DNA of 64,000 nt, from assembly GCF_028993615.1 (NCBI RefSeq), contig NZ_CP118632.1, positions 930,001 to 994,000 on the forward strand, read 5' to 3'. Below the pieces are notes generated by a model. That model did no database searches. It saw nothing but the letters and a program-made list of their open reading frames with translations, and had not been told where the DNA came from. Both the position numbers and the translations under genes were made by a program. This DNA is from Herbaspirillum sp. WKF16 (lineage in GTDB: Bacteria; Pseudomonadota; Gammaproteobacteria; Burkholderiales; Burkholderiaceae_D). Positions 1 through 64,000 of the stretch are shown piece by piece. Position 1 is the first letter of the stretch, and each line of letters starts with the position of its first letter.

Positions 1-252
1 GTACATGCCGATCCAGGGCTGCAGCAGCGAGGCCGTGACCTGGAAGGTCAGCGTGATCAGGCCGACCTGGGTGAAGGACAAGCCGTAGTTGGACTTGAGC
101 ATCGGATAGATTGACGGCAGCAGCGCCTGGATCATGTCGTTGATCAGGTGCGCGCCGCCGCAGGCCAGGATGATGCTCATCACCAGCGGCTGGGCGGGCG
201 AGGCGGCGCTGGCGCCGCCCTGGGGCGTGGAGGTGTCGGTCGTGCTGGTCAT
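1..252 (-). CDS. fsr: Fosmidomycin resistance-type MFS exporter, N-terminal part
   Basis: Only the first 84 residues are inside the window; the gene runs off the left edge. After a short polar leader the sequence enters a first membrane helix containing GGAHLINDMIQ and then LLPSIYPMLK and LTFQVTASLLQP. This is the characteristic start of the Fsr branch of the major facilitator superfamily, inner-membrane drug/proton antiporters linked to fosmidomycin resistance in E. coli. The start ATG at 252 directly precedes this conserved region. It is divergent from an AraC regulator, with 81 bp between them, which suggests local control. The family call is firm; the natural substrate is not known. Confidence 0.85.
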   Translation of the reverse strand, partial: MTSTTDTSTPQGGASAASPAQPLVMSIILACGGAHLINDMIQALLPSIYPMLKSNYGLSFTQVGLITLTFQVTASLLQPWIGMY

Positions 253-333
253 GGCGCGTGGAGGCGTGTTGTGGGGACGGACAAAGCGTATCATTGGCAT
301 CTATTCCTGCTTATGACACTTATTGACGATTAA

Positions 334-1161
334 ATGCCAGTTCCCAAGATTCGCCATGTCAGCCCCAGCCGCGAGGTGGCTGCCCTGCAGATCGCCGACT
401 GCGCGGTGGTGGCCTTCGCGCGCGAGCTGGAATACCGCGACCTGCTGACCGCCCACTCGCACCGGCGCGGGCAACTGCTGTATGCGGTGGAGGGCGTGAT
501 GCAGGTGCGCACGCCGCAGGGCGTGTGGCTGGTGCCGCCGCAGCGCGCGCTGTGGGTGCCGCCGATGGTGGAGCACGAGATCCACATGCTGAGCAGGGTC
601 AGCATGCGCACCTTGTATATCGGCGAGACGGAAGGGCGCGGCATCGGTGAGCGCTGCCGGCTGCTGGAGGTGTCAGTGCTGCTGCGCGAACTCATCCTGG
701 CGCTGCTGGCCGAGTCCAACGAATATCGTCCCGACAGCCGCGCCGGCCACGTGGCCGAACTGATCATGTCGGAGCTCTCGCGCGCGCCGGCCATCCCGGT
801 GGAGATTCCATGGCCGGGCGACCGTCGCCTGGTAGCGATCTGCGAGGCCATCCTGGCCGAGCCGGGACGGCAGTTTTCATTGGCCGACTGGGCCGGGGTC
901 GGCGGCGCCAGCGTGCGCACCGTGATCCGCCTGTTCCCGAAGGAGACCGGCCTGCAATTCAGGCACTGGGTGCAGCAGGTGCACCTGAGCGAAGCGCTGG
1001 TGCGCCTGGCCAATGGCGAGGCGGTCGGGGCGGTGGCGCAGGCGCTCGGCTACAAGAGCCAGAGCGCGTTTTCCAACATGTTCCGCAAGGCGCTGCAGAC
1101 CGCGCCCAACCACTACCTGCAGCGCCAGGAAAAGCGGCGGGTGGCGGTGCGCAAGGCCTGA
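334..1161 (+). CDS. AraC family transcriptional regulator with N-terminal cupin
   Basis: A 275-residue protein. The N-terminal half, about residues 35-95, is a cupin-like sensor fold (HSHRRGQLLYAVEG, then VPPQRALWVPP). The C-terminal hundred residues are a double AraC helix-turn-helix: FSLADWAGVGGASVRTVIR is the first and AVAQALGYKSQSAFSNMFRK the second, with the usual P-x-x-Y-L ending. This order is typical of one-component regulators controlling a neighbouring exporter, and the divergent fsr-like gene is the obvious target. No clear Shine-Dalgarno sequence precedes the ATG, so translation may be weak or leaderless. The ligand is unknown. Confidence 0.9.
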   Translation: MPVPKIRHVSPSREVAALQIADCAVVAFARELEYRDLLTAHSHRRGQLLYAVEGVMQVRTPQGVWLVPPQRALWVPPMVEHEIHMLSRVSMRTLYIGETEGRGIGERCRLLEVSVLLRELILALLAESNEYRPDSRAGHVAELIMSELSRAPAIPVEIPWPGDRRLVAICEAILAEPGRQFSLADWAGVGGASVRTVIRLFPKETGLQFRHWVQQVHLSEALVRLANGEAVGAVAQALGYKSQSAFSNMFRKALQTAPNHYLQRQEKRRVAVRKA

Positions 1162-1194
1162 CGGCCCGGCCTCTGGCTCACCACCGCGCCCGCC

Positions 1195-1584
1195 TCAATA
1201 GTTGATGACCACCACCTTGGGGCCGCGCCGCGCGTTCCCTGCCGCCATGGCGACGCCGGCGGCGGCGGCGCTGCCCGGCGCGGCAGCGGCCCCGCGCGTT
1301 GGATTGTCCGGATCGCGATCAAGGAAGTAGGGATCGGCGGCGGGATCGATCGCGATGGCCGACCCCAGCACATTCTGCGAACGTTCGTTGGCCACGCCGG
1401 CGGCGGCCGAACAGACCTGGAAGAAGTCCGCGCTGCCCTCCGAAAAATCGACGCGGCATTTTTCGGCAACCGTCACCGAGATCGCGAGCGCTCCCGAAGT
1501 CGCCGCCAGCAGTGCGCTGCCCCAGTTGATCTGGCTGAACATCGCCGCTGCCACTACCGTCACTGCAAAGACTTTCTTGTTCAT
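1195..1584 (-). CDS. Small exported protein of unknown function
   Basis: A 129-residue protein that I do not recognise. It starts with MNKK and a hydrophobic stretch of about 35 residues, consistent with a Sec signal or a single membrane anchor. The start was chosen because an AAGGGGGAA ribosome site lies just upstream at about 1588-1596; the frame stays open further upstream but without a better site. The rest holds two cysteines (KCRVDF and FQVCSAAAG), an acidic stretch with DPAADPYFLDRDPDNP, an Ala/Gly-rich segment and a hydrophobic end VVVINY. The cysteines could form a disulfide in the periplasm. It is convergent with the AraC gene and separate from the RpiR operon. Confidence 0.6.
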   Translation of the reverse strand: MNKKVFAVTVVAAAMFSQINWGSALLAATSGALAISVTVAEKCRVDFSEGSADFFQVCSAAAGVANERSQNVLGSAIAIDPAADPYFLDRDPDNPTRGAAAAPGSAAAAGVAMAAGNARRGPKVVVINY

Positions 1585-1991
1585 CTTGGTTCCCCCTTTG
1601 AAACGACTGTAGAGCCGGCGGCGGGCGCTGGGCATCGGAGAAATCCTGAAATCCCTGCGGCAATATTCGCAACGCAGGAGAATTCGCTCCCGCTGCGCGC
1701 GAGAGTGATAAAGAGAACGAGCGTGCTTACTGGGGTAGTCGGCATCATGCGGTCGATTGCGGCCGATCGCAGGGGGCGGAAACAGCGTGATTTTTTTTCG
1801 CAAACAGGGACCGGCGATGTGGTTTTTCATCGACTGTGGACTCGCATTTCATGGCGCGATACGTGGCGTTCCACTGGTTTGCCGGGCTGGAACGACAGCC
1901 GGCGGCATTGCAACAAATGTTGCGATAGCGCGGCAATTGTTTGCTACCATCGGCCGCATGTTCACCGCACCTACCTGATCGCCCGACCGCA
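1585..1991. other. Intergenic region with the rpiR-like gene promoter side
   Basis: A 407-bp gap between two divergent genes. It holds no convincing gene: open frames here have no ribosome site or codon pattern. The recognisable element is a GCAAC-N4-GTTGC palindrome close to the right-hand gene, listed separately. A run of eight T residues near 1791-1798 is not preceded by a strong hairpin. Confidence 0.6.
1910..1923. promoter_or_regulatory. Predicted RpiR operator, copy 1
   Basis: A palindrome with arms GCAAC and GTTGC and a 4-base spacer (AAAT), 68 bp before the start of the RpiR gene. The same arms and spacer length recur twice before the aminotransferase gene. This suggests that the regulator controls both itself and the operon. 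Confidence 0.65.
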
Positions 1992-2873
1992 ATGAGCAAC
2001 GCCGACCGCCCGCCGCAAACCTTCAGCGAACTGGATGCCGCCATCCGCGCGCGCTTTACCGAGATGCGCCCGCAGTTCCAGGCCGGCGCCGCCTTCCTGC
2101 TCGACAATCCGGGCGAGGTCGCGGTCTCCACCATGCGCGCGCTGTCGCAGAAGGCGCAGGTGCAGCCGTCGACCTTCGTGCGCCTGGCGCAGTACCTGGG
2201 ATTCGCCGGCTGGGCCGAACTGCGCGCCCTGTTCGTCGAGCGGCTGGCGGGGGAGCCCAAGGCCTACGCCTTCAAGGCCAAGAGCATCGTCCGCCGCAGC
2301 AACAGCGACAAGCTGGTGGCAGAACTCTTCACCGCCCATCGCGCCAACCTCGACGCCTCCGAACCCAAGAGCGCCGACCGCATGCTGGCCGCCGCGCGCG
2401 CGCTGGCCAAGGCTCGCCACGTGCACATCGCGGGATTCCGCGCGGCGTTCTCGATCGCCTTCCTGCTGCACTACCTGTATCGCCTGTTCCGCACCTCGGT
2501 CTCGCTGGTGCGCGGCAGCGAGGGATCGCTCGATCTCGAACTGCGCGCCTTCGCGCCGCAGGACGTGGTGGTGGTGACCAGCTTCGCGCCGTATTCCGCC
2601 GAGGCGGTGCGGGTAGCCGAGGCGGCTGCCGACGCCGGCGCCAAACTGATCGCGCTGACCGACAGCGCGGTGGCGCCGATCGCGCTCAAGGCCGATCACT
2701 GCCTGCTCTTTTCGCATGAGAGCCCGTCCTTCTTCCCCTCCATGGCTGCCGCCACCGCGCTGGCGGAAAGCCTGATCGAGCTGGTCATTTCCATTGACGA
2801 CGACCAGGCCGTCAAGCGGCTGGAACTGGCTGAAGACGCCTTGCATCGCACCGGCGCCTACGTGGCCCGCTAA
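1992..2873 (+). CDS. RpiR/MurR family transcriptional regulator
   Basis: A 293-residue protein with the two-domain RpiR layout. An N-terminal helix-turn-helix lies at about residues 15-85 (AVSTMRALSQKAQVQPSTFVRLAQYLGFAGWAEL, quoted here only to mark the helix pair). A C-terminal SIS sugar-phosphate isomerase fold follows at about 120-260, with HVHIAGFRAAF and VVVTSFAPYSAEAV. SIS domains in this family bind phosphosugars or related metabolites. The ATG at 1992 was preferred over an upstream in-frame ATG at 1941 because homology begins here. It precedes the aminotransferase-transporter operon on the same strand, and repeated palindromes in both promoters point to it as their regulator. The effector is not identifiable. 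Confidence 0.9.
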   Translation: MSNADRPPQTFSELDAAIRARFTEMRPQFQAGAAFLLDNPGEVAVSTMRALSQKAQVQPSTFVRLAQYLGFAGWAELRALFVERLAGEPKAYAFKAKSIVRRSNSDKLVAELFTAHRANLDASEPKSADRMLAAARALAKARHVHIAGFRAAFSIAFLLHYLYRLFRTSVSLVRGSEGSLDLELRAFAPQDVVVVTSFAPYSAEAVRVAEAAADAGAKLIALTDSAVAPIALKADHCLLFSHESPSFFPSMAAATALAESLIELVISIDDDQAVKRLELAEDALHRTGAYVAR

Positions 2874-2897
2874 GCCTCTTCCCTTTGTTTCTCCCGG

Positions 2898-2928
2898 CGA
2901 CGGGCGCTGCGGCGCCCGTCGTCGTTTG
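2898..2928 (+). terminator. Likely terminator of the RpiR gene
   Basis: A perfect 10-bp stem (CGACGGGCGC / GCGCCCGTCG) with a TGCG loop lies 24 bp after the stop codon. The following T tract is short (TCGTTT), so termination may be partial. Confidence 0.6.
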
Positions 2929-3019
2929 CGTGCCTGCGCCATCGGTGTGCCGGAGGCATGTGTTTTTGCACCGTAAGCATGCTTGATTTGCACCAAAATA
3001 ATCAAAATTAATTTAAAGA

Positions 3020-3033
3020 GCAACAAACGTTGC
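3020..3033. promoter_or_regulatory. Predicted RpiR operator, copy 2
   Basis: GCAAC-AAAC-GTTGC. It overlaps the -35 hexamer of the promoter before the aminotransferase gene, a position suited to repression. Confidence 0.65.
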
Positions 3034-3058
3034 GTTAACGATTTTGTTCATTTATATT
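3030..3058 (+). promoter_or_regulatory. Sigma70-type promoter of the aminotransferase operon
   Basis: TTGCGT at 3030-3035 and TATATT at 3053-3058 are separated by exactly 17 bp. The region is strikingly AT-rich against its GC-rich surroundings. Predicted operators lie on the -35 box and just downstream of the expected start site. Confidence 0.65.
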
Positions 3059-3076
3059 GCAATTCAATTTGAATTT

Positions 3077-3090
3077 GCAACGAATGTTGC
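3077..3090. promoter_or_regulatory. Predicted RpiR operator, copy 3
   Basis: GCAAC-GAAT-GTTGC, 57 bp from copy 2 and just past the predicted transcription start. The pair brackets the promoter, as expected for looping or roadblock repression. An additional palindrome AATTCAA-T-TTGAATT lies between the two copies at 3061-3075. Confidence 0.65.
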
Positions 3091-3143
3091 ACGTTGATTC
3101 CGGCAAGAAATCAATCGTTGCGACAGGGGAAAAAGGACAAGGC

Positions 3144-4466
3144 ATGACGCACGTATTCCATCGTAATCCACGCAACCAGCTGCCTGTCGCCGTCGGCGGG
3201 GAGGGCATGACGCTGGTCGACAGCGAAGGCCGGCGCTACCTCGACGCTTCCGGCGGCGCCGCCGTGTCTTGCCTGGGGCACGGCCATCCGCGGGTGGTCG
3301 AGGCGATCCGGCGGCAAGTCGGGCAACTGGCCTATGCCCATACCTCTTTCTTCACGACAGAGCCCGCCGAGCGGCTGGCCGCGACGCTGGCCGCGGCCGC
3401 TCCCGGCAAGCTGAATCACGTCTACTTCCTGTCAGGCGGTTCGGAGGCGGTGGAAGCCGCGCTCAAGCTGGCACGCCAATACCACGTCGAGAACGGCCAG
3501 CCGCAGCGCAAGTACTTCATCGCGCGGCGCCAGAGCTACCACGGCAATACCCTGGGCGCGCTGGCCATCGGCGGCAATGCGTGGCGCCGCGAGATGTTCA
3601 TGCCGCTGCTGATCGAGGCGCATCATGTGTCGCCCTGCTATGCCTATCGCGAGCGCGCCGAAGGCGAGAGCGACGCGCAATACGCGCAGCGCCTGGCCGA
3701 TGAGCTGGAGCAGAAGATCCTCTCGCTGGGTGCGGAGCAAGTCGCCGCTTTCGTCGCCGAGACGGTGGTCGGCGCCACCGCCGGCGCGGTGCCGCCGGTG
3801 GCCGACTATTTCCGCAGGATCCGCGCGGTATGCGACAAGTACGGCGTGCTGCTGATCCTGGACGAAGTCATGTCGGGCATGGGCCGAACCGGCTACCTGT
3901 TCGCCTGCGAAGAAGACGGCGTCGAGCCCGACATCGTCGCCGTCGCCAAGGGCCTGGGGGCGGGCTACCAGCCCATCGGCGCCATGATCTGCAGCGACCG
4001 CATCTACGACGCCGTGCTGCAGGGCTCCGGTTTCTTCCAGCACGGCCACACCTATATCGGCCACGCCACCGCCTGCGCCGCCTCGCTGGCAGTGCTCGAT
4101 ACCCTGCGCGAAGAGCGCCTGCTGGAGCAGGTCCACCAGCGCGGCGAGCAGTTGCGCGTGGAATTGCATGGGGTTTTCGACGCCCATCCGAACGTGGGCG
4201 ATGTGCGCGGTCGCGGCCTGTTCGTCGGCGTCGAGCTGGTGGCCGACCGCGCCACGAAGGCGCCGCTCGATCCGGCGCGGCGCACGCATGCCCGGGTGAA
4301 GGCCGAGGCCATGCAGCGCGGCCTGCTGGTGTACCCGATGGGCGGCACCATCGATGGCCGCAACGGCGACCACATCCTGCTGGCGCCGCCGTTCATCGCC
4401 ACGCAGCAAGACGTTTCCGACATCGTCGGAAGATTGTCGGAGGCGGTGTCCGCCGCCGTGTCCTGA
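3144..4466 (+). CDS. Class III PLP-dependent aminotransferase
   Basis: A 440-residue fold-type I enzyme of the omega-amino acid/4-aminobutyrate group. The PLP phosphate loop is SGGSEA (97-102). The stacking-region motif is SYHGNT (131-136). The cofactor aspartate is in ILDEVMSGMGRTG (238-250), and the Schiff-base lysine is K269 in VAVAKGLGAGYQP. The start was set at 3144, where AAAAAGGAC gives a ribosome site; the upstream extension would cross the predicted operator. It is the first gene of an operon with an amino-acid binding protein and permeases, so it probably transaminates the imported compound. The substrate cannot be read from sequence. Confidence 0.9.
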   Translation: MTHVFHRNPRNQLPVAVGGEGMTLVDSEGRRYLDASGGAAVSCLGHGHPRVVEAIRRQVGQLAYAHTSFFTTEPAERLAATLAAAAPGKLNHVYFLSGGSEAVEAALKLARQYHVENGQPQRKYFIARRQSYHGNTLGALAIGGNAWRREMFMPLLIEAHHVSPCYAYRERAEGESDAQYAQRLADELEQKILSLGAEQVAAFVAETVVGATAGAVPPVADYFRRIRAVCDKYGVLLILDEVMSGMGRTGYLFACEEDGVEPDIVAVAKGLGAGYQPIGAMICSDRIYDAVLQGSGFFQHGHTYIGHATACAASLAVLDTLREERLLEQVHQRGEQLRVELHGVFDAHPNVGDVRGRGLFVGVELVADRATKAPLDPARRTHARVKAEAMQRGLLVYPMGGTIDGRNGDHILLAPPFIATQQDVSDIVGRLSEAVSAAVS

Positions 4467-4493
4467 TTCGAATTTCAAAGGGAGGGTGAAACG

Positions 4494-5405
4494 ATGCAAG
4501 CAATCAAGCGCCCGGCCGTCGCGGCCGCCATGCTGTCCATCCTGTGCGCGGCGTTGCCGGCGCATGCCGCCGATGCCTCGCTGGGGGCGACGCTGGGCAA
4601 GATCAAGGACGCCAACCTGATCGCCATCGGCCATCGCACCAGCTCCATCCCGTTCTCCTACTACGACGAGAACCAGCAAGTGATCGGCTATTCGCAGGAT
4701 CTCTGCAACAAGGTGATCGATGCGGTGAAACTCAAGCTGGGCGCGCCCAGGCTGGAGGTGCGGATGGTGCCGGTGACCTCACAGAACCGCACGCCGCTGC
4801 TGCAGAACGGCACCATCGACCTGGAATGCGGCGTCACCAGCAACCTCAGGAACCGCTGGCAGCAGGTGTCCTTCGCCACCAATTTCTTCGTCGCCAGCAG
4901 CCGCATCCTGACGCGTCGCGACAGCGGCATCAAGGACTTTCCCGACCTCGCCGGCAAGGCCGTGGTGACCAACGCCGGCACCACCTCCGAACAGCTGCTG
5001 CGCAACCTGAACGAGCACCGCAAGATGAACATGCAGATCCAGAGCGCGAAGGACTACGGCGAAGCCTTCCTGATCCTGCAATCGGGCCGCGTGGCCGCCT
5101 ACGTGATGGACGACGTGCTGCTGGCCGGCGCGCGCACCACCGCGCAAAAGCCGGGCGACTGGGTGTTGACCGGCAATCCCTTCGGCGCCGAGCCCTATGC
5201 GTTCATGGTCAGGCGCGACGATCCCCAGTTCAAGCAGCTGGTCGACGACACGCTGTCGGGCCTGATGAAGAGCGGCGAGATCAGGAAGATCTACGCCAAG
5301 TGGTTCACCTTCCCGATCCCGCCCAAGAACGTGAGCTTCAACTTCCCGATGTCGGAGACGGTGTCCAGGCTGTACGCCGCGCCCAGCGACAAGCCGATGG
5401 ATTGA
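4494..5405 (+). CDS. Amino-acid ABC transporter periplasmic binding protein (GltI-like)
   Basis: A 303-residue family 3 solute-binding protein. A Sec signal peptide ends at about AHA-AD, residue 26. The lobes show the usual features: IAIGHRTSSIPFSYYDENQQVIGYSQDLC near the start and ECGVTSNLRNRWQQVSFA, which resembles glutamate/aspartate-binding proteins. A GGGAGGG ribosome site lies immediately upstream. It captures an amino acid or similar zwitterion for the two permeases that follow at 6044 and 6779. The intervening enzyme gene and the aminotransferase suggest import and breakdown of one nitrogenous compound. No ATP-binding subunit is encoded nearby. Confidence 0.9.
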   Translation: MQAIKRPAVAAAMLSILCAALPAHAADASLGATLGKIKDANLIAIGHRTSSIPFSYYDENQQVIGYSQDLCNKVIDAVKLKLGAPRLEVRMVPVTSQNRTPLLQNGTIDLECGVTSNLRNRWQQVSFATNFFVASSRILTRRDSGIKDFPDLAGKAVVTNAGTTSEQLLRNLNEHRKMNMQIQSAKDYGEAFLILQSGRVAAYVMDDVLLAGARTTAQKPGDWVLTGNPFGAEPYAFMVRRDDPQFKQLVDDTLSGLMKSGEIRKIYAKWFTFPIPPKNVSFNFPMSETVSRLYAAPSDKPMD

Positions 5406-5443
5406 GGCAGACTGTCGGTTTTCACTTTCATCAGGAGCGCCCC

Positions 5444-6019
5444 ATGACCCAGCCGTCCCGCCTGCCCGCGATTGCCCGCGAGCAGATGACGCCCGACCAG
5501 ACCGCCATGCTCGACGCCATCCTGGCCGGGCCGCGCAAGAACCTCAACGGTCCCTTCGTGGCCTGGATCCACAGCCCGCAGCTGGGCGAGCTGGCGCAGC
5601 GCCTGGGCGCCTTCTGTCGCTACGAGACCGGCCTGCCGTTGCGCCTCTCCGAGCTGGCGATCCTGGCCACCGCCGCCGCCTGGCAGTCGCAGGCGGAGTG
5701 GCACATCCACTTGCCCATCGCCGTCGATGCGGGTTTGCCCGCCGATGCGGCCGAACGCATCCGCAAGGGCGAGGCGCCGGTGTTCCGGGAGAACGACGAG
5801 CGCGTGATCTGGAACTTCGCCAGCGAGCTGTATCGCGACAAGCGCGTCTCGGACGCCACCTACGCCGAAGCTTGCGCGCTGTTCGGCCTGCCGGTGGTGG
5901 TCAACCTGGTGGGGCTGCTGGGTTACTACGCCCTGGTGGCGATGACCTTGAACACCTTCGGCATGCGCGCCGAGGGACAGGGCGAGGGCGCGCTGCCCTT
6001 CGCCGAGCCGCCGCGCTGA
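5444..6019 (+). CDS. Carboxymuconolactone decarboxylase family protein
   Basis: A 191-residue all-helical protein of the CMD/AhpD superfamily. The recognisable core is RLSELAILATAAAWQSQAEW followed by HIHLPIAVDAGL, where the glutamate and histidines occupy the conserved positions. The CxxC pair of peroxidase-type AhpD proteins is absent, so a peroxiredoxin role is unlikely. CAGGAGCG precedes the ATG. It lies between the binding protein and the permeases, so it is probably translated from the same transcript. In other operons such proteins act as decarboxylases, hydrolases or accessory proteins; the exact reaction is unknown. Confidence 0.8.
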   Translation: MTQPSRLPAIAREQMTPDQTAMLDAILAGPRKNLNGPFVAWIHSPQLGELAQRLGAFCRYETGLPLRLSELAILATAAAWQSQAEWHIHLPIAVDAGLPADAAERIRKGEAPVFRENDERVIWNFASELYRDKRVSDATYAEACALFGLPVVVNLVGLLGYYALVAMTLNTFGMRAEGQGEGALPFAEPPR

Positions 6020-6043
6020 AGGCGCCGGCGCGAAAGGAGAAGC

Positions 6044-6769
6044 ATGGGATACCAATGGCACTGGTCGGTCTTCCTGCAGGCGCCCGGCGCCGGCCAGACC
6101 TATCTCGGCTGGCTGTTGTCTGGCCTGGGCGTGACGCTGGCGCTGGGGCCGTCGGCCTGGCTCATCGCGCTGGCGCTGGGCACCGTTCTGGGCGTCATGC
6201 GCACGCTGCCCGGCCGGCTGCTTTCCGGCGTTGCGGCCTGCTATGTGGAATTGTTCCGCAACGTGCCGTTGCTGGTGCAGATCTTCATCTGGTATTTCGC
6301 GATGCCCGAACTGCTGCCCTGGGGCGACGCGGTCAAGGCCATGCCACCGATGATCCAGCAGTTCGTCATGGCCATGCTGTGCCTGGGCATGTTCACCGCC
6401 GCCCGCGTCTGCGAGCAGGTGCGTTCCGGCATCGAATCGCTGCCGCGTGGCCAGAAGGGCGCCGGCCTGGCGCTGGGGCTGACGCTGGCGCAGACCTATC
6501 GCTTCGTGCTGCTGCCGATGTCCATGCGCATCGTGTTGCCGCCGCTGACGTCGGAGTTCCTCAACATCTTCAAGAATTCGGCCGTGGCCTCCACCATCGG
6601 CCTGCTGGAGCTGGCCGCGCAGGGACGCCAGCTGGTCGACTATACCGCCCAGCCCTACGAGGCCTTCATCGCCGTCACGCTGGCCTACATGGCGATCAAC
6701 GCCGGCGTCATGGCCGGCATGCGCCTCCTGGAACACAAGACCAGCCTGCCCGGCCTGGCGGGAAAGTAA
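6044..6769 (+). CDS. Amino-acid ABC transporter permease (GltJ/HisM-like)
   Basis: A 241-residue inner-membrane protein with about five or six membrane helices. The first part carries YVELFRNVPLLVQIFIWYF, the signature of polar amino-acid uptake permeases. The cytoplasmic EAA loop is present as RGQKGAGLALGLTLAQTYRFVLLP, the coupling site for the ATPase. AAAGGAGAAGC precedes the start. It pairs with the next gene, 9 bp downstream, to make a heterodimeric channel for the substrate delivered by the binding protein at 4494. Confidence 0.9.
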   Translation: MGYQWHWSVFLQAPGAGQTYLGWLLSGLGVTLALGPSAWLIALALGTVLGVMRTLPGRLLSGVAACYVELFRNVPLLVQIFIWYFAMPELLPWGDAVKAMPPMIQQFVMAMLCLGMFTAARVCEQVRSGIESLPRGQKGAGLALGLTLAQTYRFVLLPMSMRIVLPPLTSEFLNIFKNSAVASTIGLLELAAQGRQLVDYTAQPYEAFIAVTLAYMAINAGVMAGMRLLEHKTSLPGLAGK

Positions 6770-6778
6770 GGAGACGCC

Positions 6779-7462
6779 ATGGCTTATGAATTCGATTTCA
6801 GCGCCGTCACGCCGGCCGCGCTCAAGGTGCTGGGCGACGGCATGCTGGTCTCGCTCAAGATCACGCTGGTGGCGATCGTCTTCGGCATCGCCTGGGGCAC
6901 CTTGCTGGCGATGATGCGGCTGTCGCGCCAGCGGCCGTTGCAATGGTTCGCGACGGCCTACGTCAACCTGTTCCGTTCCATCCCGTTGGTGATGGTGCTG
7001 CTGTGGTTCTTCCTGATCGTGCCGCAGCTGCTGCAGAAAGTGTTCGGCCTGTCGCCGGCCAACGACCTGCGCATGACCTCGGCGCTGGTGGCCTTCGCCC
7101 TGTTCGAGGCCGCCTATTACGCCGAGATCATCCGCGCCGGCATCAACAGCGTCTCGCGCGGCCAGATGGCGGCCGCCTATGCGCTGGGCCTGACCTATCC
7201 GCAGGCGATGGGCATGATCGTGCTGCCGCAGGCTTTCCGCAACATGGTGCCGCTACTGCTCACGCAGGGCATCGTGCTGTTCCAGGACACCTCGCTGGTG
7301 TACGTCAGCGCGCTGGCAGATTTCTTCGGGCGCGCCTACAGCATCGGCGAACGCAACGGCCGCATCATCGAGCTGCTGTTCGTGGCGGGCGCGGTGTATT
7401 TCGTCATCTGCTTCTCGATGTCGCTGATGGTCAGGCGTTATCGCCGCAAGCTTGCAGCCTGA
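6779..7462 (+). CDS. Amino-acid ABC transporter permease (GltK-like)
   Basis: A 227-residue membrane protein of the same family as the preceding gene. It shows [23 protein letters not shown] and the EAA loop [31 protein letters not shown]. It ends in a basic tail ([10 protein letters not shown]). AAGGAGACGCC precedes the ATG. The operon stops here with no gltL-type ATPase, so the importer must borrow an ATPase from elsewhere in the genome or have lost its own. Confidence 0.9.
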
Positions 7463-7634
7463 TTTTCCGGTGTCGCAAGACGCGCTGTTTCGATACGTTG
7501 CGGATCGAAAATTCCCAATGGAAACAAAGGCTTGGGAAATCGCAAATAATTTGCGCCAGCCCGCTTTACCGCTGTAAAGATTGCCGCACGCGAACCGTAA
7601 TCAGCCATAAGAGCTCCACACATGGAGAGTGAAC

Positions 7635-9464
7635 ATGGCCATCGAAACGGAAATCGCAGTGGCGGCACGCGATGCCTTGCCGCCTTTCACCTCGCAGGCG
7701 CCGGCCAACCACGCCGGGGCCGACGCCTCCGGCCGCGCGCCGGCACCGGCCGCCGCAGTCGCGCCTGAGGAAGGCGTCACGCTGACCTTGTCCTCGCAAG
7801 GCCGCCTGCTGGCCGCCCTGGCCGGCATCGTCGACAGCGCCGCCGCCGATGCATCTGCCGCCGCCGCTGCCGAGGATGTGGCCGCGCCGGCGGCGCAAGC
7901 CAAGCAAGCCGATGCTGCCGCAACCGCGCAGCCCATCACCCGCGCCACGCTGTACGCCATCGAGGCGCGCCTGGTAGCCGCCCGTCGCGGCGCCGATGCC
8001 GTGCGGCGCGCCGACGCCGAGGCGCCGCCATCGGACGACCCGGCGCGCCTGGCGCAGGCGCGGCAAGCCACCGCATCGCTGTACGGGCGCGCGGCCAATC
8101 CTTTCTCCGGCCTGTCGCGCGCCGAACTCTCAGCCATCGTCTACGACGAGAGCGGCGCCTACACCACCAACGAACGCTACGCCGCCGCCAATGAGCGCGC
8201 CGAACAGGATCAGCGCTTCTGGGCGCCGGTGTTCCAGCGCGCGCTCGGCAGCGGCGACTGGCGTCCCGTGATCGAGGCGGCGCTGGTGTTCTACGCCACG
8301 CTGTCGCCGCTGGAGCAGACCGCCTATCCGGACAACTATGTGCAGCTGATGCGCCAATACCTGGCGCTGTACAACCTGCAGCCGCAGGCGCCGCTGCCGC
8401 CGCAGCAGCAGGCCGACCTGCAGCAGATGATGGCGGCGCTGGCGCTGCCTTCCGGGCCGCTGGCGCTGGCCGGCGGGGTGATCCGCGGCCTGGTGCTGCC
8501 GCGCGCGCCGTCGCTGGCCGAGCTGGTGGCGGCGGCGCCGCACCTGGCGGACCTGGTGCAGGTTTCCAATCTGGCGCACAGCGTGCAGGACGGCGCCTAC
8601 CTGGTGCTGCTGCAGCGCGTCTTCGGCATTTCCCGGCGCGAGGATGAGCCGCCGGTGGCGCGCCGCAGCGGCAACGCCGGCACGCCCGCGCGCGACTATC
8701 TCTCCTTCGGCGATCGTCGCTACCTGGCCGATGCCTACGCTTATGCGCAGGCCAACGGCATCGCGCCGGAAGAGGTCGACGCGCTGGCCGCCGACCTGGC
8801 GGCCTACCGCCAGGCGCGCATGGCCGGCGCCAATGCGGGCGGCGACGTGCAGCGGGGCGCGGGCGGCGTGGTCGCCGGCGTCGCGCCAGCCGATTACCGC
8901 CGGCATGCCGACGACATGGCCACCGCGCAGCGCATCCTGGCCAGCCGCGCCGCGCGCGATACCCGGCTCGACCACGGCTTCCTGGCGTGGCTGCTGGATC
9001 CCGCCGGTGGCTGGAGCGGGCAGGGCGCCATCGGCCATGCGGTGCGCCTCTCGGCGCTGGAGCGGCTGCTGGCCGGCCTGGCCGGCGTCGGCATCGACGA
9101 GCGCGCCGGCGACGACAGCGAGCTGGAACCCGGCTACCGCTACGCGCTGTACCGCATCGGCCTGCAGGAGACGAGCGAGGCCCGCCTGCCGGGCGCTGCC
9201 GCCGACGGCGCGCGCAGCCTGACGCTGGCGGCGCAGATGGCGGCGCTGGCGCGCGCCGAGGCGACTGACCTGGCCTTCATGAACAATGCGTTGATGCTGC
9301 TGAAGATGTATCGCTTCTCGCTCAGGATGAGCGATGCCGAGCAGCGCACGCTGGCCGAGCTGGTGTATTCCAGCCTGCGCAAGCGCCGCCTGCGCCCGCG
9401 TCGCGGCAAGCTGTTCGTGCTGTGGGGCGAGCGCAGCCCGTCGATGCCGCCCTTGCCGGGTTGA
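7635..9464 (+). CDS. Large protein of unknown function
   Basis: A 609-residue protein that I cannot assign to a family. There is no signal peptide or membrane helix. The first 110 residues are rich in alanine and low in complexity, with a VTLTLSSQGRLLAAL segment. The middle (about 140-330) looks helical, with clusters of aromatic residues (AEQDQRFWAPVFQRAL; AALVFYATLSPLEQTAYPDNYVQLM). The last 40 residues are strongly basic (LRKRRLRPRRGK). The start was set to ATG 7635, 5 bp after GGAGAG; an in-frame GTG lies two codons earlier. It stands alone between an ABC operon and a convergent LacI gene. Base composition matches the neighbours, which argues against recent transfer. Confidence 0.6.
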   Translation: MAIETEIAVAARDALPPFTSQAPANHAGADASGRAPAPAAAVAPEEGVTLTLSSQGRLLAALAGIVDSAAADASAAAAAEDVAAPAAQAKQADAAATAQPITRATLYAIEARLVAARRGADAVRRADAEAPPSDDPARLAQARQATASLYGRAANPFSGLSRAELSAIVYDESGAYTTNERYAAANERAEQDQRFWAPVFQRALGSGDWRPVIEAALVFYATLSPLEQTAYPDNYVQLMRQYLALYNLQPQAPLPPQQQADLQQMMAALALPSGPLALAGGVIRGLVLPRAPSLAELVAAAPHLADLVQVSNLAHSVQDGAYLVLLQRVFGISRREDEPPVARRSGNAGTPARDYLSFGDRRYLADAYAYAQANGIAPEEVDALAADLAAYRQARMAGANAGGDVQRGAGGVVAGVAPADYRRHADDMATAQRILASRAARDTRLDHGFLAWLLDPAGGWSGQGAIGHAVRLSALERLLAGLAGVGIDERAGDDSELEPGYRYALYRIGLQETSEARLPGAAADGARSLTLAAQMAALARAEATDLAFMNNALMLLKMYRFSLRMSDAEQRTLAELVYSSLRKRRLRPRRGKLFVLWGERSPSMPPLPG

Positions 9465-9476
9465 GCGGCGCGCGCG

Positions 9477-10583
9477 TCAGGGCAGGTTCTCGCGCAGGAT
9501 CACGCTGATGCGCACCGCTTCCACGCCGGAGAGGGCATCGCGCCGTTCGCGCAGGTTGGCGAAGATGCGCACGCAATTCATGATCATGTTCTGCGGATGC
9601 TGGGTCAGCACCGCATCCATGGTGCCGTCGATCAGCAGGCCGCGCGTGTCGGGCGTGAGGCCGTGGCCGATGAAGACCACTTTCTGGTCGCGACCGCATT
9701 CCTTCAGGGCGCGGCCCACGCCGTCCGAGGCGCCGCCGATGTTGTACATGCCGGCCAGGTCCGGATACTGTTCCAGCAGGATGCGCGCCTGCTTGTAGTT
9801 GGCGTCGGCATCGTCATGCCCCTCGCGCAGGCCTACCACCTGGACCTGCGGGCACATCTCCTCCAGCACGTGCTGGAATCCCATCTCCCTTTCCTCATGG
9901 CCGCGATAGCTCAGGCTGCCGGCGATCATGGCGATCTTGCCCGGCGTGCGCCCGGCTCCCGGATTGGTCACCTCGCGGTCGAGGAAGCGCGCCAGCAGCA
10001 TGCCGGCGGTGCGGCCGGCGGCGCGGTTGTCCATGCCGACGTAGGCCGCGCGCAGCGAGTTGGAGAGGTCGGAGATCAGCGTCACCACATGCACGCCTTC
10101 GGCCGCCAGCGTGTTGACCGCCTCGCGCACCAGCGGATGCTCCAGCGCCATGAAGGCCACGCCGTCGGCCTGGCGGCCGTAGTGCAGCAGGCGCTGCGCC
10201 AGCACGCGCGGATTGAAGCCCTCGATGTGGTGGCACTTGCAGCGCACGTTGAAGGGCGCAAGCTGCTCTTCGGCGAAGCCGATGTAGTCGCCCAGCATTT
10301 GCATGTAGCGGTTGCTGCGCGGCGGCAGCAGGAAGGCCAGTTGCATGGCCTGCGGGCGCAAGGCCTTGTACAGGTCGGACTCGGGCAGGTAGCCCAGCGC
10401 GGCGGCGGCCTTGATCACCAGTTGCTGGGTCGCCGCGCGCACGCCGGGGCGCCCGTTGAGCACGCGATCGACGGTGGCGGTGGAAACGCCGGCAGCAGCC
10501 GCGATGTCGGTGACACGCGCGCGGCTGGCGGCTGGCGCGGGTGCGTTCGCGAGGGAAGAGGGCTTGCGTTTCTGGTCGGGCAT
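9477..10583 (-). CDS. LacI family transcriptional regulator
   Basis: A 368-residue repressor. The N-terminal LacI helix-turn-helix is at about residues 22-72 (RVTDIAAAAGVSTATVDRVLNGRPGVR, cited as the domain landmark). It is followed by a periplasmic-binding-protein-like sensor domain of the type that binds sugars or sugar derivatives (MALEHPLVREAVNTLAAEGVHVV; YNIGGASDGVGRAL). The start at 10583 was chosen because the helix-turn-helix is close behind it. It is divergent from the TRAP/VOC/RuBisCO-like/kinase operon, 256 bp away, and is the likely regulator. A TTTGAT-TAC-ATCAAA palindrome sits 19 bp upstream of its start codon. Confidence 0.92.
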   Translation of the reverse strand: MPDQKRKPSSLANAPAPAASRARVTDIAAAAGVSTATVDRVLNGRPGVRAATQQLVIKAAAALGYLPESDLYKALRPQAMQLAFLLPPRSNRYMQMLGDYIGFAEEQLAPFNVRCKCHHIEGFNPRVLAQRLLHYGRQADGVAFMALEHPLVREAVNTLAAEGVHVVTLISDLSNSLRAAYVGMDNRAAGRTAGMLLARFLDREVTNPGAGRTPGKIAMIAGSLSYRGHEEREMGFQHVLEEMCPQVQVVGLREGHDDADANYKQARILLEQYPDLAGMYNIGGASDGVGRALKECGRDQKVVFIGHGLTPDTRGLLIDGTMDAVLTQHPQNMIMNCVRIFANLRERRDALSGVEAVRISVILRENLP

Positions 10584-10601
10584 GGCCTGGTTCCAGGTAT
10601 G

Positions 10602-10616
10602 TTTGATTACATCAAA
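10602..10616. promoter_or_regulatory. Candidate LacI-type operator
   Basis: A perfect inverted repeat TTTGAT-TAC-ATCAAA, in the gap between the LacI gene and the TRAP operon. A second, looser repeat TCAAA-N7-TTTGA follows at 10622-10638. The location supports autoregulation and control of the divergent operon; binding is inferred. Confidence 0.5.
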
Positions 10617-10839
10617 AACCATCAAAAAGCGGCTTTGACCGCGCGGATTCGGCGGCGATATTCTGCAGCCTTGCTTCAGGCTGGAAGCAACCGGGCGAGG
10701 TTGGTTGGACGAGGACGGCATGCGGGCGCCGAAAAAGTCTAAATCAAATCGAATCAGAAAGCATCATCAGAACATGCGGATACAGCCCCGGCGCCCCGCC
10801 GCGGCCGCCGCGCACAACACCAATCATTGGGAGACGACG

Positions 10840-11877
10840 ATGGACATGCCAGGCGATACACTTTCCGGCCGGCGCGCCTTTCTGAAGAAGGCGACGCTGG
10901 CTTCAGCCGCCGCAGCCGCGTGCCTGTACGGCACGCAGGCGCATGCGGCCGAGTTCACGCTGAAGTACGGCAACAACCTGCCCATGTCGCACCCGATGAA
11001 CGTGCGTGCCAAGGAGATGGCGCAGAAGATCGCCGCCGAATCCAAGGGCCGGGTCGAGCTGCAGGTCTATCCCAACGGCCAGCTCGGCACCGACACCGAC
11101 ATGCTCTCGCAGGTGCGCTCGGGCGCCATCGACTTCTTCACGATCTCGCCGGAAGTGCTGGGCACGCTGGTGTCGGCCGGCCAGATCAGCGGCGTGGGTT
11201 TCGCCTTCAAGGACTACAGCCAGGTATGGGCCGCCATGGACGGCGAGCTGGGCGCCTACGTGCGCCGCGAGATCGCCGCCAGGACCGCGCTGTTCGCCTT
11301 CGAGAAATGCTGGGACAACGGCTATCGCCAGGTCACCACCAGCACTCGCGCGATTGCCAGGCCCGAGGATTTCAAGGGCATGAAGCTGCGCGTGCCGCCC
11401 AGCCCGCTGGCGACTTCGCTGTTCCGCGGTTTCGACGCCTCGCCCACCAGCATCAACTTCGCCGAGGTGTACTCGGCGCTGCAGACCAGGATCGTCGAAG
11501 GCCAGGAAAACCCGCTGGCGGTGATCGCCACCGTCAAGTTCTACGAGGTGCAGAAATTCTGTTCCATGACCAACCACGTCTGGAGCGGCTTCTGGTTCAT
11601 GGGCAACAAGAAGTCCTTCGAGCGCATGCCCAAGGAACTGCAGGACATCGTCGCGCGCAACATCAACGAGGCCGGCCTGAAGCAGCGGGTCGACGTCAAG
11701 GCGCTCAACGACTCGCTGGTGGCCGACATGAAGGCCAAGGGCCTGCAGTTCAACGAGATCGACAACGCCGCCTTCCGCGCCAAGCTGCGCGGCGCCGGCT
11801 TCTACGCCGAGTGGCACAAGAAGTTCGGCGACGAGGCCTGGGCGCTGCTGGAAAAATACACCGGAAAGCTGGCCTGA
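10840..11877 (+). CDS. TRAP transporter substrate-binding protein (DctP family)
   Basis: A 345-residue extracytoplasmic solute receptor. The leader GRRAFLKKATLASAAAAAC resembles a twin-arginine signal, with cleavage at about AHA-AE. The mature part shows DctP features: NLPMSHPMNVRAKEMAQKI, VYPNGQLGTDTDMLSQVRSGAIDF, and MKLRVPPSPLATSLFRGF with the arginine that usually binds the substrate carboxylate. The start follows GGGAGACGACG; an upstream in-frame extension has no ribosome site. TRAP systems import organic or sugar acids with sodium, which fits the downstream sugar-acid enzymes. The two membrane subunits (DctQ, DctM) are not in this window. Confidence 0.92.
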   Translation: MDMPGDTLSGRRAFLKKATLASAAAAACLYGTQAHAAEFTLKYGNNLPMSHPMNVRAKEMAQKIAAESKGRVELQVYPNGQLGTDTDMLSQVRSGAIDFFTISPEVLGTLVSAGQISGVGFAFKDYSQVWAAMDGELGAYVRREIAARTALFAFEKCWDNGYRQVTTSTRAIARPEDFKGMKLRVPPSPLATSLFRGFDASPTSINFAEVYSALQTRIVEGQENPLAVIATVKFYEVQKFCSMTNHVWSGFWFMGNKKSFERMPKELQDIVARNINEAGLKQRVDVKALNDSLVADMKAKGLQFNEIDNAAFRAKLRGAGFYAEWHKKFGDEAWALLEKYTGKLA

Positions 11878-11897
11878 CCACATCAACAAGGAAAAAC

Positions 11898-12437
11898 ATG
11901 AGCCGCTTTCTCGGAGAGATAAAACAGCTGGGCTACGTCGTGGCCGACATCGAAGCCGCGATGAAGTATTGGACCGAGGTGCTGGGCGTGGGCCCGTTCT
12001 ACTACATGGAGCGGGTGCCGTTGAAGAACTACCGCTACAAGGACCAGCCCTACGAGATCCACAACTCAGTGGCGCTGGCCAATTCGGGCGGCGTGCAGGT
12101 CGAACTGATCCAGGCGCGCGGCGACACGCCGTCGATGTATCGCGACTTCATGAAGAACGGCCAGACCGGGCTGCAGCACGTGGCCTACTGGACCGAACAC
12201 TTCGACCGCGACTTGCGGCTGCTGCTGGATCGCGGCTGGAAGGTCGGCATGAGCGGCGAGGTCGGCGAGCGCGGGCGCTTCGTCTACTTCGAGACCGAAT
12301 ACCACCCCGGCACGGTGATCGAGCTGTCCGAAGTGGCCGGGCCCAAGGGCCGGGTGTTCCGCATCATCCGCGAGTCGTCCGAAGGCTGGGACGGCAGCGA
12401 TCCGGTGCGCGCCTTCCCCGACCTGAGCAAGCTGTGA
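11898..12437 (+). CDS. VOC superfamily (glyoxalase-like) protein
   Basis: A 179-residue protein with the two beta-alpha-beta-beta-beta modules of the vicinal oxygen chelate fold. Module one starts LGYVVADIEAAMKYWTEVLGVGPFYY. Candidate metal ligands are the glutamate in VQVELIQ, the histidine in LQHVAYW and the glutamate in VIELSE; the position that often supplies a first histidine appears to be leucine. The nearest general type is the methylmalonyl-CoA epimerase/glyoxalase_4 group, catalysing isomerisation or C-C cleavage next to a carbonyl. It lies 20 bp after the TRAP receptor and 2 bp before the RuBisCO-like gene, so it probably acts on the same substrate. The precise reaction is unknown. 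Confidence 0.8.
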   Translation: MSRFLGEIKQLGYVVADIEAAMKYWTEVLGVGPFYYMERVPLKNYRYKDQPYEIHNSVALANSGGVQVELIQARGDTPSMYRDFMKNGQTGLQHVAYWTEHFDRDLRLLLDRGWKVGMSGEVGERGRFVYFETEYHPGTVIELSEVAGPKGRVFRIIRESSEGWDGSDPVRAFPDLSKL

Positions 12438-12439
12438 CG

Positions 12440-13729
12440 ATGGGCCCCGCGACATTGCCGATGGACGGCAGCCGCTTCTCGGCCGACTACCTGATCGAGA
12501 CGCCGCTCGACCCGGCCGCCGTGGCCGAGGTCATGGCCGGCGAGCAATCCTGCGGCACCTTCGTGCGGGTCGAGGGCGAGACCGACCAGTTGCGCCGGCG
12601 CGCCCGCGCCGTAGTGGAGGCAATCGACGAACTGGAGGGCGTGGCCCGGCCCAGCCTGCCCAATGCCTGGCAACAGCGCCAGGGCATGGCCGGCCCTTAT
12701 CGCCGCGCGCGCATCCGCATCTCCTTCCCGGTGGAGAACGTCGGGCCCAACCTGCCCACGCTGGCCGCCACCGTGGCCGGCAACCTGTACGACCTGGGCG
12801 AGGTCACCGGACTGCGCCTGCTGGACCTGACGCTGCCGGCCTCGTACCGGCGCCGCTTCGACCTGCCGCGGCAGGGCATCGCCGGCACGCGCAAGCTGGC
12901 CGGCGTGGCCGATGCGCCGCTGCTGGGGACTATCATCAAGCCCAACGTCGGCCTGTCGCCGGAAGAGACCGGCGAGTTGGTGGGCCGCTTGTGCGAAGCC
13001 GGCGTCGACTTCATCAAGGACGACGAGGTCTGCGCCAATCCTTCGCATGCGCCGCTGGAGCAGCGGGTGCGCTCGGTGATGCGGCGCGTGCGCGCCTGGC
13101 GCGAGAAGAGCGGGCGCAACGTCATGGTCGCCTTCAACATCAGCGACGACCTGGACAGCATGCGCCGCCACGCCGAGCTGGTGGAACGCGAAGGCGGCAG
13201 CTGCGTCATGGCCAGCCTGAACTGGTGCGGCTATTCCGCCATCCAGAGCCTGCGCCGCAGCACGCCGCTGGCGCTGCACGGCCACCGCAACGGCTTCGGC
13301 ATGATGTCGCGCGAGCCGCTGCTGGGCATGTCCTATCCGGCCTACCAGGCGCTGTGGCGGCTGGCCGGGGTGGATCACCTGCACGTGCACGGGCTCAACG
13401 GCAAGTTTTCCGAATGCAACGACGAAGTGGTGCAGTCCGCGCGCGCCTGCCTGGCGCCGATGTCGGACGGCGACGCGGTGATGCCGGTGTTTTCCAACGG
13501 CCAGTGGGCCGGCACCGTGCATCCCACCTTCGAGGCCATCGACAGCAGCGACGTGATCTTCCTCTCCGGCGGCGGCATCCTGGCGCATCCGGACGGCGCC
13601 GGCGCCGGCGTGGCCAGCCTGCGCCAGGCCTGGGACGCGGCGCGCGCCGGCATCGCGCTGGACGAGTACGCGAAGCAGGCGCCGGAGCTGCAACGCGCCA
13701 TCGGCTTCTACGGCGCCCGGCTCAAATGA
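12440..13729 (+). CDS. RuBisCO large-chain-like protein (type IV RLP)
   Basis: A 429-residue protein with both RuBisCO large-chain domains. Using spinach numbering for comparison, E60 and T65 correspond to E35 and T40 in EQSCGTF; N123 to N115; K175 to K167 in GTIIKPN; and the carbamylated-lysine and metal set K201/D203/E204 to K193/D195/E196 in DFIKDDE. H294 corresponds to H282, H327 to H317, loop-6 K334 to K322 in NGKFSE, and S379 to S376 in LSGGG. The second lysine of KPK is Asn. Members of this group include 3-oxo-isoapionate-4-phosphate decarboxylase and transcarboxylase/hydrolase, which act with a DUF1537 kinase, exactly the gene that follows. Photosynthetic carbon fixation is not implied. 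Start ATG 12440; MDG at 12461 is an alternative. Confidence 0.88.
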   Translation: MGPATLPMDGSRFSADYLIETPLDPAAVAEVMAGEQSCGTFVRVEGETDQLRRRARAVVEAIDELEGVARPSLPNAWQQRQGMAGPYRRARIRISFPVENVGPNLPTLAATVAGNLYDLGEVTGLRLLDLTLPASYRRRFDLPRQGIAGTRKLAGVADAPLLGTIIKPNVGLSPEETGELVGRLCEAGVDFIKDDEVCANPSHAPLEQRVRSVMRRVRAWREKSGRNVMVAFNISDDLDSMRRHAELVEREGGSCVMASLNWCGYSAIQSLRRSTPLALHGHRNGFGMMSREPLLGMSYPAYQALWRLAGVDHLHVHGLNGKFSECNDEVVQSARACLAPMSDGDAVMPVFSNGQWAGTVHPTFEAIDSSDVIFLSGGGILAHPDGAGAGVASLRQAWDAARAGIALDEYAKQAPELQRAIGFYGARLK

Positions 13730-13751
13730 GCGGGAACGAGGAGCCGATGCA

Positions 13752-15095
13752 GTGAGGCCCGCATTCCTCGACGGCCGCCCCAAGATCGCCTTCTATGGCG
13801 ACGACTTCACCGGCGCCACCGACACCCTGGCCACCGCCACGCTGGCCGGCCTGCGCAGCCTGCTGTTCCTGCGCCTCCCCGAACCGGCGCAGCTGCGCGC
13901 GGCGGGCGAACTCGATTGCCTGGGCATTGCCGGCGCCGCGCGCTCCATGGATCCGGAGCAACTGCGTGTCGAGCTGGAGCCGGTGTCGGCATTTTTCTCG
14001 GGCCTGCGCGCGCCGGTCACGCACTACAAGATCTGCTCCACCTTCGACAGCGCGCCGCAGGTGGGCAACATCGGCGCCGCGCTGCGCATCTGGCGCGCGC
14101 GCATACCCAATCCCTTCGTGCCCATCGTCGGCGGCCAGCCCAACCTGCGCCGCTACTGCCTGTTCAGCCACCTGTACGCCGCCGCGCAGGCCGGCGGCGA
14201 GGTGGTGCGCATCGACCGCCATCCGACCATGCGCCGCCACCCGGTCACGCCGATGGACGAGGCCGACCTGCGCCTGCACCTGGGCCGGCAAGGGCTGCAG
14301 GTCGCCGGCCTGCACTATCCGCTGTATGGCGATGCGCAGGCATTTGACGCGCACATCGAGGAACTGCTGGCGGCGCGTCCCGACGCCGTGCTGCTTGACG
14401 TCGCCCGCGAGGCCGACCTCGCCGCCATCGGCCGCGCGATCTGGACCCGCGCCATCCGGCAAGAGCTGCTCGCCGTCGGCGCCAGCAGCGTCGTGCAGGG
14501 GCTGGCCGCCTGGTGGCGCGAGCAGGGCTGGCTGGAGGAAGGCAACGCGCCGCAGATGACTATCGCTCCTGCACGCGGTCCGGTATTCGCGCTGGCCGGC
14601 AGCCTCTCGCCGGTCACCGCGCAGCAGGTCGGCGCGGCGCATTCCTACGACAGGCTGCTGCTCGACGCGCAGCGCCTGGTCGCGGGGGAGGAAGGCTACC
14701 TGGCCGCCATCGTCGCGCGCATCGCCGACGGCCTGCGCGCGGGTCGCCACGTGCTGGCCTGCAGCGCCGCCCATGAAGGGGAGCGCCGGCTGTTGTCCGA
14801 CGCGGGCGCCGCGCAGCGCCTGGCCATGGCATGCGGACAGTTGTTGCGGCGGGTGCTGCAGGCGGCGCCGGTGACGCGCGTGGGCGTGGCCGGCGGCGAC
14901 ACTTCCAGCCACGCATTGAAGGCGCTGGATATCTGGGGGCTGTCCTATCTCGGCAATCTGTCCCCCGGCGTGGCGCTGTGCCGCGCGCATGCGCAGGCAG
15001 CCGGCCTGGATGGCCTTGAGATCATGCTCAAGGGCGGGCAGATGGGCGGGGCGGACCTGTTCGAGCGCTTGCTGGAGGGAACGCTGGCGGGGTAG
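13752..15095 (+). CDS. Four-carbon acid sugar kinase family protein (DUF1537)
   Basis: A 447-residue two-domain kinase. The N-terminal substrate domain opens with the family signature FYGDDFTGATDTLATA, and the C-terminal nucleotide domain ends with VAGGDTSSHALKAL. Known members phosphorylate D-erythronate, D-threonate or 3-oxo-isoapionate. GTG at 13752 is the only start that precedes the signature closely, with ACGAGGAG about 9 bp upstream. It starts 22 bp after the RuBisCO-like gene. The pairing suggests phosphorylation of a keto sugar acid, which the RuBisCO-like enzyme then cleaves or decarboxylates. Substrate identity needs assay. Confidence 0.88.
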   Translation: MRPAFLDGRPKIAFYGDDFTGATDTLATATLAGLRSLLFLRLPEPAQLRAAGELDCLGIAGAARSMDPEQLRVELEPVSAFFSGLRAPVTHYKICSTFDSAPQVGNIGAALRIWRARIPNPFVPIVGGQPNLRRYCLFSHLYAAAQAGGEVVRIDRHPTMRRHPVTPMDEADLRLHLGRQGLQVAGLHYPLYGDAQAFDAHIEELLAARPDAVLLDVAREADLAAIGRAIWTRAIRQELLAVGASSVVQGLAAWWREQGWLEEGNAPQMTIAPARGPVFALAGSLSPVTAQQVGAAHSYDRLLLDAQRLVAGEEGYLAAIVARIADGLRAGRHVLACSAAHEGERRLLSDAGAAQRLAMACGQLLRRVLQAAPVTRVGVAGGDTSSHALKALDIWGLSYLGNLSPGVALCRAHAQAAGLDGLEIMLKGGQMGGADLFERLLEGTLAG

Positions 15096-15256
15096 GTGAT
15101 CGTGCCGGAAAGTATCGAAGCCCTTGCTTGATTCGATACCCCAGGTAATGGCTAAAATGACAAAACCGGTCTTGATCGGCCTGGCGCAAGATGGCATCTT
15201 GTCAACCAACGAGGCGAAACAGGTTTGCCTCGCAAGACTTCAAGAGGGAGGACATC

Positions 15257-15379
15257 ATGCGTATTTCCGCAATCGTGCTGGGCACCGTCTTCATGCTGCA
15301 TTCCCAGGTCGCCAGCGCCAAGGGCGTCATGTCCCATCTGGTGGACGGCTTCGTCTTCTTCATGAACAACTGGTACTGA
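15257..15379 (+). CDS. Small exported peptide of 40 residues
   Basis: A short gene missed by most length cut-offs but well supported. GGGAGG lies 5 bp before the ATG, the protein begins MRISAIVLG with a clean hydrophobic core and an ASA-K type cleavage site at about residue 21, and an excellent terminator begins 24 bp after the stop. The predicted mature part is only 19 residues, hydrophobic and aromatic (SHLVDGF, then FFMNNWY). It has one histidine and one aspartate and no cysteine. Candidate promoter -10 TAAAAT lies at 15153-15158. It may be a membrane-active or signalling peptide; function is unknown. Confidence 0.65.
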   Translation: MRISAIVLGTVFMLHSQVASAKGVMSHLVDGFVFFMNNWY

Positions 15380-15402
15380 AGACTTCGCGTCCTGATGGAA
15401 AG

Positions 15403-15431
15403 GAGCCCGCATCATGCGGGCTCTTTTTTTT
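15403..15431 (+). terminator. Rho-independent terminator of the small peptide gene
   Basis: GAGCCCGCAT / ATGCGGGCTC hairpin followed by eight T residues (15424-15431). Confidence 0.92.
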
Positions 15432-15915
15432 CGTGAAGCGCCTCAGCCGCGCGGCAGCATCGCCAGGCCGGGGTGCGCAGGCGAAGGAGCATGGACCTGC
15501 CCTCGCGCACCGCGCGCCGCATCGCCAGCGCCGGTTCGATGGCGGCCGCCATCCAGCGCCGCTCGGCCTCGTCCAGCTTGCGCAACCGTTCCTGCTGGGC
15601 CGGGTTGTCGGCGGTCAGTTCGCGCGCGCGGTCGAGGTGTTCCTTGAAGGCGCGCACGCCGGCGTTGAGCGGCTCCAGCGAGGCGTCGACGCCGGTGAGC
15701 GAGAAGCCGCGCTGCCCGGACTCGATGTTGAGCAGGCTTTCCAGCGTGCTCTTGATCTCGCCGCGCACCACGTAGGTGTGCGTGTTCCATTCGTTGGCGG
15801 TGCTCAGGCGGTTGAAGTTGGCATACGCGACCGATACCAGGATCACCAGGATCGCGGCCACCATGCCGAATCCGAGATAGAGGCGGGTACCGATCCTGAG
15901 GTCGGTGAGTTTCAT
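15412..15915 (-). pseudogene. Truncated methyl-accepting chemotaxis protein (N-terminal part only)
   Basis: A 167-residue frame whose first 140 residues are a typical chemoreceptor start: MKLTDLRIGTRLYLGFGMV, one membrane helix, then a CHASE3-like periplasmic domain with SLLNIESGQRGFSLTG and LNAGVRAFKEHL. After VREGRSM the similarity stops and a short Arg/Cys-rich tail leads to a stop. The second membrane helix, the HAMP domain and the methyl-accepting signalling domain are missing; an intact receptor would have about 500-560 residues. The 3' end lies inside the terminator of the opposite gene, which suggests a deletion or rearrangement at that point. It could still be expressed as a sensor fragment, but a remnant is likelier. 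Confidence 0.75.
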
Positions 15916-16248
15916 GGGGTCTAGCCTCCGTTGGCAAGAGCAAACAAAGAAGCGAACAAAGATGCCGGCGAACCTGACGGTTCGGCGGGGATGCGGATGG
16001 ATCAGGCGGGTACTGCGGATGAGTCAAGTTGCTGAAGAACTTACGTAACTTTCAGTTCACTTGATATTGGTGTCAACGGCGGCCCGAAAGTTCTTGCGCA
16101 TTTCGCGCGCCGGCGTCGCGGACGCGCGACGTTGGCGTTTCTTCAATTGTCGCGGCGGGAAGATTGCCGCCGCAACATGGGCGTGACAAGGGCGTGACAA
16201 GGGCGTGACAAGTGCGCGGCCGGCGCGCGGCGCGCCGGCGGATGAGCA
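15916..16248. other. Intergenic region with an 11-bp tandem repeat
   Basis: A 333-bp gap between two minus-strand genes. It contains the upstream region of the truncated chemoreceptor and the repeat at 16179-16211. No gene or clear promoter was seen. Confidence 0.6.
16179..16211. repeat. Three perfect tandem copies of an 11-bp unit
   Basis: GGGCGTGACAA occurs three times head to tail with no mismatch. It lies 38 bp past the stop codon of the DsrE gene. An 11-bp period matches one helical turn. Confidence 0.9.
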
Positions 16249-16620
16249 TCAGAAGCTGAACACGGTATAACCGTCGGCCGCGATCTGGGCGATGCTGGGC
16301 AGGCCGGAGGTACCGGGCACGCTGTTGTCGGTGATCAGGTCGAAGCCTGCCTGCTCCGCTTCCTCGCGGGCGCCGAAGACGTCGGCGCAGCCGCAGGAGA
16401 CGCCGACGATCTTGTCTTCGACCGCCTTGAACAGCGCATGGATGGGGTGCTTGGCGTCGGCCAGCGCGCCGGGCCAGCGGGTGCCGGTGCCCTGGAAGTA
16501 GATGCCGACTTCGGTGCCCTTCTGCTTGAAGTCGAAGGCTGCGGCCAGGCCGTTGAACATGCGGCCCAGCGCTTCTTCGCCGGCTTTGGGATCGGACAGG
16601 ATGATGATGGCTGCTTTCAT
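16249..16620 (-). CDS. DsrE family sulfur-relay-like protein
   Basis: A 123-residue protein of the DsrE/YchN fold. It opens MKAAIIILSDPKAGEEALGRMFNGLAAA and carries VGIYFQGTG and a cysteine pair in VGVSCGCADVFGA. DsrE-like proteins are small, often oligomeric, and can carry persulfide on a conserved cysteine. AAAGGAG precedes the ATG at 16620, so the longer upstream frame was rejected. No other sulfur genes adjoin it. The partner and role are not clear. Confidence 0.85.
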   Translation of the reverse strand: MKAAIIILSDPKAGEEALGRMFNGLAAAFDFKQKGTEVGIYFQGTGTRWPGALADAKHPIHALFKAVEDKIVGVSCGCADVFGAREEAEQAGFDLITDNSVPGTSGLPSIAQIAADGYTVFSF

Positions 16621-16772
16621 GATGGTTCTCCTTTGGGTGTGCGTTTCGGGTGGTTTGCCGGTGTGCGTATCCGCCGTTCGTTCAGCGGATGGTGCGCATT
16701 CTAGGCAGCCGTGCGGCACAGGGAAATCATGCGTGGCTCAATTGATCATTGCGCGCGGCGTAATGATGCCGC

Positions 16773-17672
16773 TCAGTTCAGGTGGGGATGCGCGCGCAGC
16801 TGTTCGACCAGCAGGTCGATGAACATGCGCACCTTGGACGAGCCGTACTTGCTCTCGCGGTGCAGCACATGCACCGGCCACGGCGACTCTTCATAGTCCG
16901 GCAGGATGGTTTGCAGGCGGCCGTCGTCCAGCTCACGCGGCACCTGGTAGGACAGTAGCCGGCAGATGCCCAGGCCGGCGGCGGCGGCCTCGATCGCGGC
17001 GTCGTTGCTGGTCACCGTCAGGCGCGGCTTCATGCGCACCATGGTGGGATCGTCGGGCGCGCCGAACTTCCATTCGATGCGCGGCGACACGCCGCTGGCG
17101 GCGATCACGGTGTGGCGCAGCAGGTCGGCCGGGTGCTGAGGCGTGCCGTGCTCGGCCAGGTATTGCGGCGAGGCGCACAGGATGCGGCGCACCTGTCCCA
17201 CGCGCAGCGCCTTGAGGCTGGAATCGGGCAGGTGGCCGATGCGCACCGCCACGTCCACGCCTTCGTCCATCATGTTGACCAGGCGGTCGAGGAACAGCGC
17301 CGACACTTCCACCTCGGGATAGTCCTTCAGGAAGCGCACGATGCTGGGCGTGACGAACAGCCGGCCGAACAGCACCGGCGCGGTCACGGTGAGATTGCCG
17401 CGCGGCGCCGAGTTGATGCCGGCCGCGGCTTCGTTGGCCTCGTCGATGCTGGCCAGGATGTTGCGGGTGTCGTCCAGGTAGCGGCGGCCGGCCTCGGTCA
17501 GCCGCACGTTGCGCGTGGTGCGCACCAGGAGCTTCACGCCGAGCTTGTCTTCCAGCGCGGAAACCGCCCGCGTCACCGCCGCCGGCGACAGGTCGAGACG
17601 GCGCGCCGCCGCTGCGAAGCTTTCTTCTTCCCCGACCGCCGTGAAGACGTTCATCAGGTGGATCTGGTCCAT
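16773..17672 (-). CDS. LysR family regulator, divergent from the PPOX/reductase pair
   Basis: A 299-residue regulator with the N-terminal winged helix-turn-helix at about residues 1-60 (FAAAARRLDLSPAAVTRAVSALE) and a two-lobed effector domain. The start at 17672 follows GGGAGGAAC. It belongs to the large CrgA/DmlR-like branch by its ISVFTAVGEEESF-type opening. It is 130 bp from the divergent flavoprotein gene at 17803, which together with the downstream reductase is the natural target. A loose inverted repeat GCGAAAT / ATTTCGC lies in the gap at 17684-17690 and 17730-17736. Confidence 0.9.
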   Translation of the reverse strand: MDQIHLMNVFTAVGEEESFAAAARRLDLSPAAVTRAVSALEDKLGVKLLVRTTRNVRLTEAGRRYLDDTRNILASIDEANEAAAGINSAPRGNLTVTAPVLFGRLFVTPSIVRFLKDYPEVEVSALFLDRLVNMMDEGVDVAVRIGHLPDSSLKALRVGQVRRILCASPQYLAEHGTPQHPADLLRHTVIAASGVSPRIEWKFGAPDDPTMVRMKPRLTVTSNDAAIEAAAAGLGICRLLSYQVPRELDDGRLQTILPDYEESPWPVHVLHRESKYGSSKVRMFIDLLVEQLRAHPHLN

Positions 17673-17802
17673 TGTTCCTCCCCGCGAAATACTGATTTGC
17701 TGACGGCACCTATTCTTGTTGGCCGCATTATTTCGCAAAATCCATCCATCGGCAAACGCAGCCGCCGCCTGTTGAAGGGCGGCAATGGACAAGGAGAACA
17801 GC

Positions 17803-18732
17803 ATGAAGACGCAATACAGCTTCCACCCCGGCGAGCGCGCGGCGCAGGCCAAGGCGGGCGAGACCGCCATCGCCGACCGCAATGCCGCGCTGGTCAGCGA
17901 CACCGTGATCGGCGGCGCGCGTCCCTTCATCGCCAAGCAGTTCATGGTGGCGCTGGGCAGCGTCGACCGCGCCGGTCGCCCCTGGGCGTCGCTGGTGTTC
18001 GGCAAGCCCGGGTTCCTGCAGGCCGGCGACGGCACATCGATCGCCATGCACGTGCCGCAATGGGAACGCGACCCGGAAGATCCCCTGTGGGACAACATTG
18101 CCGGCAACCCCGACCTCGGCATGCTGTTCATCGAACTGGGCTCACGGCGCCGCTACCGCATCAACGGCAGCGTCACCCGCTTCGATGCCGACGGCGTCGA
18201 CGTGGCGATCCGCGAGGCCTATCCCAACTGCCCGAGCTACATCCAGCGCCGCCAGTTGCGCGTGCAGGGCGATCCGGGCCTGCCGCGCCAGGCGGCGCAC
18301 GGCGCCGTCCTGCGCGGCAGCGTGGCGCAGCTGGTGCGCGGCGCCGATACCATCTTCGTCGCCAGCCGCCACGCGCAGAACGGCGCCGATGCCTCGCACC
18401 GCGGCGGCGGCGCGGGCTTCGTGCAGGTGCTCGACGAGAGCACGCTGCGCATCCCGGATTTCAACGGCAACAGCCTGTTCAACACCTTCGGCAACTTCGC
18501 GCTCGATCCGCGCGCCGGCCTGTGCATTCCCGATTTTGCCGGCGGCCGCGTGCTCCAGCTGACCGGCGTCGCCTCGGTGCTGTGGGACCAGGAAGATCCC
18601 GCCAACCAGACCGGCGGCACCGGCCGCTACTGGGAGTTCAAGGTGGAGCGCTGGATCCTGCGCGACACGCAGCAGCCGCTCGAATGGGAATACCTGGACG
18701 CCTCGCCCTTCAATCCACCCGTCTCCCTGTGA
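17803..18732 (+). CDS. Pyridoxamine 5'-phosphate oxidase family flavin-binding protein
   Basis: A 309-residue protein with a split-barrel FMN-binding fold. The core is AKQFMVALGSVDRAGRPWASLVFG, the usual first strands of the PPOX fold, and a later part repeats a related pattern (RGADTIFVASRHAQNGADASHRGG, cited as landmark). AAGGAGAACAGC places the start at 17803 rather than 17785. The next gene encodes a flavin/iron-sulfur reductase 10 bp downstream; in many bacteria these two parts are fused or adjacent. A role in flavin-linked oxidation or detoxification is likely, with no specific substrate. Confidence 0.85.
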   Translation: MKTQYSFHPGERAAQAKAGETAIADRNAALVSDTVIGGARPFIAKQFMVALGSVDRAGRPWASLVFGKPGFLQAGDGTSIAMHVPQWERDPEDPLWDNIAGNPDLGMLFIELGSRRRYRINGSVTRFDADGVDVAIREAYPNCPSYIQRRQLRVQGDPGLPRQAAHGAVLRGSVAQLVRGADTIFVASRHAQNGADASHRGGGAGFVQVLDESTLRIPDFNGNSLFNTFGNFALDPRAGLCIPDFAGGRVLQLTGVASVLWDQEDPANQTGGTGRYWEFKVERWILRDTQQPLEWEYLDASPFNPPVSL

Positions 18733-18742
18733 GGACCGCATC

Positions 18743-19690
18743 ATGCTTCATGTCATCGACCGCATCGTCGAGCACGGCGCCGCCGTGAAGGAATTCCACC
18801 TGCGCCGCGCCGACGACGCGCCGCTCGCGCCATGGCGCGCGGGATCGCACATCGTGCTGCGCTTTGCCGACGCGCAGGGCCGCGACCATGAGCGCCACTA
18901 TTCGCTGGTCGGCGCACCCGGCCAGGCGCAGGCCTATCGCATCGCGGTGCAGCGCGAGGAGGGCGGGCGCGGCGGTTCGCGCAGCCTGCACGACGAGTTC
19001 GCCGCCGGCGGCGAGGTCGAGGTGGACGGGCCGTTCGACAGCTTCCCGCTGGCGCCCGCGGGAGAGGGGGCGCGCACCTTGCTGGTGGGCGGCGGGATCG
19101 GCATCACACCCTTGATTTCCCTGGCCCATGCGGCGCAGGCGCAAGGGCGCGCGTTCACGCTGCACCACCTGGTGCGCAGCGCCGGGCGGCGCGTGCTGCA
19201 AGACGAGCTGGCGCTGTTGCCGGCGGCGGCGCTGGCATGGCACGTCTCGTCCGAGGCCGGGCGTGCCGACCTTGACCGGCTGCTGGGCCCCTATGGCGAG
19301 GGGGACGTCTGCCACGCCTGCGGCCCGGCGCCGCTGCTGCAGGCATTGGCCGAGGCCGCCGCGCGCCAGGGCTGGCCGGCCAAGGCCTTGCATGTGGAGA
19401 GCTTCGGCGCGCGCGCTCGGCAGGGCGACGCGCCGTTGACGGTGGAGCTGACGCTGTCGCAGATGACGGTGGAAGTGGCGCCCGGCACGTCGATCCTGGA
19501 GGCGCTGATCGCGGCGGATGTGTTTGTCTCCTATGAGTGCCGGCGCGGCGAATGCGGCAGCTGCTATGCGCAGGTGCTGGAGGGCGAGCCGCTGCATCGC
19601 GACGTCTGCCTGACGCCATCCATGCGCGCGCAGGGCATGTGCACCTGCGTGTCCTGGGCGGCGCGGGAGCGTCTGGTGCTGGAGCTGTAG
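18743..19690 (+). CDS. PDR/VanB family oxidoreductase (flavin and 2Fe-2S)
   Basis: A 315-residue class IA oxygenase reductase. The order is an FMN-binding barrel (HYSLVGAP), an NAD-binding domain (LLVGGGIGITPLISLA) and a C-terminal plant-type ferredoxin. The cluster cysteines are in YECRRGECGSCYAQVLEG, with the fourth in MCTCVSWA. Phthalate dioxygenase reductase and vanillate demethylase reductase (VanB) share this order. It would pass electrons from NADH to a partner oxygenase or to the FMN protein encoded just upstream. No Rieske oxygenase is next to it. Confidence 0.9.
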   Translation: MLHVIDRIVEHGAAVKEFHLRRADDAPLAPWRAGSHIVLRFADAQGRDHERHYSLVGAPGQAQAYRIAVQREEGGRGGSRSLHDEFAAGGEVEVDGPFDSFPLAPAGEGARTLLVGGGIGITPLISLAHAAQAQGRAFTLHHLVRSAGRRVLQDELALLPAAALAWHVSSEAGRADLDRLLGPYGEGDVCHACGPAPLLQALAEAAARQGWPAKALHVESFGARARQGDAPLTVELTLSQMTVEVAPGTSILEALIAADVFVSYECRRGECGSCYAQVLEGEPLHRDVCLTPSMRAQGMCTCVSWAARERLVLEL

Positions 19691-19697
19691 GCGCGCT

Positions 19698-21350
19698 TCA
19701 GTGCAGCGGCCAGGCGCGCAGCAGGATGCCCTGCTGCGCCGCCGCGCTGGCCGTTCCCAGCGTGCCGTAGACGCGCCCGCCCTCGGCCTCGCCGCGCGCG
19801 GCGAGGAAGGCGTCGGCGCTGGCGCCGGGCGCGTGCCGCAGCATCAGCATGCCTTGCAGCGCCAGCACCAGTTGCTGCGCGAAACGCCGCGCCAGCGCTT
19901 CGCGCTGTTCGGGCGGCGCCGCCAGCATCTGCTTGAGCGCAACCACCCGCGACGCCAGCAGCGCATGGTTCGCCGCGGCCTGTTCCAGTTGCGCCAGCAG
20001 CAGGGCGAAACCCTGCGCCTCGCGCTCGATGGCGCGCAGCACATCCAGGCACATCACATTGCCCGAACCTTCCCAGATCGAATTGACCGGCGCCTCGCGG
20101 TACAGGCGCGCCATCGGCCCGGTCTCGACATAGCCGTTGCCGCCCCAGACTTCCATGCACTCGCCGGTGAATTCCAGCGCGCGCTTGCAGACCCAGAACT
20201 TGGCCGCAGGCGTGACGATGCGCTTCCACGCGCGCTGCAAGGGATCGTCCGGCGCATCGAAGGCATGCGCCAGGCGCAGCATCAGCATGGTGGCGGCTTC
20301 GCTCTCCAGCGCCAGGTCGGCCAGCACATTGCGCATCAGCGGCTGCTCGGCGAGATGGCGGCCGAAGGCGCTGCGCCGGCGCGCATGGTGGATGGCCTGC
20401 GCCAGCGCCTGGCGCATCAGCGCGGCGCTGCCGATCACGCAGTCCAGGCGGGTGTGGTTGGCCATCTCGATGATGGTGGGAATGCCGCGCCCCTCGTCAC
20501 CGACCATGATGCCCATGGCCTCGTCGAACTCGACCTCGCTGCTGGCGTTGGAGCGATTGCCCAGCTTGTCCTTGAGCCGTTGGATCAGGATCGGGTTGCG
20601 CGCGCCGTCGGGCAGCCAGCGCGGCACGAAGAAGCAGGACAGGCCGTTCTCGGTGCGCGCCAGCATCATGTGGGCATCGCACATCGGCGCCGAGAAGAAC
20701 CACTTGTGGCCCGATAGCAGGTAGGGCGCGCCGCGCCCCTGGGCCTGCGGATCCATGGGCATGGCGATGGAGGCGTTGCTGCGCACGTCGGAGCCGCCCT
20801 GTTTCTCGGTCATGCCCATGCCGATCAGGATCGAGCGCTTTTGCTGCATCGGCAGGTCGCGGCCGTCGTGCTCGCGCGCGAACAGGCGCGTCTGCAGCTG
20901 CGCGAACAGCGCCGCTTCCTGCCGCAGCACGGGGATGGCGGCGAAGGTCATGGTGGTCGGGCACAGCGAGCCGGCCTCGATCTGGCCGTGCATGAAGTAG
21001 CCGGCCGCGCGCGCGGCGTGCGCGCCGTCGCCGGGCTGCATCCAGGGCAGGGCGTGCAGCCCGGCGCGCCGCAGCAGCTCCAGCAGCGCGTGCCAGGAGG
21101 GATGGAAGTCGACTACGTCGATGCGGTGGCCGGTGCGGTCGTGGGTGCGCAGTTCAGGCGTATGGCGGTTGGCCAGCGCGGCCAGCTCGATCACCTCCGC
21201 GCTGCCCAGCTCGGCGCCCTGGCTGGCCAGCGAGCAGGCGTGCCAGCCGGCGCCTTCGCGCTGCACGCCTTCGGTCAGGGCCGCGTCGGTGGAAAATAGG
21301 TTGTAGTCCTTCAGGTCGCCGACCTGGTTCTGGATCTCGTGGGTATGCAT
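19698..21350 (-). CDS. aidB: AidB-like acyl-CoA dehydrogenase family protein
   Basis: A 550-residue flavoprotein, close to the 541 residues of E. coli AidB. The AidB-type signature is GMGMTEKQGGSDVRSN, followed by LSGHKWFFSAPMCDA and, later, ECMEVWGGNGYVETGPM and REAPVNSIWEGSGNV, which line the FAD site. AidB binds DNA and is part of the adaptive response to alkylation in E. coli. The C-terminal 100 residues, Ala-rich here, form the DNA-binding part in that protein. The gene is convergent with the reductase, 7 bp from its stop. An acyl-CoA role (isovaleryl-CoA type) is less likely but possible. Confidence 0.88.
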   Translation of the reverse strand: MHTHEIQNQVGDLKDYNLFSTDAALTEGVQREGAGWHACSLASQGAELGSAEVIELAALANRHTPELRTHDRTGHRIDVVDFHPSWHALLELLRRAGLHALPWMQPGDGAHAARAAGYFMHGQIEAGSLCPTTMTFAAIPVLRQEAALFAQLQTRLFAREHDGRDLPMQQKRSILIGMGMTEKQGGSDVRSNASIAMPMDPQAQGRGAPYLLSGHKWFFSAPMCDAHMMLARTENGLSCFFVPRWLPDGARNPILIQRLKDKLGNRSNASSEVEFDEAMGIMVGDEGRGIPTIIEMANHTRLDCVIGSAALMRQALAQAIHHARRRSAFGRHLAEQPLMRNVLADLALESEAATMLMLRLAHAFDAPDDPLQRAWKRIVTPAAKFWVCKRALEFTGECMEVWGGNGYVETGPMARLYREAPVNSIWEGSGNVMCLDVLRAIEREAQGFALLLAQLEQAAANHALLASRVVALKQMLAAPPEQREALARRFAQQLVLALQGMLMLRHAPGASADAFLAARGEAEGGRVYGTLGTASAAAQQGILLRAWPLH

Positions 21351-21568
21351 GCTGTCTCCGTGGACGGGTGCGGGGCAAGCGCGTTTCTTGTTGTGATCGG
21401 GGGCGCTTGACGCCAGTGTATGCCATCGCCGGCTTTAAACGAATTGGCTATATCTATATAAGCATCTTGTTAGGTTGGGCCGGGAGCACATGATAAAGAG
21501 TCATATTAAAATGAGCCTTTCGACCAAAGAACGATCACAGCACGATCGCGCAAGGAAAGCCAAGACAG

Positions 21569-22471
21569 ATGTCCTATCCGACCATCGAATCGACCATCGG
21601 CAATACCCCGCTGATCCAGCTGCCGCGCATTGGCGGCGACGAGGCCAAGCGCCGCAACAACATCATCCTGGGCAAGCTGGAGGGCAATAATCCGGCCGGT
21701 TCCGTGAAGGACCGCGCGGCCTACTCCATGATCACCCGCGCCGAGGCGCGCGGCCAGATCAAGCCGGGCGACACCCTGATCGAAGCCACCAGCGGCAACA
21801 CCGGCATCGCGCTGGCGATGGTGGCCGCCATGCGCGGCTACAAGATGGTGCTGCTGATGCCGGAGAACCTCTCCGAAGAGCGTCGCCAGAGCATGGCGGC
21901 CTATGGCGCGAAGATCATCCTCACGCCCAAGAGCGGCGGCATGGAATACGCGCGCGACCTGGCCGACCAGATGCAGAAGAACGGCGAGGGCCTGATCCTC
22001 GACCAGTTCGCCAACGCCGACAATCCGCTGGCCCACTACGAGACCACCGGCCCCGAGATCTGGCGCGACACCAAGGGCGCCATCACCCACTTCGTCAGCG
22101 CCATGGGCACCACCGGCACCATCATGGGCGTGTCGCAGTACCTCAAGGAACAGAACCCCGGCGTGCAGATCGTCGGCGCGCAGCCGGAGGAAGGCTCTTC
22201 CATTCCCGGCATCCGCAAGTGGCCGGAAGCCTACCTGCCCAAGATCTTCGACAAGTCGCGCGTGGACCAGACCGAGTCGGTCAGCCAGGCCGAGGCCGAG
22301 AACATGGCGCGCAAGCTGGCCGTGACCGAAGGCCTGTTCTGCGGCATTTCCGCCGCCGGCGCGTGCGAGGTGGCGGTGCGCCTGTCGCACCAGCTGGAGA
22401 ACGCCACCATCGTGTTCGTGGTGTGCGATCGCGGCGACCGTTACCTGTCGACCGGCGTGTTCCCGGCCTGA
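21569..22471 (+). CDS. cysM: Cysteine synthase B (O-acetylserine sulfhydrylase)
   Basis: A 300-residue PLP enzyme that makes cysteine from O-acetylserine and sulfide or thiosulfate. The PLP lysine is K47 in NNPAGSVKDRAA, the substrate loop is TSGNTG (74-79), and the phosphate-binding Gly-rich loop is MGTTGTIMG. The IRKWPEAYLPKIFD stretch is characteristic of CysM rather than CysK. It is a single-gene unit ending before a strong terminator. The length and all active-site motifs are normal. Confidence 0.95.
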   Translation: MSYPTIESTIGNTPLIQLPRIGGDEAKRRNNIILGKLEGNNPAGSVKDRAAYSMITRAEARGQIKPGDTLIEATSGNTGIALAMVAAMRGYKMVLLMPENLSEERRQSMAAYGAKIILTPKSGGMEYARDLADQMQKNGEGLILDQFANADNPLAHYETTGPEIWRDTKGAITHFVSAMGTTGTIMGVSQYLKEQNPGVQIVGAQPEEGSSIPGIRKWPEAYLPKIFDKSRVDQTESVSQAEAENMARKLAVTEGLFCGISAAGACEVAVRLSHQLENATIVFVVCDRGDRYLSTGVFPA

Positions 22472-22554
22472 GGTCGGGATCAAAGGAAAACGCCGCGCCG
22501 GGCAGGATGCCGGGCGCGGCGCTCAGTGAAGACGGATACAGCAAATGCACAAAT

Positions 22555-22582
22555 GAAAAACGGAGCCGAGGCTCCGTTTTTC
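22555..22582. terminator. Bidirectional terminator between cysM and the convergent gene
   Basis: GAAAAACGGAGCC-GA-GGCTCCGTTTTTC: a 13-bp self-complementary hairpin with A and T tracts on both sides, able to stop transcription from either direction. Confidence 0.92.
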
Positions 22583-22600
22583 ATGTCTGCTCCGGCGCGC

Positions 22601-22948
22601 TTATTCGGCGCTGCCGGATGTCGGCGAAGGTGCGGAGCCGGCTGGCTTCGGCTTGAACTGCTTGTCGCTGATGCGGAATTTCTCGCGGCGGTCGCCCATC
22701 AGTTCGCGCAGTTCGCGGATCGACAGTTCACTCACCTCATGCATGCGGATCAGCAGCGAAGCGCCCACCGGCAGGCGGCGGTGACGGATCTTGCTGATCA
22801 CCGGCGGCGCCACTTCCAGCGCGCGCGACAGGGCGGCGTCATTCTTCAGGTGCAACTTCTCGATCAGCGCATCCAGCAGGTGGTTGGGATCGTAGTTGAC
22901 GTGGTCGGAAATCGAATTCGATTCAGCAATATCGGTGGTTGTAGTCAT
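22601..22948 (-). CDS. Small helix-turn-helix DNA-binding protein
   Basis: A 115-residue protein with a Cro/CI-type helix-turn-helix at about residues 30-85: LHLKNDAALSRALEVAPPVISKIRHRRLP is the helix pair, followed by IRMHEVSELSIRELRELMGD. A Thr-rich start and a Pro/Ser-rich tail flank the domain. It is downstream of a 355-bp AT-rich gap holding three copies of an ACTARYYCTAT motif and perfect palindromes, which suggests autoregulation. The regulated genes are unknown. A chromosomal regulator is likelier than a prophage repressor because no phage genes adjoin it. Confidence 0.75.
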   Translation of the reverse strand: MTTTTDIAESNSISDHVNYDPNHLLDALIEKLHLKNDAALSRALEVAPPVISKIRHRRLPVGASLLIRMHEVSELSIRELRELMGDRREKFRISDKQFKPKPAGSAPSPTSGSAE

Positions 22949-23303
22949 GATCGGGACGTTCCATTATGCAGATGTTTGTGAAGGCTGAGCGCCTAAGCAT
23001 TAATTGTTGGTAAAACTGCAAAACGCGACTAACTCTATCTGAGACCAAGGCGGCGACCCCGTTGAGGCCGGTGTCCTTTTTTCTGCAAGATAGCGACTAG
23101 CCCTATCAAAGAACGACTTCAAAAAGCGGTATCGAGTTCTCTGACCGGGTGCACTTGGATTTCTATGCGCATAGAACTAATTCTATGTCTATATAGAAAT
23201 AATTGCACATTTTTCATGGGGTCAGAAAATTCTATTCCACAATAGTTGCAGAAACTCATTTTCGAATTTGTAACAGATATTAACAGGATTTTTTCGAAAT
23301 TTG
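22949..23303. promoter_or_regulatory. AT-rich leader with three ACTARYYCTAT boxes and palindromes
   Basis: This is the upstream region of the helix-turn-helix gene. ACTAACTCTAT at 23028-23038, ACTAGCCCTAT at 23096-23106 and ACTAATTCTAT at 23176-23186 fit one consensus. The perfect palindromes TTCTATGCGCATAGAA (23161-23176) and TCTATATAGA (23188-23197) are next to the third box. GATAG-N9-CTATC surrounds the second (23089-23107). The stretch is much richer in A and T than the genes on either side. No gene of convincing form was seen in it. Confidence 0.6.
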
Positions 23304-23882
23304 TCACGCTTGTCTATCTGACACGACAAATGGCAGGGCATTCCAGCCTGTTAGGCCCAGTTTCCGCAAGGTAGCCATGTTTTTCTCGAAAATTGCGCTC
23401 GCTTGGGGGTAGGCGGCGACCGCCCGGTCGATGCTGCTTTCTCGCAACAGATGGAGGATGGGGAAAGGCGAGCGATTGCTGTAATTCTCGATATCGTCGG
23501 GCTCGGTGTCGGCGAACTGGTAGGCCGGATGGAAGCTCGCGATCTGCAACTCGCCTTGCAGGCCCATGCGTGCCAGGATGCGATCGGCCCAGTCCAGGAA
23601 ATCGTTGTATTCGAGAAAATCGTCCAATGCGAGCGGTACGATCAGCAGCGTGGTGTCGATGTCCTCGGGCGCGCTGGCCGACAGCAGCGCCAGTTCTTGT
23701 TCCAGATCCTGGGCCAGCGCGTCCCATTCCAGGCCGCGGCTGACCTTGTAGCGGATCTGTTTCTTCACGTGAACGGACTTGGCGAAGGGACACAGGTTCA
23801 GGCCGATCACGGCCTGTTCCAGCCAGGCCTGGGTGAGGGCGACGACCTCGTCGTCGCTGCGAGGGAGGGGTGCAGTGCTCAT
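23304..23882 (-). CDS. DUF1415 family protein
   Basis: A 192-residue cytoplasmic protein of a family of unknown function common in Proteobacteria. Landmarks are the conserved opening (VIGLNLCPFAKSV), LDDFLEYNDFLDWAD, IASFHPAYQFADT and the RSPFPILHLLRE motif. The ATG at 23882 was chosen because the family alignment starts here; the longer upstream frame overlaps the divergent yaeQ leader. The Cys-Pro-Phe-Ala-Lys sequence is invariant in the family. No pathway link is visible; the neighbour yaeQ is also a conserved orphan. Confidence 0.9.
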   Translation of the reverse strand: MSTAPLPRSDDEVVALTQAWLEQAVIGLNLCPFAKSVHVKKQIRYKVSRGLEWDALAQDLEQELALLSASAPEDIDTTLLIVPLALDDFLEYNDFLDWADRILARMGLQGELQIASFHPAYQFADTEPDDIENYSNRSPFPILHLLRESSIDRAVAAYPQASAIFEKNMATLRKLGLTGWNALPFVVSDRQA

Positions 23883-24002
23883 GCGCCATTGTCGCATGGC
23901 AGCCATGGCGGGCGCGACGGCGCGGCGCAGATCGGCTATGCTTGCCAACCTTCGGCGGCATGCCTGCCGCACGCTCATCCAAAGAATCACTCGACTATCG
24001 CC

Positions 24003-24545
24003 ATGGCGCTCAAATCCACCATCTTCAAAGCCGAACTGCAGATCTCCGACATGGATCGGCACTACTACGAAAACCATGCGCTGACCATCGCCCGCCATCC
24101 GTCCGAGACCGATGAGCGGATGATGATCCGCGTGCTGGCCTTCGCCCTCAACGCCAGCGAAGCGCTGGCCTTCGGCAAGGGCCTGTCGGACGTGGACGAG
24201 CCCGACCTGTGGCAGAAGGACCTGACCGGCGCGGTGGATCTCTGGATCGAAGTCGGCCAGCCCGACGACCGCGCCATCCTCAAGGCCTGCGGCCGCTCCG
24301 AGCGGGTGCTGGTGTACAGCTACAGCAGCGTGTCCAACATCTGGTGGAACCAGACCGGCAGCCGCGTCGAGCGCGCCAAGAACCTCAAGGTCATCAATAT
24401 CCCGGCCGAAGCCAGCCAGGCCCTGGCCGCGCTGGCCCAGCGCAGCATGCAGCTGCAGTGCACGATCCAGGACGGGCAGGTGTGGCTGGGCGCCAATGAA
24501 AACATGGTGCTGGTCGAGCCGCAGACGATCAAGGATTTCGCCTGA
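24003..24545 (+). CDS. yaeQ: YaeQ family protein
   Basis: A 180-residue protein matching YaeQ along its length. Landmarks are MALKSTIFKAELQISDMDRHYY, HPSETDERMMIRVLAFAL, DLWIEVGQPDDR and SNIWWNQTGS. YaeQ adopts a PD-(D/E)xK nuclease-like fold, and an early report tied its E. coli gene to suppression of RfaH loss; its true activity is unsettled. The glutamates in SETDE and WIEVGQ fit the nuclease-like core. It is divergent from the DUF1415 gene, 120 bp away. Confidence 0.92.
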   Translation: MALKSTIFKAELQISDMDRHYYENHALTIARHPSETDERMMIRVLAFALNASEALAFGKGLSDVDEPDLWQKDLTGAVDLWIEVGQPDDRAILKACGRSERVLVYSYSSVSNIWWNQTGSRVERAKNLKVINIPAEASQALAALAQRSMQLQCTIQDGQVWLGANENMVLVEPQTIKDFA

Positions 24546-24564
24546 GCGGTGTGATGGAGTTCAG

Positions 24565-24602
24565 TTGAACGACGCTGGGTTCCTGCTTGCGCAGGAACGA
24601 CA
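24565..24602 (+). repeat. REP-like palindromic unit, first of an inverted pair
   Basis: The unit reads TTGAACGACGCTGGGTT, then TCCTG-CTTGCG-CAGGA and ACGACA. The same head and hairpin occur in two other intergenic gaps of this window. Confidence 0.75.
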
Positions 24603-24650
24603 GTGGGGAGACGGGCAATACCTTCACGGGTTCAAGCTGTCCAATTACCT

Positions 24651-24684
24651 GTCGTCCCTGCGCAAGCAGGGACCCAGCGGCGTG
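24651..24684 (-). repeat. REP-like palindromic unit, second of an inverted pair
   Basis: GTCGTCCCTGCGCAAGCAGG followed by GACCCAGCGGCGT, the reverse orientation of the previous unit, 48 bp after it. The pair lies between convergent genes. Confidence 0.75.
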
Positions 24685-24718
24685 CGCCGCACGGTGATGT
24701 CAGCCGGGCCGGGATCGC

Positions 24719-25888
24719 TCAGGCCGTCACGCCATCAGCCCGCCGCCGCAGGTGATCCAGCAAGCGCTGTCCCTCCGGCGTATTGAACCAGGCGGCATGT
24801 CCCAGGAAATAGGTGTCATAGGCCAGCGCCGCATTCTGCTGCGACTGGGTGACGCCATGGAAGTAATCCAGCTCGGCCAGCGCGAACTCGGCATGCACCA
24901 GCGGCAGCAGCGCCGCCAGCGCACGCAGCTGGCGCGCCGACAGCGGCAGCAGCGAGGCGTAGCCGTCCAGCAATGCGTCGAGCAGGTCCAGATGGATCAG
25001 CTGGTCGGCGCGGTGCGGTACGGACAGCCATTCGACGATGTTGCGCTCGACGGCGGTGGCCAGGTCGTGCAGCGCGCAGCTGCGGTCGCACAGGCCGAAG
25101 TCGAGCACGCTCACTGCCTCGGCCTGGGGCGTGACATCGCTCCACAGCAGGTTGGAGGCATGCCAGTCATTGTGGGTCCACAGCGGGATCATCTCATCGA
25201 GGTAGGGCTTCAACTGCGCATGGAAGGGCAGCAGGTGCTGCGCCACCTCGCCGCGCCACGGCCGCTCGGCCAGGTAGTCGGCGATGGCCGGGCGCTGCTC
25301 GATATAGGCCTGCAGCGGCCGCACCGGATCCTCCTGCGAAAAGATCGTGAAGCTGGAGATCAGCGGCCGCGCCGCGCGCGCCGGCGCGTCGAAGCCTTGC
25401 GAGGCCTGGTGCAGGCGCGCCAGCATGCGGCCGGCGGAATGCGCGTGGGCGCCGCTGGAAAACGGCGTCCACGACATCGCGTCGCGATACAGGTCCATGC
25501 CCGGCGCCAGCCGGAACACCTCGTACGTCCAATGCTCGTCGGCCAGCGCGGTGGCGCCGTCTGCAGTGTGCAGCGCAGTGCTGACCGGCAGCCCGCGCGC
25601 ATGCAGGTGGGCGACGAAGGCGTGCTCCTCGGACAGCGCGGCGATGTCGCGCACGCGCACGTGATGCCGCTTGACGACGATCTCGCCGGCGTCGGTCTGC
25701 ATCACGCAGGCCGCCGAGAACGGGCGCGGGCTGTGCCACTCCAGGCGCTGCGGCTGGCCCGCTTGCGGATAGTGGCGCAGCACGCGCGCCACCTCGGCCG
25801 AGGTCAGCGCCGGCCAGTCGGAGATCACCGGCTCGGTGCCCATGCCATGGCTGATGACGCGCGTGAGGTGATGCGAGGCCGCTTCCAT
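24719..25888 (-). CDS. APH-type phosphotransferase (SrkA / homoserine kinase-like)
   Basis: A 389-residue kinase-like protein. The nucleotide lobe includes EIVVKRHHVR with the ATP lysine. The catalytic loop is PLWTHNDWHASNLLW, and the metal-binding motif is SVLDFGLCDRSC. These are the Brenner loop and DFG-like site of the aminoglycoside phosphotransferase/choline kinase superfamily; the length is slightly above SrkA (328). The start ATG at 25888 is 7 bp after the stop of the TonB receptor gene, so the two are probably translated from one transcript. The substrate could be a small metabolite or a protein and is not known. Confidence 0.75.
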   Translation of the reverse strand: MEAASHHLTRVISHGMGTEPVISDWPALTSAEVARVLRHYPQAGQPQRLEWHSPRPFSAACVMQTDAGEIVVKRHHVRVRDIAALSEEHAFVAHLHARGLPVSTALHTADGATALADEHWTYEVFRLAPGMDLYRDAMSWTPFSSGAHAHSAGRMLARLHQASQGFDAPARAARPLISSFTIFSQEDPVRPLQAYIEQRPAIADYLAERPWRGEVAQHLLPFHAQLKPYLDEMIPLWTHNDWHASNLLWSDVTPQAEAVSVLDFGLCDRSCALHDLATAVERNIVEWLSVPHRADQLIHLDLLDALLDGYASLLPLSARQLRALAALLPLVHAEFALAELDYFHGVTQSQQNAALAYDTYFLGHAAWFNTPEGQRLLDHLRRRADGVTA

Positions 25889-25895
25889 GTCCGGC

Positions 25896-28067
25896 TCAGA
25901 AATCGTATTGCAGCGACAGGCGCGCGGTACGCGGCGCGCCCAGGTGGATGTAGCTGTCGCCCAGGTACTGGCCGGCATCCTTCCAGTAGCGCTTGTCGAA
26001 GACGTTGTCCACGTTCAGGCGCAAGGTCGTATCGTGGCCGCCGACGCGCAGCTTGTAGCGCAGGCCGGTATTGAACACGTGCACCGCCGGCAGGCTCACG
26101 CTGCCGTCGCGGGTCACCGGCTTGGCGGCGCTGTAGAGCCAGCTGCCCATCACGTTCAGGCCGTCCACGCCGGGCACGGCGTAGTCCGCGTAGACCGCGC
26201 TGCGCAGGCGCGGCACGTTCACGGCCTGCTGGTCGTCGTAGGCGGCGGTGCCGGTGCCGCTGGCGCGGGCGCGCGTCACCGCCACGCTGGCGCCGACCTG
26301 CAGGCGCGGGCCCAGCTTGCCGCTGGCGCCGAGTTCGATACCGGTATTGGTTTGCGTGCCCTGCTGCACGTAGGTGAAGCCGGCCGTGCTGTTATCGGGT
26401 TGCTGGTATTCATAGGCCTTGCGCATGCGGAACACCGCGGCCGTCAGGTTCAGGTCGGGCGTGACGTCGTATTTGACGCCGGCCTCAAGCTGGCGCGACA
26501 CCGAGGGCGGCAGCACGGCGTTGGGATTACTCACCCAGAACGGCGCGATGCTGCCCAGCGACAAGGTTTCGGCGTAGCTGCCATAGATCGACAGGTTGGC
26601 TTGCGGTTTGAAGATCAGCGCCACTTGCGGCAGGAAGATGTTGCGGTCGGTGATGCGGCTGGCGCTGCCGTCGGCATTGTAGGCCTCCTCGTGCAACCAG
26701 GCCTGGCGGCCGCCGGCGATGGCTTGCCAGCGTTCGGAGAGTTGCAGGCGGTCACTGAAGAACAGCGCCTTCTGGCGGCTGTCCAGATTGCGGTAGGCCG
26801 GATCCGACACCAGGGTGGAGGCCGGCAGCGCCGGAGTGCCGGTATAGATGTTGCCTTCGCCGACCAGCTCGTTGACGCCGGCGGGTTTGTCGATAATGCG
26901 GCGCGACATCGCCGCGCCTACGCTCAGTTCATGCCTGATGTCGCCTGTTGCGAACTTGCCGATGGCGACGGCTTGCGCTTCATCGTTGCGGCGCTCGTCA
27001 TCGGGCACGCGATAGTCGTAGACGTCGAAGTTGCCGTTGGCGCCGAAGGAGGTGGAGGCGAAGGTGCCGCTGCCATACGGGAAGGCGAGATTGTCGTCGA
27101 TCACCGCGCGGCTGCGGCCGGCTTGCAGGTAGCCGCGCCAGTCGCTGTTGAATTCGGTGTCCAGGCGCAGGCGGTAGTTCAACGACATGTCGCGCACCGG
27201 TTGCGACCAGGGCTGCGGTGTGAGCATGGTCGAGGGCGAGACGCCCGACGGAATGGTGGTCCCGCCCAGCAACTGGTAACCGGCCACCGAGCGCTGTGCC
27301 TTTTTCTGGTACTCGGCGTCGAACTGCAGCAGCGTCTTGGGCGTGATGGCCCAGGTCGCTGCGACCGAGGCGAAGTCGCGCCAGCCGTCGCCGTTGTTCA
27401 CGTAGGAATGGATGTCTTCATGCGCGGCGTTGATGCGCAGGCCGAACTGCTTGTGCTCGCCGAACAGCGCGCCGAGGTCGGTGGCGAAGTAGCGCGAACC
27501 GTTGGCGTCGGTGCCTAGCGTGACCGAGCGCACGTCGGCCGGGCGCTTGGTGATATAGTTCACGATGCCGCCGGCGGCGACCACACCGGCCTGCAGGCCG
27601 GCCGCGCCCTTCAGGAATTCCACGCGCTCCTTGTTCTCCAGCGCGATGGTCTGCTCGCCGGCCGCGGTCAGGCCGTCGATGCGATAGGCGCTGGCCGGAT
27701 CGAGCGCGAAGCCGCGGATGCTGAAGTTCTCGTAGTAGCCGACCGGCGCGTAGTTCTCGCCGATGGCGGCGTCGTTCTTGACCACGTCCGAGAGCAGGCG
27801 CGACTGCTGGTCGCTCATCTGCGCGCGGGTGACCACCGACACCGAGGCCGGCGTATCGAGCAGCGGCGCGTCGTCGAAGCCGGCCACCGATGCCGAGCGC
27901 GCGTGCGCGTCGCTCTTGCCGGCGCCGCTGGCGGTGACGTTCACCGTGGGCAGGCTGTCGCCGGATTCGTCGCGGCTCTCGGCCGCGCGCGCCGCGCCGG
28001 ACAGGCCAAGGGAAGTGCCGGCCAGCGTCAGCATCAGCGTGGAGGCCAGGGGAGCAATACGTTTCAT
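25896..28067 (-). CDS. TonB-dependent siderophore receptor
   Basis: A 723-residue outer-membrane receptor. A Sec signal ends at about ARA-AE (residue 28). A TonB box-like LPTVNVTA and the plug domain (about 55-165; SIRGFALDPASAYRIDGL, GAAGLQAGVVAAGGIVNYITKRP) come next. The rest is a 22-stranded barrel ending in SLQYDF with the terminal Phe needed for BAM insertion. It imports a ferric siderophore using TonB energy. No FecI/FecR or Fur-box was recognised upstream, and no siderophore synthesis genes are nearby. The unusual partner is the APH-type kinase gene that follows. Confidence 0.9.
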   Translation of the reverse strand: MKRIAPLASTLMLTLAGTSLGLSGAARAAESRDESGDSLPTVNVTASGAGKSDAHARSASVAGFDDAPLLDTPASVSVVTRAQMSDQQSRLLSDVVKNDAAIGENYAPVGYYENFSIRGFALDPASAYRIDGLTAAGEQTIALENKERVEFLKGAAGLQAGVVAAGGIVNYITKRPADVRSVTLGTDANGSRYFATDLGALFGEHKQFGLRINAAHEDIHSYVNNGDGWRDFASVAATWAITPKTLLQFDAEYQKKAQRSVAGYQLLGGTTIPSGVSPSTMLTPQPWSQPVRDMSLNYRLRLDTEFNSDWRGYLQAGRSRAVIDDNLAFPYGSGTFASTSFGANGNFDVYDYRVPDDERRNDEAQAVAIGKFATGDIRHELSVGAAMSRRIIDKPAGVNELVGEGNIYTGTPALPASTLVSDPAYRNLDSRQKALFFSDRLQLSERWQAIAGGRQAWLHEEAYNADGSASRITDRNIFLPQVALIFKPQANLSIYGSYAETLSLGSIAPFWVSNPNAVLPPSVSRQLEAGVKYDVTPDLNLTAAVFRMRKAYEYQQPDNSTAGFTYVQQGTQTNTGIELGASGKLGPRLQVGASVAVTRARASGTGTAAYDDQQAVNVPRLRSAVYADYAVPGVDGLNVMGSWLYSAAKPVTRDGSVSLPAVHVFNTGLRYKLRVGGHDTTLRLNVDNVFDKRYWKDAGQYLGDSYIHLGAPRTARLSLQYDF

Positions 28068-28128
28068 CGTTACGTCAGGAAGTGGCGGATTTCATGCGCC
28101 GGCCGGGGCCGGTGCGGCGGTTGTTTGA

Positions 28129-29301
28129 TCAGGGCTGGCGATTGCGGGCAGCAGCCACGGCGCGACCCAGTTCGGCCACCGACATCGCATAGAAGTAGCT
28201 GCGATTGTAATGCGTGATGGCGTAGAAGTTATTGGTGGCCAGCCAGTACTCGGTCGGGCCGGTGCCGTTCTGCAGGTCGACCAGGCCGAAGCGCATGCCG
28301 GCCGGCAACGCCGGCGCGGTGACGCCGGCCGCCTGCAACTGTTCCTGGGTGTACTTGGCTTCCAGGCCCTGGTTCAGCATGCCTTCCCATTGGCGGTTGT
28401 CGGCCGAGGCGGTGGCCGGGAAGGCGACCGGTTCGCCGCGCTGCCAGCCATGCACGGAGAGGTAGTGGGCCACGCTGCCGATGGCGTCCACCGGCGAATT
28501 GCGCAGGTCGATCTTGCCGTCGCCGTCGAAGTCCACCGCATACTCGCGGATGCTGCCGGGCATGAACTGGGCCCAGCCGATGGCGCCGGCGTAGGAGCCG
28601 CGCAGCGACATCGGGTCGATGTTCTCGTCGCGCGCCAGCAGCAGGGTATTTTCCAGCTCGCCGCGGAAGAACGCCATGCGCGCCTCGCGCGTGGGGGTGT
28701 TGGGATAGTCGAAGGCCAGCGTGGTGATCGCATCCATCACGCGGAAGCCGCCGGTGTTGCGGCCATAGACGGTTTCCACGCCGATGATGCCGACGATGAT
28801 TTCCATCGGCACGCCGTATTGCGCCTCGGCGCGCGCCAGCGCCACGCCGTAGGTGTTCCAGAACTCGACGCCGGCGTTGATGCGGGTCGGCTCGATGAAG
28901 CGTGCGCGATAGGCGCTCCAGTTCTTGGGCTTGGTGCTGGGCGCCGGCTTGATCAGCTGGATGGCGGTGTCGAGGTAGCGCGTCTGGGCGAACAGGGCAT
29001 TGAGCCTGGCGCGGTCGAAGCCGTTGCGCTCGACCATCTCGTCGATGAAGCGCGCCACTTCCTTCCACTCGTTGAAGTTGACGAACTCGCCCTGGTCTTC
29101 CGGCGCCGTCTTCTTCTTGGCCTGGGGTTTCTTTTCTGCTTTCTTGTCGGCCTTCTTGTCCTTCTTCGCACTCTTGGCGCTCTTGGACTGCGGCTTGCCC
29201 GCCTGCGTGCTTTCGGCATGCAGGACCGGCGGCAGGGCGCACAGGGAACAGAGCAGCAGGGCGGACGGCAGGGAAGTCAGGCGGGACAGTGTGATGGGCA
29301 T
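28129..29301 (-). CDS. mltB: Membrane-bound or periplasmic lytic transglycosylase B
   Basis: A 390-residue murein hydrolase that cleaves MurNAc-GlcNAc bonds with formation of anhydro ends. A Sec signal ends near LHA-ES (residue 29). Unlike E. coli MltB no lipobox is evident. Residues 37-65 are a Lys/Ala-rich linker. The catalytic glutamate is E176 in IIGVETVYGRNTG. Other family motifs are YAGAIGWAQFMPGS, FDGDGKIDL and AHYLSVHGW. It starts at 29301, where the signal begins. It is divergent from the deacetylase-like gene. Confidence 0.92.
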   Translation of the reverse strand: MPITLSRLTSLPSALLLCSLCALPPVLHAESTQAGKPQSKSAKSAKKDKKADKKAEKKPQAKKKTAPEDQGEFVNFNEWKEVARFIDEMVERNGFDRARLNALFAQTRYLDTAIQLIKPAPSTKPKNWSAYRARFIEPTRINAGVEFWNTYGVALARAEAQYGVPMEIIVGIIGVETVYGRNTGGFRVMDAITTLAFDYPNTPTREARMAFFRGELENTLLLARDENIDPMSLRGSYAGAIGWAQFMPGSIREYAVDFDGDGKIDLRNSPVDAIGSVAHYLSVHGWQRGEPVAFPATASADNRQWEGMLNQGLEAKYTQEQLQAAGVTAPALPAGMRFGLVDLQNGTGPTEYWLATNNFYAITHYNRSYFYAMSVAELGRAVAAARNRQP

Positions 29302-29468
29302 GAGAAGCTTAGGGTCGCTCGTGGCAAGACAAGCCGCCGAGTATACCGCATCGGCCCGCGCGCCCCATGCCGGTGCGCGCTCCCGCGGCGCGCCCGGCGG
29401 ATGTACACTAGCCGCACGAGACCATCCCGGGCAGCCAGCAGGCTTGCCAGTTTGCAATAAGAGCAACA

Positions 29469-30410
29469 ATGACCACCGCCTTCTATACGCACGCCGACTG
29501 CCAGCGCCACGAAATGGGCGACTGGCACCCCGAGACGCCGACCCGCCTGCAGGCGATCGAAGACCAGCTCATCTCCAGCCGCATCGACCAGTTCCTGGAT
29601 CGCCGCGACGCGCCGCTGGCCGATCCGGCCGACCTCGAACGCATCCACAGCGCGGCCGCCGTCGACCGCATCCGCGAACACAGCCACGCGCTGTCGCTGT
29701 CGGGCGAACCCTACTACTCCATCGACGGCGACACCCTGTTGAACAGCCACAGCTGGAAGGCCGCCCTGCGCGCGGCCGGCGCGGCGGTGGCGGCGACCGA
29801 CGCGGTGATCGCCGGCGAGCTGGACAATGCCTTTTGCTCGGTGCGCCCGCCAGGGCACCACGCCACGCCGGACAAGGCGATGGGCTTTTGCCTGTTCAAT
29901 AACGTCGCCATCGCCGCGCGTCATGCGATCGAGGTCCATGGCCTGGAGCGGGTGGCGGTGGTGGACTTCGACGTGCACCACGGCAACGGCACCGAAGACG
30001 CCTTCGCCCACGATCCGCGCGTGCTGATGGTGAGCTTCTTCCAGCATCCCTTCTATCCGTTCTCCGGCGACGCGCCGACCGAGGGGCACATCGTCAACGT
30101 GCCGGTGCCGGCCTTCACCGACGGCAACGCCGTGCGCCAGCTGGTGACCGAGAAATGGCTGCCGGCGCTGCATGCGTTCCGGCCGCAGATGATCTTCATC
30201 TCGGCCGGCTTCGACGCCCACCGCGAAGACGACATGGGGCAGATGGGCCTGGTGGAAGCCGACTACGCCTGGATGACGCGGCAGATCATGCAAGTGGCCG
30301 GGGAGCACGCGCAGGGCCGCATCGTCAGTTGCCTGGAAGGGGGCTACAACCTGTCGGCGCTGGGGCGCAGCGTGGTGGCGCACCTCAAGGTGCTGGCGGA
30401 TCTGGAGTAG
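29469..30410 (+). CDS. Histone deacetylase family (acetoin utilisation/amidohydrolase) protein
   Basis: A 313-residue zinc hydrolase of the class II HDAC-like superfamily. The paired active-site histidines are H130-H131 in RPPGHHATPDKAMGFC. The zinc ligands are D168 and H170 in VVDFDVHHGNGTEDAF and the aspartate in ISAGFDAHREDDMG; the transition-state region is EGGYNLSALGRS. Bacterial members deacetylate polyamines, acetyl-lysines or other amides. It is a single gene, with a long REP-containing gap after it. The physiological substrate is not known. Confidence 0.9.
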   Translation: MTTAFYTHADCQRHEMGDWHPETPTRLQAIEDQLISSRIDQFLDRRDAPLADPADLERIHSAAAVDRIREHSHALSLSGEPYYSIDGDTLLNSHSWKAALRAAGAAVAATDAVIAGELDNAFCSVRPPGHHATPDKAMGFCLFNNVAIAARHAIEVHGLERVAVVDFDVHHGNGTEDAFAHDPRVLMVSFFQHPFYPFSGDAPTEGHIVNVPVPAFTDGNAVRQLVTEKWLPALHAFRPQMIFISAGFDAHREDDMGQMGLVEADYAWMTRQIMQVAGEHAQGRIVSCLEGGYNLSALGRSVVAHLKVLADLE

Positions 30411-30453
30411 ATGCGGGGCGGCGCTCTGTGACATTTGCCGGCGCCTCGACGTC

Positions 30454-30492
30454 CATTGAACGACGCTGGATCCCTGCGTTCGCAGGGACGAC
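30454..30492 (+). repeat. REP-like palindromic unit, first of an inverted pair
   Basis: TTGAACGACGCTGGATC followed by CCCTGCG-TT-CGCAGGG and ACGAC; the same unit as at 24565. Confidence 0.75.
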
Positions 30493-30540
30493 GCCGAGGA
30501 AATGCTCAATGCCTCCTCATGCTCAAGATGCTGAGGACTT

Positions 30541-30577
30541 GTCGTTCCTGCGAAAGCAGGAACCCAGTGTCGTTCGT
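30541..30577 (-). repeat. REP-like palindromic unit, second of an inverted pair
   Basis: GTCGTTCCTGCGAAAGCAGG, then AACCCAGTGTCGTTC, inverted relative to the unit at 30454. Confidence 0.75.
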
Positions 30578-30611
30578 CGCGCCTTCGGCCTCGCGGGTTT
30601 CCGGCGTCTCC

Positions 30612-31478
30612 TCACTGCGCCTCATAAGCCGCAATGATCGCATCGGCCACCGCCCGCACCCGCGCCGTGCGGTTCAGGTCGCTGTGCAGCACCAGCCACA
30701 TGTCGTAAGGCGCTGAGCGTTCCGGCCAGATGCGCACCAGGCCGGGCGCCTTGTCGCCCACGTGCGTGGGCAGTTCGCCCAGGCCCATGCCGGCCTGGAC
30801 GCAATCGATCATCACCAGCCCGGAGCTGAGCTCCATGGCGACATTCGCGTTGGCGACCGATTCGCCGCACAGCTGATCGGCCATCTGCGGCGCCGCCGCG
30901 CGCTGGTAGACCACCACATCATGCCCCTTCAAGGCGGTGCCGGGTTCGGGCAGGCCGCGCTTTTTCACGTAGGCCTTCGAGGCGTAGATGCCGGTGTGGA
31001 AGCGGTTGAGATGGCGCGCGATCAGGTCCGGGCTGTCGGGGCGCAGCGTGCGCACGGCGATGTCGGCCTCGCGCTTGGTGAGGTTGGTGATCAGGGTGGA
31101 GGTGGACAGCACCACGCGGATGCCGGGATGCGACTCGCGCAGCCTCTGCAGCGCCGGCACCAGGAAGTGGCGCGCCGAGGTATCGGTGGCGGCCACCCGC
31201 ACCACCCCGCACAGCCGCTCGTCGATGCCCTGCATCTGCCGCTGCAGTTGTTCGGCGCCTTGCTCCATGTGGCCGGCGGCGCTCGCTGCCAGTTCGCCGG
31301 CCGGCGTGGGCACGTAGCCGGACGGCGTGCGCAGGAACAGCCGCGCGCCCAGCGATTTCTCCAGGGCCGCCAGCCGGCGGCCGACGGTAGCCTGGTCGAT
31401 CTCCAGCGTCTCGGCCGCGCCGCGCAGGGTGCCGGCGCGGTGCAGGGCGAGGAAGATGCGGGCGTTGTCCCAGTCCAT
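30612..31478 (-). CDS. LysR family regulator of the divergent MFS pump
   Basis: A 288-residue regulator. The helix-turn-helix is GAAETLEIDQATVGRRLAALE (about 20-40), and the opening MDWDNARIFLALHRAGTL marks the GcvA/NodD-unlike subgroup often found beside transporters. The effector domain is complete. It is divergent from a DHA2-type MFS gene with a 162-bp gap that contains a perfect 14-bp palindrome, ATGCAAATTTGCAT at 31505-31518. The likely role is control of the pump. Confidence 0.9.
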   Translation of the reverse strand: MDWDNARIFLALHRAGTLRGAAETLEIDQATVGRRLAALEKSLGARLFLRTPSGYVPTPAGELAASAAGHMEQGAEQLQRQMQGIDERLCGVVRVAATDTSARHFLVPALQRLRESHPGIRVVLSTSTLITNLTKREADIAVRTLRPDSPDLIARHLNRFHTGIYASKAYVKKRGLPEPGTALKGHDVVVYQRAAAPQMADQLCGESVANANVAMELSSGLVMIDCVQAGMGLGELPTHVGDKAPGLVRIWPERSAPYDMWLVLHSDLNRTARVRAVADAIIAAYEAQ

Positions 31479-31504
31479 GATCCGTTCTCCGTGTTCGTTG
31501 CAAA

Positions 31505-31518
31505 ATGCAAATTTGCAT
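31505..31518. promoter_or_regulatory. Predicted LysR operator
   Basis: Perfect palindrome ATGCAAATTTGCAT, 26 bp upstream of the LysR start and 122 bp upstream of the MFS start. The position between divergent genes and the symmetry fit a LysR site. Confidence 0.6.
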
Positions 31519-31640
31519 CAGGCTGCCGATCTTATACCTATTTATTGCATTGCGGCGGAAGCCTACAATCGCTCCTGTTGCCGCCTGCTTCCGGATCTTT
31601 CCGGGGTCCAGGCGTTTTTTCATTGCCGAAAGTATCCATC

Positions 31641-33068
31641 ATGTCATCCGCACAATGTTCAACCCCTCCCATCGTCGGCGCCGCGCACCCGGCCGGCGCG
31701 GCCAGGCCGGCCGGCATCCTGCCGCTGGTGGCGCTGGCCATCGGTTTCGTCATGGCCATGCTGGACGTGACCGTGGTCAACGTCGGCCTCTCCAACATCT
31801 CCACCAGCCTGGATGCGCCCCTGTCGATGCTGGTCTGGATCGTCGACGGCTACACGCTCACCTTCGCCGCCATGCTGATGGTGGGCGGCGCGCTGGCCGA
31901 CCGCTTCGGCGGCCGCCGGCTGTACCTGCTCGGGCTGTTCCTGTTCGTGCTGGCCTCGGCGCTGTGCGGGGCCGCGCCCAACGGCGGCTTCCTGATCGCC
32001 GCGCGCCTGCTGCAGGGCCTGGGCGCGGCGTTCTTCATGCCCAGCTCGTTGAGCCTGCTGACCCACGTGTATGAGGACGACCGCGTGCGCGCCCGCATGC
32101 TCGGCGTGTGGTCGGCCACCGTCAGCGTGGCGGCGGCGGTCGGCCCTCTGGTGGGCGGCGTGCTGATCCACTGGCTGGGCTGGCGCAGCGTGTTCCTGAT
32201 CAACATACCGGTGGGCGTCATCGGCCTGTGGATGGCGCGTCGCCTGATCCCGCAGGTGCCGCGCCACGAACGCGCGCTGAACCTGTTCAGCCATGTGGTT
32301 GGCGTGGTGATGCTGGCCGCGGTCTCGTTCGTGCTGATCCAGGGGCCGGTGTACGGATGGAGCTCGGCGCGCATCGTCGCCGGCGCGGCGCTCGCGCTGG
32401 CCGCCGCCGCGGGCCTGGTGCGCCACGAGTTGCGCGGCGTCGCGCCGCTGCTGCCCAAGGCCCTGTTTGCCACGCCCCAGTTCGCCGCCGCCAACGGCAT
32501 CGGCTTCCTGATCAACTTCGGCGTGTACGGCAACTTCTTCTACCTGGCGCTGTTCCTGCAGCAGGGACGCGGCGCCGACGCCTTGCATACCGGCCTGCAG
32601 CTGGTGCCGATGATGGTGGTGATCTTCTTCGGCAACATCATGTCCGGCCGCATGTCGGCGCACTGGGGACCGCGCGTGCCGCTGCTGCTGGGTTTGTCGG
32701 TGGGCGCGTTGTTTACGGCGCTGTCGACCACGTTCCGGCCGGAGACGCCGTACTGGATGCTGGCCCTGGTGTGCGCCGCCGCCAACCTCGGCATCAGCAC
32801 CGCCATCCCGGCCATGACCGCGGTGGTGATGCAGGTGGCGGGCCGCGTCCACGCCAACAGCGCCGCCGCCGCCCTGAACGCCAATCGCCAGATCGGCGCG
32901 CTGGTGGGCGTGGCGGTGATGGGCGCGGTGCTGCACACGGCGGACGGCTGGGGCCTGCGCAACCCGCTGGCCTTCGGCATGATGGCGGCCGGCTACGCGC
33001 TGGCGCTGTGGCTGGTGTGGCGCTTCGTCGGCGTTGCCAGGAAGGAATTGGCGGTGCGCGGCGCCTGA
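31641..33068 (+). CDS. MFS transporter, DHA2 (EmrB/QacA-like) family
   Basis: A 475-residue inner-membrane pump with about 14 helices. Motif D1 is present as MAMLDVTVVNVGLSNI, motif A as GGALADRFGGRRLYLLG, and motif C as VAAAVGPLVGGVLIHWLGWR. This group exports drugs and toxic organic compounds with proton exchange. The start at 31641 is the first ATG before the first helix; upstream extension would cover the LysR gene and its control region. It is followed by a terminator at 33090. The local LysR is the probable regulator. Confidence 0.9.
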   Translation: MSSAQCSTPPIVGAAHPAGAARPAGILPLVALAIGFVMAMLDVTVVNVGLSNISTSLDAPLSMLVWIVDGYTLTFAAMLMVGGALADRFGGRRLYLLGLFLFVLASALCGAAPNGGFLIAARLLQGLGAAFFMPSSLSLLTHVYEDDRVRARMLGVWSATVSVAAAVGPLVGGVLIHWLGWRSVFLINIPVGVIGLWMARRLIPQVPRHERALNLFSHVVGVVMLAAVSFVLIQGPVYGWSSARIVAGAALALAAAAGLVRHELRGVAPLLPKALFATPQFAAANGIGFLINFGVYGNFFYLALFLQQGRGADALHTGLQLVPMMVVIFFGNIMSGRMSAHWGPRVPLLLGLSVGALFTALSTTFRPETPYWMLALVCAAANLGISTAIPAMTAVVMQVAGRVHANSAAAALNANRQIGALVGVAVMGAVLHTADGWGLRNPLAFGMMAAGYALALWLVWRFVGVARKELAVRGA

Positions 33069-33089
33069 GCCGACTGTTGTTCCACCGCC

Positions 33090-33129
33090 AACAGCCTGCC
33101 CCGCATCGCGCGCGGCAGGCTGTTTTTTT
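33090..33129 (+). terminator. Rho-independent terminator of the MFS gene
   Basis: AACAGCCTGCC paired with GGCAGGCTGTT, followed by TTTTT. Confidence 0.9.
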
Positions 33130-33198
33130 AGGGAATGTCGGGCCGGGGCCTTAAAATAGCGGGTTCAACGCAATACGCATCAGAAAGAAGAATCCCGC

Positions 33199-34158
33199 AT
33201 GTCCATCCAATGGTTCCCCGGCCACATGAACTCCGCCCGCCGCAAAGCGGCGGAGACCATGGAAAAAGTCGATCTGGTGATCGAAGTGGTCGACGCGCGC
33301 CTGCCGCAGGCCAGCTGCAATCCGATGATCGAACAGCTGCGCAACGCGCGCCAGCGCCCCTGCCTGAAGATCCTCAACAAGACCGACATGGCCGACCCGG
33401 TGGCCACCCAGGCCTGGATCGAGCACTTCAACGCGCAAAAGGGCGTGACCGCCGTGGCGCTGTCGTGCAAGAAGCCGTCCGACGTGGCGCGCATCCCCAA
33501 GCTGGCGATCCAGGTGGCGCCGCACCGCGGCACCGCCTTGAAGCCGCTGCGCATCATGATCATGGGCATCCCCAACGTGGGCAAGTCGACCCTGATGAAC
33601 GCGCTGCTGAAAAAGCGCGTGGCCGCCGTGGGCGACGAGCCTGCCGTGACCAAGACCCAGCAGCGCCTCTATCTCGGCAACAACATGGTGCTGACAGACA
33701 CTCCGGGCATGCTGTGGCCCAAGATCGAGCACCCCAGCGACGGCCTGATGCTGGCCGCCAGCCACGCGGTGGGCAGCAATGCGCTGATCGAGGAAGAGGT
33801 CGCGACCTTCCTGGCCGACCTGCTGCTGCAACGCTATCCGCAATTGCTCAAGGCGCGCTACGGCTTCAACACCGAAGGCATGGACGGCGTGGCGGTGGTC
33901 GAAGGCGTGGCGGCCAAGCGAGGCTTCCGCCTGAAGGGCGGCGACTACGATTTCGAAAAGGCCTCGCACACCTTCCTGCAGGACTACCGCAGCGGAGCGC
34001 TGGGCCGCATCTCGCTGGAGACGCCCGCCTCGCGCGCCGAGCTGCTGGCCAACTACCGGTCCACCGACAACCCGGACGCCTTGCCGGCCGAGGAAGACGA
34101 GGACGAAGAGGATGACGACTGGCGCAACGCGCCCGACCATCGCCAGCGGCGCGACTGA
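33199..34158 (+). CDS. ylqF: Ribosome biogenesis GTPase YlqF/RbgA
   Basis: A 319-residue circularly permuted GTPase. The G4 motif NKTD (60-63) comes first, followed by G1 GIPNVGKST (123-131) and G3 DTPG (167-170). The opening WFPGHMNSARR is typical. RbgA in Bacillus helps late assembly of the 50S subunit. The C-terminus ends in an acidic stretch (EEDEDEEDDD) and a basic tail. The terminator that should follow has been split by an insertion, so readthrough toward the convergent metQ is possible. Confidence 0.93.
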   Translation: MSIQWFPGHMNSARRKAAETMEKVDLVIEVVDARLPQASCNPMIEQLRNARQRPCLKILNKTDMADPVATQAWIEHFNAQKGVTAVALSCKKPSDVARIPKLAIQVAPHRGTALKPLRIMIMGIPNVGKSTLMNALLKKRVAAVGDEPAVTKTQQRLYLGNNMVLTDTPGMLWPKIEHPSDGLMLAASHAVGSNALIEEEVATFLADLLLQRYPQLLKARYGFNTEGMDGVAVVEGVAAKRGFRLKGGDYDFEKASHTFLQDYRSGALGRISLETPASRAELLANYRSTDNPDALPAEEDEDEEDDDWRNAPDHRQRRD

Positions 34159-34170
34159 TCGCCGGCGCCG

Positions 34171-34419
34171 GAAAAAAAGCCCACCTTGCGGTGTAATGCC
34201 GTTCAGTTAAGCGTGCGATGCTCCCTATGCGCGCCCGTTCGGGCTGAATAGGTCCACAGACCGTATCGAAGCCTGTTTGCCAAGAGCATCGCCCTAAGCT
34301 GCCCTTCGATACGCCGCTACGCGGCTACCCAGGACGAACGGAGCTTCACTTCCAACAAGCAAAAAATAATGCCGTTCAGTGCTTAACTGAACGGCATTAC
34401 ACCTTGCGGTGGGTTTTTC
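34171..34419. terminator. Bidirectional terminator interrupted by an insertion
   Basis: The left half is GAAAAAAAGCCCACC (34171-34185) and the right half is GGTGGGTTTTTC (34408-34419). Joined through TTGC they form a perfect two-way terminator between the convergent ylqF and metQ genes. The two arms are now over 220 bp apart. Confidence 0.8.
34192..34401. mobile_element. MITE-like element with perfect 21-22 bp terminal inverted repeats
   Basis: The left end starts TGTAATGCCGTTCAGTTAAG and the right end is its exact reverse complement; counting one more flanking base, the match is 22 bp (34191-34212 and 34381-34402). The flanks carry a direct repeat of 8 to 12 bp within CACCTTGCGGTG (34182-34193 and 34400-34411); its exact length is ambiguous because the target is itself a palindrome. 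The interior has no coding frame. The right end carries a perfect 14-bp hairpin with a 5-base loop (34367-34399), a duplicated copy of the end sequence. A second interior repeat GTATCGAAG / CTTCGATAC lies at 34263-34271 and 34304-34312. It is probably a non-autonomous relative of an IS whose transposase is elsewhere. Confidence 0.85.
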
Positions 34420-34467
34420 ATGCGCTGGGCATCTGGCATCCGGCCGGGGCCGGATGCCGGGCGGCGA

Positions 34468-35265
34468 TTACCAGGAGGTGATCACGGAGCCCTTGTACTT
34501 TTCCAGCACGAACTTTTTCACTTCCGGGCTGTGGTAAGCCTTGACCAGCTTGGCCACCCAGGGCTTGTCCTTGTCGGCGGCGCGCACGGCCAGCACGTTG
34601 GCGTAGGGGCCGGTGGAGGCTTCCACGGCGATCGCGTCCTTGGTCGGCGACAGGCCGGCGGATTCGGCGAAGTTGCCGTTGATCACGGCGGCGTCGAAGT
34701 CATCCAGCGAACGCGGCAGTTGGGCGGCGTCCAGTTCGATGATCTTGACCTTCTTCGGATTGTCGACGATGTCCAGCGGGGTCGCCTTCAGGCCGGCATC
34801 GGCCTTGAGCTTGATCACGCCCTTGGCCTGCAGCACCAGCAGCGCGCGGCCGCCGTTGGTCGGGTCGTTGGGCACGCCGATGCGGGCGCCTTGCTTCAGG
34901 TCGGCCAGCGACTTGATCTTCTTCGAGTAGATGCCCATCGGGAAGGTGATGGTGGTGCCCACGCTGACGAACTTGTAGCCGCGGTCCTTCACCTGCGCGT
35001 CCAGGTAGGGCTGGTGCTGGTAGGAGTTGGCGTCCAGGTCGCCGGCCGAGAGGGCGGCATTGGGCTGGATGTAATCGGTGAACTCGATGACCTTCATCTG
35101 CACGCCGTCTTTTTCCAGCAGCTTCTTGACCTGTTCCATGATCTCGGCGTGCGGACCGGCGGTCACGCCCATCTTGATCTGGTCATCCGCGTGCGCGGGA
35201 GAGGAAATCAGGCTGGCGGCAACGCCCAGGCCTGCGAAGAATTGAATCAACTGACGACGGTTCAT
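34468..35265 (-). CDS. metQ: Methionine ABC transporter binding protein
   Basis: A 265-residue NlpA/MetQ family protein. The leader MNRRQLIQFFAGLGVAAS ends near AHA-DD and lacks a lipobox cysteine, so the protein may be free in the periplasm rather than a lipoprotein. Landmarks include KMGVTAGPHAEIMEQVK, LDANSYQHQPYLDAQ and RIGVPNDPTNGGRALL. It is the last gene of metNIQ, 73 bp after metI. Its own terminator has been split by the adjacent insertion. Confidence 0.92.
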   Translation of the reverse strand: MNRRQLIQFFAGLGVAASLISSPAHADDQIKMGVTAGPHAEIMEQVKKLLEKDGVQMKVIEFTDYIQPNAALSAGDLDANSYQHQPYLDAQVKDRGYKFVSVGTTITFPMGIYSKKIKSLADLKQGARIGVPNDPTNGGRALLVLQAKGVIKLKADAGLKATPLDIVDNPKKVKIIELDAAQLPRSLDDFDAAVINGNFAESAGLSPTKDAIAVEASTGPYANVLAVRAADKDKPWVAKLVKAYHSPEVKKFVLEKYKGSVITSW

Positions 35266-35338
35266 GACTTTCCTTTCGGTCTTTGTCTTTGTAATGGTCG
35301 CGGCGGATAGCCGCGGTTTGCTTCGGTCGTGCGTGCGC

Positions 35339-35992
35339 TCAGCGGTGGCTGAGCTTGCGCACCAGCAGGTCTCCCAGGGATTGCACCAGCTGCACGAAAA
35401 CGATCAGGATCAGCACCACGGCCAGCATGACTTCCGGCAGGAAGCGCTGGTAGCCGTAACGGATGCCCAGGTCGCCCAGGCCGCCGCCGCCGATCGCGCC
35501 GGCCATGGCCGAATAGCCGACCAGGCTGACGAACGTGATCGTGAGACCGGCGACGATACCAGCAAATGCCTCGGGCACCAATACCTTGTAAATGATTTGC
35601 CAGGTGGTCGCGCCCATGGCCTGGGCGGCTTCCACCAGGCCGCGGTCGACTTCGCGCAGGGCGGTCTCGACCAGGCGCGCGATGAAGGGCGCGGCGGCGA
35701 TGGTCAGCGGCACGATGGCGGCCGCGGTGCCGATCGAGGTGCCGACGAAGAAGCGCGTCATCGGGATCACCGCCACCAGCAGGATGATGAAGGGCGTCGA
35801 GCGCACCGCGTTGACCAGCAGGCCGGCAATGCGGTTGAAGGCAACGTTGGGCAGGATGCCCTGGCGATCGGTCAGGTGCAGCGCGATGCCCAGCGGAATG
35901 CCGAGCAGCGAGCCGACCACGCCCGAGATCACCACCATCATCAGGGTCTCGCCGAAGGAGCTGACGAACAGATCAATCAGTTCAGATGACAT
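35339..35992 (-). CDS. metI: Methionine ABC transporter permease
   Basis: A 217-residue membrane protein with five helices. The coupling loop is [24 protein letters not shown], and [12 protein letters not shown] is conserved in MetI. It overlaps the 3' end of metN by 11 bp, consistent with translational coupling. It forms the homodimeric channel for methionine import. Confidence 0.93.
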
Positions 35993-37019
35993 GGTTCAGC
36001 TCCTCGACGACGACGCCCTGCGAGCGCAGGTATTCCATTGCATTGTTGATGTTCTCCTGGGTGCCATTGGCGAGGATCGCCAGCGAACCGAAAGCCTGGC
36101 CCTGGATCTCGTCGATCTGGCCGTGCAGGATGTTGAAGTCCAGGTCGAAGCGGCGCACCGCCTCCGACAGGTGCGGCTGGTCCACGCCCGAGCCGGTGAA
36201 GGCGAAGCGGAACAGGTGGTCGGTGCCGGCGCCGCTTTCGGCCTTGGCCAGGCGCTCGCGCAGGCGCGCCAGCACGCCCTTGGGCAGCTCGTGGGCGATC
36301 ACGTCGCCGATCAGCGCGCGGGTGACTTCATGCCTGGGCTGGCGGAACACCTCCAGCACCTCGCCCTGTTCGATCACCTGGCCGGCTTCCATCACGGCCA
36401 CGCGGTCGCAGATGTCCTTGATCACTTCCATCTGGTGCGTGATCAGCACGATGGTCAGTCCCAGGTCCTTGTTGATCTTGCGCAGCAATTCGAGGATCGA
36501 GCGGGTGGTTTCCGGGTCCAGCGCCGAGGTGGCTTCGTCCGAGAGCAGCACCTTGGGATCGTTGGCCAGCGCGCGCGCGATGCCCACGCGCTGTTTCTGG
36601 CCACCGGAAATCTGCGCCGGGTGGCGGTCGCGCAGTTGGGTCAGGCCCACCAGTTCCAGCAGCGGCTCGACCTTCTGCGCGATCTCAGCCTTGGACTTGC
36701 CGGCCAGCTCCAGCGGCAGCGCGATGTTGTCGTACACGGTGCGCGAGGACAGCAGGTTGAAGTGCTGGAAGATCATGCCGATGCCGCGGCGCGCTTCGCG
36801 CAGGCGGTCGGCCGACAGCGAGGTGAGGTCTTCGCCGTCCAGCAGGATACGGCCCGAGGTGGGGCGGTTGAGCAGGTTCAGGGTGCGCACCAGCGTGCTC
36901 TTGCCGGCGCCGCTGCGTCCGATGATGCCGAAGATTTCGCCTTTGCGTATCGACAGCTCGACGTTGCGCACCGCCTCGACATTGCCGAAGCGCTGGGTGA
37001 CAGCTTGGATTTCGATCAT
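35982..37019 (-). CDS. metN: Methionine ABC transporter ATP-binding protein
   Basis: A 345-residue ATPase. Walker A is GRSGAGKST (about 36-44), the signature is [15 protein letters not shown] and Walker B is [13 protein letters not shown], followed by the D-loop and H-switch histidine (VLITHQM). The C-terminal 75 residues are a NIL domain that senses intracellular methionine and causes transinhibition. It is the first gene of metNIQ. The upstream region of 600 bp is shared with a divergent DUF4148 gene. Confidence 0.94.
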
Positions 37020-37622
37020 GATGGGAATAGAAATGGCAGCGTGCCCGCGTTTTCCGGAACCGCCGTCCTTGGCATCGACAAGACGCCGCCAACGGGGCCG
37101 AAGCGCAGGTCTCCACTGCCATCGATATTTTTATAAGAAGCCGTTATTTTAAGTCGGCGCGGTTATAAGAGGAAAACAATTTTTCACCTATGCATATAAC
37201 CAAAGCGTCTGATGATGCGGCTGAGACCCGCCAGCGGCGCGGCTTTGCGGAGTTGGCCATCGGTCCCTTCCTGCCCTCGCCAGGTTTCCCGCAACACGGG
37301 AAAAATTAGTCCTCCCTCATTCCTCCCCGGCTTTTCTTGATCCGGCGGCCCCGTACTTTGCGCAGCGCGCCCCCGTATCGCCGGGTCGGCGGCGCGAACG
37401 CGAGCCAAGCTCGTCAATAAACTTATTGTTTCTTTTTTCGAAATGATAACTTTCGCTGAGCGCTATTTTTCGGTGATTTCGTAAAGATTAAAGTTCATCT
37501 GCAGCCCGGACGGCCAACCAGTCGTTCCGGCGCTACCGGCGCCCCATGCCGTTTCCATGCAAATGCAGCCGGGCGTCGACAAGTCCAAATTTGCATTGCG
37601 CCGTACCGTAAGAAAGAACGCC
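37020..37622. other. Long divergent intergenic region upstream of metN
   Basis: A 603-bp region between metN and the DUF4148 gene. AT-rich islands at about 37130-37200 and 37415-37500 are probable promoter zones for the two genes. Short open frames inside lack ribosome sites. I looked for a SAM riboswitch and for MetJ boxes (AGACGTCT) and saw neither. Confidence 0.55.
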
Positions 37623-38009
37623 ATGAACACCCGCCATCTCCTCATCGCCCTCGTGCTGGCCGCCGCCAGCAGCGCCGTCACCGCAGAAACCTACGCCCAG
37701 ACCCCCGCCGCCCATGGCAAGACGCGCGCCCAGGTGGTCGACGAACTGAAGCAGGCCCGCGCCGACGGCTCCATGACCGTCGCCGACAGCGAGTACCCCA
37801 AGCTGCCGCCGTTCGTCTCCAGCAAGAGTCGCAGCCAGGTCCTCGACGAGCTGAAGCAGGCTCGCGCCGACGGCTCGCTGTCCATTTCCGACGGCGAGTA
37901 TCCCAAGCTGCCGGCCTTCGTCTCCACCAAGTCGCGCGCGCAGGTGCTGGCCGAGCTGGCCGAATACCAGAAGCGCCCGGATCCGCAGGGCCTGTACCAG
38001 GGTTACTGA
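37623..38009 (+). CDS. DUF4148-type exported repeat protein
   Basis: A 128-residue periplasmic protein with a Sec signal (residues 1-21, ending near VTA-ET). The mature part holds three imperfect repeats: KTRAQVVDELKQARADGSM, KSRSQVLDELKQARADGSL and KSRAQVLAELAEYQKRPDP, with the link EYPKLPPFVS or EYPKLPAFVS between them. This repeat is the hallmark of the DUF4148 family, common and often multicopy in Burkholderiales. The start ATG at 37623 begins the signal peptide; upstream in-frame ATGs precede a basic, non-signal stretch. The function is unknown. Confidence 0.8.
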   Translation: MNTRHLLIALVLAAASSAVTAETYAQTPAAHGKTRAQVVDELKQARADGSMTVADSEYPKLPPFVSSKSRSQVLDELKQARADGSLSISDGEYPKLPAFVSTKSRAQVLAELAEYQKRPDPQGLYQGY

Positions 38010-38095
38010 TGCCCCCGCCGGCGCCGCCGGCAAGCTCCCCACCAGGGAGGCCGCGCAGCGCCGCTGCCCGGCTTCGCCTACAACAAGAGGAATCC

Positions 38096-38338
38096 ATGTA
38101 CTCCTTCAACGCCAAGCAACTGGGCGAGCGCTTGCCCGACATCCTTGAACTGGCCGATATCGACGAAGTGGTGGTGACCCGCGACAGCGGCGAGAACCTG
38201 GTGATCGTCACCGAGTCCGTGTGGCGCTCGCTGCAGGATGCGGTCCACCTGTTCGCCACCGACGTCAACGCCGACCGCCTGGTGCGCAGCCTGCAGCAGC
38301 TGCGCGCCGATTTCCTGTCGCAGCCGGAGGTCGAATGA
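38096..38338 (+). CDS. YefM/Phd family antitoxin
   Basis: An 80-residue antitoxin with the Phd/YefM DNA-binding N-terminus (FNAKQLGERLPDILELADIDEVVVTRDSGENLVIVTESVW, cited in part as the fold landmark). The C-terminal tail (LVRSLQQLRADFLSQPE) would wrap the toxin. AAGAGG precedes the ATG. It overlaps the toxin gene by four bases (ATGA), the standard layout of this type II pair. The complex is expected to repress its own promoter. Confidence 0.9.
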   Translation: MYSFNAKQLGERLPDILELADIDEVVVTRDSGENLVIVTESVWRSLQDAVHLFATDVNADRLVRSLQQLRADFLSQPEVE

Positions 38339-38589
38339 AAGTCTTCATGACTGCCCTGGCGCAGGAGGATTTCGCCTTCTGGCGCCGCCAGGACGGCGAG
38401 CTGGCGCGCCGCATCGCTCGCCTGCTGCGCCGCCTGCGCGACGGCGACAGCCTGCCGCCGCAACAAGTCTCGGCCTTGCCGTTGCGGCTGCAAGGCCTGT
38501 GTGCGGTGCGCCTGAGTTCCGAGCACCGGCTGGTGTTCGAGCGCCTGCGCGACCGCATCGTCGTGCATCAGTGCCGTTTCCATTACTGA
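38335..38589 (+). CDS. Txe/YoeB family toxin (mRNA interferase)
   Basis: An 84-residue RelE-fold toxin. The start MKVFMTALAQEDFAFWRRQD resembles YoeB. The C-terminal catalytic region is conserved: LSSEHRLVFER and the ending CRFHY, which supplies the histidine and tyrosine of the active site. YoeB binds the ribosome and cuts mRNA in the A site. The reading frame is intact, so the pair is probably functional. Start codon ATG at 38335 overlaps the antitoxin stop. Confidence 0.9.
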   Translation: MKVFMTALAQEDFAFWRRQDGELARRIARLLRRLRDGDSLPPQQVSALPLRLQGLCAVRLSSEHRLVFERLRDRIVVHQCRFHY

Positions 38590-39071
38590 GGATCGGCGCC
38601 GCGCAAGCGGCAACGGCAACAGCTCCTAGTGGCTGGCCTGTGGCGGCTGTCCGCGATTGATCGCGCGGACGGTTCGGGACCGGGTGTTCATGTGAGAGAT
38701 GTCCCTGTACAGGCTTGTCCGTCCGCGGCGCATGCGCGCCGCGGGCTTTTTGCCGGCCGTGATTTACGCCTGCTGAATCAACAATGTGTAGTTTTTATGC
38801 ATCAATGTTGAGAATGCGCCAAGGCGGAAAATCGCGAGCCGGCATTTTTTCATGTTGGTTCTGTCGATGATTTAAGTTGTAATAAAGAGACATAAACAAT
38901 CAATAATCGAAAAAAATAAAAACATAAATTGTTTGTGGAAATAAATTTTGATTAAATAAATTAAGTCTTCTTGATGTTTCTTTCGGGAAGCTTGGGTGGT
39001 GTCGATTGCCTCATAGGCGGGCGAACTGCCAACAATCAAATAGCAAATTCAACAACTTTGGAGTTCTTCTC
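38590..39071. other. Long AT-rich leader of the porin gene
   Basis: A 482-bp gap. The part from about 38770 to 39000 is very AT-rich, in contrast to the flanking genes, and is the likely promoter and leader of the porin gene. No gene was recognised in it. No porin-type hairpin or confident promoter hexamers could be fixed. Confidence 0.55.
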
Positions 39072-40262
39072 ATGAAAAAGTCCCTCTTGGCACTGGCAAT
39101 GCTCGGCGCCTTCGCCGGCGTGGCCCACGCGCAAAGCTCGGTCACCATCTACGGCATCATCGATGCCAGCCTGTCGTACAACAGCAAGGTGGCGACCACC
39201 GGTACCGGCAACGGCAACCGCATGGGCGTCGACTCCGGTGCGATCAAGGGTTCGCGCATCGGCTTCAAGGGCAGCGAAGACCTGGGCGGCGGCATGAAGG
39301 CGCTGTTCAACCTGGAAAACGGCTTCAACCTGGACAACGGCGCCGCCGCCCAGAACGGCACGCTGTGGGGCCGCACCTCCACCGTCGGCCTGTCGGGCAA
39401 CTTCGGCACGGTGCTGCTGGGTCGCCAGAAGGACTTCACCGATGACATCGCCGCCTTCACCTCGGTCAACGACTTCGGCGGCATGGTCAGCCAGGTCCAC
39501 GCCCGCGACCTGGACCGCACCAACGGCGAACGCGTGAACAACTCGATCCGCTACAACACCAACAACTACAGCGGCTTCACCGGCAGCCTGATCTACGGCT
39601 TCGGCGAGCAAGCCGGCGCCAACACCGCCGGCCAGTCGTTCGGCATCGGCGGCGCCTACTCGAACGGCCCGTTCAATGTCGGCCTGGCCTACTTCCAGGC
39701 CAAGAAGGGCAGCACCTCGGGCGCAAGCGACGTCAACTCGACCAATGCCACTTCGTGCACCAACGCCACCGGTTCGGCCGGCGACACTTGCCTGAAGACC
39801 TGGACCCTGGCCAGCTCCTACCAGTTCGGCCCGGCCAAGCTGTACGGCTCGTGGTCGCGCGTGAAGCTGCCGCTGGCCACCCGCGGCGCGGCCGCATCGT
39901 TCTCCGCGGCTTCGGCAGCCAACTACGCGGTTGACGCTACCGGCCAATACCTGGTGGGCGGCGTGAACAACGACAAGAACGACATCTTCGACGTCGGCGT
40001 GAACTACGGCCTGACCCCGGCCCTGTCGCTGCTGGGCGCGGTGCAGTACACCAAGGCCAGCTTCGTCGGCGCGTCCAACGGCCACCTGCTGCAGCTGAAC
40101 CTGGGCGCCAAGTACGCCCTGTCCAAGCGCACCAGCCTGTACGCCGTGTACCGCAACCTGCGCGCTTCCGACACCTACAGCCCGGGCGTGAGCAACGGCC
40201 AGGCCCCCGGTTCGGACGGCAACCAGAATGCCGTCAACGCCGGCATCATCCACACCTTCTGA
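39072..40262 (+). CDS. Gram-negative general porin
   Basis: A 396-residue outer-membrane porin of the betaproteobacterial Porin_4 family. A Sec signal ends at AHA-QS (residue 22), and the first strand is the signature SSVTIYGIIDASLSY. Other markers are GSRIGFKGSEDLGGGMKALF, GRTSTVGLSGNFGTVLLGRQ and the terminal Phe in NAGIIHTF. Expected structure: a 16-stranded trimer passing small hydrophilic solutes. Codon use is highly biased, consistent with strong expression. The gene has a long AT-rich leader and its own terminator. Confidence 0.95.
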   Translation: MKKSLLALAMLGAFAGVAHAQSSVTIYGIIDASLSYNSKVATTGTGNGNRMGVDSGAIKGSRIGFKGSEDLGGGMKALFNLENGFNLDNGAAAQNGTLWGRTSTVGLSGNFGTVLLGRQKDFTDDIAAFTSVNDFGGMVSQVHARDLDRTNGERVNNSIRYNTNNYSGFTGSLIYGFGEQAGANTAGQSFGIGGAYSNGPFNVGLAYFQAKKGSTSGASDVNSTNATSCTNATGSAGDTCLKTWTLASSYQFGPAKLYGSWSRVKLPLATRGAAASFSAASAANYAVDATGQYLVGGVNNDKNDIFDVGVNYGLTPALSLLGAVQYTKASFVGASNGHLLQLNLGAKYALSKRTSLYAVYRNLRASDTYSPGVSNGQAPGSDGNQNAVNAGIIHTF

Positions 40263-40337
40263 TCGGATGAGCGCTGTGCGCAGCGCGTGATGTTTCCCCT
40301 GTAGCGCCCGCGGGCCGCGCCTTCCCGGGCGGCCCGC

Positions 40338-40374
40338 AACGCCCGCATACCTTCCCGGATGCGGGCGTTTTTGC
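40338..40374 (+). terminator. Rho-independent terminator of the porin gene
   Basis: AACGCCCGCAT paired with ATGCGGGCGTT, followed by TTT and GCC. Confidence 0.85.
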
Positions 40375-40429
40375 CTTCGCGCGGCGCGGCTTCCTATAAT
40401 GAGGATCCCATCCGGACAGGAAACCTCCC

Positions 40430-40864
40430 ATGCATATCGACTGGACCCATTTCACCCCCTGGCCCGCGCTGGCCGGCGGCATCGCCATCGGCCTGGCCGC
40501 GGCAGTGCTGATCCTGTTCAACGGCCGCATCGCCGGCATCAGCGGCATCGTCGGCGGCCTGCTGCGCGCGGCGGCGGGAGAGCGGGCCTGGCGCGCCGCC
40601 TTCGTCCTCGGGCTGGTGGCGGCTCCGCTGGCCGCTTCCGCCTTCGACTGGCGCATGGGATTGCGCATCGATGCCGGCTGGCCGGCGGTGATCGCGGCCG
40701 GTTTCCTGGTGGGACTGGGGACTCGCTACGCCGGCGGCTGCACCAGCGGCCATGGCGTGTGCGGCATCTCGCGGGGCGCGCGGCGCTCCATCGTCGCCAC
40801 CGTGACGTTCATGGCGGCGGGCTTTGCCACCGTGTTCGTGCTGCGGCACCTGCCGGGAGGCTGA
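40430..40864 (+). CDS. YeeE/YedE family membrane protein, first half
   Basis: A 144-residue membrane protein with about four helices. The signature [19 protein letters not shown] contains the conserved cysteines of the YeeE/YedE (DUF395) family, which transports thiosulfate or other sulfur compounds. It is followed at once by a second family gene, the split two-gene form seen in many Proteobacteria. No rhodanese or ArsR sulfur regulator adjoins the pair. Confidence 0.9.
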
Positions 40865-40865
40865 C

Positions 40866-41291
40866 ATGGGCGCGCGCGCATCGCTGGTTTCCCTTGGCGC
40901 AGGCTTGCTGTTCGGCTTGGGCCTGATGTTGTCGGGCATGGCCGATCCGGCCAAGGTGCTGGGCTTTCTCGACCTGGCCGGAGCATGGGATCCCTCGCTG
41001 GCCTTTGTCATGGCCGGCGCCATCGGCGTGGGCGCGATCGCCTTTGCGCTGGCGCGTCGCCGCGGCCGGTCTTTCCTGGGCCTGGCCATGCAGTTGCCCG
41101 CCGCCAGCGGCATCACACCGCGCTTGTTGCTGGGCAGCGCGCTGTTCGGCATCGGTTGGGGCATGGCGGGATTTTGCCCGGGGCCGGCGCTGGTGGCGCT
41201 GGGCATGGGCGAGGGCAAGGCGCTCGGATTCGTGCTGGCGATGCTGGCGGGAATGGCGGTATTCGAATGGCTGGAGTCGCGCCGGGGATAA
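40866..41291 (+). CDS. YeeE/YedE family membrane protein, second half
   Basis: A 141-residue partner of the preceding gene, separated from its stop by a single base. It carries [29 protein letters not shown], the typical start of the second half, and the second cysteine site [16 protein letters not shown]. The two halves should assemble as one sulfur-compound transporter. A hairpin that serves as the groL terminator follows. Confidence 0.9.
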
Positions 41292-41358
41292 GGCCACTGC
41301 GAGGGCCGCGCCCCGGGCTGCAACGAGGGAGTAAAACACAAGGAACAAAAAAACAAAA

Positions 41359-41390
41359 AGCCCGCATCGTCGCCGATGCGGGCTTCTCAA
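41359..41390 (-). terminator. Rho-independent terminator of groL
   Basis: AAGCCCGCATC / GATGCGGGCTT hairpin; read on the minus strand it is followed by TTTTTGTTTTTTTG. In the opposite direction the T tract is poor. Confidence 0.88.
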
Positions 41391-41435
41391 TCGGGAGCCG
41401 GCCATGGCGAACCATGGCCGTCGGCCGGAGGCAAA

Positions 41436-43160
<1,725 letters not shown>

Positions 43161-43187
43161 TTATATATGAAGAGGCCGCGCGCCGAA

Positions 43188-43478
43188 TTACTTCTCGACG
43201 ACGGCGAACAGGTCTTCTTCGCGCATGACCAGCAGTTCCTGGCCATCGATCTTCACGGCCTGGCCGGAATACTTGCCGAACAGAACGCGGTCGCCGACCT
43301 TCACGGCCAGCTGACGGACCTTGCCGTCTTCCAGGATCTTGCCGTTGCCGACGGCCAGGACTTCGCCTTGGTCCGGCTTTTCGGTCGCTGCATCAGGCAG
43401 AACGATACCGGAAGCGGTCTTGGTTTCCTGGTCGAGGCGCTTGACGATGACGCGATCGTGCAAAGGGCGAAGATTCAT
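43188..43478 (-). CDS. groS: Co-chaperonin GroES
   Basis: A 96-residue 10-kDa chaperonin. It opens [18 protein letters not shown] and contains the mobile loop [20 protein letters not shown], cited as the GroEL contact, and [24 protein letters not shown] precedes the start. It is the first gene of the operon behind a sigma70 promoter and a CIRCE element. Confidence 0.97.
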
Positions 43479-43596
43479 GAGAACTCCTTACATTTCAATA
43501 AGTTAGCGGTTATTGCGGCGATGCCTGCAACGGTTTTTCTTCCAAATGCAGCCAACCTCACCGCATGAAAAAGGGGGATTTCACCAAGGCGGGCTG

Positions 43597-43623
43597 TTAG
43601 CACTCTCCCCTGGCGAGTGCTAA
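43597..43623. promoter_or_regulatory. CIRCE operator for HrcA
   Basis: Exact consensus TTAGCACTC-N9-GAGTGCTAA, 118 bp upstream of groS. It directly adjoins the -10 box on the minus strand, so HrcA would block transcription start. Confidence 0.96.
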
Positions 43624-43651
43624 GTATAGGGACGGAGGTTGGATTTTTCAA
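43623..43651 (-). promoter_or_regulatory. Sigma70 promoter of groES-groEL
   Basis: On the minus strand TTGAAA (43651-43646), a 17-bp spacer and TATACT (43628-43623) lead into the CIRCE element. No sigma32 consensus was found here, so heat control would depend on HrcA. Confidence 0.85.
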
Positions 43652-43752
43652 GGTGGACATGCGCGCTTGCAGGCATCGGCGAGCGTCAATAATAAAATTT
43701 CCCTTGAGGCAATGTTGCCCTATCTTTAAACCACCGTCGCGGCCCCGCCGGT

Positions 43753-44703
43753 TCAAGCCCCTTTTTTCGCCGCCGGTTTCTTGCCGGCCTTCCTGGCGGA
43801 GAACATCGACATGTCGCGCCGGATCAGCGCGATCAGCGTCTCCGCCGCCGCGCCCAGCGTCCTGCCGCTCTTGGTGAGCAGGCGCGCCTTGGTGGCCTTG
43901 AACAGCGGGTGGTTGATGGGCAGAGTCACCACTTCTTTGGCGCGCAACTCCCGATAGGCCGCGAAGGCGCTGATCAGGGTCATGCCGTCGTTGCGCTTGA
44001 CGAAGCTGCGCAGGGCGCCGAGGGAATTGGTCGTGAGCGTGGGCCGTATCTGTATGTGTTCCGCATAGGTCAGCATCTGCACGATCTGGCCCAGGCCGAA
44101 GGCCGGCGGCATGATCGCCAGCGGGTAGTGGCCCAGCTCGCGCACGTCGACCGCGCCGCCGCGCAGGGCGAAAGGATGGCCGGGCCGCACCAGAAGCTCG
44201 ACCGGCTGGGCCGAGGTGGCGACGTATTGGACATCGGCATGCGGCGGCGGATTGTAGGCCAGTCCGATATGGGCGCGGCTTTCCGCCACCTCCTGCAACA
44301 CGTTGTTGACCGGCAGCACGTCGACCGAGATATCCAGGTCGGGATGGCGGGCGCAGAAATCGGTCAGCACCTCGTCCATCAGGCTGTCGACGTAGCCTTC
44401 GCTGGTGACGATGCGGACCTGGCCGTGCCGCAGGCCGTGCAGGGCCTGCAGCCGGCCTTCGAACAGCTCTTGCTGGGAGCGGCAGCCGCGCCAGTATTCA
44501 AGCAGGTAGGACGCGGCCTCGGTCGGCTGCACGCCGCGCGCATGGCGGTCGAACAGCGGCGTGCCGATCTCCTCTTCCAGCAGGCGTATCTGGCGGGTGA
44601 TCACCGATGCCGAGGTGTTGATGCTGTCGGCCGCACCGCGGATCGATCCTTGCGCCAGCACTTCCTGGAAATAGCGCAGCCTGCGCTGGTTCAGTTCCCG
44701 CAT
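43753..44703 (-). CDS. LysR family regulator of the divergent MFS/M81 operon
   Basis: A 316-residue regulator. Its helix-turn-helix is [25 protein letters not shown] (about 18-42), and the long effector domain ends in a basic, Ala-rich tail ([11 protein letters not shown]). It is divergent from an MFS transporter and an M81 peptidase, 154 bp away. The gap holds GCAAC-N14-GTTGC at 44739-44762, a plausible LysR site. The effector may be the compound imported by the permease. Confidence 0.9.
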
Positions 44704-44738
44704 GCGTTCTCCCGCGCTCGCTGAGCGTTACCCAAAGG

Positions 44739-44762
44739 GCAACGATAATACACTTAAGTTGC
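44739..44762. promoter_or_regulatory. Candidate LysR operator
   Basis: GCAAC-N14-GTTGC inverted repeat in the gap between the LysR gene and the MFS gene, close to the LysR start. The arms match the RpiR sites at 1910 and 3020 by chance, but the spacing differs (14 against 4), so the same protein is unlikely to bind. Confidence 0.4.
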
Positions 44763-44857
44763 TCTTGCTCGTGTTTGCGTACTGACCGATGATCGCTGCG
44801 CATGCCAGTGCCTGAACGTCCTACCGATACCAACACATAACGACAGGAGTGAGACCG

Positions 44858-46177
44858 ATGCCCATCACCGAAACCCCGCATGCGCCGCACGAGCCCGACG
44901 GCGCGGCGCGCCGCGCCTTGTACCGCAAGCTGAACTGGCGCCTGCTGCCCTTCTTGCTGCTCTGCTACACCTTTGCGTACCTGGACCGCGTCAACATCGG
45001 CTTCGCCAAGTTGCAGATGCAGGGCGATCTCGGCTTCTCCGACGCCGTGTACGGGTTGGGCGCTGGCATCTTCTTCTTCGGCTACGTGCTCTTTGAGATT
45101 CCCAGCAACCTTCTGCTGCCGCGCATCGGCGCGCGCAAAACCATCGCCCGCATCCTGGTGCTCTGGGGGCTGACATCGGCGGGCATGATGTTCGTGCGCG
45201 ATGAAACCACCTTCTATGTGCTGCGCTTCCTGCTGGGCGTGTTCGAGGCCGGTTTCGCTCCCGGCATGATCTTCTACCTGACATACTGGTACGGCCAGAA
45301 GCGCATGGCGCGCGTGATGGCGGTGGTCATGCTCGCCGGGCCGATCGGCGGCATCTTCGGCTCGCCCTTGTCGACCTGGCTGATGACCGCGATGTCGGGC
45401 GCGCACGGGCTGGAAGGATGGCAGTGGATGTTCCTGGTGGAAGGCTTGCCATGTGTGCTGCTGGGCGTGCTGGCGCTGCGCGTGCTGGCCGACCGGCCGG
45501 CCGACGCCAGGTGGCTGAGCGCGGAAGAAAAGCGCATGATCGCCGCCGACGTCGACACGGCCGGCGCCGCCGATCATTCCTTTGCGCAGGTGGCCAGGAA
45601 CCCGCGCGTCTACCTGCTGGCCTTTTCTTATTTCACGATGATCTGCGGCATCTACGCCGTGAGCTTCTGGCTGCCTTCCATCCTCAAGGCCGACGGCGTG
45701 ACCGACACCATGCAGATCGGGCTGTATTCGATGATTCCCTACATCGCCGCCGCGATCGCGATGATCGTCATCGGCCGCAGTTCCGACCGCCGCGGCGAGC
45801 GTCGCCTGCACAGCGCCTTGCCGGCGTTGGTCGGCGCGCTGGCGCTGGCGGCGGCCACGCTGTTCAGCGGCAACCTGGCGCTGTCGCTGCTGTGCATGAC
45901 GATCGCCACCGCCATGATGTGGTCCGCCTACACCGTGTTCTGGGCCATTCCCTCGCAATACCTGAAGGGCGACTCGGCCGCCGGCGGCATCGCGCTCATC
46001 AATACGATCGGCCTGATCGGCGGCTTCCTCAGCCCCACCATCATCGGTTGGGTGCGCACCGCCACCGGCAGCATGCAGGCCGGCTTGCTGGTGATGGTGG
46101 CGCTGCTGGTCGCCGGCGCAGCCACGCTGCTGGCCAACCGTACGCCCTCGGCGCAATCGCGGGCGGCAACCGTCTGA
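44858..46177 (+). CDS. MFS transporter, anion:cation symporter (ACS) family
   Basis: A 439-residue permease with 12 helices. It has the ACS opening FAYLDRVNIGFAKLQM and the motif EAGFAPGMIFYLTYWYGQKRMARVM. This family imports organic anions such as phthalate, tartrate, galactonate or hydroxyphenylacetate. AGGAG at 44845-44849 selects the ATG at 44858 rather than the GTG at 44849. The M81 gene follows at 46199, so import is probably followed by hydrolysis of the compound or its peptide-like bond. Confidence 0.88.
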   Translation: MPITETPHAPHEPDGAARRALYRKLNWRLLPFLLLCYTFAYLDRVNIGFAKLQMQGDLGFSDAVYGLGAGIFFFGYVLFEIPSNLLLPRIGARKTIARILVLWGLTSAGMMFVRDETTFYVLRFLLGVFEAGFAPGMIFYLTYWYGQKRMARVMAVVMLAGPIGGIFGSPLSTWLMTAMSGAHGLEGWQWMFLVEGLPCVLLGVLALRVLADRPADARWLSAEEKRMIAADVDTAGAADHSFAQVARNPRVYLLAFSYFTMICGIYAVSFWLPSILKADGVTDTMQIGLYSMIPYIAAAIAMIVIGRSSDRRGERRLHSALPALVGALALAAATLFSGNLALSLLCMTIATAMMWSAYTVFWAIPSQYLKGDSAAGGIALINTIGLIGGFLSPTIIGWVRTATGSMQAGLLVMVALLVAGAATLLANRTPSAQSRAATV

Positions 46178-46198
46178 TTACCCATACCGGAGACTGAA

Positions 46199-47692
46199 TT
46201 GGCAACACGCATCCTGCTCGCTGGCTTCCAGCACGAGACCAATACCTTCGCGCCCACCAAGGCCGCCTACGCCAACTTCGAACGCGGCGAGGGATTCCCG
46301 GCGATGGTGCGCGGCGGCGACGTGCTGGCGCTGCGCGAGGTCAATATCCCGGCCGGCGGATTCATCCGCGCGGCCGAGGCCAACGGCTGGGAGCTGCAGC
46401 CCGTGATCTGGGCCGGGGCCAGCCCTTCGGCGCACGTGACGCAAGACGCCTACGAGCGCATCGCCGGCGAGATCGTCGACGCCGCGCGCGCGGGCGGTTT
46501 CGATGCGGTGTATCTGGACCTGCACGGCGCCATGGTGGCCGAACATACCGATGACGGGGAAGGAACGCTGCTGGCGCGGCTGCGCGAGGTGCTCGGCGCG
46601 CGCATCCCGCTGGTGGCCTCGCTCGACCTGCATGCCAACGTCACGCAACTGATGCTCGACAGCGCCGACGCGCTGGTCGCCTACCGCACCTATCCGCACG
46701 TCGACATGGACGAGACCGGCGCGCGCGCGGCCGCGCTGCTGGGAGGTTTGCTTGAGCCGGGCGCGCGCCTGCACCGGGTGTCGCGCAGGCTGCCGTTCCT
46801 GATTCCCATCAACGGCATGTGCACCATGCTGGAACCGTCGAAGGGCATGTATGCCGCCCTGGCCGCCGAGGAGGGCGCGGGCGTCGCCTCGCTGTCGTTC
46901 GCCCCGGGCTTTCCGGCGGCCGACTTCGCCGAGTGCGGGCCGGTCATCTGGGGCTATGGCGAAGACGCGGCGGCCACGCAGGCCGCGGTGCAATCGCTGT
47001 ACGACAAGATGCTGGCCGAGGAGGCCGCGTGGGAGGTGCCGTTCCTGTCGCCCGATGAGGCCGTGCGCGAAGCCATGCGCCTGGCGCGCGATGCGGATGC
47101 GCCCGTCGTCATCGCCGATACGCAGGACAATCCGGGCGCGGGAGGCGACTCCAACACCATGGGGATGCTGCGGGCGCTGTTGCGCAATGGCGCCTCCGAG
47201 GCCGCCATCGGACTGATCTGGGATCCGGCTGCGGTTGCTGCCGCCCGGAGCGCGGGCGAGGGCAACAGCGTGGAACTTGCGCTGGGCGGCGTCTCCGGCG
47301 TGCCGGGCGACGAACCCTTGCGGGCGCGCTTCGAGGTGCTGAAGCTGTCCGACGGCGTCTGCCGTTACGACGGCCCGATGATGAACGGCATGATGGCCGA
47401 TGTCGGGCCGGTGGCCCTGCTGCGCATCGAAGGCGTGCTGGTCGCCGTCAGCAGCGGCAAGGCGCAGATGCTGGATCGCAATCTCTATCGCGTCGCCGGC
47501 GTCACGCCCGAAGCGATGAAGATACTTGTCAACAAGAGCTCGGTGCACTTCCGCGCCGACTTCCAGCACATCGCGCATGCGGTGCTGGTCGCCAAGGCGC
47601 CCGGGCCGATGACTGCCGATCCCGCCGATTTGCCATGGACCCGGTTGCCGCGCGGGCTGCGCCTGAAGCCGATGGGTGCGCCCCGCCGCTAG
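46199..47692 (+). CDS. M81 family metallopeptidase (MlrC-like)
   Basis: A 497-residue protein of the M81 family, named from the microcystinase C MlrC of Sphingomonas. The N-terminal domain carries LLAGFQHETNTFAP with the first metal histidine, YLDLHGAMVAEH, LDLHANVT and AYRTYPHVDM; the C-terminal domain has VVIADTQDNPGAGGDSNTMGML. A TTG start at 46199 fits, as the homology begins with the next residues; no ATG is available. It is probably co-transcribed with the permease 21 bp upstream. Natural substrates in most bacteria are unknown; a peptide or amide hydrolase is expected. Confidence 0.88.
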   Translation: MATRILLAGFQHETNTFAPTKAAYANFERGEGFPAMVRGGDVLALREVNIPAGGFIRAAEANGWELQPVIWAGASPSAHVTQDAYERIAGEIVDAARAGGFDAVYLDLHGAMVAEHTDDGEGTLLARLREVLGARIPLVASLDLHANVTQLMLDSADALVAYRTYPHVDMDETGARAAALLGGLLEPGARLHRVSRRLPFLIPINGMCTMLEPSKGMYAALAAEEGAGVASLSFAPGFPAADFAECGPVIWGYGEDAAATQAAVQSLYDKMLAEEAAWEVPFLSPDEAVREAMRLARDADAPVVIADTQDNPGAGGDSNTMGMLRALLRNGASEAAIGLIWDPAAVAAARSAGEGNSVELALGGVSGVPGDEPLRARFEVLKLSDGVCRYDGPMMNGMMADVGPVALLRIEGVLVAVSSGKAQMLDRNLYRVAGVTPEAMKILVNKSSVHFRADFQHIAHAVLVAKAPGPMTADPADLPWTRLPRGLRLKPMGAPRR

Positions 47693-47742
47693 CTTTGCCG
47701 CAGTCCATGCCATGGTCCGGCATGCGCTTGGACCGCAATGAA

Positions 47743-47768
47743 GAAACGCCCGCGGATGCGGGCGTTTC
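47743..47768. terminator. Terminator between the M81 gene and map
   Basis: GAAACGCCCGC paired with GCGGGCGTTTC around a GGAT loop. The stem is symmetric, so it may serve both convergent genes; T tracts are short. Confidence 0.75.
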
Positions 47769-47798
47769 AGTGAGCGAAGACCGGCGCGAGGGCGCCTG

Positions 47799-48596
47799 TC
47801 AGGTGCGCTGCGCGATCGCCGGGTAGTCGCCGAATCCTTCCGGCCACGGCGTCAGGATCTCGTAGCCGCCGGCCGTCACCACCACCATGTGCTCCCACTG
47901 CGCCGACAGCGAGCCGTCGGCGGTGACCACGGTCCAGCCGTCGTCGAGCTGGCGCGAGTGGCGCTTGCCGGCGTTGAGCATGGGTTCGATGGTGAAGATC
48001 ATGCCTTCCTTCAACGGCAGGCCGGCGCCGCGCTGGCCGTAGTGCAGCACCTGCGGCTCGTCGTGGTAGGTGGTGCCGATGCCGTGGCCGCAGTATTCGC
48101 GCACCACCGTGAAGCCGTCGCGATGCGCCACCGACTGGATCGCGTGGCCGACGTCGCCCAGCGTGGCGCCGGGGCGCACCGCCAGGATGCCGGCGCACAT
48201 CGCCTCATAGGTGGTCTCGACCAGCTTCTTGGCGGCTGCGGCGGGCTGGCCGACGTAGTACATGCGGCTGCAATCGCCGAACCAGCCGTCCTTGATCACG
48301 GCTACGTCGAGGTTGACGATGTCGCCGTCCTTGAGCACCTGGCCCGAGGGGATGCCATGGCAGATCACTTCGTTGACCGAGCTGCAGATGGTCTTGGGAA
48401 AACCGTGGTAGCCGATGTTGGCCGGCTTGGCCTTTTGCACCTTGACGATGTGGTCGTGGCAGATGCGGTCCAGCTCGTCGGTGGTGACGCCGGCCCTGAC
48501 GTGCTCGGCCACCACTTGCAGCACTTCGGCGGCCAGGTGGCCGGCGGCGCGCGCCTGGGCGATCTCGGCCGCGCCGCGCAGTTTTACTTTTCTCAT
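47799..48596 (-). CDS. map: Type I methionine aminopeptidase
   Basis: A 265-residue metalloenzyme removing the N-terminal Met of new proteins. The five metal ligands fall at the same numbers as in E. coli MetAP: D97, D108, H171, E204 and E235 (LDVAVIKDGWFGDCSR; CGHGIGTTYHDEP; FTIEPML; QWEHMVVV). It begins within the last bases of the ParD-like gene, with a 4-bp ATGA overlap. An rpsB neighbour, usual for the housekeeping copy, is absent here, so this may be a second map gene. Confidence 0.95.
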   Translation of the reverse strand: MRKVKLRGAAEIAQARAAGHLAAEVLQVVAEHVRAGVTTDELDRICHDHIVKVQKAKPANIGYHGFPKTICSSVNEVICHGIPSGQVLKDGDIVNLDVAVIKDGWFGDCSRMYYVGQPAAAAKKLVETTYEAMCAGILAVRPGATLGDVGHAIQSVAHRDGFTVVREYCGHGIGTTYHDEPQVLHYGQRGAGLPLKEGMIFTIEPMLNAGKRHSRQLDDGWTVVTADGSLSAQWEHMVVVTAGGYEILTPWPEGFGDYPAIAQRT

Positions 48597-48901
48597 GCGT
48601 ATTCTTTCCCCGTTTTGCGGCGCGCGCCGGGCGCGGCCTTTTCCCTGGTTTTTTCCTTGCTTGCCGGATTCGGCCGGGCGTCGATCAGTTCGCGTATCGA
48701 CAGCACGCCCCCATGCTCGCGCGCGAGCTGGTCGCGCACCAATAGCCGTGAAATCTCCGCCTGGTTCATCTCGGGATGAAGCTCGGAGAGCATGCCCAGC
48801 AGCATCCAGTGCTCCGCCTGCGCGTTGATCGAGCGGTTCAGGGCGCTGCCGGCGATGCGCACGTTGTCGTGCATCTGGTCTGAAATCTTGACGATTCCCA
48901 T
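48593..48901 (-). CDS. ParD-like antitoxin-family protein
   Basis: A 102-residue protein of the ParD-like (DUF3423) family. The N-terminal 60 residues fit a ribbon-helix-helix (MGIVKISDQMHDNVRIAGSALNRSINAQAEHWM, cited as landmark). The C-terminal part is basic and rich in Lys/Arg. It overlaps map by four bases, and no RelE/ParE toxin is adjacent. Coupling of a DNA-binding antitoxin-like protein to map is seen in other Proteobacteria, and its meaning is unknown. Confidence 0.8.
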   Translation of the reverse strand: MGIVKISDQMHDNVRIAGSALNRSINAQAEHWMLLGMLSELHPEMNQAEISRLLVRDQLAREHGGVLSIRELIDARPNPASKEKTREKAAPGARRKTGKEYA

Positions 48902-48992
48902 GGCGATCCTGTTCTGCTGGTTTATATGAAACGTACACGTTTCGTATATTGTAGCCGTGTCGGGAAAATTCCGCCAGCGCTTGCCGGACCGA

Positions 48993-49586
48993 TCAACTGC
49001 GCGGCCACAATTGCGCCAGCGGCGGCTCCGATCCGCGTACCGGATCGTTGTCGGGGAAGGGCAGGGCGCGGATGCGCCGCAGCGTCTCCGGATCCGGCGC
49101 CGAGGTGCAGACGTCCCACTTCTGGCCGGCCGGATAGGCGCCTACCACCAGGAAGTCGGCGCTGGCCGAGAGCCGGCAGTGGCCGGTGCCGGCCGGCAGC
49201 AGGATGACGTCGCCGCGCGCCACATCCACCGTGCGGCCGTCCGGTCCGCCCAGCATCAGGCTGGCCCGGCCGGCGGCGAAGCCGAGCACTTCATGCGCCG
49301 TGGAGTGGTAGTGATGATAGTCGTAGATGCCGTCGCGCCATTGCGCCGGCCAGCCGTTGGAGGCGAACAGTTGCTCCATGCGCGCGGCGACGTCGCCTTC
49401 GGCGATCACGTTGCGATAGTGCAAGACCGGCAGCCGCTCGTTGTTGGGCACCCAGCCGTTGCGTTCCAGGATGAAGTGTTCGGGCGCGCTGGAGGCGGCC
49501 GCGGCCGAGGCCGCGCCGGGCAGCGCCGCCAGCGACCAGGCGCCCAGCAGGGTGTGCATGAAGTGTCTGCGTGTCATGATTTCCAT
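48993..49586 (-). CDS. Exported cupin-domain protein
   Basis: A 197-residue protein with a twin-arginine-like leader (TRRHFMHTLLGAWSLAALPG) that is cleaved near AASA. The cupin barrel follows (about 85-155). Metal ligands are likely in DYHHYHSTAHEVLGF and in the second motif RGDVILLPAGTGHCRL. GGAG precedes the ATG at 49586. A periplasmic cupin could be a dioxygenase, isomerase or sensor. It is divergent from the LysR gene at 49733, so that regulator may control it. Confidence 0.8.
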   Translation of the reverse strand: MEIMTRRHFMHTLLGAWSLAALPGAASAAAASSAPEHFILERNGWVPNNERLPVLHYRNVIAEGDVAARMEQLFASNGWPAQWRDGIYDYHHYHSTAHEVLGFAAGRASLMLGGPDGRTVDVARGDVILLPAGTGHCRLSASADFLVVGAYPAGQKWDVCTSAPDPETLRRIRALPFPDNDPVRGSEPPLAQLWPRS

Positions 49587-49682
49587 TGCGGCTCCGGGAA
49601 GGTTGCGCTCATGCCTCTACGGTCGGCGCCGCGCGCAATAGTTCCATGACGCGGCCCGGTCGGATGCGGTATGTGGTTAGAA

Positions 49683-49704
49683 TTGATCATTCGGTACCGA
49701 TCAA
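49683..49704. promoter_or_regulatory. Predicted LysR operator
   Basis: TTGATC-N10-GATCAA inverted repeat with the core CGGTACCG, in the 146-bp gap between the divergent cupin and LysR genes. Confidence 0.55.
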
Positions 49705-49732
49705 TCTGCATCAACGATAAATAGAGGCTTCC

Positions 49733-50674
49733 ATGGAACTGAGGCAATTGCGCCAATTCGTCGCGGTGGCGGAAGAAAAAAGCTTCACGCGCGCCGCCCA
49801 GCGCTGCCACATCGTGCAGTCCGCGCTGTCGAGCTCAATCCGCCTGCTGGAAGATGAGCTGGGCGCGCCGCTGTTCGTGCGCACCACGCGCCACGTCGCG
49901 CTGACCGCCGCCGGCGAGGCCTTCCTGGAAAGCGCGCGGCGCGCCTTGGGCGTGCTGGAGCAGGGCGCCACCGACGTCGCCGATGTCAACGCGCTGCGGC
50001 GCGGGCGGCTGGCCATCGGCACGGTGCAGAGCCTGCCGTCCTTCATCGATTTGCCGGCGGTGCTGGCGCGCTTCCATCGGCGCCACCCCGGCGTCGAGGT
50101 GCGGCTATGCCAGGGCGCCGCCGGCGAGCTCAACGAAAAGGTCGCCTCGCGCCAGCTCGACCTGGCCATCCTGCCCATCGAGGAAAGCGGCGAAGGGCTG
50201 CAGACGCAGATTGTCGCCTGCGAAGACCTGGTGCTGGCCTGCGTGCCTTCGCACAGGCTGGCCGGAGCCAGGTCGGTGACGCTGGAGCAGCTGGCGGCTG
50301 AAGAGTTCGTCGACTTCGAGCAGGGGCGCGGCACGCGCATGCTGGTCGACCGCGGCTTTGCCGAGGCCGGCCTGCGGCGCCGGCTGGCGTTCGAGGTCAG
50401 CGACCTGGAGACCCTGCTCGACTTGGTCTGCCACGGCCTGGGCGTGGCGCTGCTGCCGCGCGACGTGGTGCTGGGACGGCGCGGCAAGCTGGCCTGCGTG
50501 AACTTGCGCGGGGTCGAGCTGTGCTGGGAACTGGTGGTCACGCACAAGGCCGCCGGCCGCGGCGGCGCGGCCGTGCTCGATGCGGCGCCGGCGGCGTTTC
50601 TTGAATTGCTGATGGCGCAGGCCCACGCGGGCGAGAGCGCCAAGGCCGAAGGCAAGCGGCGCAAGGCCGCATAG
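49733..50674 (+). CDS. LysR family regulator beside the cupin and MFS genes
   Basis: A 313-residue regulator of the CynR/CatR-like subgroup. The opening is MELRQLRQFVAVAEEKSF, and the helix-turn-helix is RAAQRCHIVQSALSSSIRLLEDE. The effector domain ends by about 290, followed by a basic tail. It is divergent from the cupin gene and convergent with an MFS gene 10 bp away. A predicted operator lies in its 5' gap. Confidence 0.92.
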   Translation: MELRQLRQFVAVAEEKSFTRAAQRCHIVQSALSSSIRLLEDELGAPLFVRTTRHVALTAAGEAFLESARRALGVLEQGATDVADVNALRRGRLAIGTVQSLPSFIDLPAVLARFHRRHPGVEVRLCQGAAGELNEKVASRQLDLAILPIEESGEGLQTQIVACEDLVLACVPSHRLAGARSVTLEQLAAEEFVDFEQGRGTRMLVDRGFAEAGLRRRLAFEVSDLETLLDLVCHGLGVALLPRDVVLGRRGKLACVNLRGVELCWELVVTHKAAGRGGAAVLDAAPAAFLELLMAQAHAGESAKAEGKRRKAA

Positions 50675-50684
50675 GCGTCGCCGG

Positions 50685-51884
50685 TCAGATGAAGCGGCGC
50701 ACCGACCTGCCGCCGAAGGCGGCGATGCCGACCATCACCAGCGCCACGCAGAAGAAGCTCGCGCGCAGGCTCAGGTGCTCGGCCACGCCGCCGATGAGCA
50801 CCGGCCCCAGCAGCATGCCGACATAGGCGAAGCGCGCCACGGCGGCGATGCTTTCGGCGGCGCGCATGCCCGGCACGCGCGCTGCCGCCAGGAAGAAGAT
50901 CGGCATCAGGTTGGCGATGCCCAGCCCCGACAGGAACAGGCCGGCGATGGTCGCTTCCGGCAGCGGCAAGGCCGCCGCCAGGGCGATGCCGAGCGCGCCC
51001 ACGGCGCCGCTCCAGCCGAGCGTGCGCACGCCGCCGATGCGCGCGCGGATGCGGTCGCCGGTCAGGCGCCCGGCCGCCATGCCGGTGGAGAACGCGGCAT
51101 AGCTATAGCTCACCAGCGCCGCCGGCGACTGCGCCACATCGCGCATGTACACCGCGGCCCAGTCGTACATCCCGCCTTCGCAGGCCAGCGCCAGGAAGGC
51201 GATCCCCCCCAGCACCAGCACCATGCGGCGGCCGTTGGCGCCGGCCTCGCCGCCGTCGGTTTGCGCAGCGTCCTCATCGTGCGCGGCGTCGGGCAGCATG
51301 AAGCGCCGCGCCAGCAGCGCTACGCCCAGGGTGCCGGCGCCGACCAGGCAGGCATGCGCGAACGGCGAGAGCCCCGGCGCCGCACCCAGCGCCGAGCCGG
51401 CGATGCCGCCGATGCTGAACATGGCATGCAGGGTGGACATGATGGGTTTGCTGCGGCCGTTCTCTACCAGCGCCGCCTGCACGCTCATGGCCACGTCGAA
51501 GGCCGCCATGGCCGAGCCGAACACCAGCAGCAGGCCGACCAGCATCCAGAACTGCGGCGCCAGCGGAATGGCCAGCAGCGTGAAGGCGTACAGGATGCCC
51601 GAGAGCATCAGCCCGCGGGCGCTGCCGACCTGGGCGATCCAGCGGCCCGAGCGGCCCATGGTCAGCAGCGCGCCGCCGGCTACGGCCAGCATGGCCAGCG
51701 AGAGCACCGCGTCGGACAGCGCGAAGCGCTCCTTCACCGACGGGATCAGCACGCCCCAGGTGGCGAAGGTGGCGCCATTGACGAAGAACTGGGCCATGGT
51801 GGCCCAGGTCGCGCGGCGCATGGCATGCGGCGATTCGGTGCGGACGGAGGCGGCCGCACTGCTGCAATCGGTGCCCTGGCTCAT
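50685..51884 (-). CDS. MFS transporter (YbjJ-like)
   Basis: A 399-residue permease of 12 helices. Landmarks are RRATWATMAQFFVNGATFATWGVLIPSVKER, cited as the family-specific opening, and MSVQAALVENGRSKPIMSTLHAMFSIGGIAGS. It belongs to the YbjJ-type group of unknown substrate. The ATG at 51884 was kept because a second ATG at residue 22 begins only in front of the first helix. No regulator beyond the convergent LysR is near. Confidence 0.87.
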   Translation of the reverse strand: MSQGTDCSSAAASVRTESPHAMRRATWATMAQFFVNGATFATWGVLIPSVKERFALSDAVLSLAMLAVAGGALLTMGRSGRWIAQVGSARGLMLSGILYAFTLLAIPLAPQFWMLVGLLLVFGSAMAAFDVAMSVQAALVENGRSKPIMSTLHAMFSIGGIAGSALGAAPGLSPFAHACLVGAGTLGVALLARRFMLPDAAHDEDAAQTDGGEAGANGRRMVLVLGGIAFLALACEGGMYDWAAVYMRDVAQSPAALVSYSYAAFSTGMAAGRLTGDRIRARIGGVRTLGWSGAVGALGIALAAALPLPEATIAGLFLSGLGIANLMPIFFLAAARVPGMRAAESIAAVARFAYVGMLLGPVLIGGVAEHLSLRASFFCVALVMVGIAAFGGRSVRRFI

Positions 51885-52025
51885 GGAAATTCCTGACGAA
51901 AGATGCGAAAGGCTGCCACTTTGCCAGCTTTTCGGCTATCCGTTAAATGGAATATTCAGATCGGACTGATCTTTTTGGTCGATGAATTAAAAATGATGGG
52001 AGTGGAGTGTCCTGTCCCGGGCTCC

Positions 52026-52065
52026 GTTCAACGCCGCTGGGTCCCGGCCTGCGCCGGGACGACAG
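52026..52065 (+). repeat. REP-like palindromic unit, first of an inverted pair
   Basis: GTTCAACGCCGCTGGGTC, then CCGGC-CTGC-GCCGG and GACGACAG; a GC-rich variant of the unit at 24565 and 30454. Confidence 0.75.
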
Positions 52066-52112
52066 GTAGTAAGTGAGCTCGAGCAGCGTTGGGTTCAAGC
52101 TCCCACCTCTGG

Positions 52113-52148
52113 GTCGTCCCGGCGCAGGCCGGGATCCAGCGGCGTCCG
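52113..52148 (-). repeat. REP-like palindromic unit, second of an inverted pair
   Basis: GTCGTCCCGGCGCAGGCCGG, then GATCCAGCGGCGTCCG, the inverted partner of the unit at 52026. Confidence 0.75.
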
Positions 52149-52197
52149 TCGCGTATCGCTGGCAATCCGAACGGCAATATCAGCGGCAATAAAAAAA

Positions 52198-52223
52198 GCC
52201 CGGCCGTAAAGAACGTGCCGGGC
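52198..52223 (-). terminator. Rho-independent terminator of the dgo operon
   Basis: GCCCGGC arms around a 12-base loop; on the minus strand GCCGGGC is followed by TTTTTTT. It lies 52 bp past the dgoD stop codon. Confidence 0.88.
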
Positions 52224-52274
52224 AGGAGCTGCTGCTGAGGATTCCTTATCGTTAGCGCGGCAGGCGCGGCCGCA

Positions 52275-53423
52275 TCACCATTCGGCGAAGCTGCCATCCT
52301 TGTGGCGCCAGATCGGATTGCGCCAGCGATGGCCGACTTCCGCGCGCTGCTTCACGTATTCTTCGTTGATCTCGATGCCCAGGCCCGGACCTTGCGGGAT
52401 CTTCACGTAGCCGTCTTCATAGGCGAACACGTTCTTGTCCTTGATGTAGTCCAGCAGGTCGTTGCTCTCGTTGTAGTGGATGCCCAGGCTCTGCTCCTGG
52501 ATGAAGGCGTTGTAGCTGCCGGCATCCACCTGCAGGCAGGAGGCCAGCGCGATCGGCCCCAGCGGGCAGTGCAGCGCCAGCGCCACGTCGTAGGCCTCGG
52601 CCATGGCGGCGATCTTGCGCGTCTCGGTGATGCCGCCGGCGTGCGAGACGTCGGGCTGGATGATGTCCACGTAGCCTTCGGAGAGGATGCGCTTGAAGTC
52701 CCAGCGCGAGTACAGGCGCTCGCCCAGCGCGATCGGGGTCGAGGTCAGGTGGGCGATTTCCTTCAGGGCCTCGGAGTTCTCCGACAGCACCGGCTCCTCG
52801 ATGAACATCAGCTTGTACGGCTCCAGTTCCTTGATCAGCACCTTGGCCATGGGCTTGTGCACGCGGCCGTGGAAGTCCACGCCGATGCCGACGTTGGGGC
52901 CGACCGCCTCGCGCACCGCCTGCACGTTGGCCAGCGTCAGCTCGACCTTGTCGTAGCTGTCGATGAACTGCAGCTCTTCCGTGCCGTTCATCTTGACCGC
53001 GGTGAAGCCGCGCGCCACGGCGTTCTTGGCGGCCGCGGCGGTGTCGGCCGGGCGGTCGCCGCCGATCCAGGAGTACACGCGGATCGAGTTGCGCACCGCG
53101 CCGCCCAGCAGCTGGTGCACCGGCACGCCCAGCGACTTGCCCTTGATGTCCCACAGCGCCTGGTCGATGCCGGCCAGCGCGCTCATGTGGATGGCGCCGC
53201 CGCGATAGAAGCCGCCGCGGTAGAGGATGGTCCAGTGGTCTTCGATGTTGCGCGGATCCTTGCCGACCAGGTAGTCGGACAGCTCCTCGACCGCAGCCGC
53301 CACGCTGTGCGCGCGGCCTTCGACGATGGGCTCGCCCCAGCCGACCACGCCTTCGTCGGTTTCGATCTTGAGGAAGCACCAGCGCGGTGGAACGATGAAG
53401 GTGCTGATCTTGGTAATTTTCAT
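52275..53423 (-). CDS. dgoD: D-galactonate dehydratase
   Basis: A 382-residue enolase-superfamily enzyme that converts D-galactonate to 2-keto-3-deoxy-D-galactonate. Metal ligands are in [19 protein letters not shown] and [10 protein letters not shown]. The catalytic histidines are in DFHGR and in [14 protein letters not shown]. Length and motifs match the family along its whole extent. It is the last gene of the operon galM-dgoK-dgoA-dgoD, followed by a terminator. Its product is phosphorylated by DgoK. Confidence 0.94.
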
Positions 53424-53473
53424 TGCGGGTCCGTTGGTTGTTCGTTCTTGAAAAATAATCCGCGTGGGCTGCC

Positions 53474-54112
53474 TCAGCCCAGCGCCTTCCAGGCGGCGAC
53501 GAAGGCCTGCGCGCGCTGGCGCACTTCGTTCGCCGACAGGCCCGGCGAATAGAGCGCCGAACCCAGGCCGAAGCCGGAGGCGCCGGCTTCGCGGAACACC
53601 GCCATGCCTTGCGGCGTGATGCCGCCCACCGGCAGCAGCGCGATCTCGCGCGGCACCACCGCGCGCCAGGCCTTGACCACCTGCGGGCCGAGCTGCTCGG
53701 CCGGGAACATCTTGAGCACATCGGCGCCGGCGTCCAGCGCGGCGAAGGCCTCGGTCACGGTGGCCACGCCCGGGGCGCTGTAGAGGCCGGCCGCGCGCGC
53801 CGCGCGGATGACCGCGCCGTCGCTGTGCGGCATGACGATCAGCTCGCCGCCGGCGGTCTTCACCTGCTCCACCTGCTCCGGCTTAAGCACGGTGCCGGCG
53901 CCGACGATGCAGTCCTCCGGCAGGCTGCGGCGCAGGGCGGCGATGCTCACCAGCGGTTCGGGCGAATTGAGCGGCACTTCGATGATGCGAAAGCCGCTCT
54001 CGTAGAGCGCCGCGCCGATAGCTTCGGCCTCGGTGTTGCGCACGCCGCGCAGGATGGCGATCATGCCGGTGGCGGACAGGGCGTCCGCGAATCGTTTGGG
54101 ATTGCTGTTCAT
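53474..54112 (-). CDS. dgoA: 2-dehydro-3-deoxy-6-phosphogalactonate aldolase
   Basis: A 212-residue class I aldolase that cleaves KDPGal to pyruvate and glyceraldehyde 3-phosphate. The Schiff-base lysine is in [14 protein letters not shown], and the acid-base glutamate is in [25 protein letters not shown] is also conserved. The PLNSP sequence favours the DgoA branch over the Entner-Doudoroff Eda. Start ATG at 54112, with dgoK just upstream. Confidence 0.93.
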
Positions 54113-54147
54113 GGATTCCTTGCTTGAGTATGTGTCGGGGCGCCGGC

Positions 54148-55122
54148 TCAGCCGACCAGCCCTGCGTGCCGCGCCAGCAACCAGAGGCCGGCTTCGGTGG
54201 CCTGTTCGGCCTCGCTCACCGGGCCCATGCCGTACAGCTCCAGCGCCAGCCGGTAGCGGCGGCACAGGCCGGCGTCGCCGATCAGGACGATGCGCTGGCG
54301 ATGCAGGGTGGTCATGGCCTTGAGCGCGGCGATTTCGTGGCCGATCAGCAGGCCGGAGAGATAGTCGGGCTGCGCCGCGGCGTCCAGTTCGCCGGTCAGG
54401 CCCAGCGTGCGGCTGCTGAAGATGTTGGAGAGCACGCCGGCCAGGCCTTCGGGCGTCTGCGCCACGCGCGCGCCGCGGATGAAGGCGGCGTCGTCCGGCG
54501 CATCCGGCTTGTGCATGGTGCGACCGAGGATGGTGTGCGTGGACAGCGCGCCGTAGACTTCGCCGGTCATGAAGGTGTCGAAATGCTGCAGGCGGCCATG
54601 GCTCACGCGCACCCATTTCGAGTGGGTGCCGGGCAGGCCGATCAGCAGCTCGTCGTCATGGAACTGGCGCAGCGCGCCGACCACCTGGGTTTCCTCGCCA
54701 CGCATCACGTTGGGCAGCGTCGAGACTTGCAGCAAGCCCGGCACGATGTGCAGCGCGCGGCCGGCGCCGGTGTCCACCTGCGTGAGCTTGCGGCCGATAC
54801 GGTCCGGCGCCAGCGGTACGGTCAGGTAGGGCGCCTCGCGCCAGCCCTGCTTGCTGCCGACCATGCCGGCGGCGATCAGCGGAGCGTCGGGCGCGGCTTC
54901 CATCCAGTCGCCGCAGGCCGAGTGCAGCGCCAGGCGGAACGGCGCCTCGGGATCGTCGCCGACTTCCACCACCGGCAGGTTCATGATGCCCCAGGGATGA
55001 GCGCGTCGTTCCAGCACCTCGCCCTGCGCGCCGAAGCGGTAGCAGCGCAACGAGGATGTGCCCCAGTCCAGCGCGATCAGTGCGCAGGACGAAGCGCTGT
55101 CGTTATGTGTGTCTTTCTTCAT
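54148..55122 (-). CDS. dgoK: 2-dehydro-3-deoxygalactonokinase
   Basis: A 324-residue sugar kinase. The N-terminus ALIALDWGTSSLRCYRFG is the phosphate-1 loop of the hexokinase/actin-fold family DgoK, and LIGLPGTHSKWVRV is the typical ADP-site stretch. It phosphorylates 2-keto-3-deoxygalactonate. It lies between galM and dgoA in the same orientation with gaps of 27 and 35 bp. Confidence 0.92.
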   Translation of the reverse strand: MKKDTHNDSASSCALIALDWGTSSLRCYRFGAQGEVLERRAHPWGIMNLPVVEVGDDPEAPFRLALHSACGDWMEAAPDAPLIAAGMVGSKQGWREAPYLTVPLAPDRIGRKLTQVDTGAGRALHIVPGLLQVSTLPNVMRGEETQVVGALRQFHDDELLIGLPGTHSKWVRVSHGRLQHFDTFMTGEVYGALSTHTILGRTMHKPDAPDDAAFIRGARVAQTPEGLAGVLSNIFSSRTLGLTGELDAAAQPDYLSGLLIGHEIAALKAMTTLHRQRIVLIGDAGLCRRYRLALELYGMGPVSEAEQATEAGLWLLARHAGLVG

Positions 55123-55149
55123 TGTCTCAAGTCGTATTGCCGCCGGCGC

Positions 55150-56076
55150 TCAGGTCTCGCACACGGAGAATCGGGTCAGCAGCACCATGTCTTCGCCCGG
55201 CGCCAGGTCGATCAGGCCCGGGCGGTTGGGCATGTGGAAGGCGTCGATGGGATGGGTGATCGGTTCCAGGCAGAAGTAGCCCAGGCCCGGCGGCCGGTAC
55301 ATCAGCGCATAGCCGCTGCGGTCGGTGGTGTGCATCTGCAGGCGCAGGCCGCGCGTGGGATCCTCGATCATGGCCAGGCCGTCCCAGCCTTCGAAGCAGT
55401 TGTCCACCAGCGGGCCTTCCAGCGGCGCCGGGCGGTTGTAGTCCCAGCTCAGCGGCAATTTGCGCGCGAAGCCGGTGGGAATCGGATCGGCGCCCGACAT
55501 CCACGCGCCGCGCGAGCGGAATTGCAGGCGCGTCCTGGCGTCATGCAGGAAGTAGGGATGCAGGCCGAGGCCGAAGGGCAGCGCCTCGGCGCCGGTATTG
55601 GTCACGCGCAGCTCGATCTCCAGCGAATTCTCGCGCAGCGTGAGCAGCTGGCGCGCGCTGTAGACGTAGGGATTGCCGTCGAAGCGCGCCGACTCCAGCT
55701 CCAGCGTCATGCGGTCTTCGGCCTGCGCGGAGACCTTCCAGGCCTGCAGCCAGCTGTCGCCGTGGATCGGGTAGGGCTCGCCGGCGCGGTTGGCCGCCAC
55801 CGGGTAGGTCTTGCCGCCGAATTCGAAACCGCCTTCGGTGATGCGGTTGGACCAGGGCAGCAGCGGGAAGCAGGCGGTGGTGTAGAGGTCGGCGGCGCGC
55901 GCGTCCCACGGGCGGAACAGCGGCAGCCACTGGTCGCCGCGTTGCCAGTCCCAGGCCGCGATACTTCCGCCCAGGCTGGGCATCACGCGCAGGCGCTGGC
56001 GTCCGGATTGCAATGTATGTATTTCCGGCAGCGCCTGGGCGCCTGCGGGGAGGGCATCGGTTGCTCGGGAGGGCAT
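55150..56076 (-). CDS. Aldose 1-epimerase family protein
   Basis: A 308-residue galactose-mutarotase-like beta sandwich. Landmarks are FPLLPWSNRITEGGFEFGGKTY, cited as the family core, LGLHPYF and CLEPITHPIDAFHMPN with the catalytic glutamate and a histidine. The family interconverts alpha and beta anomers of hexoses. The start at 56076 was chosen at the point where the homologous region begins; 36 more codons upstream are in frame but lack signs of coding. It heads the dgo operon, divergent from the sugar importer. Confidence 0.85.
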   Translation of the reverse strand: MPSRATDALPAGAQALPEIHTLQSGRQRLRVMPSLGGSIAAWDWQRGDQWLPLFRPWDARAADLYTTACFPLLPWSNRITEGGFEFGGKTYPVAANRAGEPYPIHGDSWLQAWKVSAQAEDRMTLELESARFDGNPYVYSARQLLTLRENSLEIELRVTNTGAEALPFGLGLHPYFLHDARTRLQFRSRGAWMSGADPIPTGFARKLPLSWDYNRPAPLEGPLVDNCFEGWDGLAMIEDPTRGLRLQMHTTDRSGYALMYRPPGLGYFCLEPITHPIDAFHMPNRPGLIDLAPGEDMVLLTRFSVCET

Positions 56077-56274
56077 GGTGTCTCGTATGTTGTTATGGGA
56101 TGCAGCGCGCGGGAAACGGCATTGTGTGCCGGCTTCGCGGAAGGTCATCGCATGAGGGAGAGGATTGCTCACGTTACGTCGCACTCACGTCTTCTTACGC
56201 AATGCGCTTCAAAAAAAACAGGTCGATGCTATCACCGGGGTTGGGTGCGGAATAATGAAAAAAAGAACGCAAGC

Positions 56275-56290
56275 GATATCAAAATTGTGA
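56275..56290 (+). promoter_or_regulatory. Repeated regulator box, copy 1
   Basis: GATATCAAAATTGTGA, preceded by AAGC. Confidence 0.5.
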
Positions 56291-56367
56291 GCGGCGGCCG
56301 AGGGAAAAACGGCGCGCCGCACTCGCATCCGCGCCCCGCGCGGCACGCTTTCATCGATGCGGGAAAC

Positions 56368-56384
56368 GATATCGAAATTCGTGA
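56368..56384 (+). promoter_or_regulatory. Repeated regulator box, copy 2
   Basis: GATATCGAAATTCGTGA, 9 bp upstream of the predicted -35 box. Confidence 0.5.
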
Positions 56385-56392
56385 AAAATTCA

Positions 56393-56422
56393 TTGGATAC
56401 ATATTTTTTGCTCTCCTAATAT
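56393..56422 (+). promoter_or_regulatory. Candidate promoter of the sugar importer operon
   Basis: TTGGAT and TAATAT with an 18-bp spacer, 151 bp before the binding-protein gene. Confidence 0.5.
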
Positions 56423-56573
56423 GGAGCGCGAATTGAAGGGATGGATGCTTCCCCCAATTTGAGACTGCAACGCGCCGTAACATCGAACAAGAGCAAAGCA
56501 AGGCCGGCGCAGCGCACGCACTTCTTGCACATAACAAAGGAAATCGACGATTTCCGGCCAATGGAGACAAACA

Positions 56574-57548
56574 ATGAAAACGAAGAGAAGAGCGCTTCTG
56601 GGCGCAGCCATCTGCATGACCCTGGGCGGCGCCATCACCGGCATGCCCGCGTTCGCCGCCGACAAGCCGCTGACCCTTGGCTTCTCGCAGGTCGGCGCCG
56701 AGAGCGAATGGCGCACCGCCAACACGGTGTCGATCAAGGATGCGGCCAAGCAGGCCGGCGTCAACCTGAAGTTCGCCGACGCGCAGCAGAAGCAGGAGAA
56801 CCAGGTCAAGGCGATCCGCTCCTTCATCGCCCAGAAGGTCGACGTGATCGCCTTCTCGCCGGTGGTGGAATCGGGCTGGGAAACCGTACTGCGTGAAGCC
56901 AAGGCCGCCAAGATCCCGGTGATCCTGACCGACCGCGCGGTCAACGTGACCGACAAGTCGCTGTACGTGACCTTCATCGGTTCGGACTTCGTCGAAGAAG
57001 GCCGCCGCGCCGGACGCTGGCTGCAGGAGAAGGCCAAGACCCTGCCGGCCGGCGACATCAACATCGTCGAGCTGCAAGGCACCGTCGGCTCGGCGCCGGC
57101 GATCGACCGCAAGGCCGGTTTCGAGGAAATCATCAAGACCGATCCGCGCTTCAAGATCATCCGTTCGCAGACCGGCGACTTCACCCGCGCCAAGGGCAAG
57201 GAAGTGATGGAAGCCTTCCTCAAGGCTGACGGCAAGAAGATCAACGTGCTCTACGCGCACAACGACGACATGGCCATCGGCGCCATCCAGGCGATCGAAG
57301 AAGCCGGCATGAAGCCGGGCAAGGACATCATCGTCATCTCGATCGACGGCGTGAAGGGCGCTTTCGAAGCCATGATGGCCGGCAAGCTCAACGTGACCGT
57401 CGAGTGCAGCCCGCTGCTGGGCCCGCAGCTGATGCAGATCGCCAAGGACGTGAAGGCCGGCAAGGAAGTGCCCAAGCGCATCACTACCGAGGAAGGCGTG
57501 TTCCCGGCCGAAGTCGCGGCCAAGGAATTCCCGAACCGCAAGTATTGA
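56574..57548 (+). CDS. Sugar ABC transporter binding protein (YtfQ-like)
   Basis: A 324-residue periplasmic binding protein of the sugar-binding type 1 family. A Sec signal ends at AFA-AD (residue 27). The ligand region starts LGFSQVGAESEWRTANTVSIKDAA, which closely resembles YtfQ, the galactofuranose receptor of E. coli. Later motifs are IVELQGTVGSAPAIDRKAGFEE and YAHNDDMAIGAIQAIEEAG. It is the first gene of the importer operon, strongly biased in codons. The ligand here may be galactose, galactofuranose or arabinose, in keeping with the divergent dgo operon. Confidence 0.9.
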   Translation: MKTKRRALLGAAICMTLGGAITGMPAFAADKPLTLGFSQVGAESEWRTANTVSIKDAAKQAGVNLKFADAQQKQENQVKAIRSFIAQKVDVIAFSPVVESGWETVLREAKAAKIPVILTDRAVNVTDKSLYVTFIGSDFVEEGRRAGRWLQEKAKTLPAGDINIVELQGTVGSAPAIDRKAGFEEIIKTDPRFKIIRSQTGDFTRAKGKEVMEAFLKADGKKINVLYAHNDDMAIGAIQAIEEAGMKPGKDIIVISIDGVKGAFEAMMAGKLNVTVECSPLLGPQLMQIAKDVKAGKEVPKRITTEEGVFPAEVAAKEFPNRKY

Positions 57549-57556
57549 GCGTCAGT

Positions 57557-57581
57557 GGCGCAGCCTGATCGAGGCTGCGCC
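57557..57581 (+). other. Intergenic hairpin after the binding-protein gene
   Basis: GGCGCAGCCT and AGGCTGCGCC around GATCG, 9 bp after the stop codon and without a T tract. Such hairpins often protect the upstream mRNA so that more binding protein is made than ATPase. Confidence 0.6.
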
Positions 57582-57637
57582 GCTTCAGGCTCTGCGCGCC
57601 CCGGCCCCGGCCGGGGCGCTGGTTCGTGCGGCGCACG

Positions 57638-57666
57638 TTGAACGACGCTGTCGCCACGACGACAGC
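57638..57666 (+). repeat. Degenerate REP-like half unit
   Basis: TTGAACGACGCTG matches the head of the REP-like units elsewhere, but the hairpin part is altered (TCGCCACGACGACAGCGA). It lies between the binding-protein and ATPase genes. Confidence 0.5.
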
Positions 57667-57692
57667 GATTTGGTTTCCTTGCAGGAGTGTCG

Positions 57693-59243
57693 ATGACGAT
57701 GTCTGTCGGGACGCAGGCGCGTCCCATGCTGGAACTGAGCGGTATCCATAAGGCGTTCGCCGGCGTGAAAGCGCTGGCCGATGTCGGCTTGCGTCTGTAT
57801 CCCGGGGAAGTGCATACCCTGATGGGCCAGAATGGCGCAGGCAAATCCACCCTGATCAAGGTGTTGACCGGCGTCTACGAGCCCGACAGCGGGCGCATCG
57901 CGCTGGACGGGCGCGAGATCGCGCCGGCCTCCACCCTGCAGGCGCAGGCGCTGGGCATCAGCACGGTCTACCAGGAAGTCAATCTTTGTCCCAATCTTTC
58001 CGTGGCCGAGAACATCTTCGTCGGCCGCTATCCGCGCCGCTTCGGCCGCATCGACTGGAAGACGGTGCACGCCGAGTCGCGCCGCCTGCTGCAGCAGTTG
58101 CAGATCGACATCGACGTCGGCGCGCAGCTGTCGTCCTATCCGCTGGCGATCCAGCAGATGGTGGCGATCTCGCGCGCGCTGTCGGTGTCGGCCAAGGTGC
58201 TGATCCTCGACGAGCCGACCTCCAGCCTGGACGAGGCCGAGGTGCAGCAACTGTTCAAGGTGCTGCGCCGGCTGCGCGAGCAGGGCATGGCGATCCTGTT
58301 CGTCACCCACTTCCTTGAGCAAACCTACGAGATATCGGACCGCATCACCGTGCTGCGCAATGGCGTGCGCGAGGGCGAATACCTGGTGGCCGACCTGTCG
58401 CGCCTGGAGCTGGTCAACAAGATGGTCGGCGTGACCGCGGTCGACCAGCGCAAGGTCGAGGCCGGCGCCGAGGCGCTGGCGCAGGAGCTGTCGGCCGACG
58501 AGGCCGGGCGCGGCGAGGTGTTCCTGCAGGCGCGCGGTTTCGGCCGCAAGGGCATGCTGGCGCCGCAGGACCTGGAGTTGCGGCGCGGCGAGGTGTTCGG
58601 CCTGTGCGGCCTGCTCGGCTCCGGCCGTACCGAGATGGCGCGCCTGCTGTTCGGCGCCGACCGCGCCGACAGCGGCGAACTGCTGGTGGGCGGCAAGAGC
58701 GTCAAGCTCAACGTCCCGCGCGACGCCATCGCCGCCGGCATCGGTTTCTGTTCGGAAGACCGCAAAAAAGAAGGCGCGATCCTGGAACTGTCGGTGCGGG
58801 AGAACATCGTGCTGGCGCTGCAGGCCCGGCTGGGCCTGTTCCGCGTGCTGCCGAGGAAGCGCCAGAACCAGATCGCGGCCGACTACGTGAAGTGGCTGGG
58901 CATCAAGACCGCCGACCTCGAAATCCCGATCGGCTCGCTCTCCGGCGGCAACCAGCAAAAGGCGCTGCTGGCGCGCTGGCTGGCCACCGACCCCGGCATG
59001 CTGATCCTGGATGAACCCACGCGCGGCATCGACGTGCGCGCCAAGCAGGAGATCATGGATTTCGTCATCGCGATGTGCCGCAAGGGCATGGCCATTCTTT
59101 TCATTTCTTCCGAGATCCCGGAGGTCATCCGCTGCAGCGACCGCATGCTGGTGCTGCGCGACCGCCGGGCCGGCGGCGAGTACCGGCGCGGCGAGCTCGA
59201 CGAGCAGTCGGTGCTGCAGGTGATCGCGGGAGAAGCCGCATGA
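57693..59243 (+). CDS. Sugar ABC transporter ATP-binding protein (YtfR-like)
   Basis: A 516-residue protein with two fused ABC domains. The first has Walker A GQNGAGKST (45-53) and Walker B LILDEPTSSLDEAE, with a degenerate signature (PLAIQQMVAISRA). The second has a non-canonical Walker A (GLLGSGRTEM) and a proper signature SLSGGNQQKALLARW. This asymmetry is usual for RbsA/MglA/YtfR ATPases. AGGAG at 57683-57687 selects the ATG at 57693; another lies at 57699. It overlaps the next permease by four bases. Confidence 0.92.
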   Translation: MTMSVGTQARPMLELSGIHKAFAGVKALADVGLRLYPGEVHTLMGQNGAGKSTLIKVLTGVYEPDSGRIALDGREIAPASTLQAQALGISTVYQEVNLCPNLSVAENIFVGRYPRRFGRIDWKTVHAESRRLLQQLQIDIDVGAQLSSYPLAIQQMVAISRALSVSAKVLILDEPTSSLDEAEVQQLFKVLRRLREQGMAILFVTHFLEQTYEISDRITVLRNGVREGEYLVADLSRLELVNKMVGVTAVDQRKVEAGAEALAQELSADEAGRGEVFLQARGFGRKGMLAPQDLELRRGEVFGLCGLLGSGRTEMARLLFGADRADSGELLVGGKSVKLNVPRDAIAAGIGFCSEDRKKEGAILELSVRENIVLALQARLGLFRVLPRKRQNQIAADYVKWLGIKTADLEIPIGSLSGGNQQKALLARWLATDPGMLILDEPTRGIDVRAKQEIMDFVIAMCRKGMAILFISSEIPEVIRCSDRMLVLRDRRAGGEYRRGELDEQSVLQVIAGEAA

Positions 59244-60328
59244 GCGCTTCCATGGATTCCAAATTGATACCCGACACATCCGACACCGCCGGCGGCGGCA
59301 TTCCCGGCGCGCTGGCCTGGCTCATGCGCCATCCCCTGGTGCGCCCGCTGGCCGCGCTGGCGGCGTTGCTGCTGATCGATTTCTTCCTGGTGCCGGGCTT
59401 CTTCCGGCTGGAGATCAAGGACGGCCACCTGTACGGCGCCCTGGTCGACATCGTCAACCGCGCCGCGCCGCTGATGCTGGCGGCGCTGGGCATGACGCTG
59501 GTGATCGCCACGCGCGGCGTCGACATTTCGGTCGGCGCGGTAGTGGCCATCTCCGGCGCGGTGGCGGCGATCCTGATCGGCGGCAAGATGGTGGTGATCG
59601 ACGGCGTGTCGCAGTACGTCAGCAACGTGCCGATGGTGTGGGCGCTGGTCGCGGCCATGGGCGCGGCGCTGTTGTGCGGCGCCTGGAACGGCCTGCTGGT
59701 GGCGGGGCTCGGGCTGCAGCCCATCATCGCCACCCTGATCCTGATGGTGGCCGGCCGCGGGCTGGCGCAGTTGCTGACCGACGGCCAGATCGTCACGGTT
59801 TATTACAAGCCCTTCTTCTTCCTCGGCGGCGGCTACCTGTTCGGCCTGCCGTTCTCCCTCTATATAGCGGGGGCGATGTTCGTGCTGCTGGCGCTGCTGA
59901 TGAAGAAGACCGCGCTGGGGCTGTTCATCCAATCGGTCGGCATCAATCCGGTGGCCTCGCGCCTGGCCGGCATCCGCACCGCGGCGCTGATCTTCTTCGT
60001 CTACATGTTCTGCAGCGCCTGCGCCGGGCTGGCAGGATTGATGATCGCCTCCAACATCAAGAGTGCCGACGCCAACAACGCCGGCCTGCTGCTGGAGCTG
60101 GACGCCATCCTGGCGGTGACGCTGGGCGGCACCTCGCTGGCCGGCGGCAAGTTCAGCCTGGTGGGCAGCGTGATCGGCGCGCTCATCATCCAGACCCTGA
60201 CCTACACCATCTACTCGCTGGGCGTACCGCCCGAGGTGAACATGGTGGTCAAGTCCATCGTCGTGTTCCTGGTGTGCCTGTCGCAATCGCCGGAATTCCG
60301 CCGCATCTTCAAGTCAGCCAAATCATGA
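59240..60328 (+). CDS. Sugar ABC transporter permease (YtfT-like)
   Basis: A 362-residue membrane protein of the BPD_transp_2 family. Landmarks are GMTLVIATRGVDISVGAVVAISGAVA and LAVTLGGTSLAGGKFSLVGSVIGALIIQTL. About eight to ten helices are expected. It begins with an ATGA overlap to the ATPase stop and ends with an ATGA overlap to the second permease, showing tight coupling. It forms one half of the channel. Confidence 0.92.
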   Translation: MSASMDSKLIPDTSDTAGGGIPGALAWLMRHPLVRPLAALAALLLIDFFLVPGFFRLEIKDGHLYGALVDIVNRAAPLMLAALGMTLVIATRGVDISVGAVVAISGAVAAILIGGKMVVIDGVSQYVSNVPMVWALVAAMGAALLCGAWNGLLVAGLGLQPIIATLILMVAGRGLAQLLTDGQIVTVYYKPFFFLGGGYLFGLPFSLYIAGAMFVLLALLMKKTALGLFIQSVGINPVASRLAGIRTAALIFFVYMFCSACAGLAGLMIASNIKSADANNAGLLLELDAILAVTLGGTSLAGGKFSLVGSVIGALIIQTLTYTIYSLGVPPEVNMVVKSIVVFLVCLSQSPEFRRIFKSAKS

Positions 60329-61347
60329 ACGCGATTCCCTTCCTGCGCCGCGCCGCCGGCGCGCCCTGGTTCACTTCCCTGGTCACGGTGGCGCTGCTGG
60401 CGATCATGCTGCTGGCCGGCGCCGCCGGCTACGACGGCTTCCTGTCGCCGCAGGTGATGCTGAACCTGCTGATCGACAACTCCTTCCTGCTGGTGGTGGC
60501 CATCGGCATGACCTTCGTGATCCTCTCGGGCGGCATCGACCTTTCGGTGGGCTCGGTGCTGGCGCTGACCACCATGCTCTCGGCCTGGATGCTGCAGAGC
60601 TGGCACTGGAATCCGTTCGTGGTGATCGCCGTCGTGCTGGCGCTGGGAGCCGCCTTTGGCGCGGCGATGGGGGCGCTGATCCATTACTTCAAGCTGCAGG
60701 CCTTCATCGTCACGCTGGCCGGCATGTTCCTGGCGCGCGGCTTGTGCTACCTGATCAGCATCAATTCCATCACCATCGACGATCCGCTGTTTACCGCCAT
60801 GTCGCAGACCCGCATCGAGTTCGGCGAGCTGTTCATCTCGCCCAGCGTGGTGATCGCCGTGGCGATGCTGGCCGTGGCCATCTGGCTGGCGCACTGCACG
60901 CGCTTCGGGCGCGCAGTCTACGCCATCGGCGGCAACGAGCAGTCGGCCATGCTGATGGGCTTGCCGGTGGGGCGCACCAAGGTGCTGATCTACGCCTTCA
61001 GCGGATTTTGCGCGGCGCTGGGTGGCGTGCTGTTCTCGTTCTACATGCTCTCCGGCTACGGCCTGCACGCGCAGGGCGCCGAGCTCGACGCCATCGCCGC
61101 GGTGGTGATCGGCGGCACGCTGTTGACCGGCGGCTACGGCTACGTGGCCGGCACGCTGACCGGCGTGCTCATCCTTGGGGTGATCCAGACCCTGATCGCC
61201 TTCGACGGCACGCTCAGTTCGTGGTGGACCAAGATCTTCATCGGCGCGCTGCTGTTCGTGTTTTGCGTGGCGCAACGCGTGATCTCGATGGGGGCCGCGC
61301 GACGCAAATCGGCCGTGCCTCCGAAAACCGCTCCGGTGGCGGCCTGA
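60325..61347 (+). CDS. Sugar ABC transporter permease (YjfF-like)
   Basis: A 340-residue membrane protein similar to YjfF. It carries GMTFVILSGGIDLSVGSVLALTTM, FIVTLAGMFLARGLCY and YAIGGNEQSAMLMGLPV. It is the second channel subunit of the importer encoded from 56574. It is followed by a 229-bp AT-richer gap before chvE. Confidence 0.92.
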   Translation: MNAIPFLRRAAGAPWFTSLVTVALLAIMLLAGAAGYDGFLSPQVMLNLLIDNSFLLVVAIGMTFVILSGGIDLSVGSVLALTTMLSAWMLQSWHWNPFVVIAVVLALGAAFGAAMGALIHYFKLQAFIVTLAGMFLARGLCYLISINSITIDDPLFTAMSQTRIEFGELFISPSVVIAVAMLAVAIWLAHCTRFGRAVYAIGGNEQSAMLMGLPVGRTKVLIYAFSGFCAALGGVLFSFYMLSGYGLHAQGAELDAIAAVVIGGTLLTGGYGYVAGTLTGVLILGVIQTLIAFDGTLSSWWTKIFIGALLFVFCVAQRVISMGAARRKSAVPPKTAPVAA

Positions 61348-61576
61348 CGCAGGTTTGTATAGATAACTTCAGATAACTTTACATAGAGGGAGTCATACTA
61401 AAAAGCATATCCATTACGCTCAAAAAATCATTAGAAATGTATTGGTAAAGTCATTAATGTAGAGGCCGCAAAACAGTGCCACTGCGTAATGCGTCACTTG
61501 CACCACTTGCACAACAAAACCCGGTGGCGCTGTTTCGACAACAACAACACGCCATTCATAACAGGAGACATACGGC

Positions 61577-62650
61577 ATGAAGATCAAATCGGTATTGACC
61601 GGGCTGGCGCTCGGCTTGGGCGTCACCCTGATGTCCGTCAGCGCGCAGGTCAGCGCGCAATCGAAGTCGCTGGTCGGTGTGGCGATGCCCACCAAGTCCT
61701 CGGCGCGCTGGATCGCCGACGGCAACAACATGGTGAAGGTCCTGAAAGAGAAGGGCTACAACACCGACCTGCAATACGCGGAAGACGACATCCCCAACCA
61801 GCTGTCCCAGATCGAGAACATGCTGACCAAGGGCGCCAAGGTGCTGGTGATCGCCGCCATCGACGGCACCACCCTGACCGACGTGCTGCAGAAAGCCGCC
61901 GACAAGGGCGTCAAGGTCATCGCCTATGACCGCCTGATCCGCGGTTCCAAGAACGTCGACTACTACGCCACCTTCGACAACTTCCAGGTCGGCGTGCTGC
62001 AGGCGCAGTCGCTGGAAAAGGCCCTGGGCCTGAAGGACGGCAAGGGTCCGTTCAACATCGAACTGTTCGGCGGCTCCTCGGATGACAACAACGCCTTCTT
62101 CTTCTACAACGGCGCCATGTCGGTCCTGAAGCCCTACATCGACAGCGGCAAGCTGGTGGTGCGCTCCAAGCAGATGGGCATGGACAAGGTCGCGACCCTG
62201 CGCTGGGATCCGGCAACCGCCCAGGCCCGCATGGACAACCTGCTGTCGGCCTACTACACCAACGCCAAGGTGAACGCGGTGCTGTCGCCGTATGACGGCC
62301 TGTCGATCGGCATCCTGTCGTCGCTGCGCGGCGTGGGTTACGGTTCGGCGTCGCAGCCGTTCCCGTTCGTGTCGGGCCAGGATGCTGAAGTACCGTCGGT
62401 GAAGTCCATCATCCGCGGCGAGCAGTATTCGACCATCTTCAAGGACACCCGCGAACTGGCGAAGGTCACCGTGGGCATGGTCGACGCGGTGCTGGGCGGC
62501 AAGCAGCCGCAGATCAACGACACCAAGACCTACAACAACGGCGTGAAGGTCGTGCCTTCCTTCCTGTTGAAGCCGGTCGTCGTCGACAAGAGCAACTGGA
62601 AGCCTGTGCTGATCGACAGCGGCTATTACACCGAAGCCCAGGTCAAGTAA
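61577..62650 (+). CDS. chvE: Multiple sugar-binding protein ChvE
   Basis: A 357-residue periplasmic sugar receptor. A Sec signal ends near VSA-QS (residue 28). It is close to Chv[30 protein letters not shown] and [32 protein letters not shown], cited as landmarks, then [19 protein letters not shown] and [17 protein letters not shown]. ChvE binds glucose, galactose, arabinose and xylose, and in Agrobacterium also works with VirA in virulence sensing. The gguA-type ATPase follows at 62879; the gguB permease should lie past the window. AGGAGAC precedes the ATG. Confidence 0.94.
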
Positions 62651-62752
62651 GCACGAGCGGGCGGCCTGTCGGGCAGTATCGCGGGAAACTGAACATGCTG
62701 AACATGCGCCGCCCGCTGAATTTTCCGCAAGACCAGCAATCATAAGAACAGC

Positions 62753-62778
62753 ATAGTCCCGCACCTGTGCGGGACTAT
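62753..62778 (+). other. Intergenic hairpin between chvE and gguA
   Basis: ATAGTCCCGCAC-CT-GTGCGGGACTAT, a 12-bp perfect stem without a T tract. A second, longer-range pairing (AGCGGGCGGC at 62656 with GCCGCCCGCT at 62708) lies just upstream. They may stabilise chvE mRNA. Confidence 0.65.
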
Positions 62779-62878
62779 TGCATTCAGGAAGCTGCGCTTG
62801 CGTCCAAGCAACGCAGACGAGACGAAAAAGCCCGGCCCCGCCACGAACGGATGGCCGGCAGAACAAGAGGTCCGCATC

Positions 62879-64000
62879 ATGAGCAACATTCTGGAAATGC
62901 GCAGCATCGAGAAGAGTTTCCCGGGTGTGAAGGCGTTGAACAACGTCAACCTGGCGGTGCGCGAAGGCGAGATCCACGCCATCGTCGGCGAGAACGGCGC
63001 CGGCAAATCCACGCTGATGAAAGTCCTTTCCGGCGTCTATCCCCACGGTTCCTATTCCGGCGACATCGTCTACAAGGGCGACGTGCGCTCCTTCAAGGAC
63101 ATCCGCGACAGCGAACACCTGGGCATCATCATCATCCACCAGGAGCTGGCGCTGGTGCCGCTGCTGTCGGTGATGGAAAACCTGTTCCTGGGCAACGAGC
63201 AGGCCCGCGGCGGCGTCATCGACTGGGAGCAATCCTACGCGCGCGCCAAGGAGCTGCTGGCCAAGGTCGGCCTGAAAGAGTCGCCGCTGACCAAGGTCGG
63301 CGACCTGGGCGTGGGCAAGCAGCAGTTGATCGAGATCGCCAAGGCGCTGTCCAAGGAAGTCAAGCTGCTGATCCTGGACGAACCCACCGCCAGCCTGAAC
63401 GAGAGCGACAGCGACGCCTTGCTGGAACTGCTGCTGGAGCTGAAGACCCAGGGCATTTCCTCGATCCTGATCTCGCACAAGTTGAACGAAATCTCCAAAG
63501 TCGCCGATTCGATCACCGTGCTGCGCGACGGCTCCACCGTCGACACCTTCGACTGCCGCGCCGAGCCGATCAGCGAAGACCGCATCATCCAGCACATGGT
63601 CGGACGCGAGATGGCCGACCGCTATCCGCAGCGCGAGCCGCAACTGGGCGACATCATCTTCGAAGTGCGCGACTGGCGCGTGCACCATCCCCTGCATTCC
63701 GACCGCCTGGCCATCAAGGACGTCAACATGAGCGTGCGCGCCGGCGAGATCGTCGGCATCGCGGGCCTGATGGGCGCCGGCCGCACCGAGCTGGCCAAGA
63801 GCATCTTCGGCCGCGCCTACGGCAAGAAGATCACCGGCCAGGCCTTCCTGCACGGCAAGGAAGTCGACCTGTCGAGCATCCAGAAGGCCATCGCGCACGG
63901 CATCGCCTACGTCACCGAAGACCGCAAGGGCGACGGCCTGGTGCTGGAAGAAGACATCAAGAAAAACATCTCGCTGGCCAACCTGGGCGGCGTCTCCGAG
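62879..64000 (+). CDS. gguA: Sugar ABC transporter ATP-binding protein GguA, 5' part
   Basis: The first 374 residues of an ATPase that runs off the right edge. The first ABC domain has Walker [11 protein letters not shown] (38-47), signature region [16 protein letters not shown] and Walker [15 protein letters not shown]. The second domain begins with the degenerate Walker [14 protein letters not shown]. The layout and wording match GguA/MmsA, the partner of ChvE. ATG at 62879 is preceded by AAGAGG. It energises uptake of the sugars bound by ChvE. Confidence 0.93.

Follow-up and report, generated by a model that had tools for sequence, protein, structure and literature searches.

The 3-oxo-tetronate pathway, formed by OtnI, OtnK and OtnC, follows a logic in which a 3-oxo acid is handed to a DUF1537 kinase and then decarboxylated. 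Two types of D-apionate breakdown also use a DUF1537 kinase, in both cases together with a RuBisCO-like protein (RLP), a group of proteins with few assigned reactions. These are the OiaX type (model NF042437) and the OiaT type, in which cleavage gives 3-phosphoglycerate and glycolate. The latter is summarised as ApnO, OiaK and OiaT in a passage of PMC6302742, which cites Carter et al. 2018. The operon described here lies in a window of 64,000 nucleotides, the whole stretch of Herbaspirillum sp. WKF16 DNA that was analysed, and resembles both types in having an RLP and a DUF1537 kinase; as in the OiaT type, the two genes adjoin and the RLP presents the RuBisCO catalytic residues. It differs from the OiaT type in lacking ApnO (apionate oxidoisomerase) and carrying a VOC-fold protein, in a LacI-family instead of a NanR regulator, in its TRAP receptor, and in an RLP that is about 50% identical to the OiaT-type one and probably belongs to another clade. 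Compared with the 3-oxo-tetronate pathway, a VOC protein and an RLP stand where OtnI and OtnC are found. On sequence grounds, the operon looks like an undescribed redox-free entry to apionate breakdown.

The genes for the TRAP substrate-binding protein (SBP), the VOC protein, the RLP and the kinase lie on one strand, spaced by 20, 2 and 22 bp, and a LacI gene, which as judged by eye probably starts near 10583, diverges from them. The coordinates agree with the arrangement given in the initial annotation and are listed with the Pfam families in Table 1. The kinase gene has a GTG start codon, and its product contains the motifs GDDFTGA and GGDTS and scores above the gathering thresholds of SBD_N (161.4 bits) and NBD_C (102.7 bits), which makes it a DUF1537 kinase. 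It scores 335.6 bits on the OiaK model NF042436 (cut-off 700) and 148.4 bits on the 3-oxo-tetronate kinase model NF043035 (cut-off 350), below both. The VOC protein matches Pfam Glyoxalase_4, belongs to the VOC superfamily by gathering score and fold, and has four metal-ligand-like residues that are invariant down to 31% identity. Methylmalonyl-CoA epimerase and the VOC protein 3gm5 have the same fold, with the metal-ligand-like positions in register, but 3gm5 is only 28% identical and the score on the epimerase model TIGR03081, 27.2 bits, is far below the cut-off of 114.95. The fold matches of the VOC model include many HPPD structures. With regard to regulation, the core of the candidate operator TTTGATTACATCAAA is present only in the window and in one Herbaspirillum relative (L050) among 24 loci, and an operator common to the VOC loci was thus rejected; since a count of 2 was also reached in 7 of 50 shuffled controls, the candidate itself is weak.

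Table 1. Features of the VOC-RLP-kinase operon and its surroundings, in window positions
Feature	Position	Strand	Basis or remark
LacI-family regulator	listed ORF 9477..10721	-	Pfam LacI and Peripla_BP_4; relative in 43/47 VOC loci
Candidate operator TTTGATTACATCAAA	10602..10616	.	Between LacI and SBP; weak
DctP-type TRAP substrate-binding protein (SBP)	10840..11877	+	Pfam DctP; nearest solved structure 4oan; without own DctQM gene
VOC-fold protein, 179 aa, proposed front-end isomerase	11898..12437	+	
RLP of the VOC-associated clade (clade includes PDB 3NWR)	12440..13729	+	PF00016/PF02788, trees, catalytic residues
DUF1537 (four-carbon acid sugar) kinase, OiaK-like, below OiaK cut-off	13752..15095	+	SBD_N/NBD_C, NF042436

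The association of VOC, RLP and kinase is wide and more than chance. In a comparison of 47 VOC loci (16 from the genus of the window, 15 from one Bradyrhizobium-like genus and 16 others), which were chosen for the presence of the VOC gene, this gene is in every case (47 of 47) followed downstream by those for an RLP and a DUF1537 kinase, and a local accident was therefore rejected. None of the 47 contains an ApnO-family gene (PF16896) and none is thus a canonical apionate locus, which bears out the earlier observation that ApnO is missing and a VOC protein takes its place; an SDR of at least 40% near the VOC gene was likewise found in 0 of 47. Starting from the RLP, a VOC gene is present at all 28 places where the RLP is at least 57% identical to that of the window (order, phylum and genus samples, window included), while the places left out of the three samples (6/27, 4/32 and 12/32) are all below 53% identity. 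In the phylum sample, a VOC protein of at least 64% identity occurs in 9 genomes, each time adjoining an RLP, and another 15 VOC copies at 32-51% have neither RLP nor kinase in the stretch examined; several of the relatives at 45-51% have TctC, LacI and SDR genes nearby, with nothing decisive. The same gene order is found in Burkholderiales and also in Azospirillum, Roseomonas, Alloyangia and Paracoccus. The literature searched yielded no paper that links VOC and RLP, although Carter et al. 2018 may mention such a link.

In the RLP tree, the VOC-type RLPs form one clade (support 100/99), separate from the ApnO-associated, OiaT-like clade. PDB 3NWR, a rubisco-like protein from Burkholderia fungorum whose molecule name gives no function, falls within the VOC-type clade (98*), which travels with a single VOC family. 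The tree holds 64 of 82 rows and a more careful one 32, with near-identical rows thinned and without the characterised OiaT of Xanthobacter autotrophicus, and OiaT is tied to the ApnO-associated clade by automatic names only (7 of 120 matches). The ApnO-type RLPs do not group together as a single clade but are intermixed with SDR-type rows. The automatic name OiaT is also given to P0071, which is 71% identical to the window RLP.

The two clades meet in the Bradyrhizobium-like genus, where 11 of the 15 VOC operons retain the VOC gene and have an RLP and a kinase that belong with the ApnO-associated clade (for 7 operons by their position in trees, including 4 in the careful ones, and for the others by identity). 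A single clade for all VOC-operon rows is rejected for both the RLP (p 4.5e-07) and the kinase (p 8.0e-05), and the VOC protein, SBP and fused TRAP membrane protein (DctQM) of the swapped operons group with the VOC-type rows. All 15 genomes of this genus are devoid of an ApnO-family gene (PF16896). The presence of ApnO-associated RLPs and kinases in these operons argues for a VOC pathway that reaches an identical or closely similar intermediate by another route, as opposed to an unrelated pathway, and the VOC product should be accepted by both RLP-kinase pairs; the exchange itself may, however, have changed the substrate. The initial annotation had proposed a different substrate or a different step, with the VOC protein as the catalyst. 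The lack of ApnO, the VOC protein in its place, the wide association and the RLP and kinase scores below the OiaX and OiaK cut-offs support this in part, whereas a catalytic role of the VOC protein and a different final substrate are hypothetical.

The window RLP consists of RuBisCO_large and its N-terminal domain (Pfam) and keeps the RuBisCO catalytic residues N123, K175, K201, D203, E204, H294, R295, H327, K334 and S379. These ten positions are identical in the ApnO-associated RLPs and also in the SDR-type and all other non-OiaX rows (L066, with a stop or frameshift in the extraction, and L183, short at 329 aa, left aside), so that OiaT chemistry is not singled out by them. The two OiaX-type rows have lost 123, 327 and 379. 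One of them, L065, the only OiaX-type row scored against the OiaX model, reaches 781.7 bits; the window RLP is 42% identical to it and scores 417.9 bits, under the curated cut-off of 700, and 239.6 bits on the Form III RuBisCO model TIGR03326 (cut-off 497.45). The window RLP is also outside the ApnO-associated clade, to which OiaT presumably belongs. Furthermore, 19 positions set the VOC-type RLPs apart from the OiaT-like and swapped RLPs, the OiaT-like group being a manual selection of 14 tree rows (10 ApnO-type, 3 SDR-type and 1 other) and the agreement of the swapped rows being partly built in, since they were pooled with it. Some of these positions adjoin catalytic motifs (169, 317, 321 and 359), and the substrate may therefore differ.

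The reading that we tentatively prefer is that the operon encodes a catabolic route in which the VOC protein takes the place of ApnO, most likely giving 3-oxo-isoapionate for the kinase and the RLP. The acid would enter via the SBP and be converted by the VOC protein (with its four metal-ligand-like residues), without NAD, to this or another 2-substituted 3-oxo-4-hydroxy acid, whose 4-hydroxyl the kinase would phosphorylate before the RLP would split the product in the OiaT fashion into 3-phosphoglycerate and glycolate. By making the 3-oxo acid that feeds the two later enzymes, the VOC protein would replace ApnO; every reaction and substrate, and the direction of this replacement, are predicted from gene content and homology. 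Since the VOC gene stays in the swapped operons, in genomes without an ApnO-family gene, we infer that its product delivers an intermediate of the ApnO kind, either 3-oxo-isoapionate or something closely related to it, and does so independently of NAD. In a more specific form of this proposal, which we regard as improbable, the VOC protein would act as a metal-dependent acyloin isomerase, by a hydroxymethyl shift, on an imported acid that resembles 2-oxo-apionate. It would yield 3-oxo-isoapionate without NAD, as the isomerase half of ApnO does but on an unrelated fold, and feed an RLP whose 2-carboxy-3-keto substrate resembles the reaction intermediate of RuBisCO. If true, a branched plant sugar acid would in this way reach central metabolism by a redox-neutral route. 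Once the substrate is identified, functions could be given to receptor, VOC enzyme, kinase and RLP together in many soil and plant bacteria, and it would become clear whether a VOC enzyme can stand in for an NAD-dependent oxidoisomerase.

Alternatively, the VOC protein could be a glyoxalase-I-like enediol isomerase that converts a linear 2-oxo sugar acid to a 3-oxo acid, which would be phosphorylated and then decarboxylated or cleaved by the RLP, with OtnI-like logic on a different substrate. A metal-bound enediolate shift is the classic chemistry of the VOC fold, the kinase matches the 3-oxo-tetronate kinase model, although below its cut-off, and the 19 separating RLP positions point the same way; moreover, ApnO, RLP and kinase genes form a locus of their own elsewhere in the window genome, which may leave the VOC operon to another purpose. 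The ApnO-associated RLPs and kinases in the swapped operons fit branched 3-oxo-isoapionate more easily, and we consider this alternative possible but unlikely. An accessory role for the VOC protein appears rather improbable. Here, an imported 3-oxo acid would go straight to kinase and RLP, and the VOC protein would open a lactone or hydrate, epimerise, or repair a side product without being obligatory. The operon has no redox enzyme, so that the imported acid could already be a 3-oxo acid, and the nearest solved receptor, 4oan, is reported to hold 2-acetolactate, which is a dideoxy analogue of 3-oxo-isoapionate. However, the constant presence of the VOC gene beside the closer RLPs and its retention with another RLP-kinase lineage suggest a needed step, and RLP, VOC or kinase genes occur in 0 of 80 4oan-like receptor loci (the best 80 of 587), which also led us to reject a ligand read off 4oan. 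In a passage of PMC5812351, 2-acetolactate is found among TRAP ligands, its protein being unnamed there. Finally, a conventional apionate pathway whose ApnO is encoded at another place in the genome is very improbable. The window genome and 11 further genomes with a VOC operon have an ApnO-family gene, but 31 of 43 (one of the 31 being 87% complete) do not, and a general supply of ApnO in trans was rejected on this ground. The ApnO-family gene of the window genome, moreover, stands in a separate locus beside a second RLP, with its own kinase and NanR.

With regard to transport, at least four kinds of transporter occur in VOC operons: two fused-QM TRAP groups, a split Q/M TRAP group and, in L010, two ABC permeases together with a family-3 binding protein. 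The substrate can therefore not be read from the receptor. The fused DctQM gene, which usually lies between SBP and VOC, is missing in the window operon, where no DctQ or DctM gene completes a TRAP transporter. The window genome has three DctM genes, and the SBP may work with the DctQM encoded in a homologous TRAP locus at 3.95 Mb, which holds the nearest relative. Among the same best 80 of 587 4oan-like loci, a DctQM gene follows the SBP in 79, only the SBP being visible in L155, and the one neighbour checked in locus L095 encodes an acyl-CoA synthetase.

The initial annotation had described a four-gene operon beside a divergent LacI regulator, and this description stood: the genes lie on the same strand with intergenic gaps of 20, 2 and 22 bp, and all five families were confirmed with Pfam (table). 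The source genome is a single contig of 4.99 Mb whose matches point to Herbaspirillum, the closest named match of the RuBisCO-like protein (RLP) in this operon coming from Herbaspirillum robiniae (92%). With regard to NCBIfam models, the RLP scored 418 bits against OiaX (cut-off 700), the kinase 336 bits against OiaK (cut-off 700) and 148 bits against 3-oxo-tetronate kinase (cut-off 350), and the VOC protein 27 bits against methylmalonyl-CoA epimerase (cut-off 115), all under the respective cut-offs.

Features of the operon and its surroundings (window positions)
Feature	Position	Strand	Remark
TRAP substrate-binding protein (SBP)	10840-11877	+	Pfam family confirmed
VOC-fold protein	11898-12437	+	Pfam family confirmed
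RLP	12440-13729	+	Pfam family confirmed
DUF1537 kinase	13752-15095	+	Pfam family confirmed
LacI-type gene	beside SBP gene	divergent	Pfam family confirmed
611-aa ORF	7629-9464		downstream (3') side of LacI gene; no Pfam match at E 1e-5
40-aa ORF	15257-15379		past operon; start judged hydrophobic by eye; may be a small peptide that is secreted or membrane-bound

In the order, phylum and genus samples, 26 of 399, 27 of 397 and 21 of 34 genomes had RLP matches, respectively, and 15 of 242 genomes of one Bradyrhizobium-like genus had VOC matches. Most of these places, not all, were fetched, the remaining RLPs all being less than 53% identical. Scanning the loci with reference proteins distinguished three neighbourhoods around RLP and kinase: a VOC type with LacI, SBP, the fused TRAP membrane gene DctQM, VOC, RLP and kinase; an ApnO type with a PF16896 (PGDH_C) protein, which we take to be ApnO from contexts such as that in Microvirga L076 (RLP, kinase and PF16896 genes with an oxidoreductase of the Gfo/Idh family and a sugar ABC transport system), and often NanR; and an SDR type. 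The 83 labelled RLP loci comprise 47 VOC, 17 ApnO, 12 SDR and 7 others; L024 and L075 combine the ApnO and SDR types, with which no VOC locus overlaps.

RLP and kinase lie downstream of VOC in all 47 VOC loci, which are not independent (16 come from the genus of the window and 15 from one other genus), with a median VOC–RLP gap of 8 bp. In contrast, ApnO is found near VOC in none of the 47, bearing out the claim that VOC stands where ApnO is missing, and neither is an SDR of at least 40% identity. VOC is also present at 28 of 28 RLP places of at least 57% identity across the order, phylum and genus samples. In the phylum sample, RLP adjoins VOC in all 9 genomes with a VOC of at least 64% identity, whereas the stretches fetched around 15 more distant copies (32-51%) contain neither RLP nor kinase. 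At the level of sequence, conservation of the VOC-RLP-kinase operon and association is established.

Several variants were seen. In the VOC-RLP-kinase operon of locus L010 (9303-12406), the usual place of the TRAP genes is taken by a pair of ABC permeases and a family-3 binding protein. Twelve SDR-type loci lack VOC (L015, L018, L020, L023, L032, L033, L041, L042, L062, L074, L075 and L077); several have TRAP receptors related to the window SBP, and L075 also has ApnO further off. The SDR is perhaps a third front end, oxidising a 3-hydroxy acid directly. A related VOC subfamily (45-53%; L078-L088), from Bradyrhizobium-like and other genomes, has TctC receptors, LacI regulators and SDRs nearby in several cases and no RLP in the stretch. 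The RLP matched 298 plasmid records, eight regions of which were examined. Among the plasmid matches, H30, H35, H38, H39, H41, H42, H43 and H49 are RLPs of haloarchaea and Rufibacter, far outside Proteobacteria, with 47-51% identity to the window RLP.

In the trees, VOC-operon RLPs form one clade, except in the Bradyrhizobium-like genus. There, RLPs of the VOC clade (63-65% identical to the window RLP) occur in 4 of 15 VOC operons; in the other 11, identity is 52-55% for RLP and 38-40% for the kinase; seven of these 11 were placed in a 64-row RLP tree and four in careful 32-row trees. In the latter, both exchanged proteins fall within an 11-row clade (support 100/100 for RLP, 100/97 for kinase) holding ApnO-type rows such as L036 and Microvirga L076. 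Constraining all VOC-operon rows together was rejected (32 rows: RLP p 4.5e-07, kinase p 8.0e-05; 64-row RLP tree: p 0.0012). The VOC, SBP and DctQM proteins of these operons group with VOC-type rows. PF16896 is absent from all 15 VOC-operon genomes of the Bradyrhizobium-like genus, so that a VOC operon occurs with RLP and kinase of an ApnO-associated type and without ApnO in the genome. A single replacement of the pair is the likeliest history, its direction and number of events being what we infer. The nearest named match of the L036 RLP is from Ancylobacter (88%), and 7 of its 120 listed relatives (79-80%) bear the automatic JGI name '3-oxoisoapionate-4-phosphate transcarboxylase/hydrolase'; such names are not decisive, as a similar one is attached to an Achromobacter protein (P0071) 71% identical to the window RLP. 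PDB 3NWR falls in the VOC-type RLP clade (support 98), and a literature search combining it with further terms found no paper.

ApnO oxidises D-apionate and shifts a hydroxymethyl group, giving 3-oxo-isoapionate, which is phosphorylated by the kinase and then decarboxylated (OiaX) or cleaved (OiaT). One source lists the pathway enzymes as far as the decarboxylase (PMC11747546). The VOC operon contains no redox enzyme, and the entering compound should therefore already be at the 3-oxo level; a redox-neutral isomerase would fit this. VOC is likely the entry enzyme to the RLP-kinase pair. Ten residues that we take to be the RuBisCO catalytic set (N123, K175, K201, D203, E204, H294, R295, H327, K334 and S379), located by alignment with PDB 8dht, are all present in the window RLP and in 36/36 VOC-type, 10/10 exchanged, 14/14 OiaT-like and 19/19 other non-OiaX rows. 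In the two OiaX-type rows, by contrast, position 123 is G, position 327 is Q and position 379 is G or C, which argues against OiaX-like chemistry here. The retained residues, as read from the alignment, do not single out OiaT chemistry; that they are not specific to OiaT-like rows slightly lowers the odds of a replacement of ApnO by VOC, delivering 3-oxo-isoapionate or a close relative, which is given a little less than an even chance. Furthermore, 19 positions separate VOC-type from OiaT-like and exchanged RLPs (at least 90% each), some adjoining catalytic motifs (169, 317, 321 and 359), which counts against a common substrate of VOC-type and OiaT-like RLPs. That 3-oxo-isoapionate is the shared intermediate seems somewhat less probable than the opposite.

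The closest solved structure to the window SBP is 4oan, whose ligand is presumably 2-acetolactate, the dideoxy form of 3-oxo-isoapionate. A passage of PMC5812351 gives 2-acetolactate as a TRAP ligand, without naming the protein. This likeness is a hint only, since none of 80 loci with 4oan-like receptors (best 80 of 587) contains RLP, VOC or kinase. In these loci (L093-L172), SBP and DctQM are paired in 79 of 80 (L155 has SBP alone); an acyl-CoA synthetase follows the pair in L095, and an ORF of similar size in L099, L101 and L118.

Near 1.266-1.270 Mb, the window genome encodes another RLP and kinase together with ApnO and NanR; the VOC operon therefore comes on top of that locus. No DctQM adjoins the SBP of the VOC operon. 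Among 16 operons of the genus, including this one, DctQM precedes VOC in five, is absent in ten and is cut by a contig end in one. In all ten cases without it, the genome encodes DctQM separately at another place, with 87-100% identity to the copy of the window strain (in genome G763 as two pieces on two contigs). The copy of the window strain (L067 7127-11772; G000:C1:3953000-3958000) adjoins two SDRs and an SBP that shares 76% identity with that of the window operon. Operonic DctQM proteins of other species show 87-93% identity to this copy, which makes its sharing plausible, although species without the VOC operon have the separate copy too; this stand-alone TRAP system may serve the orphan SBP.
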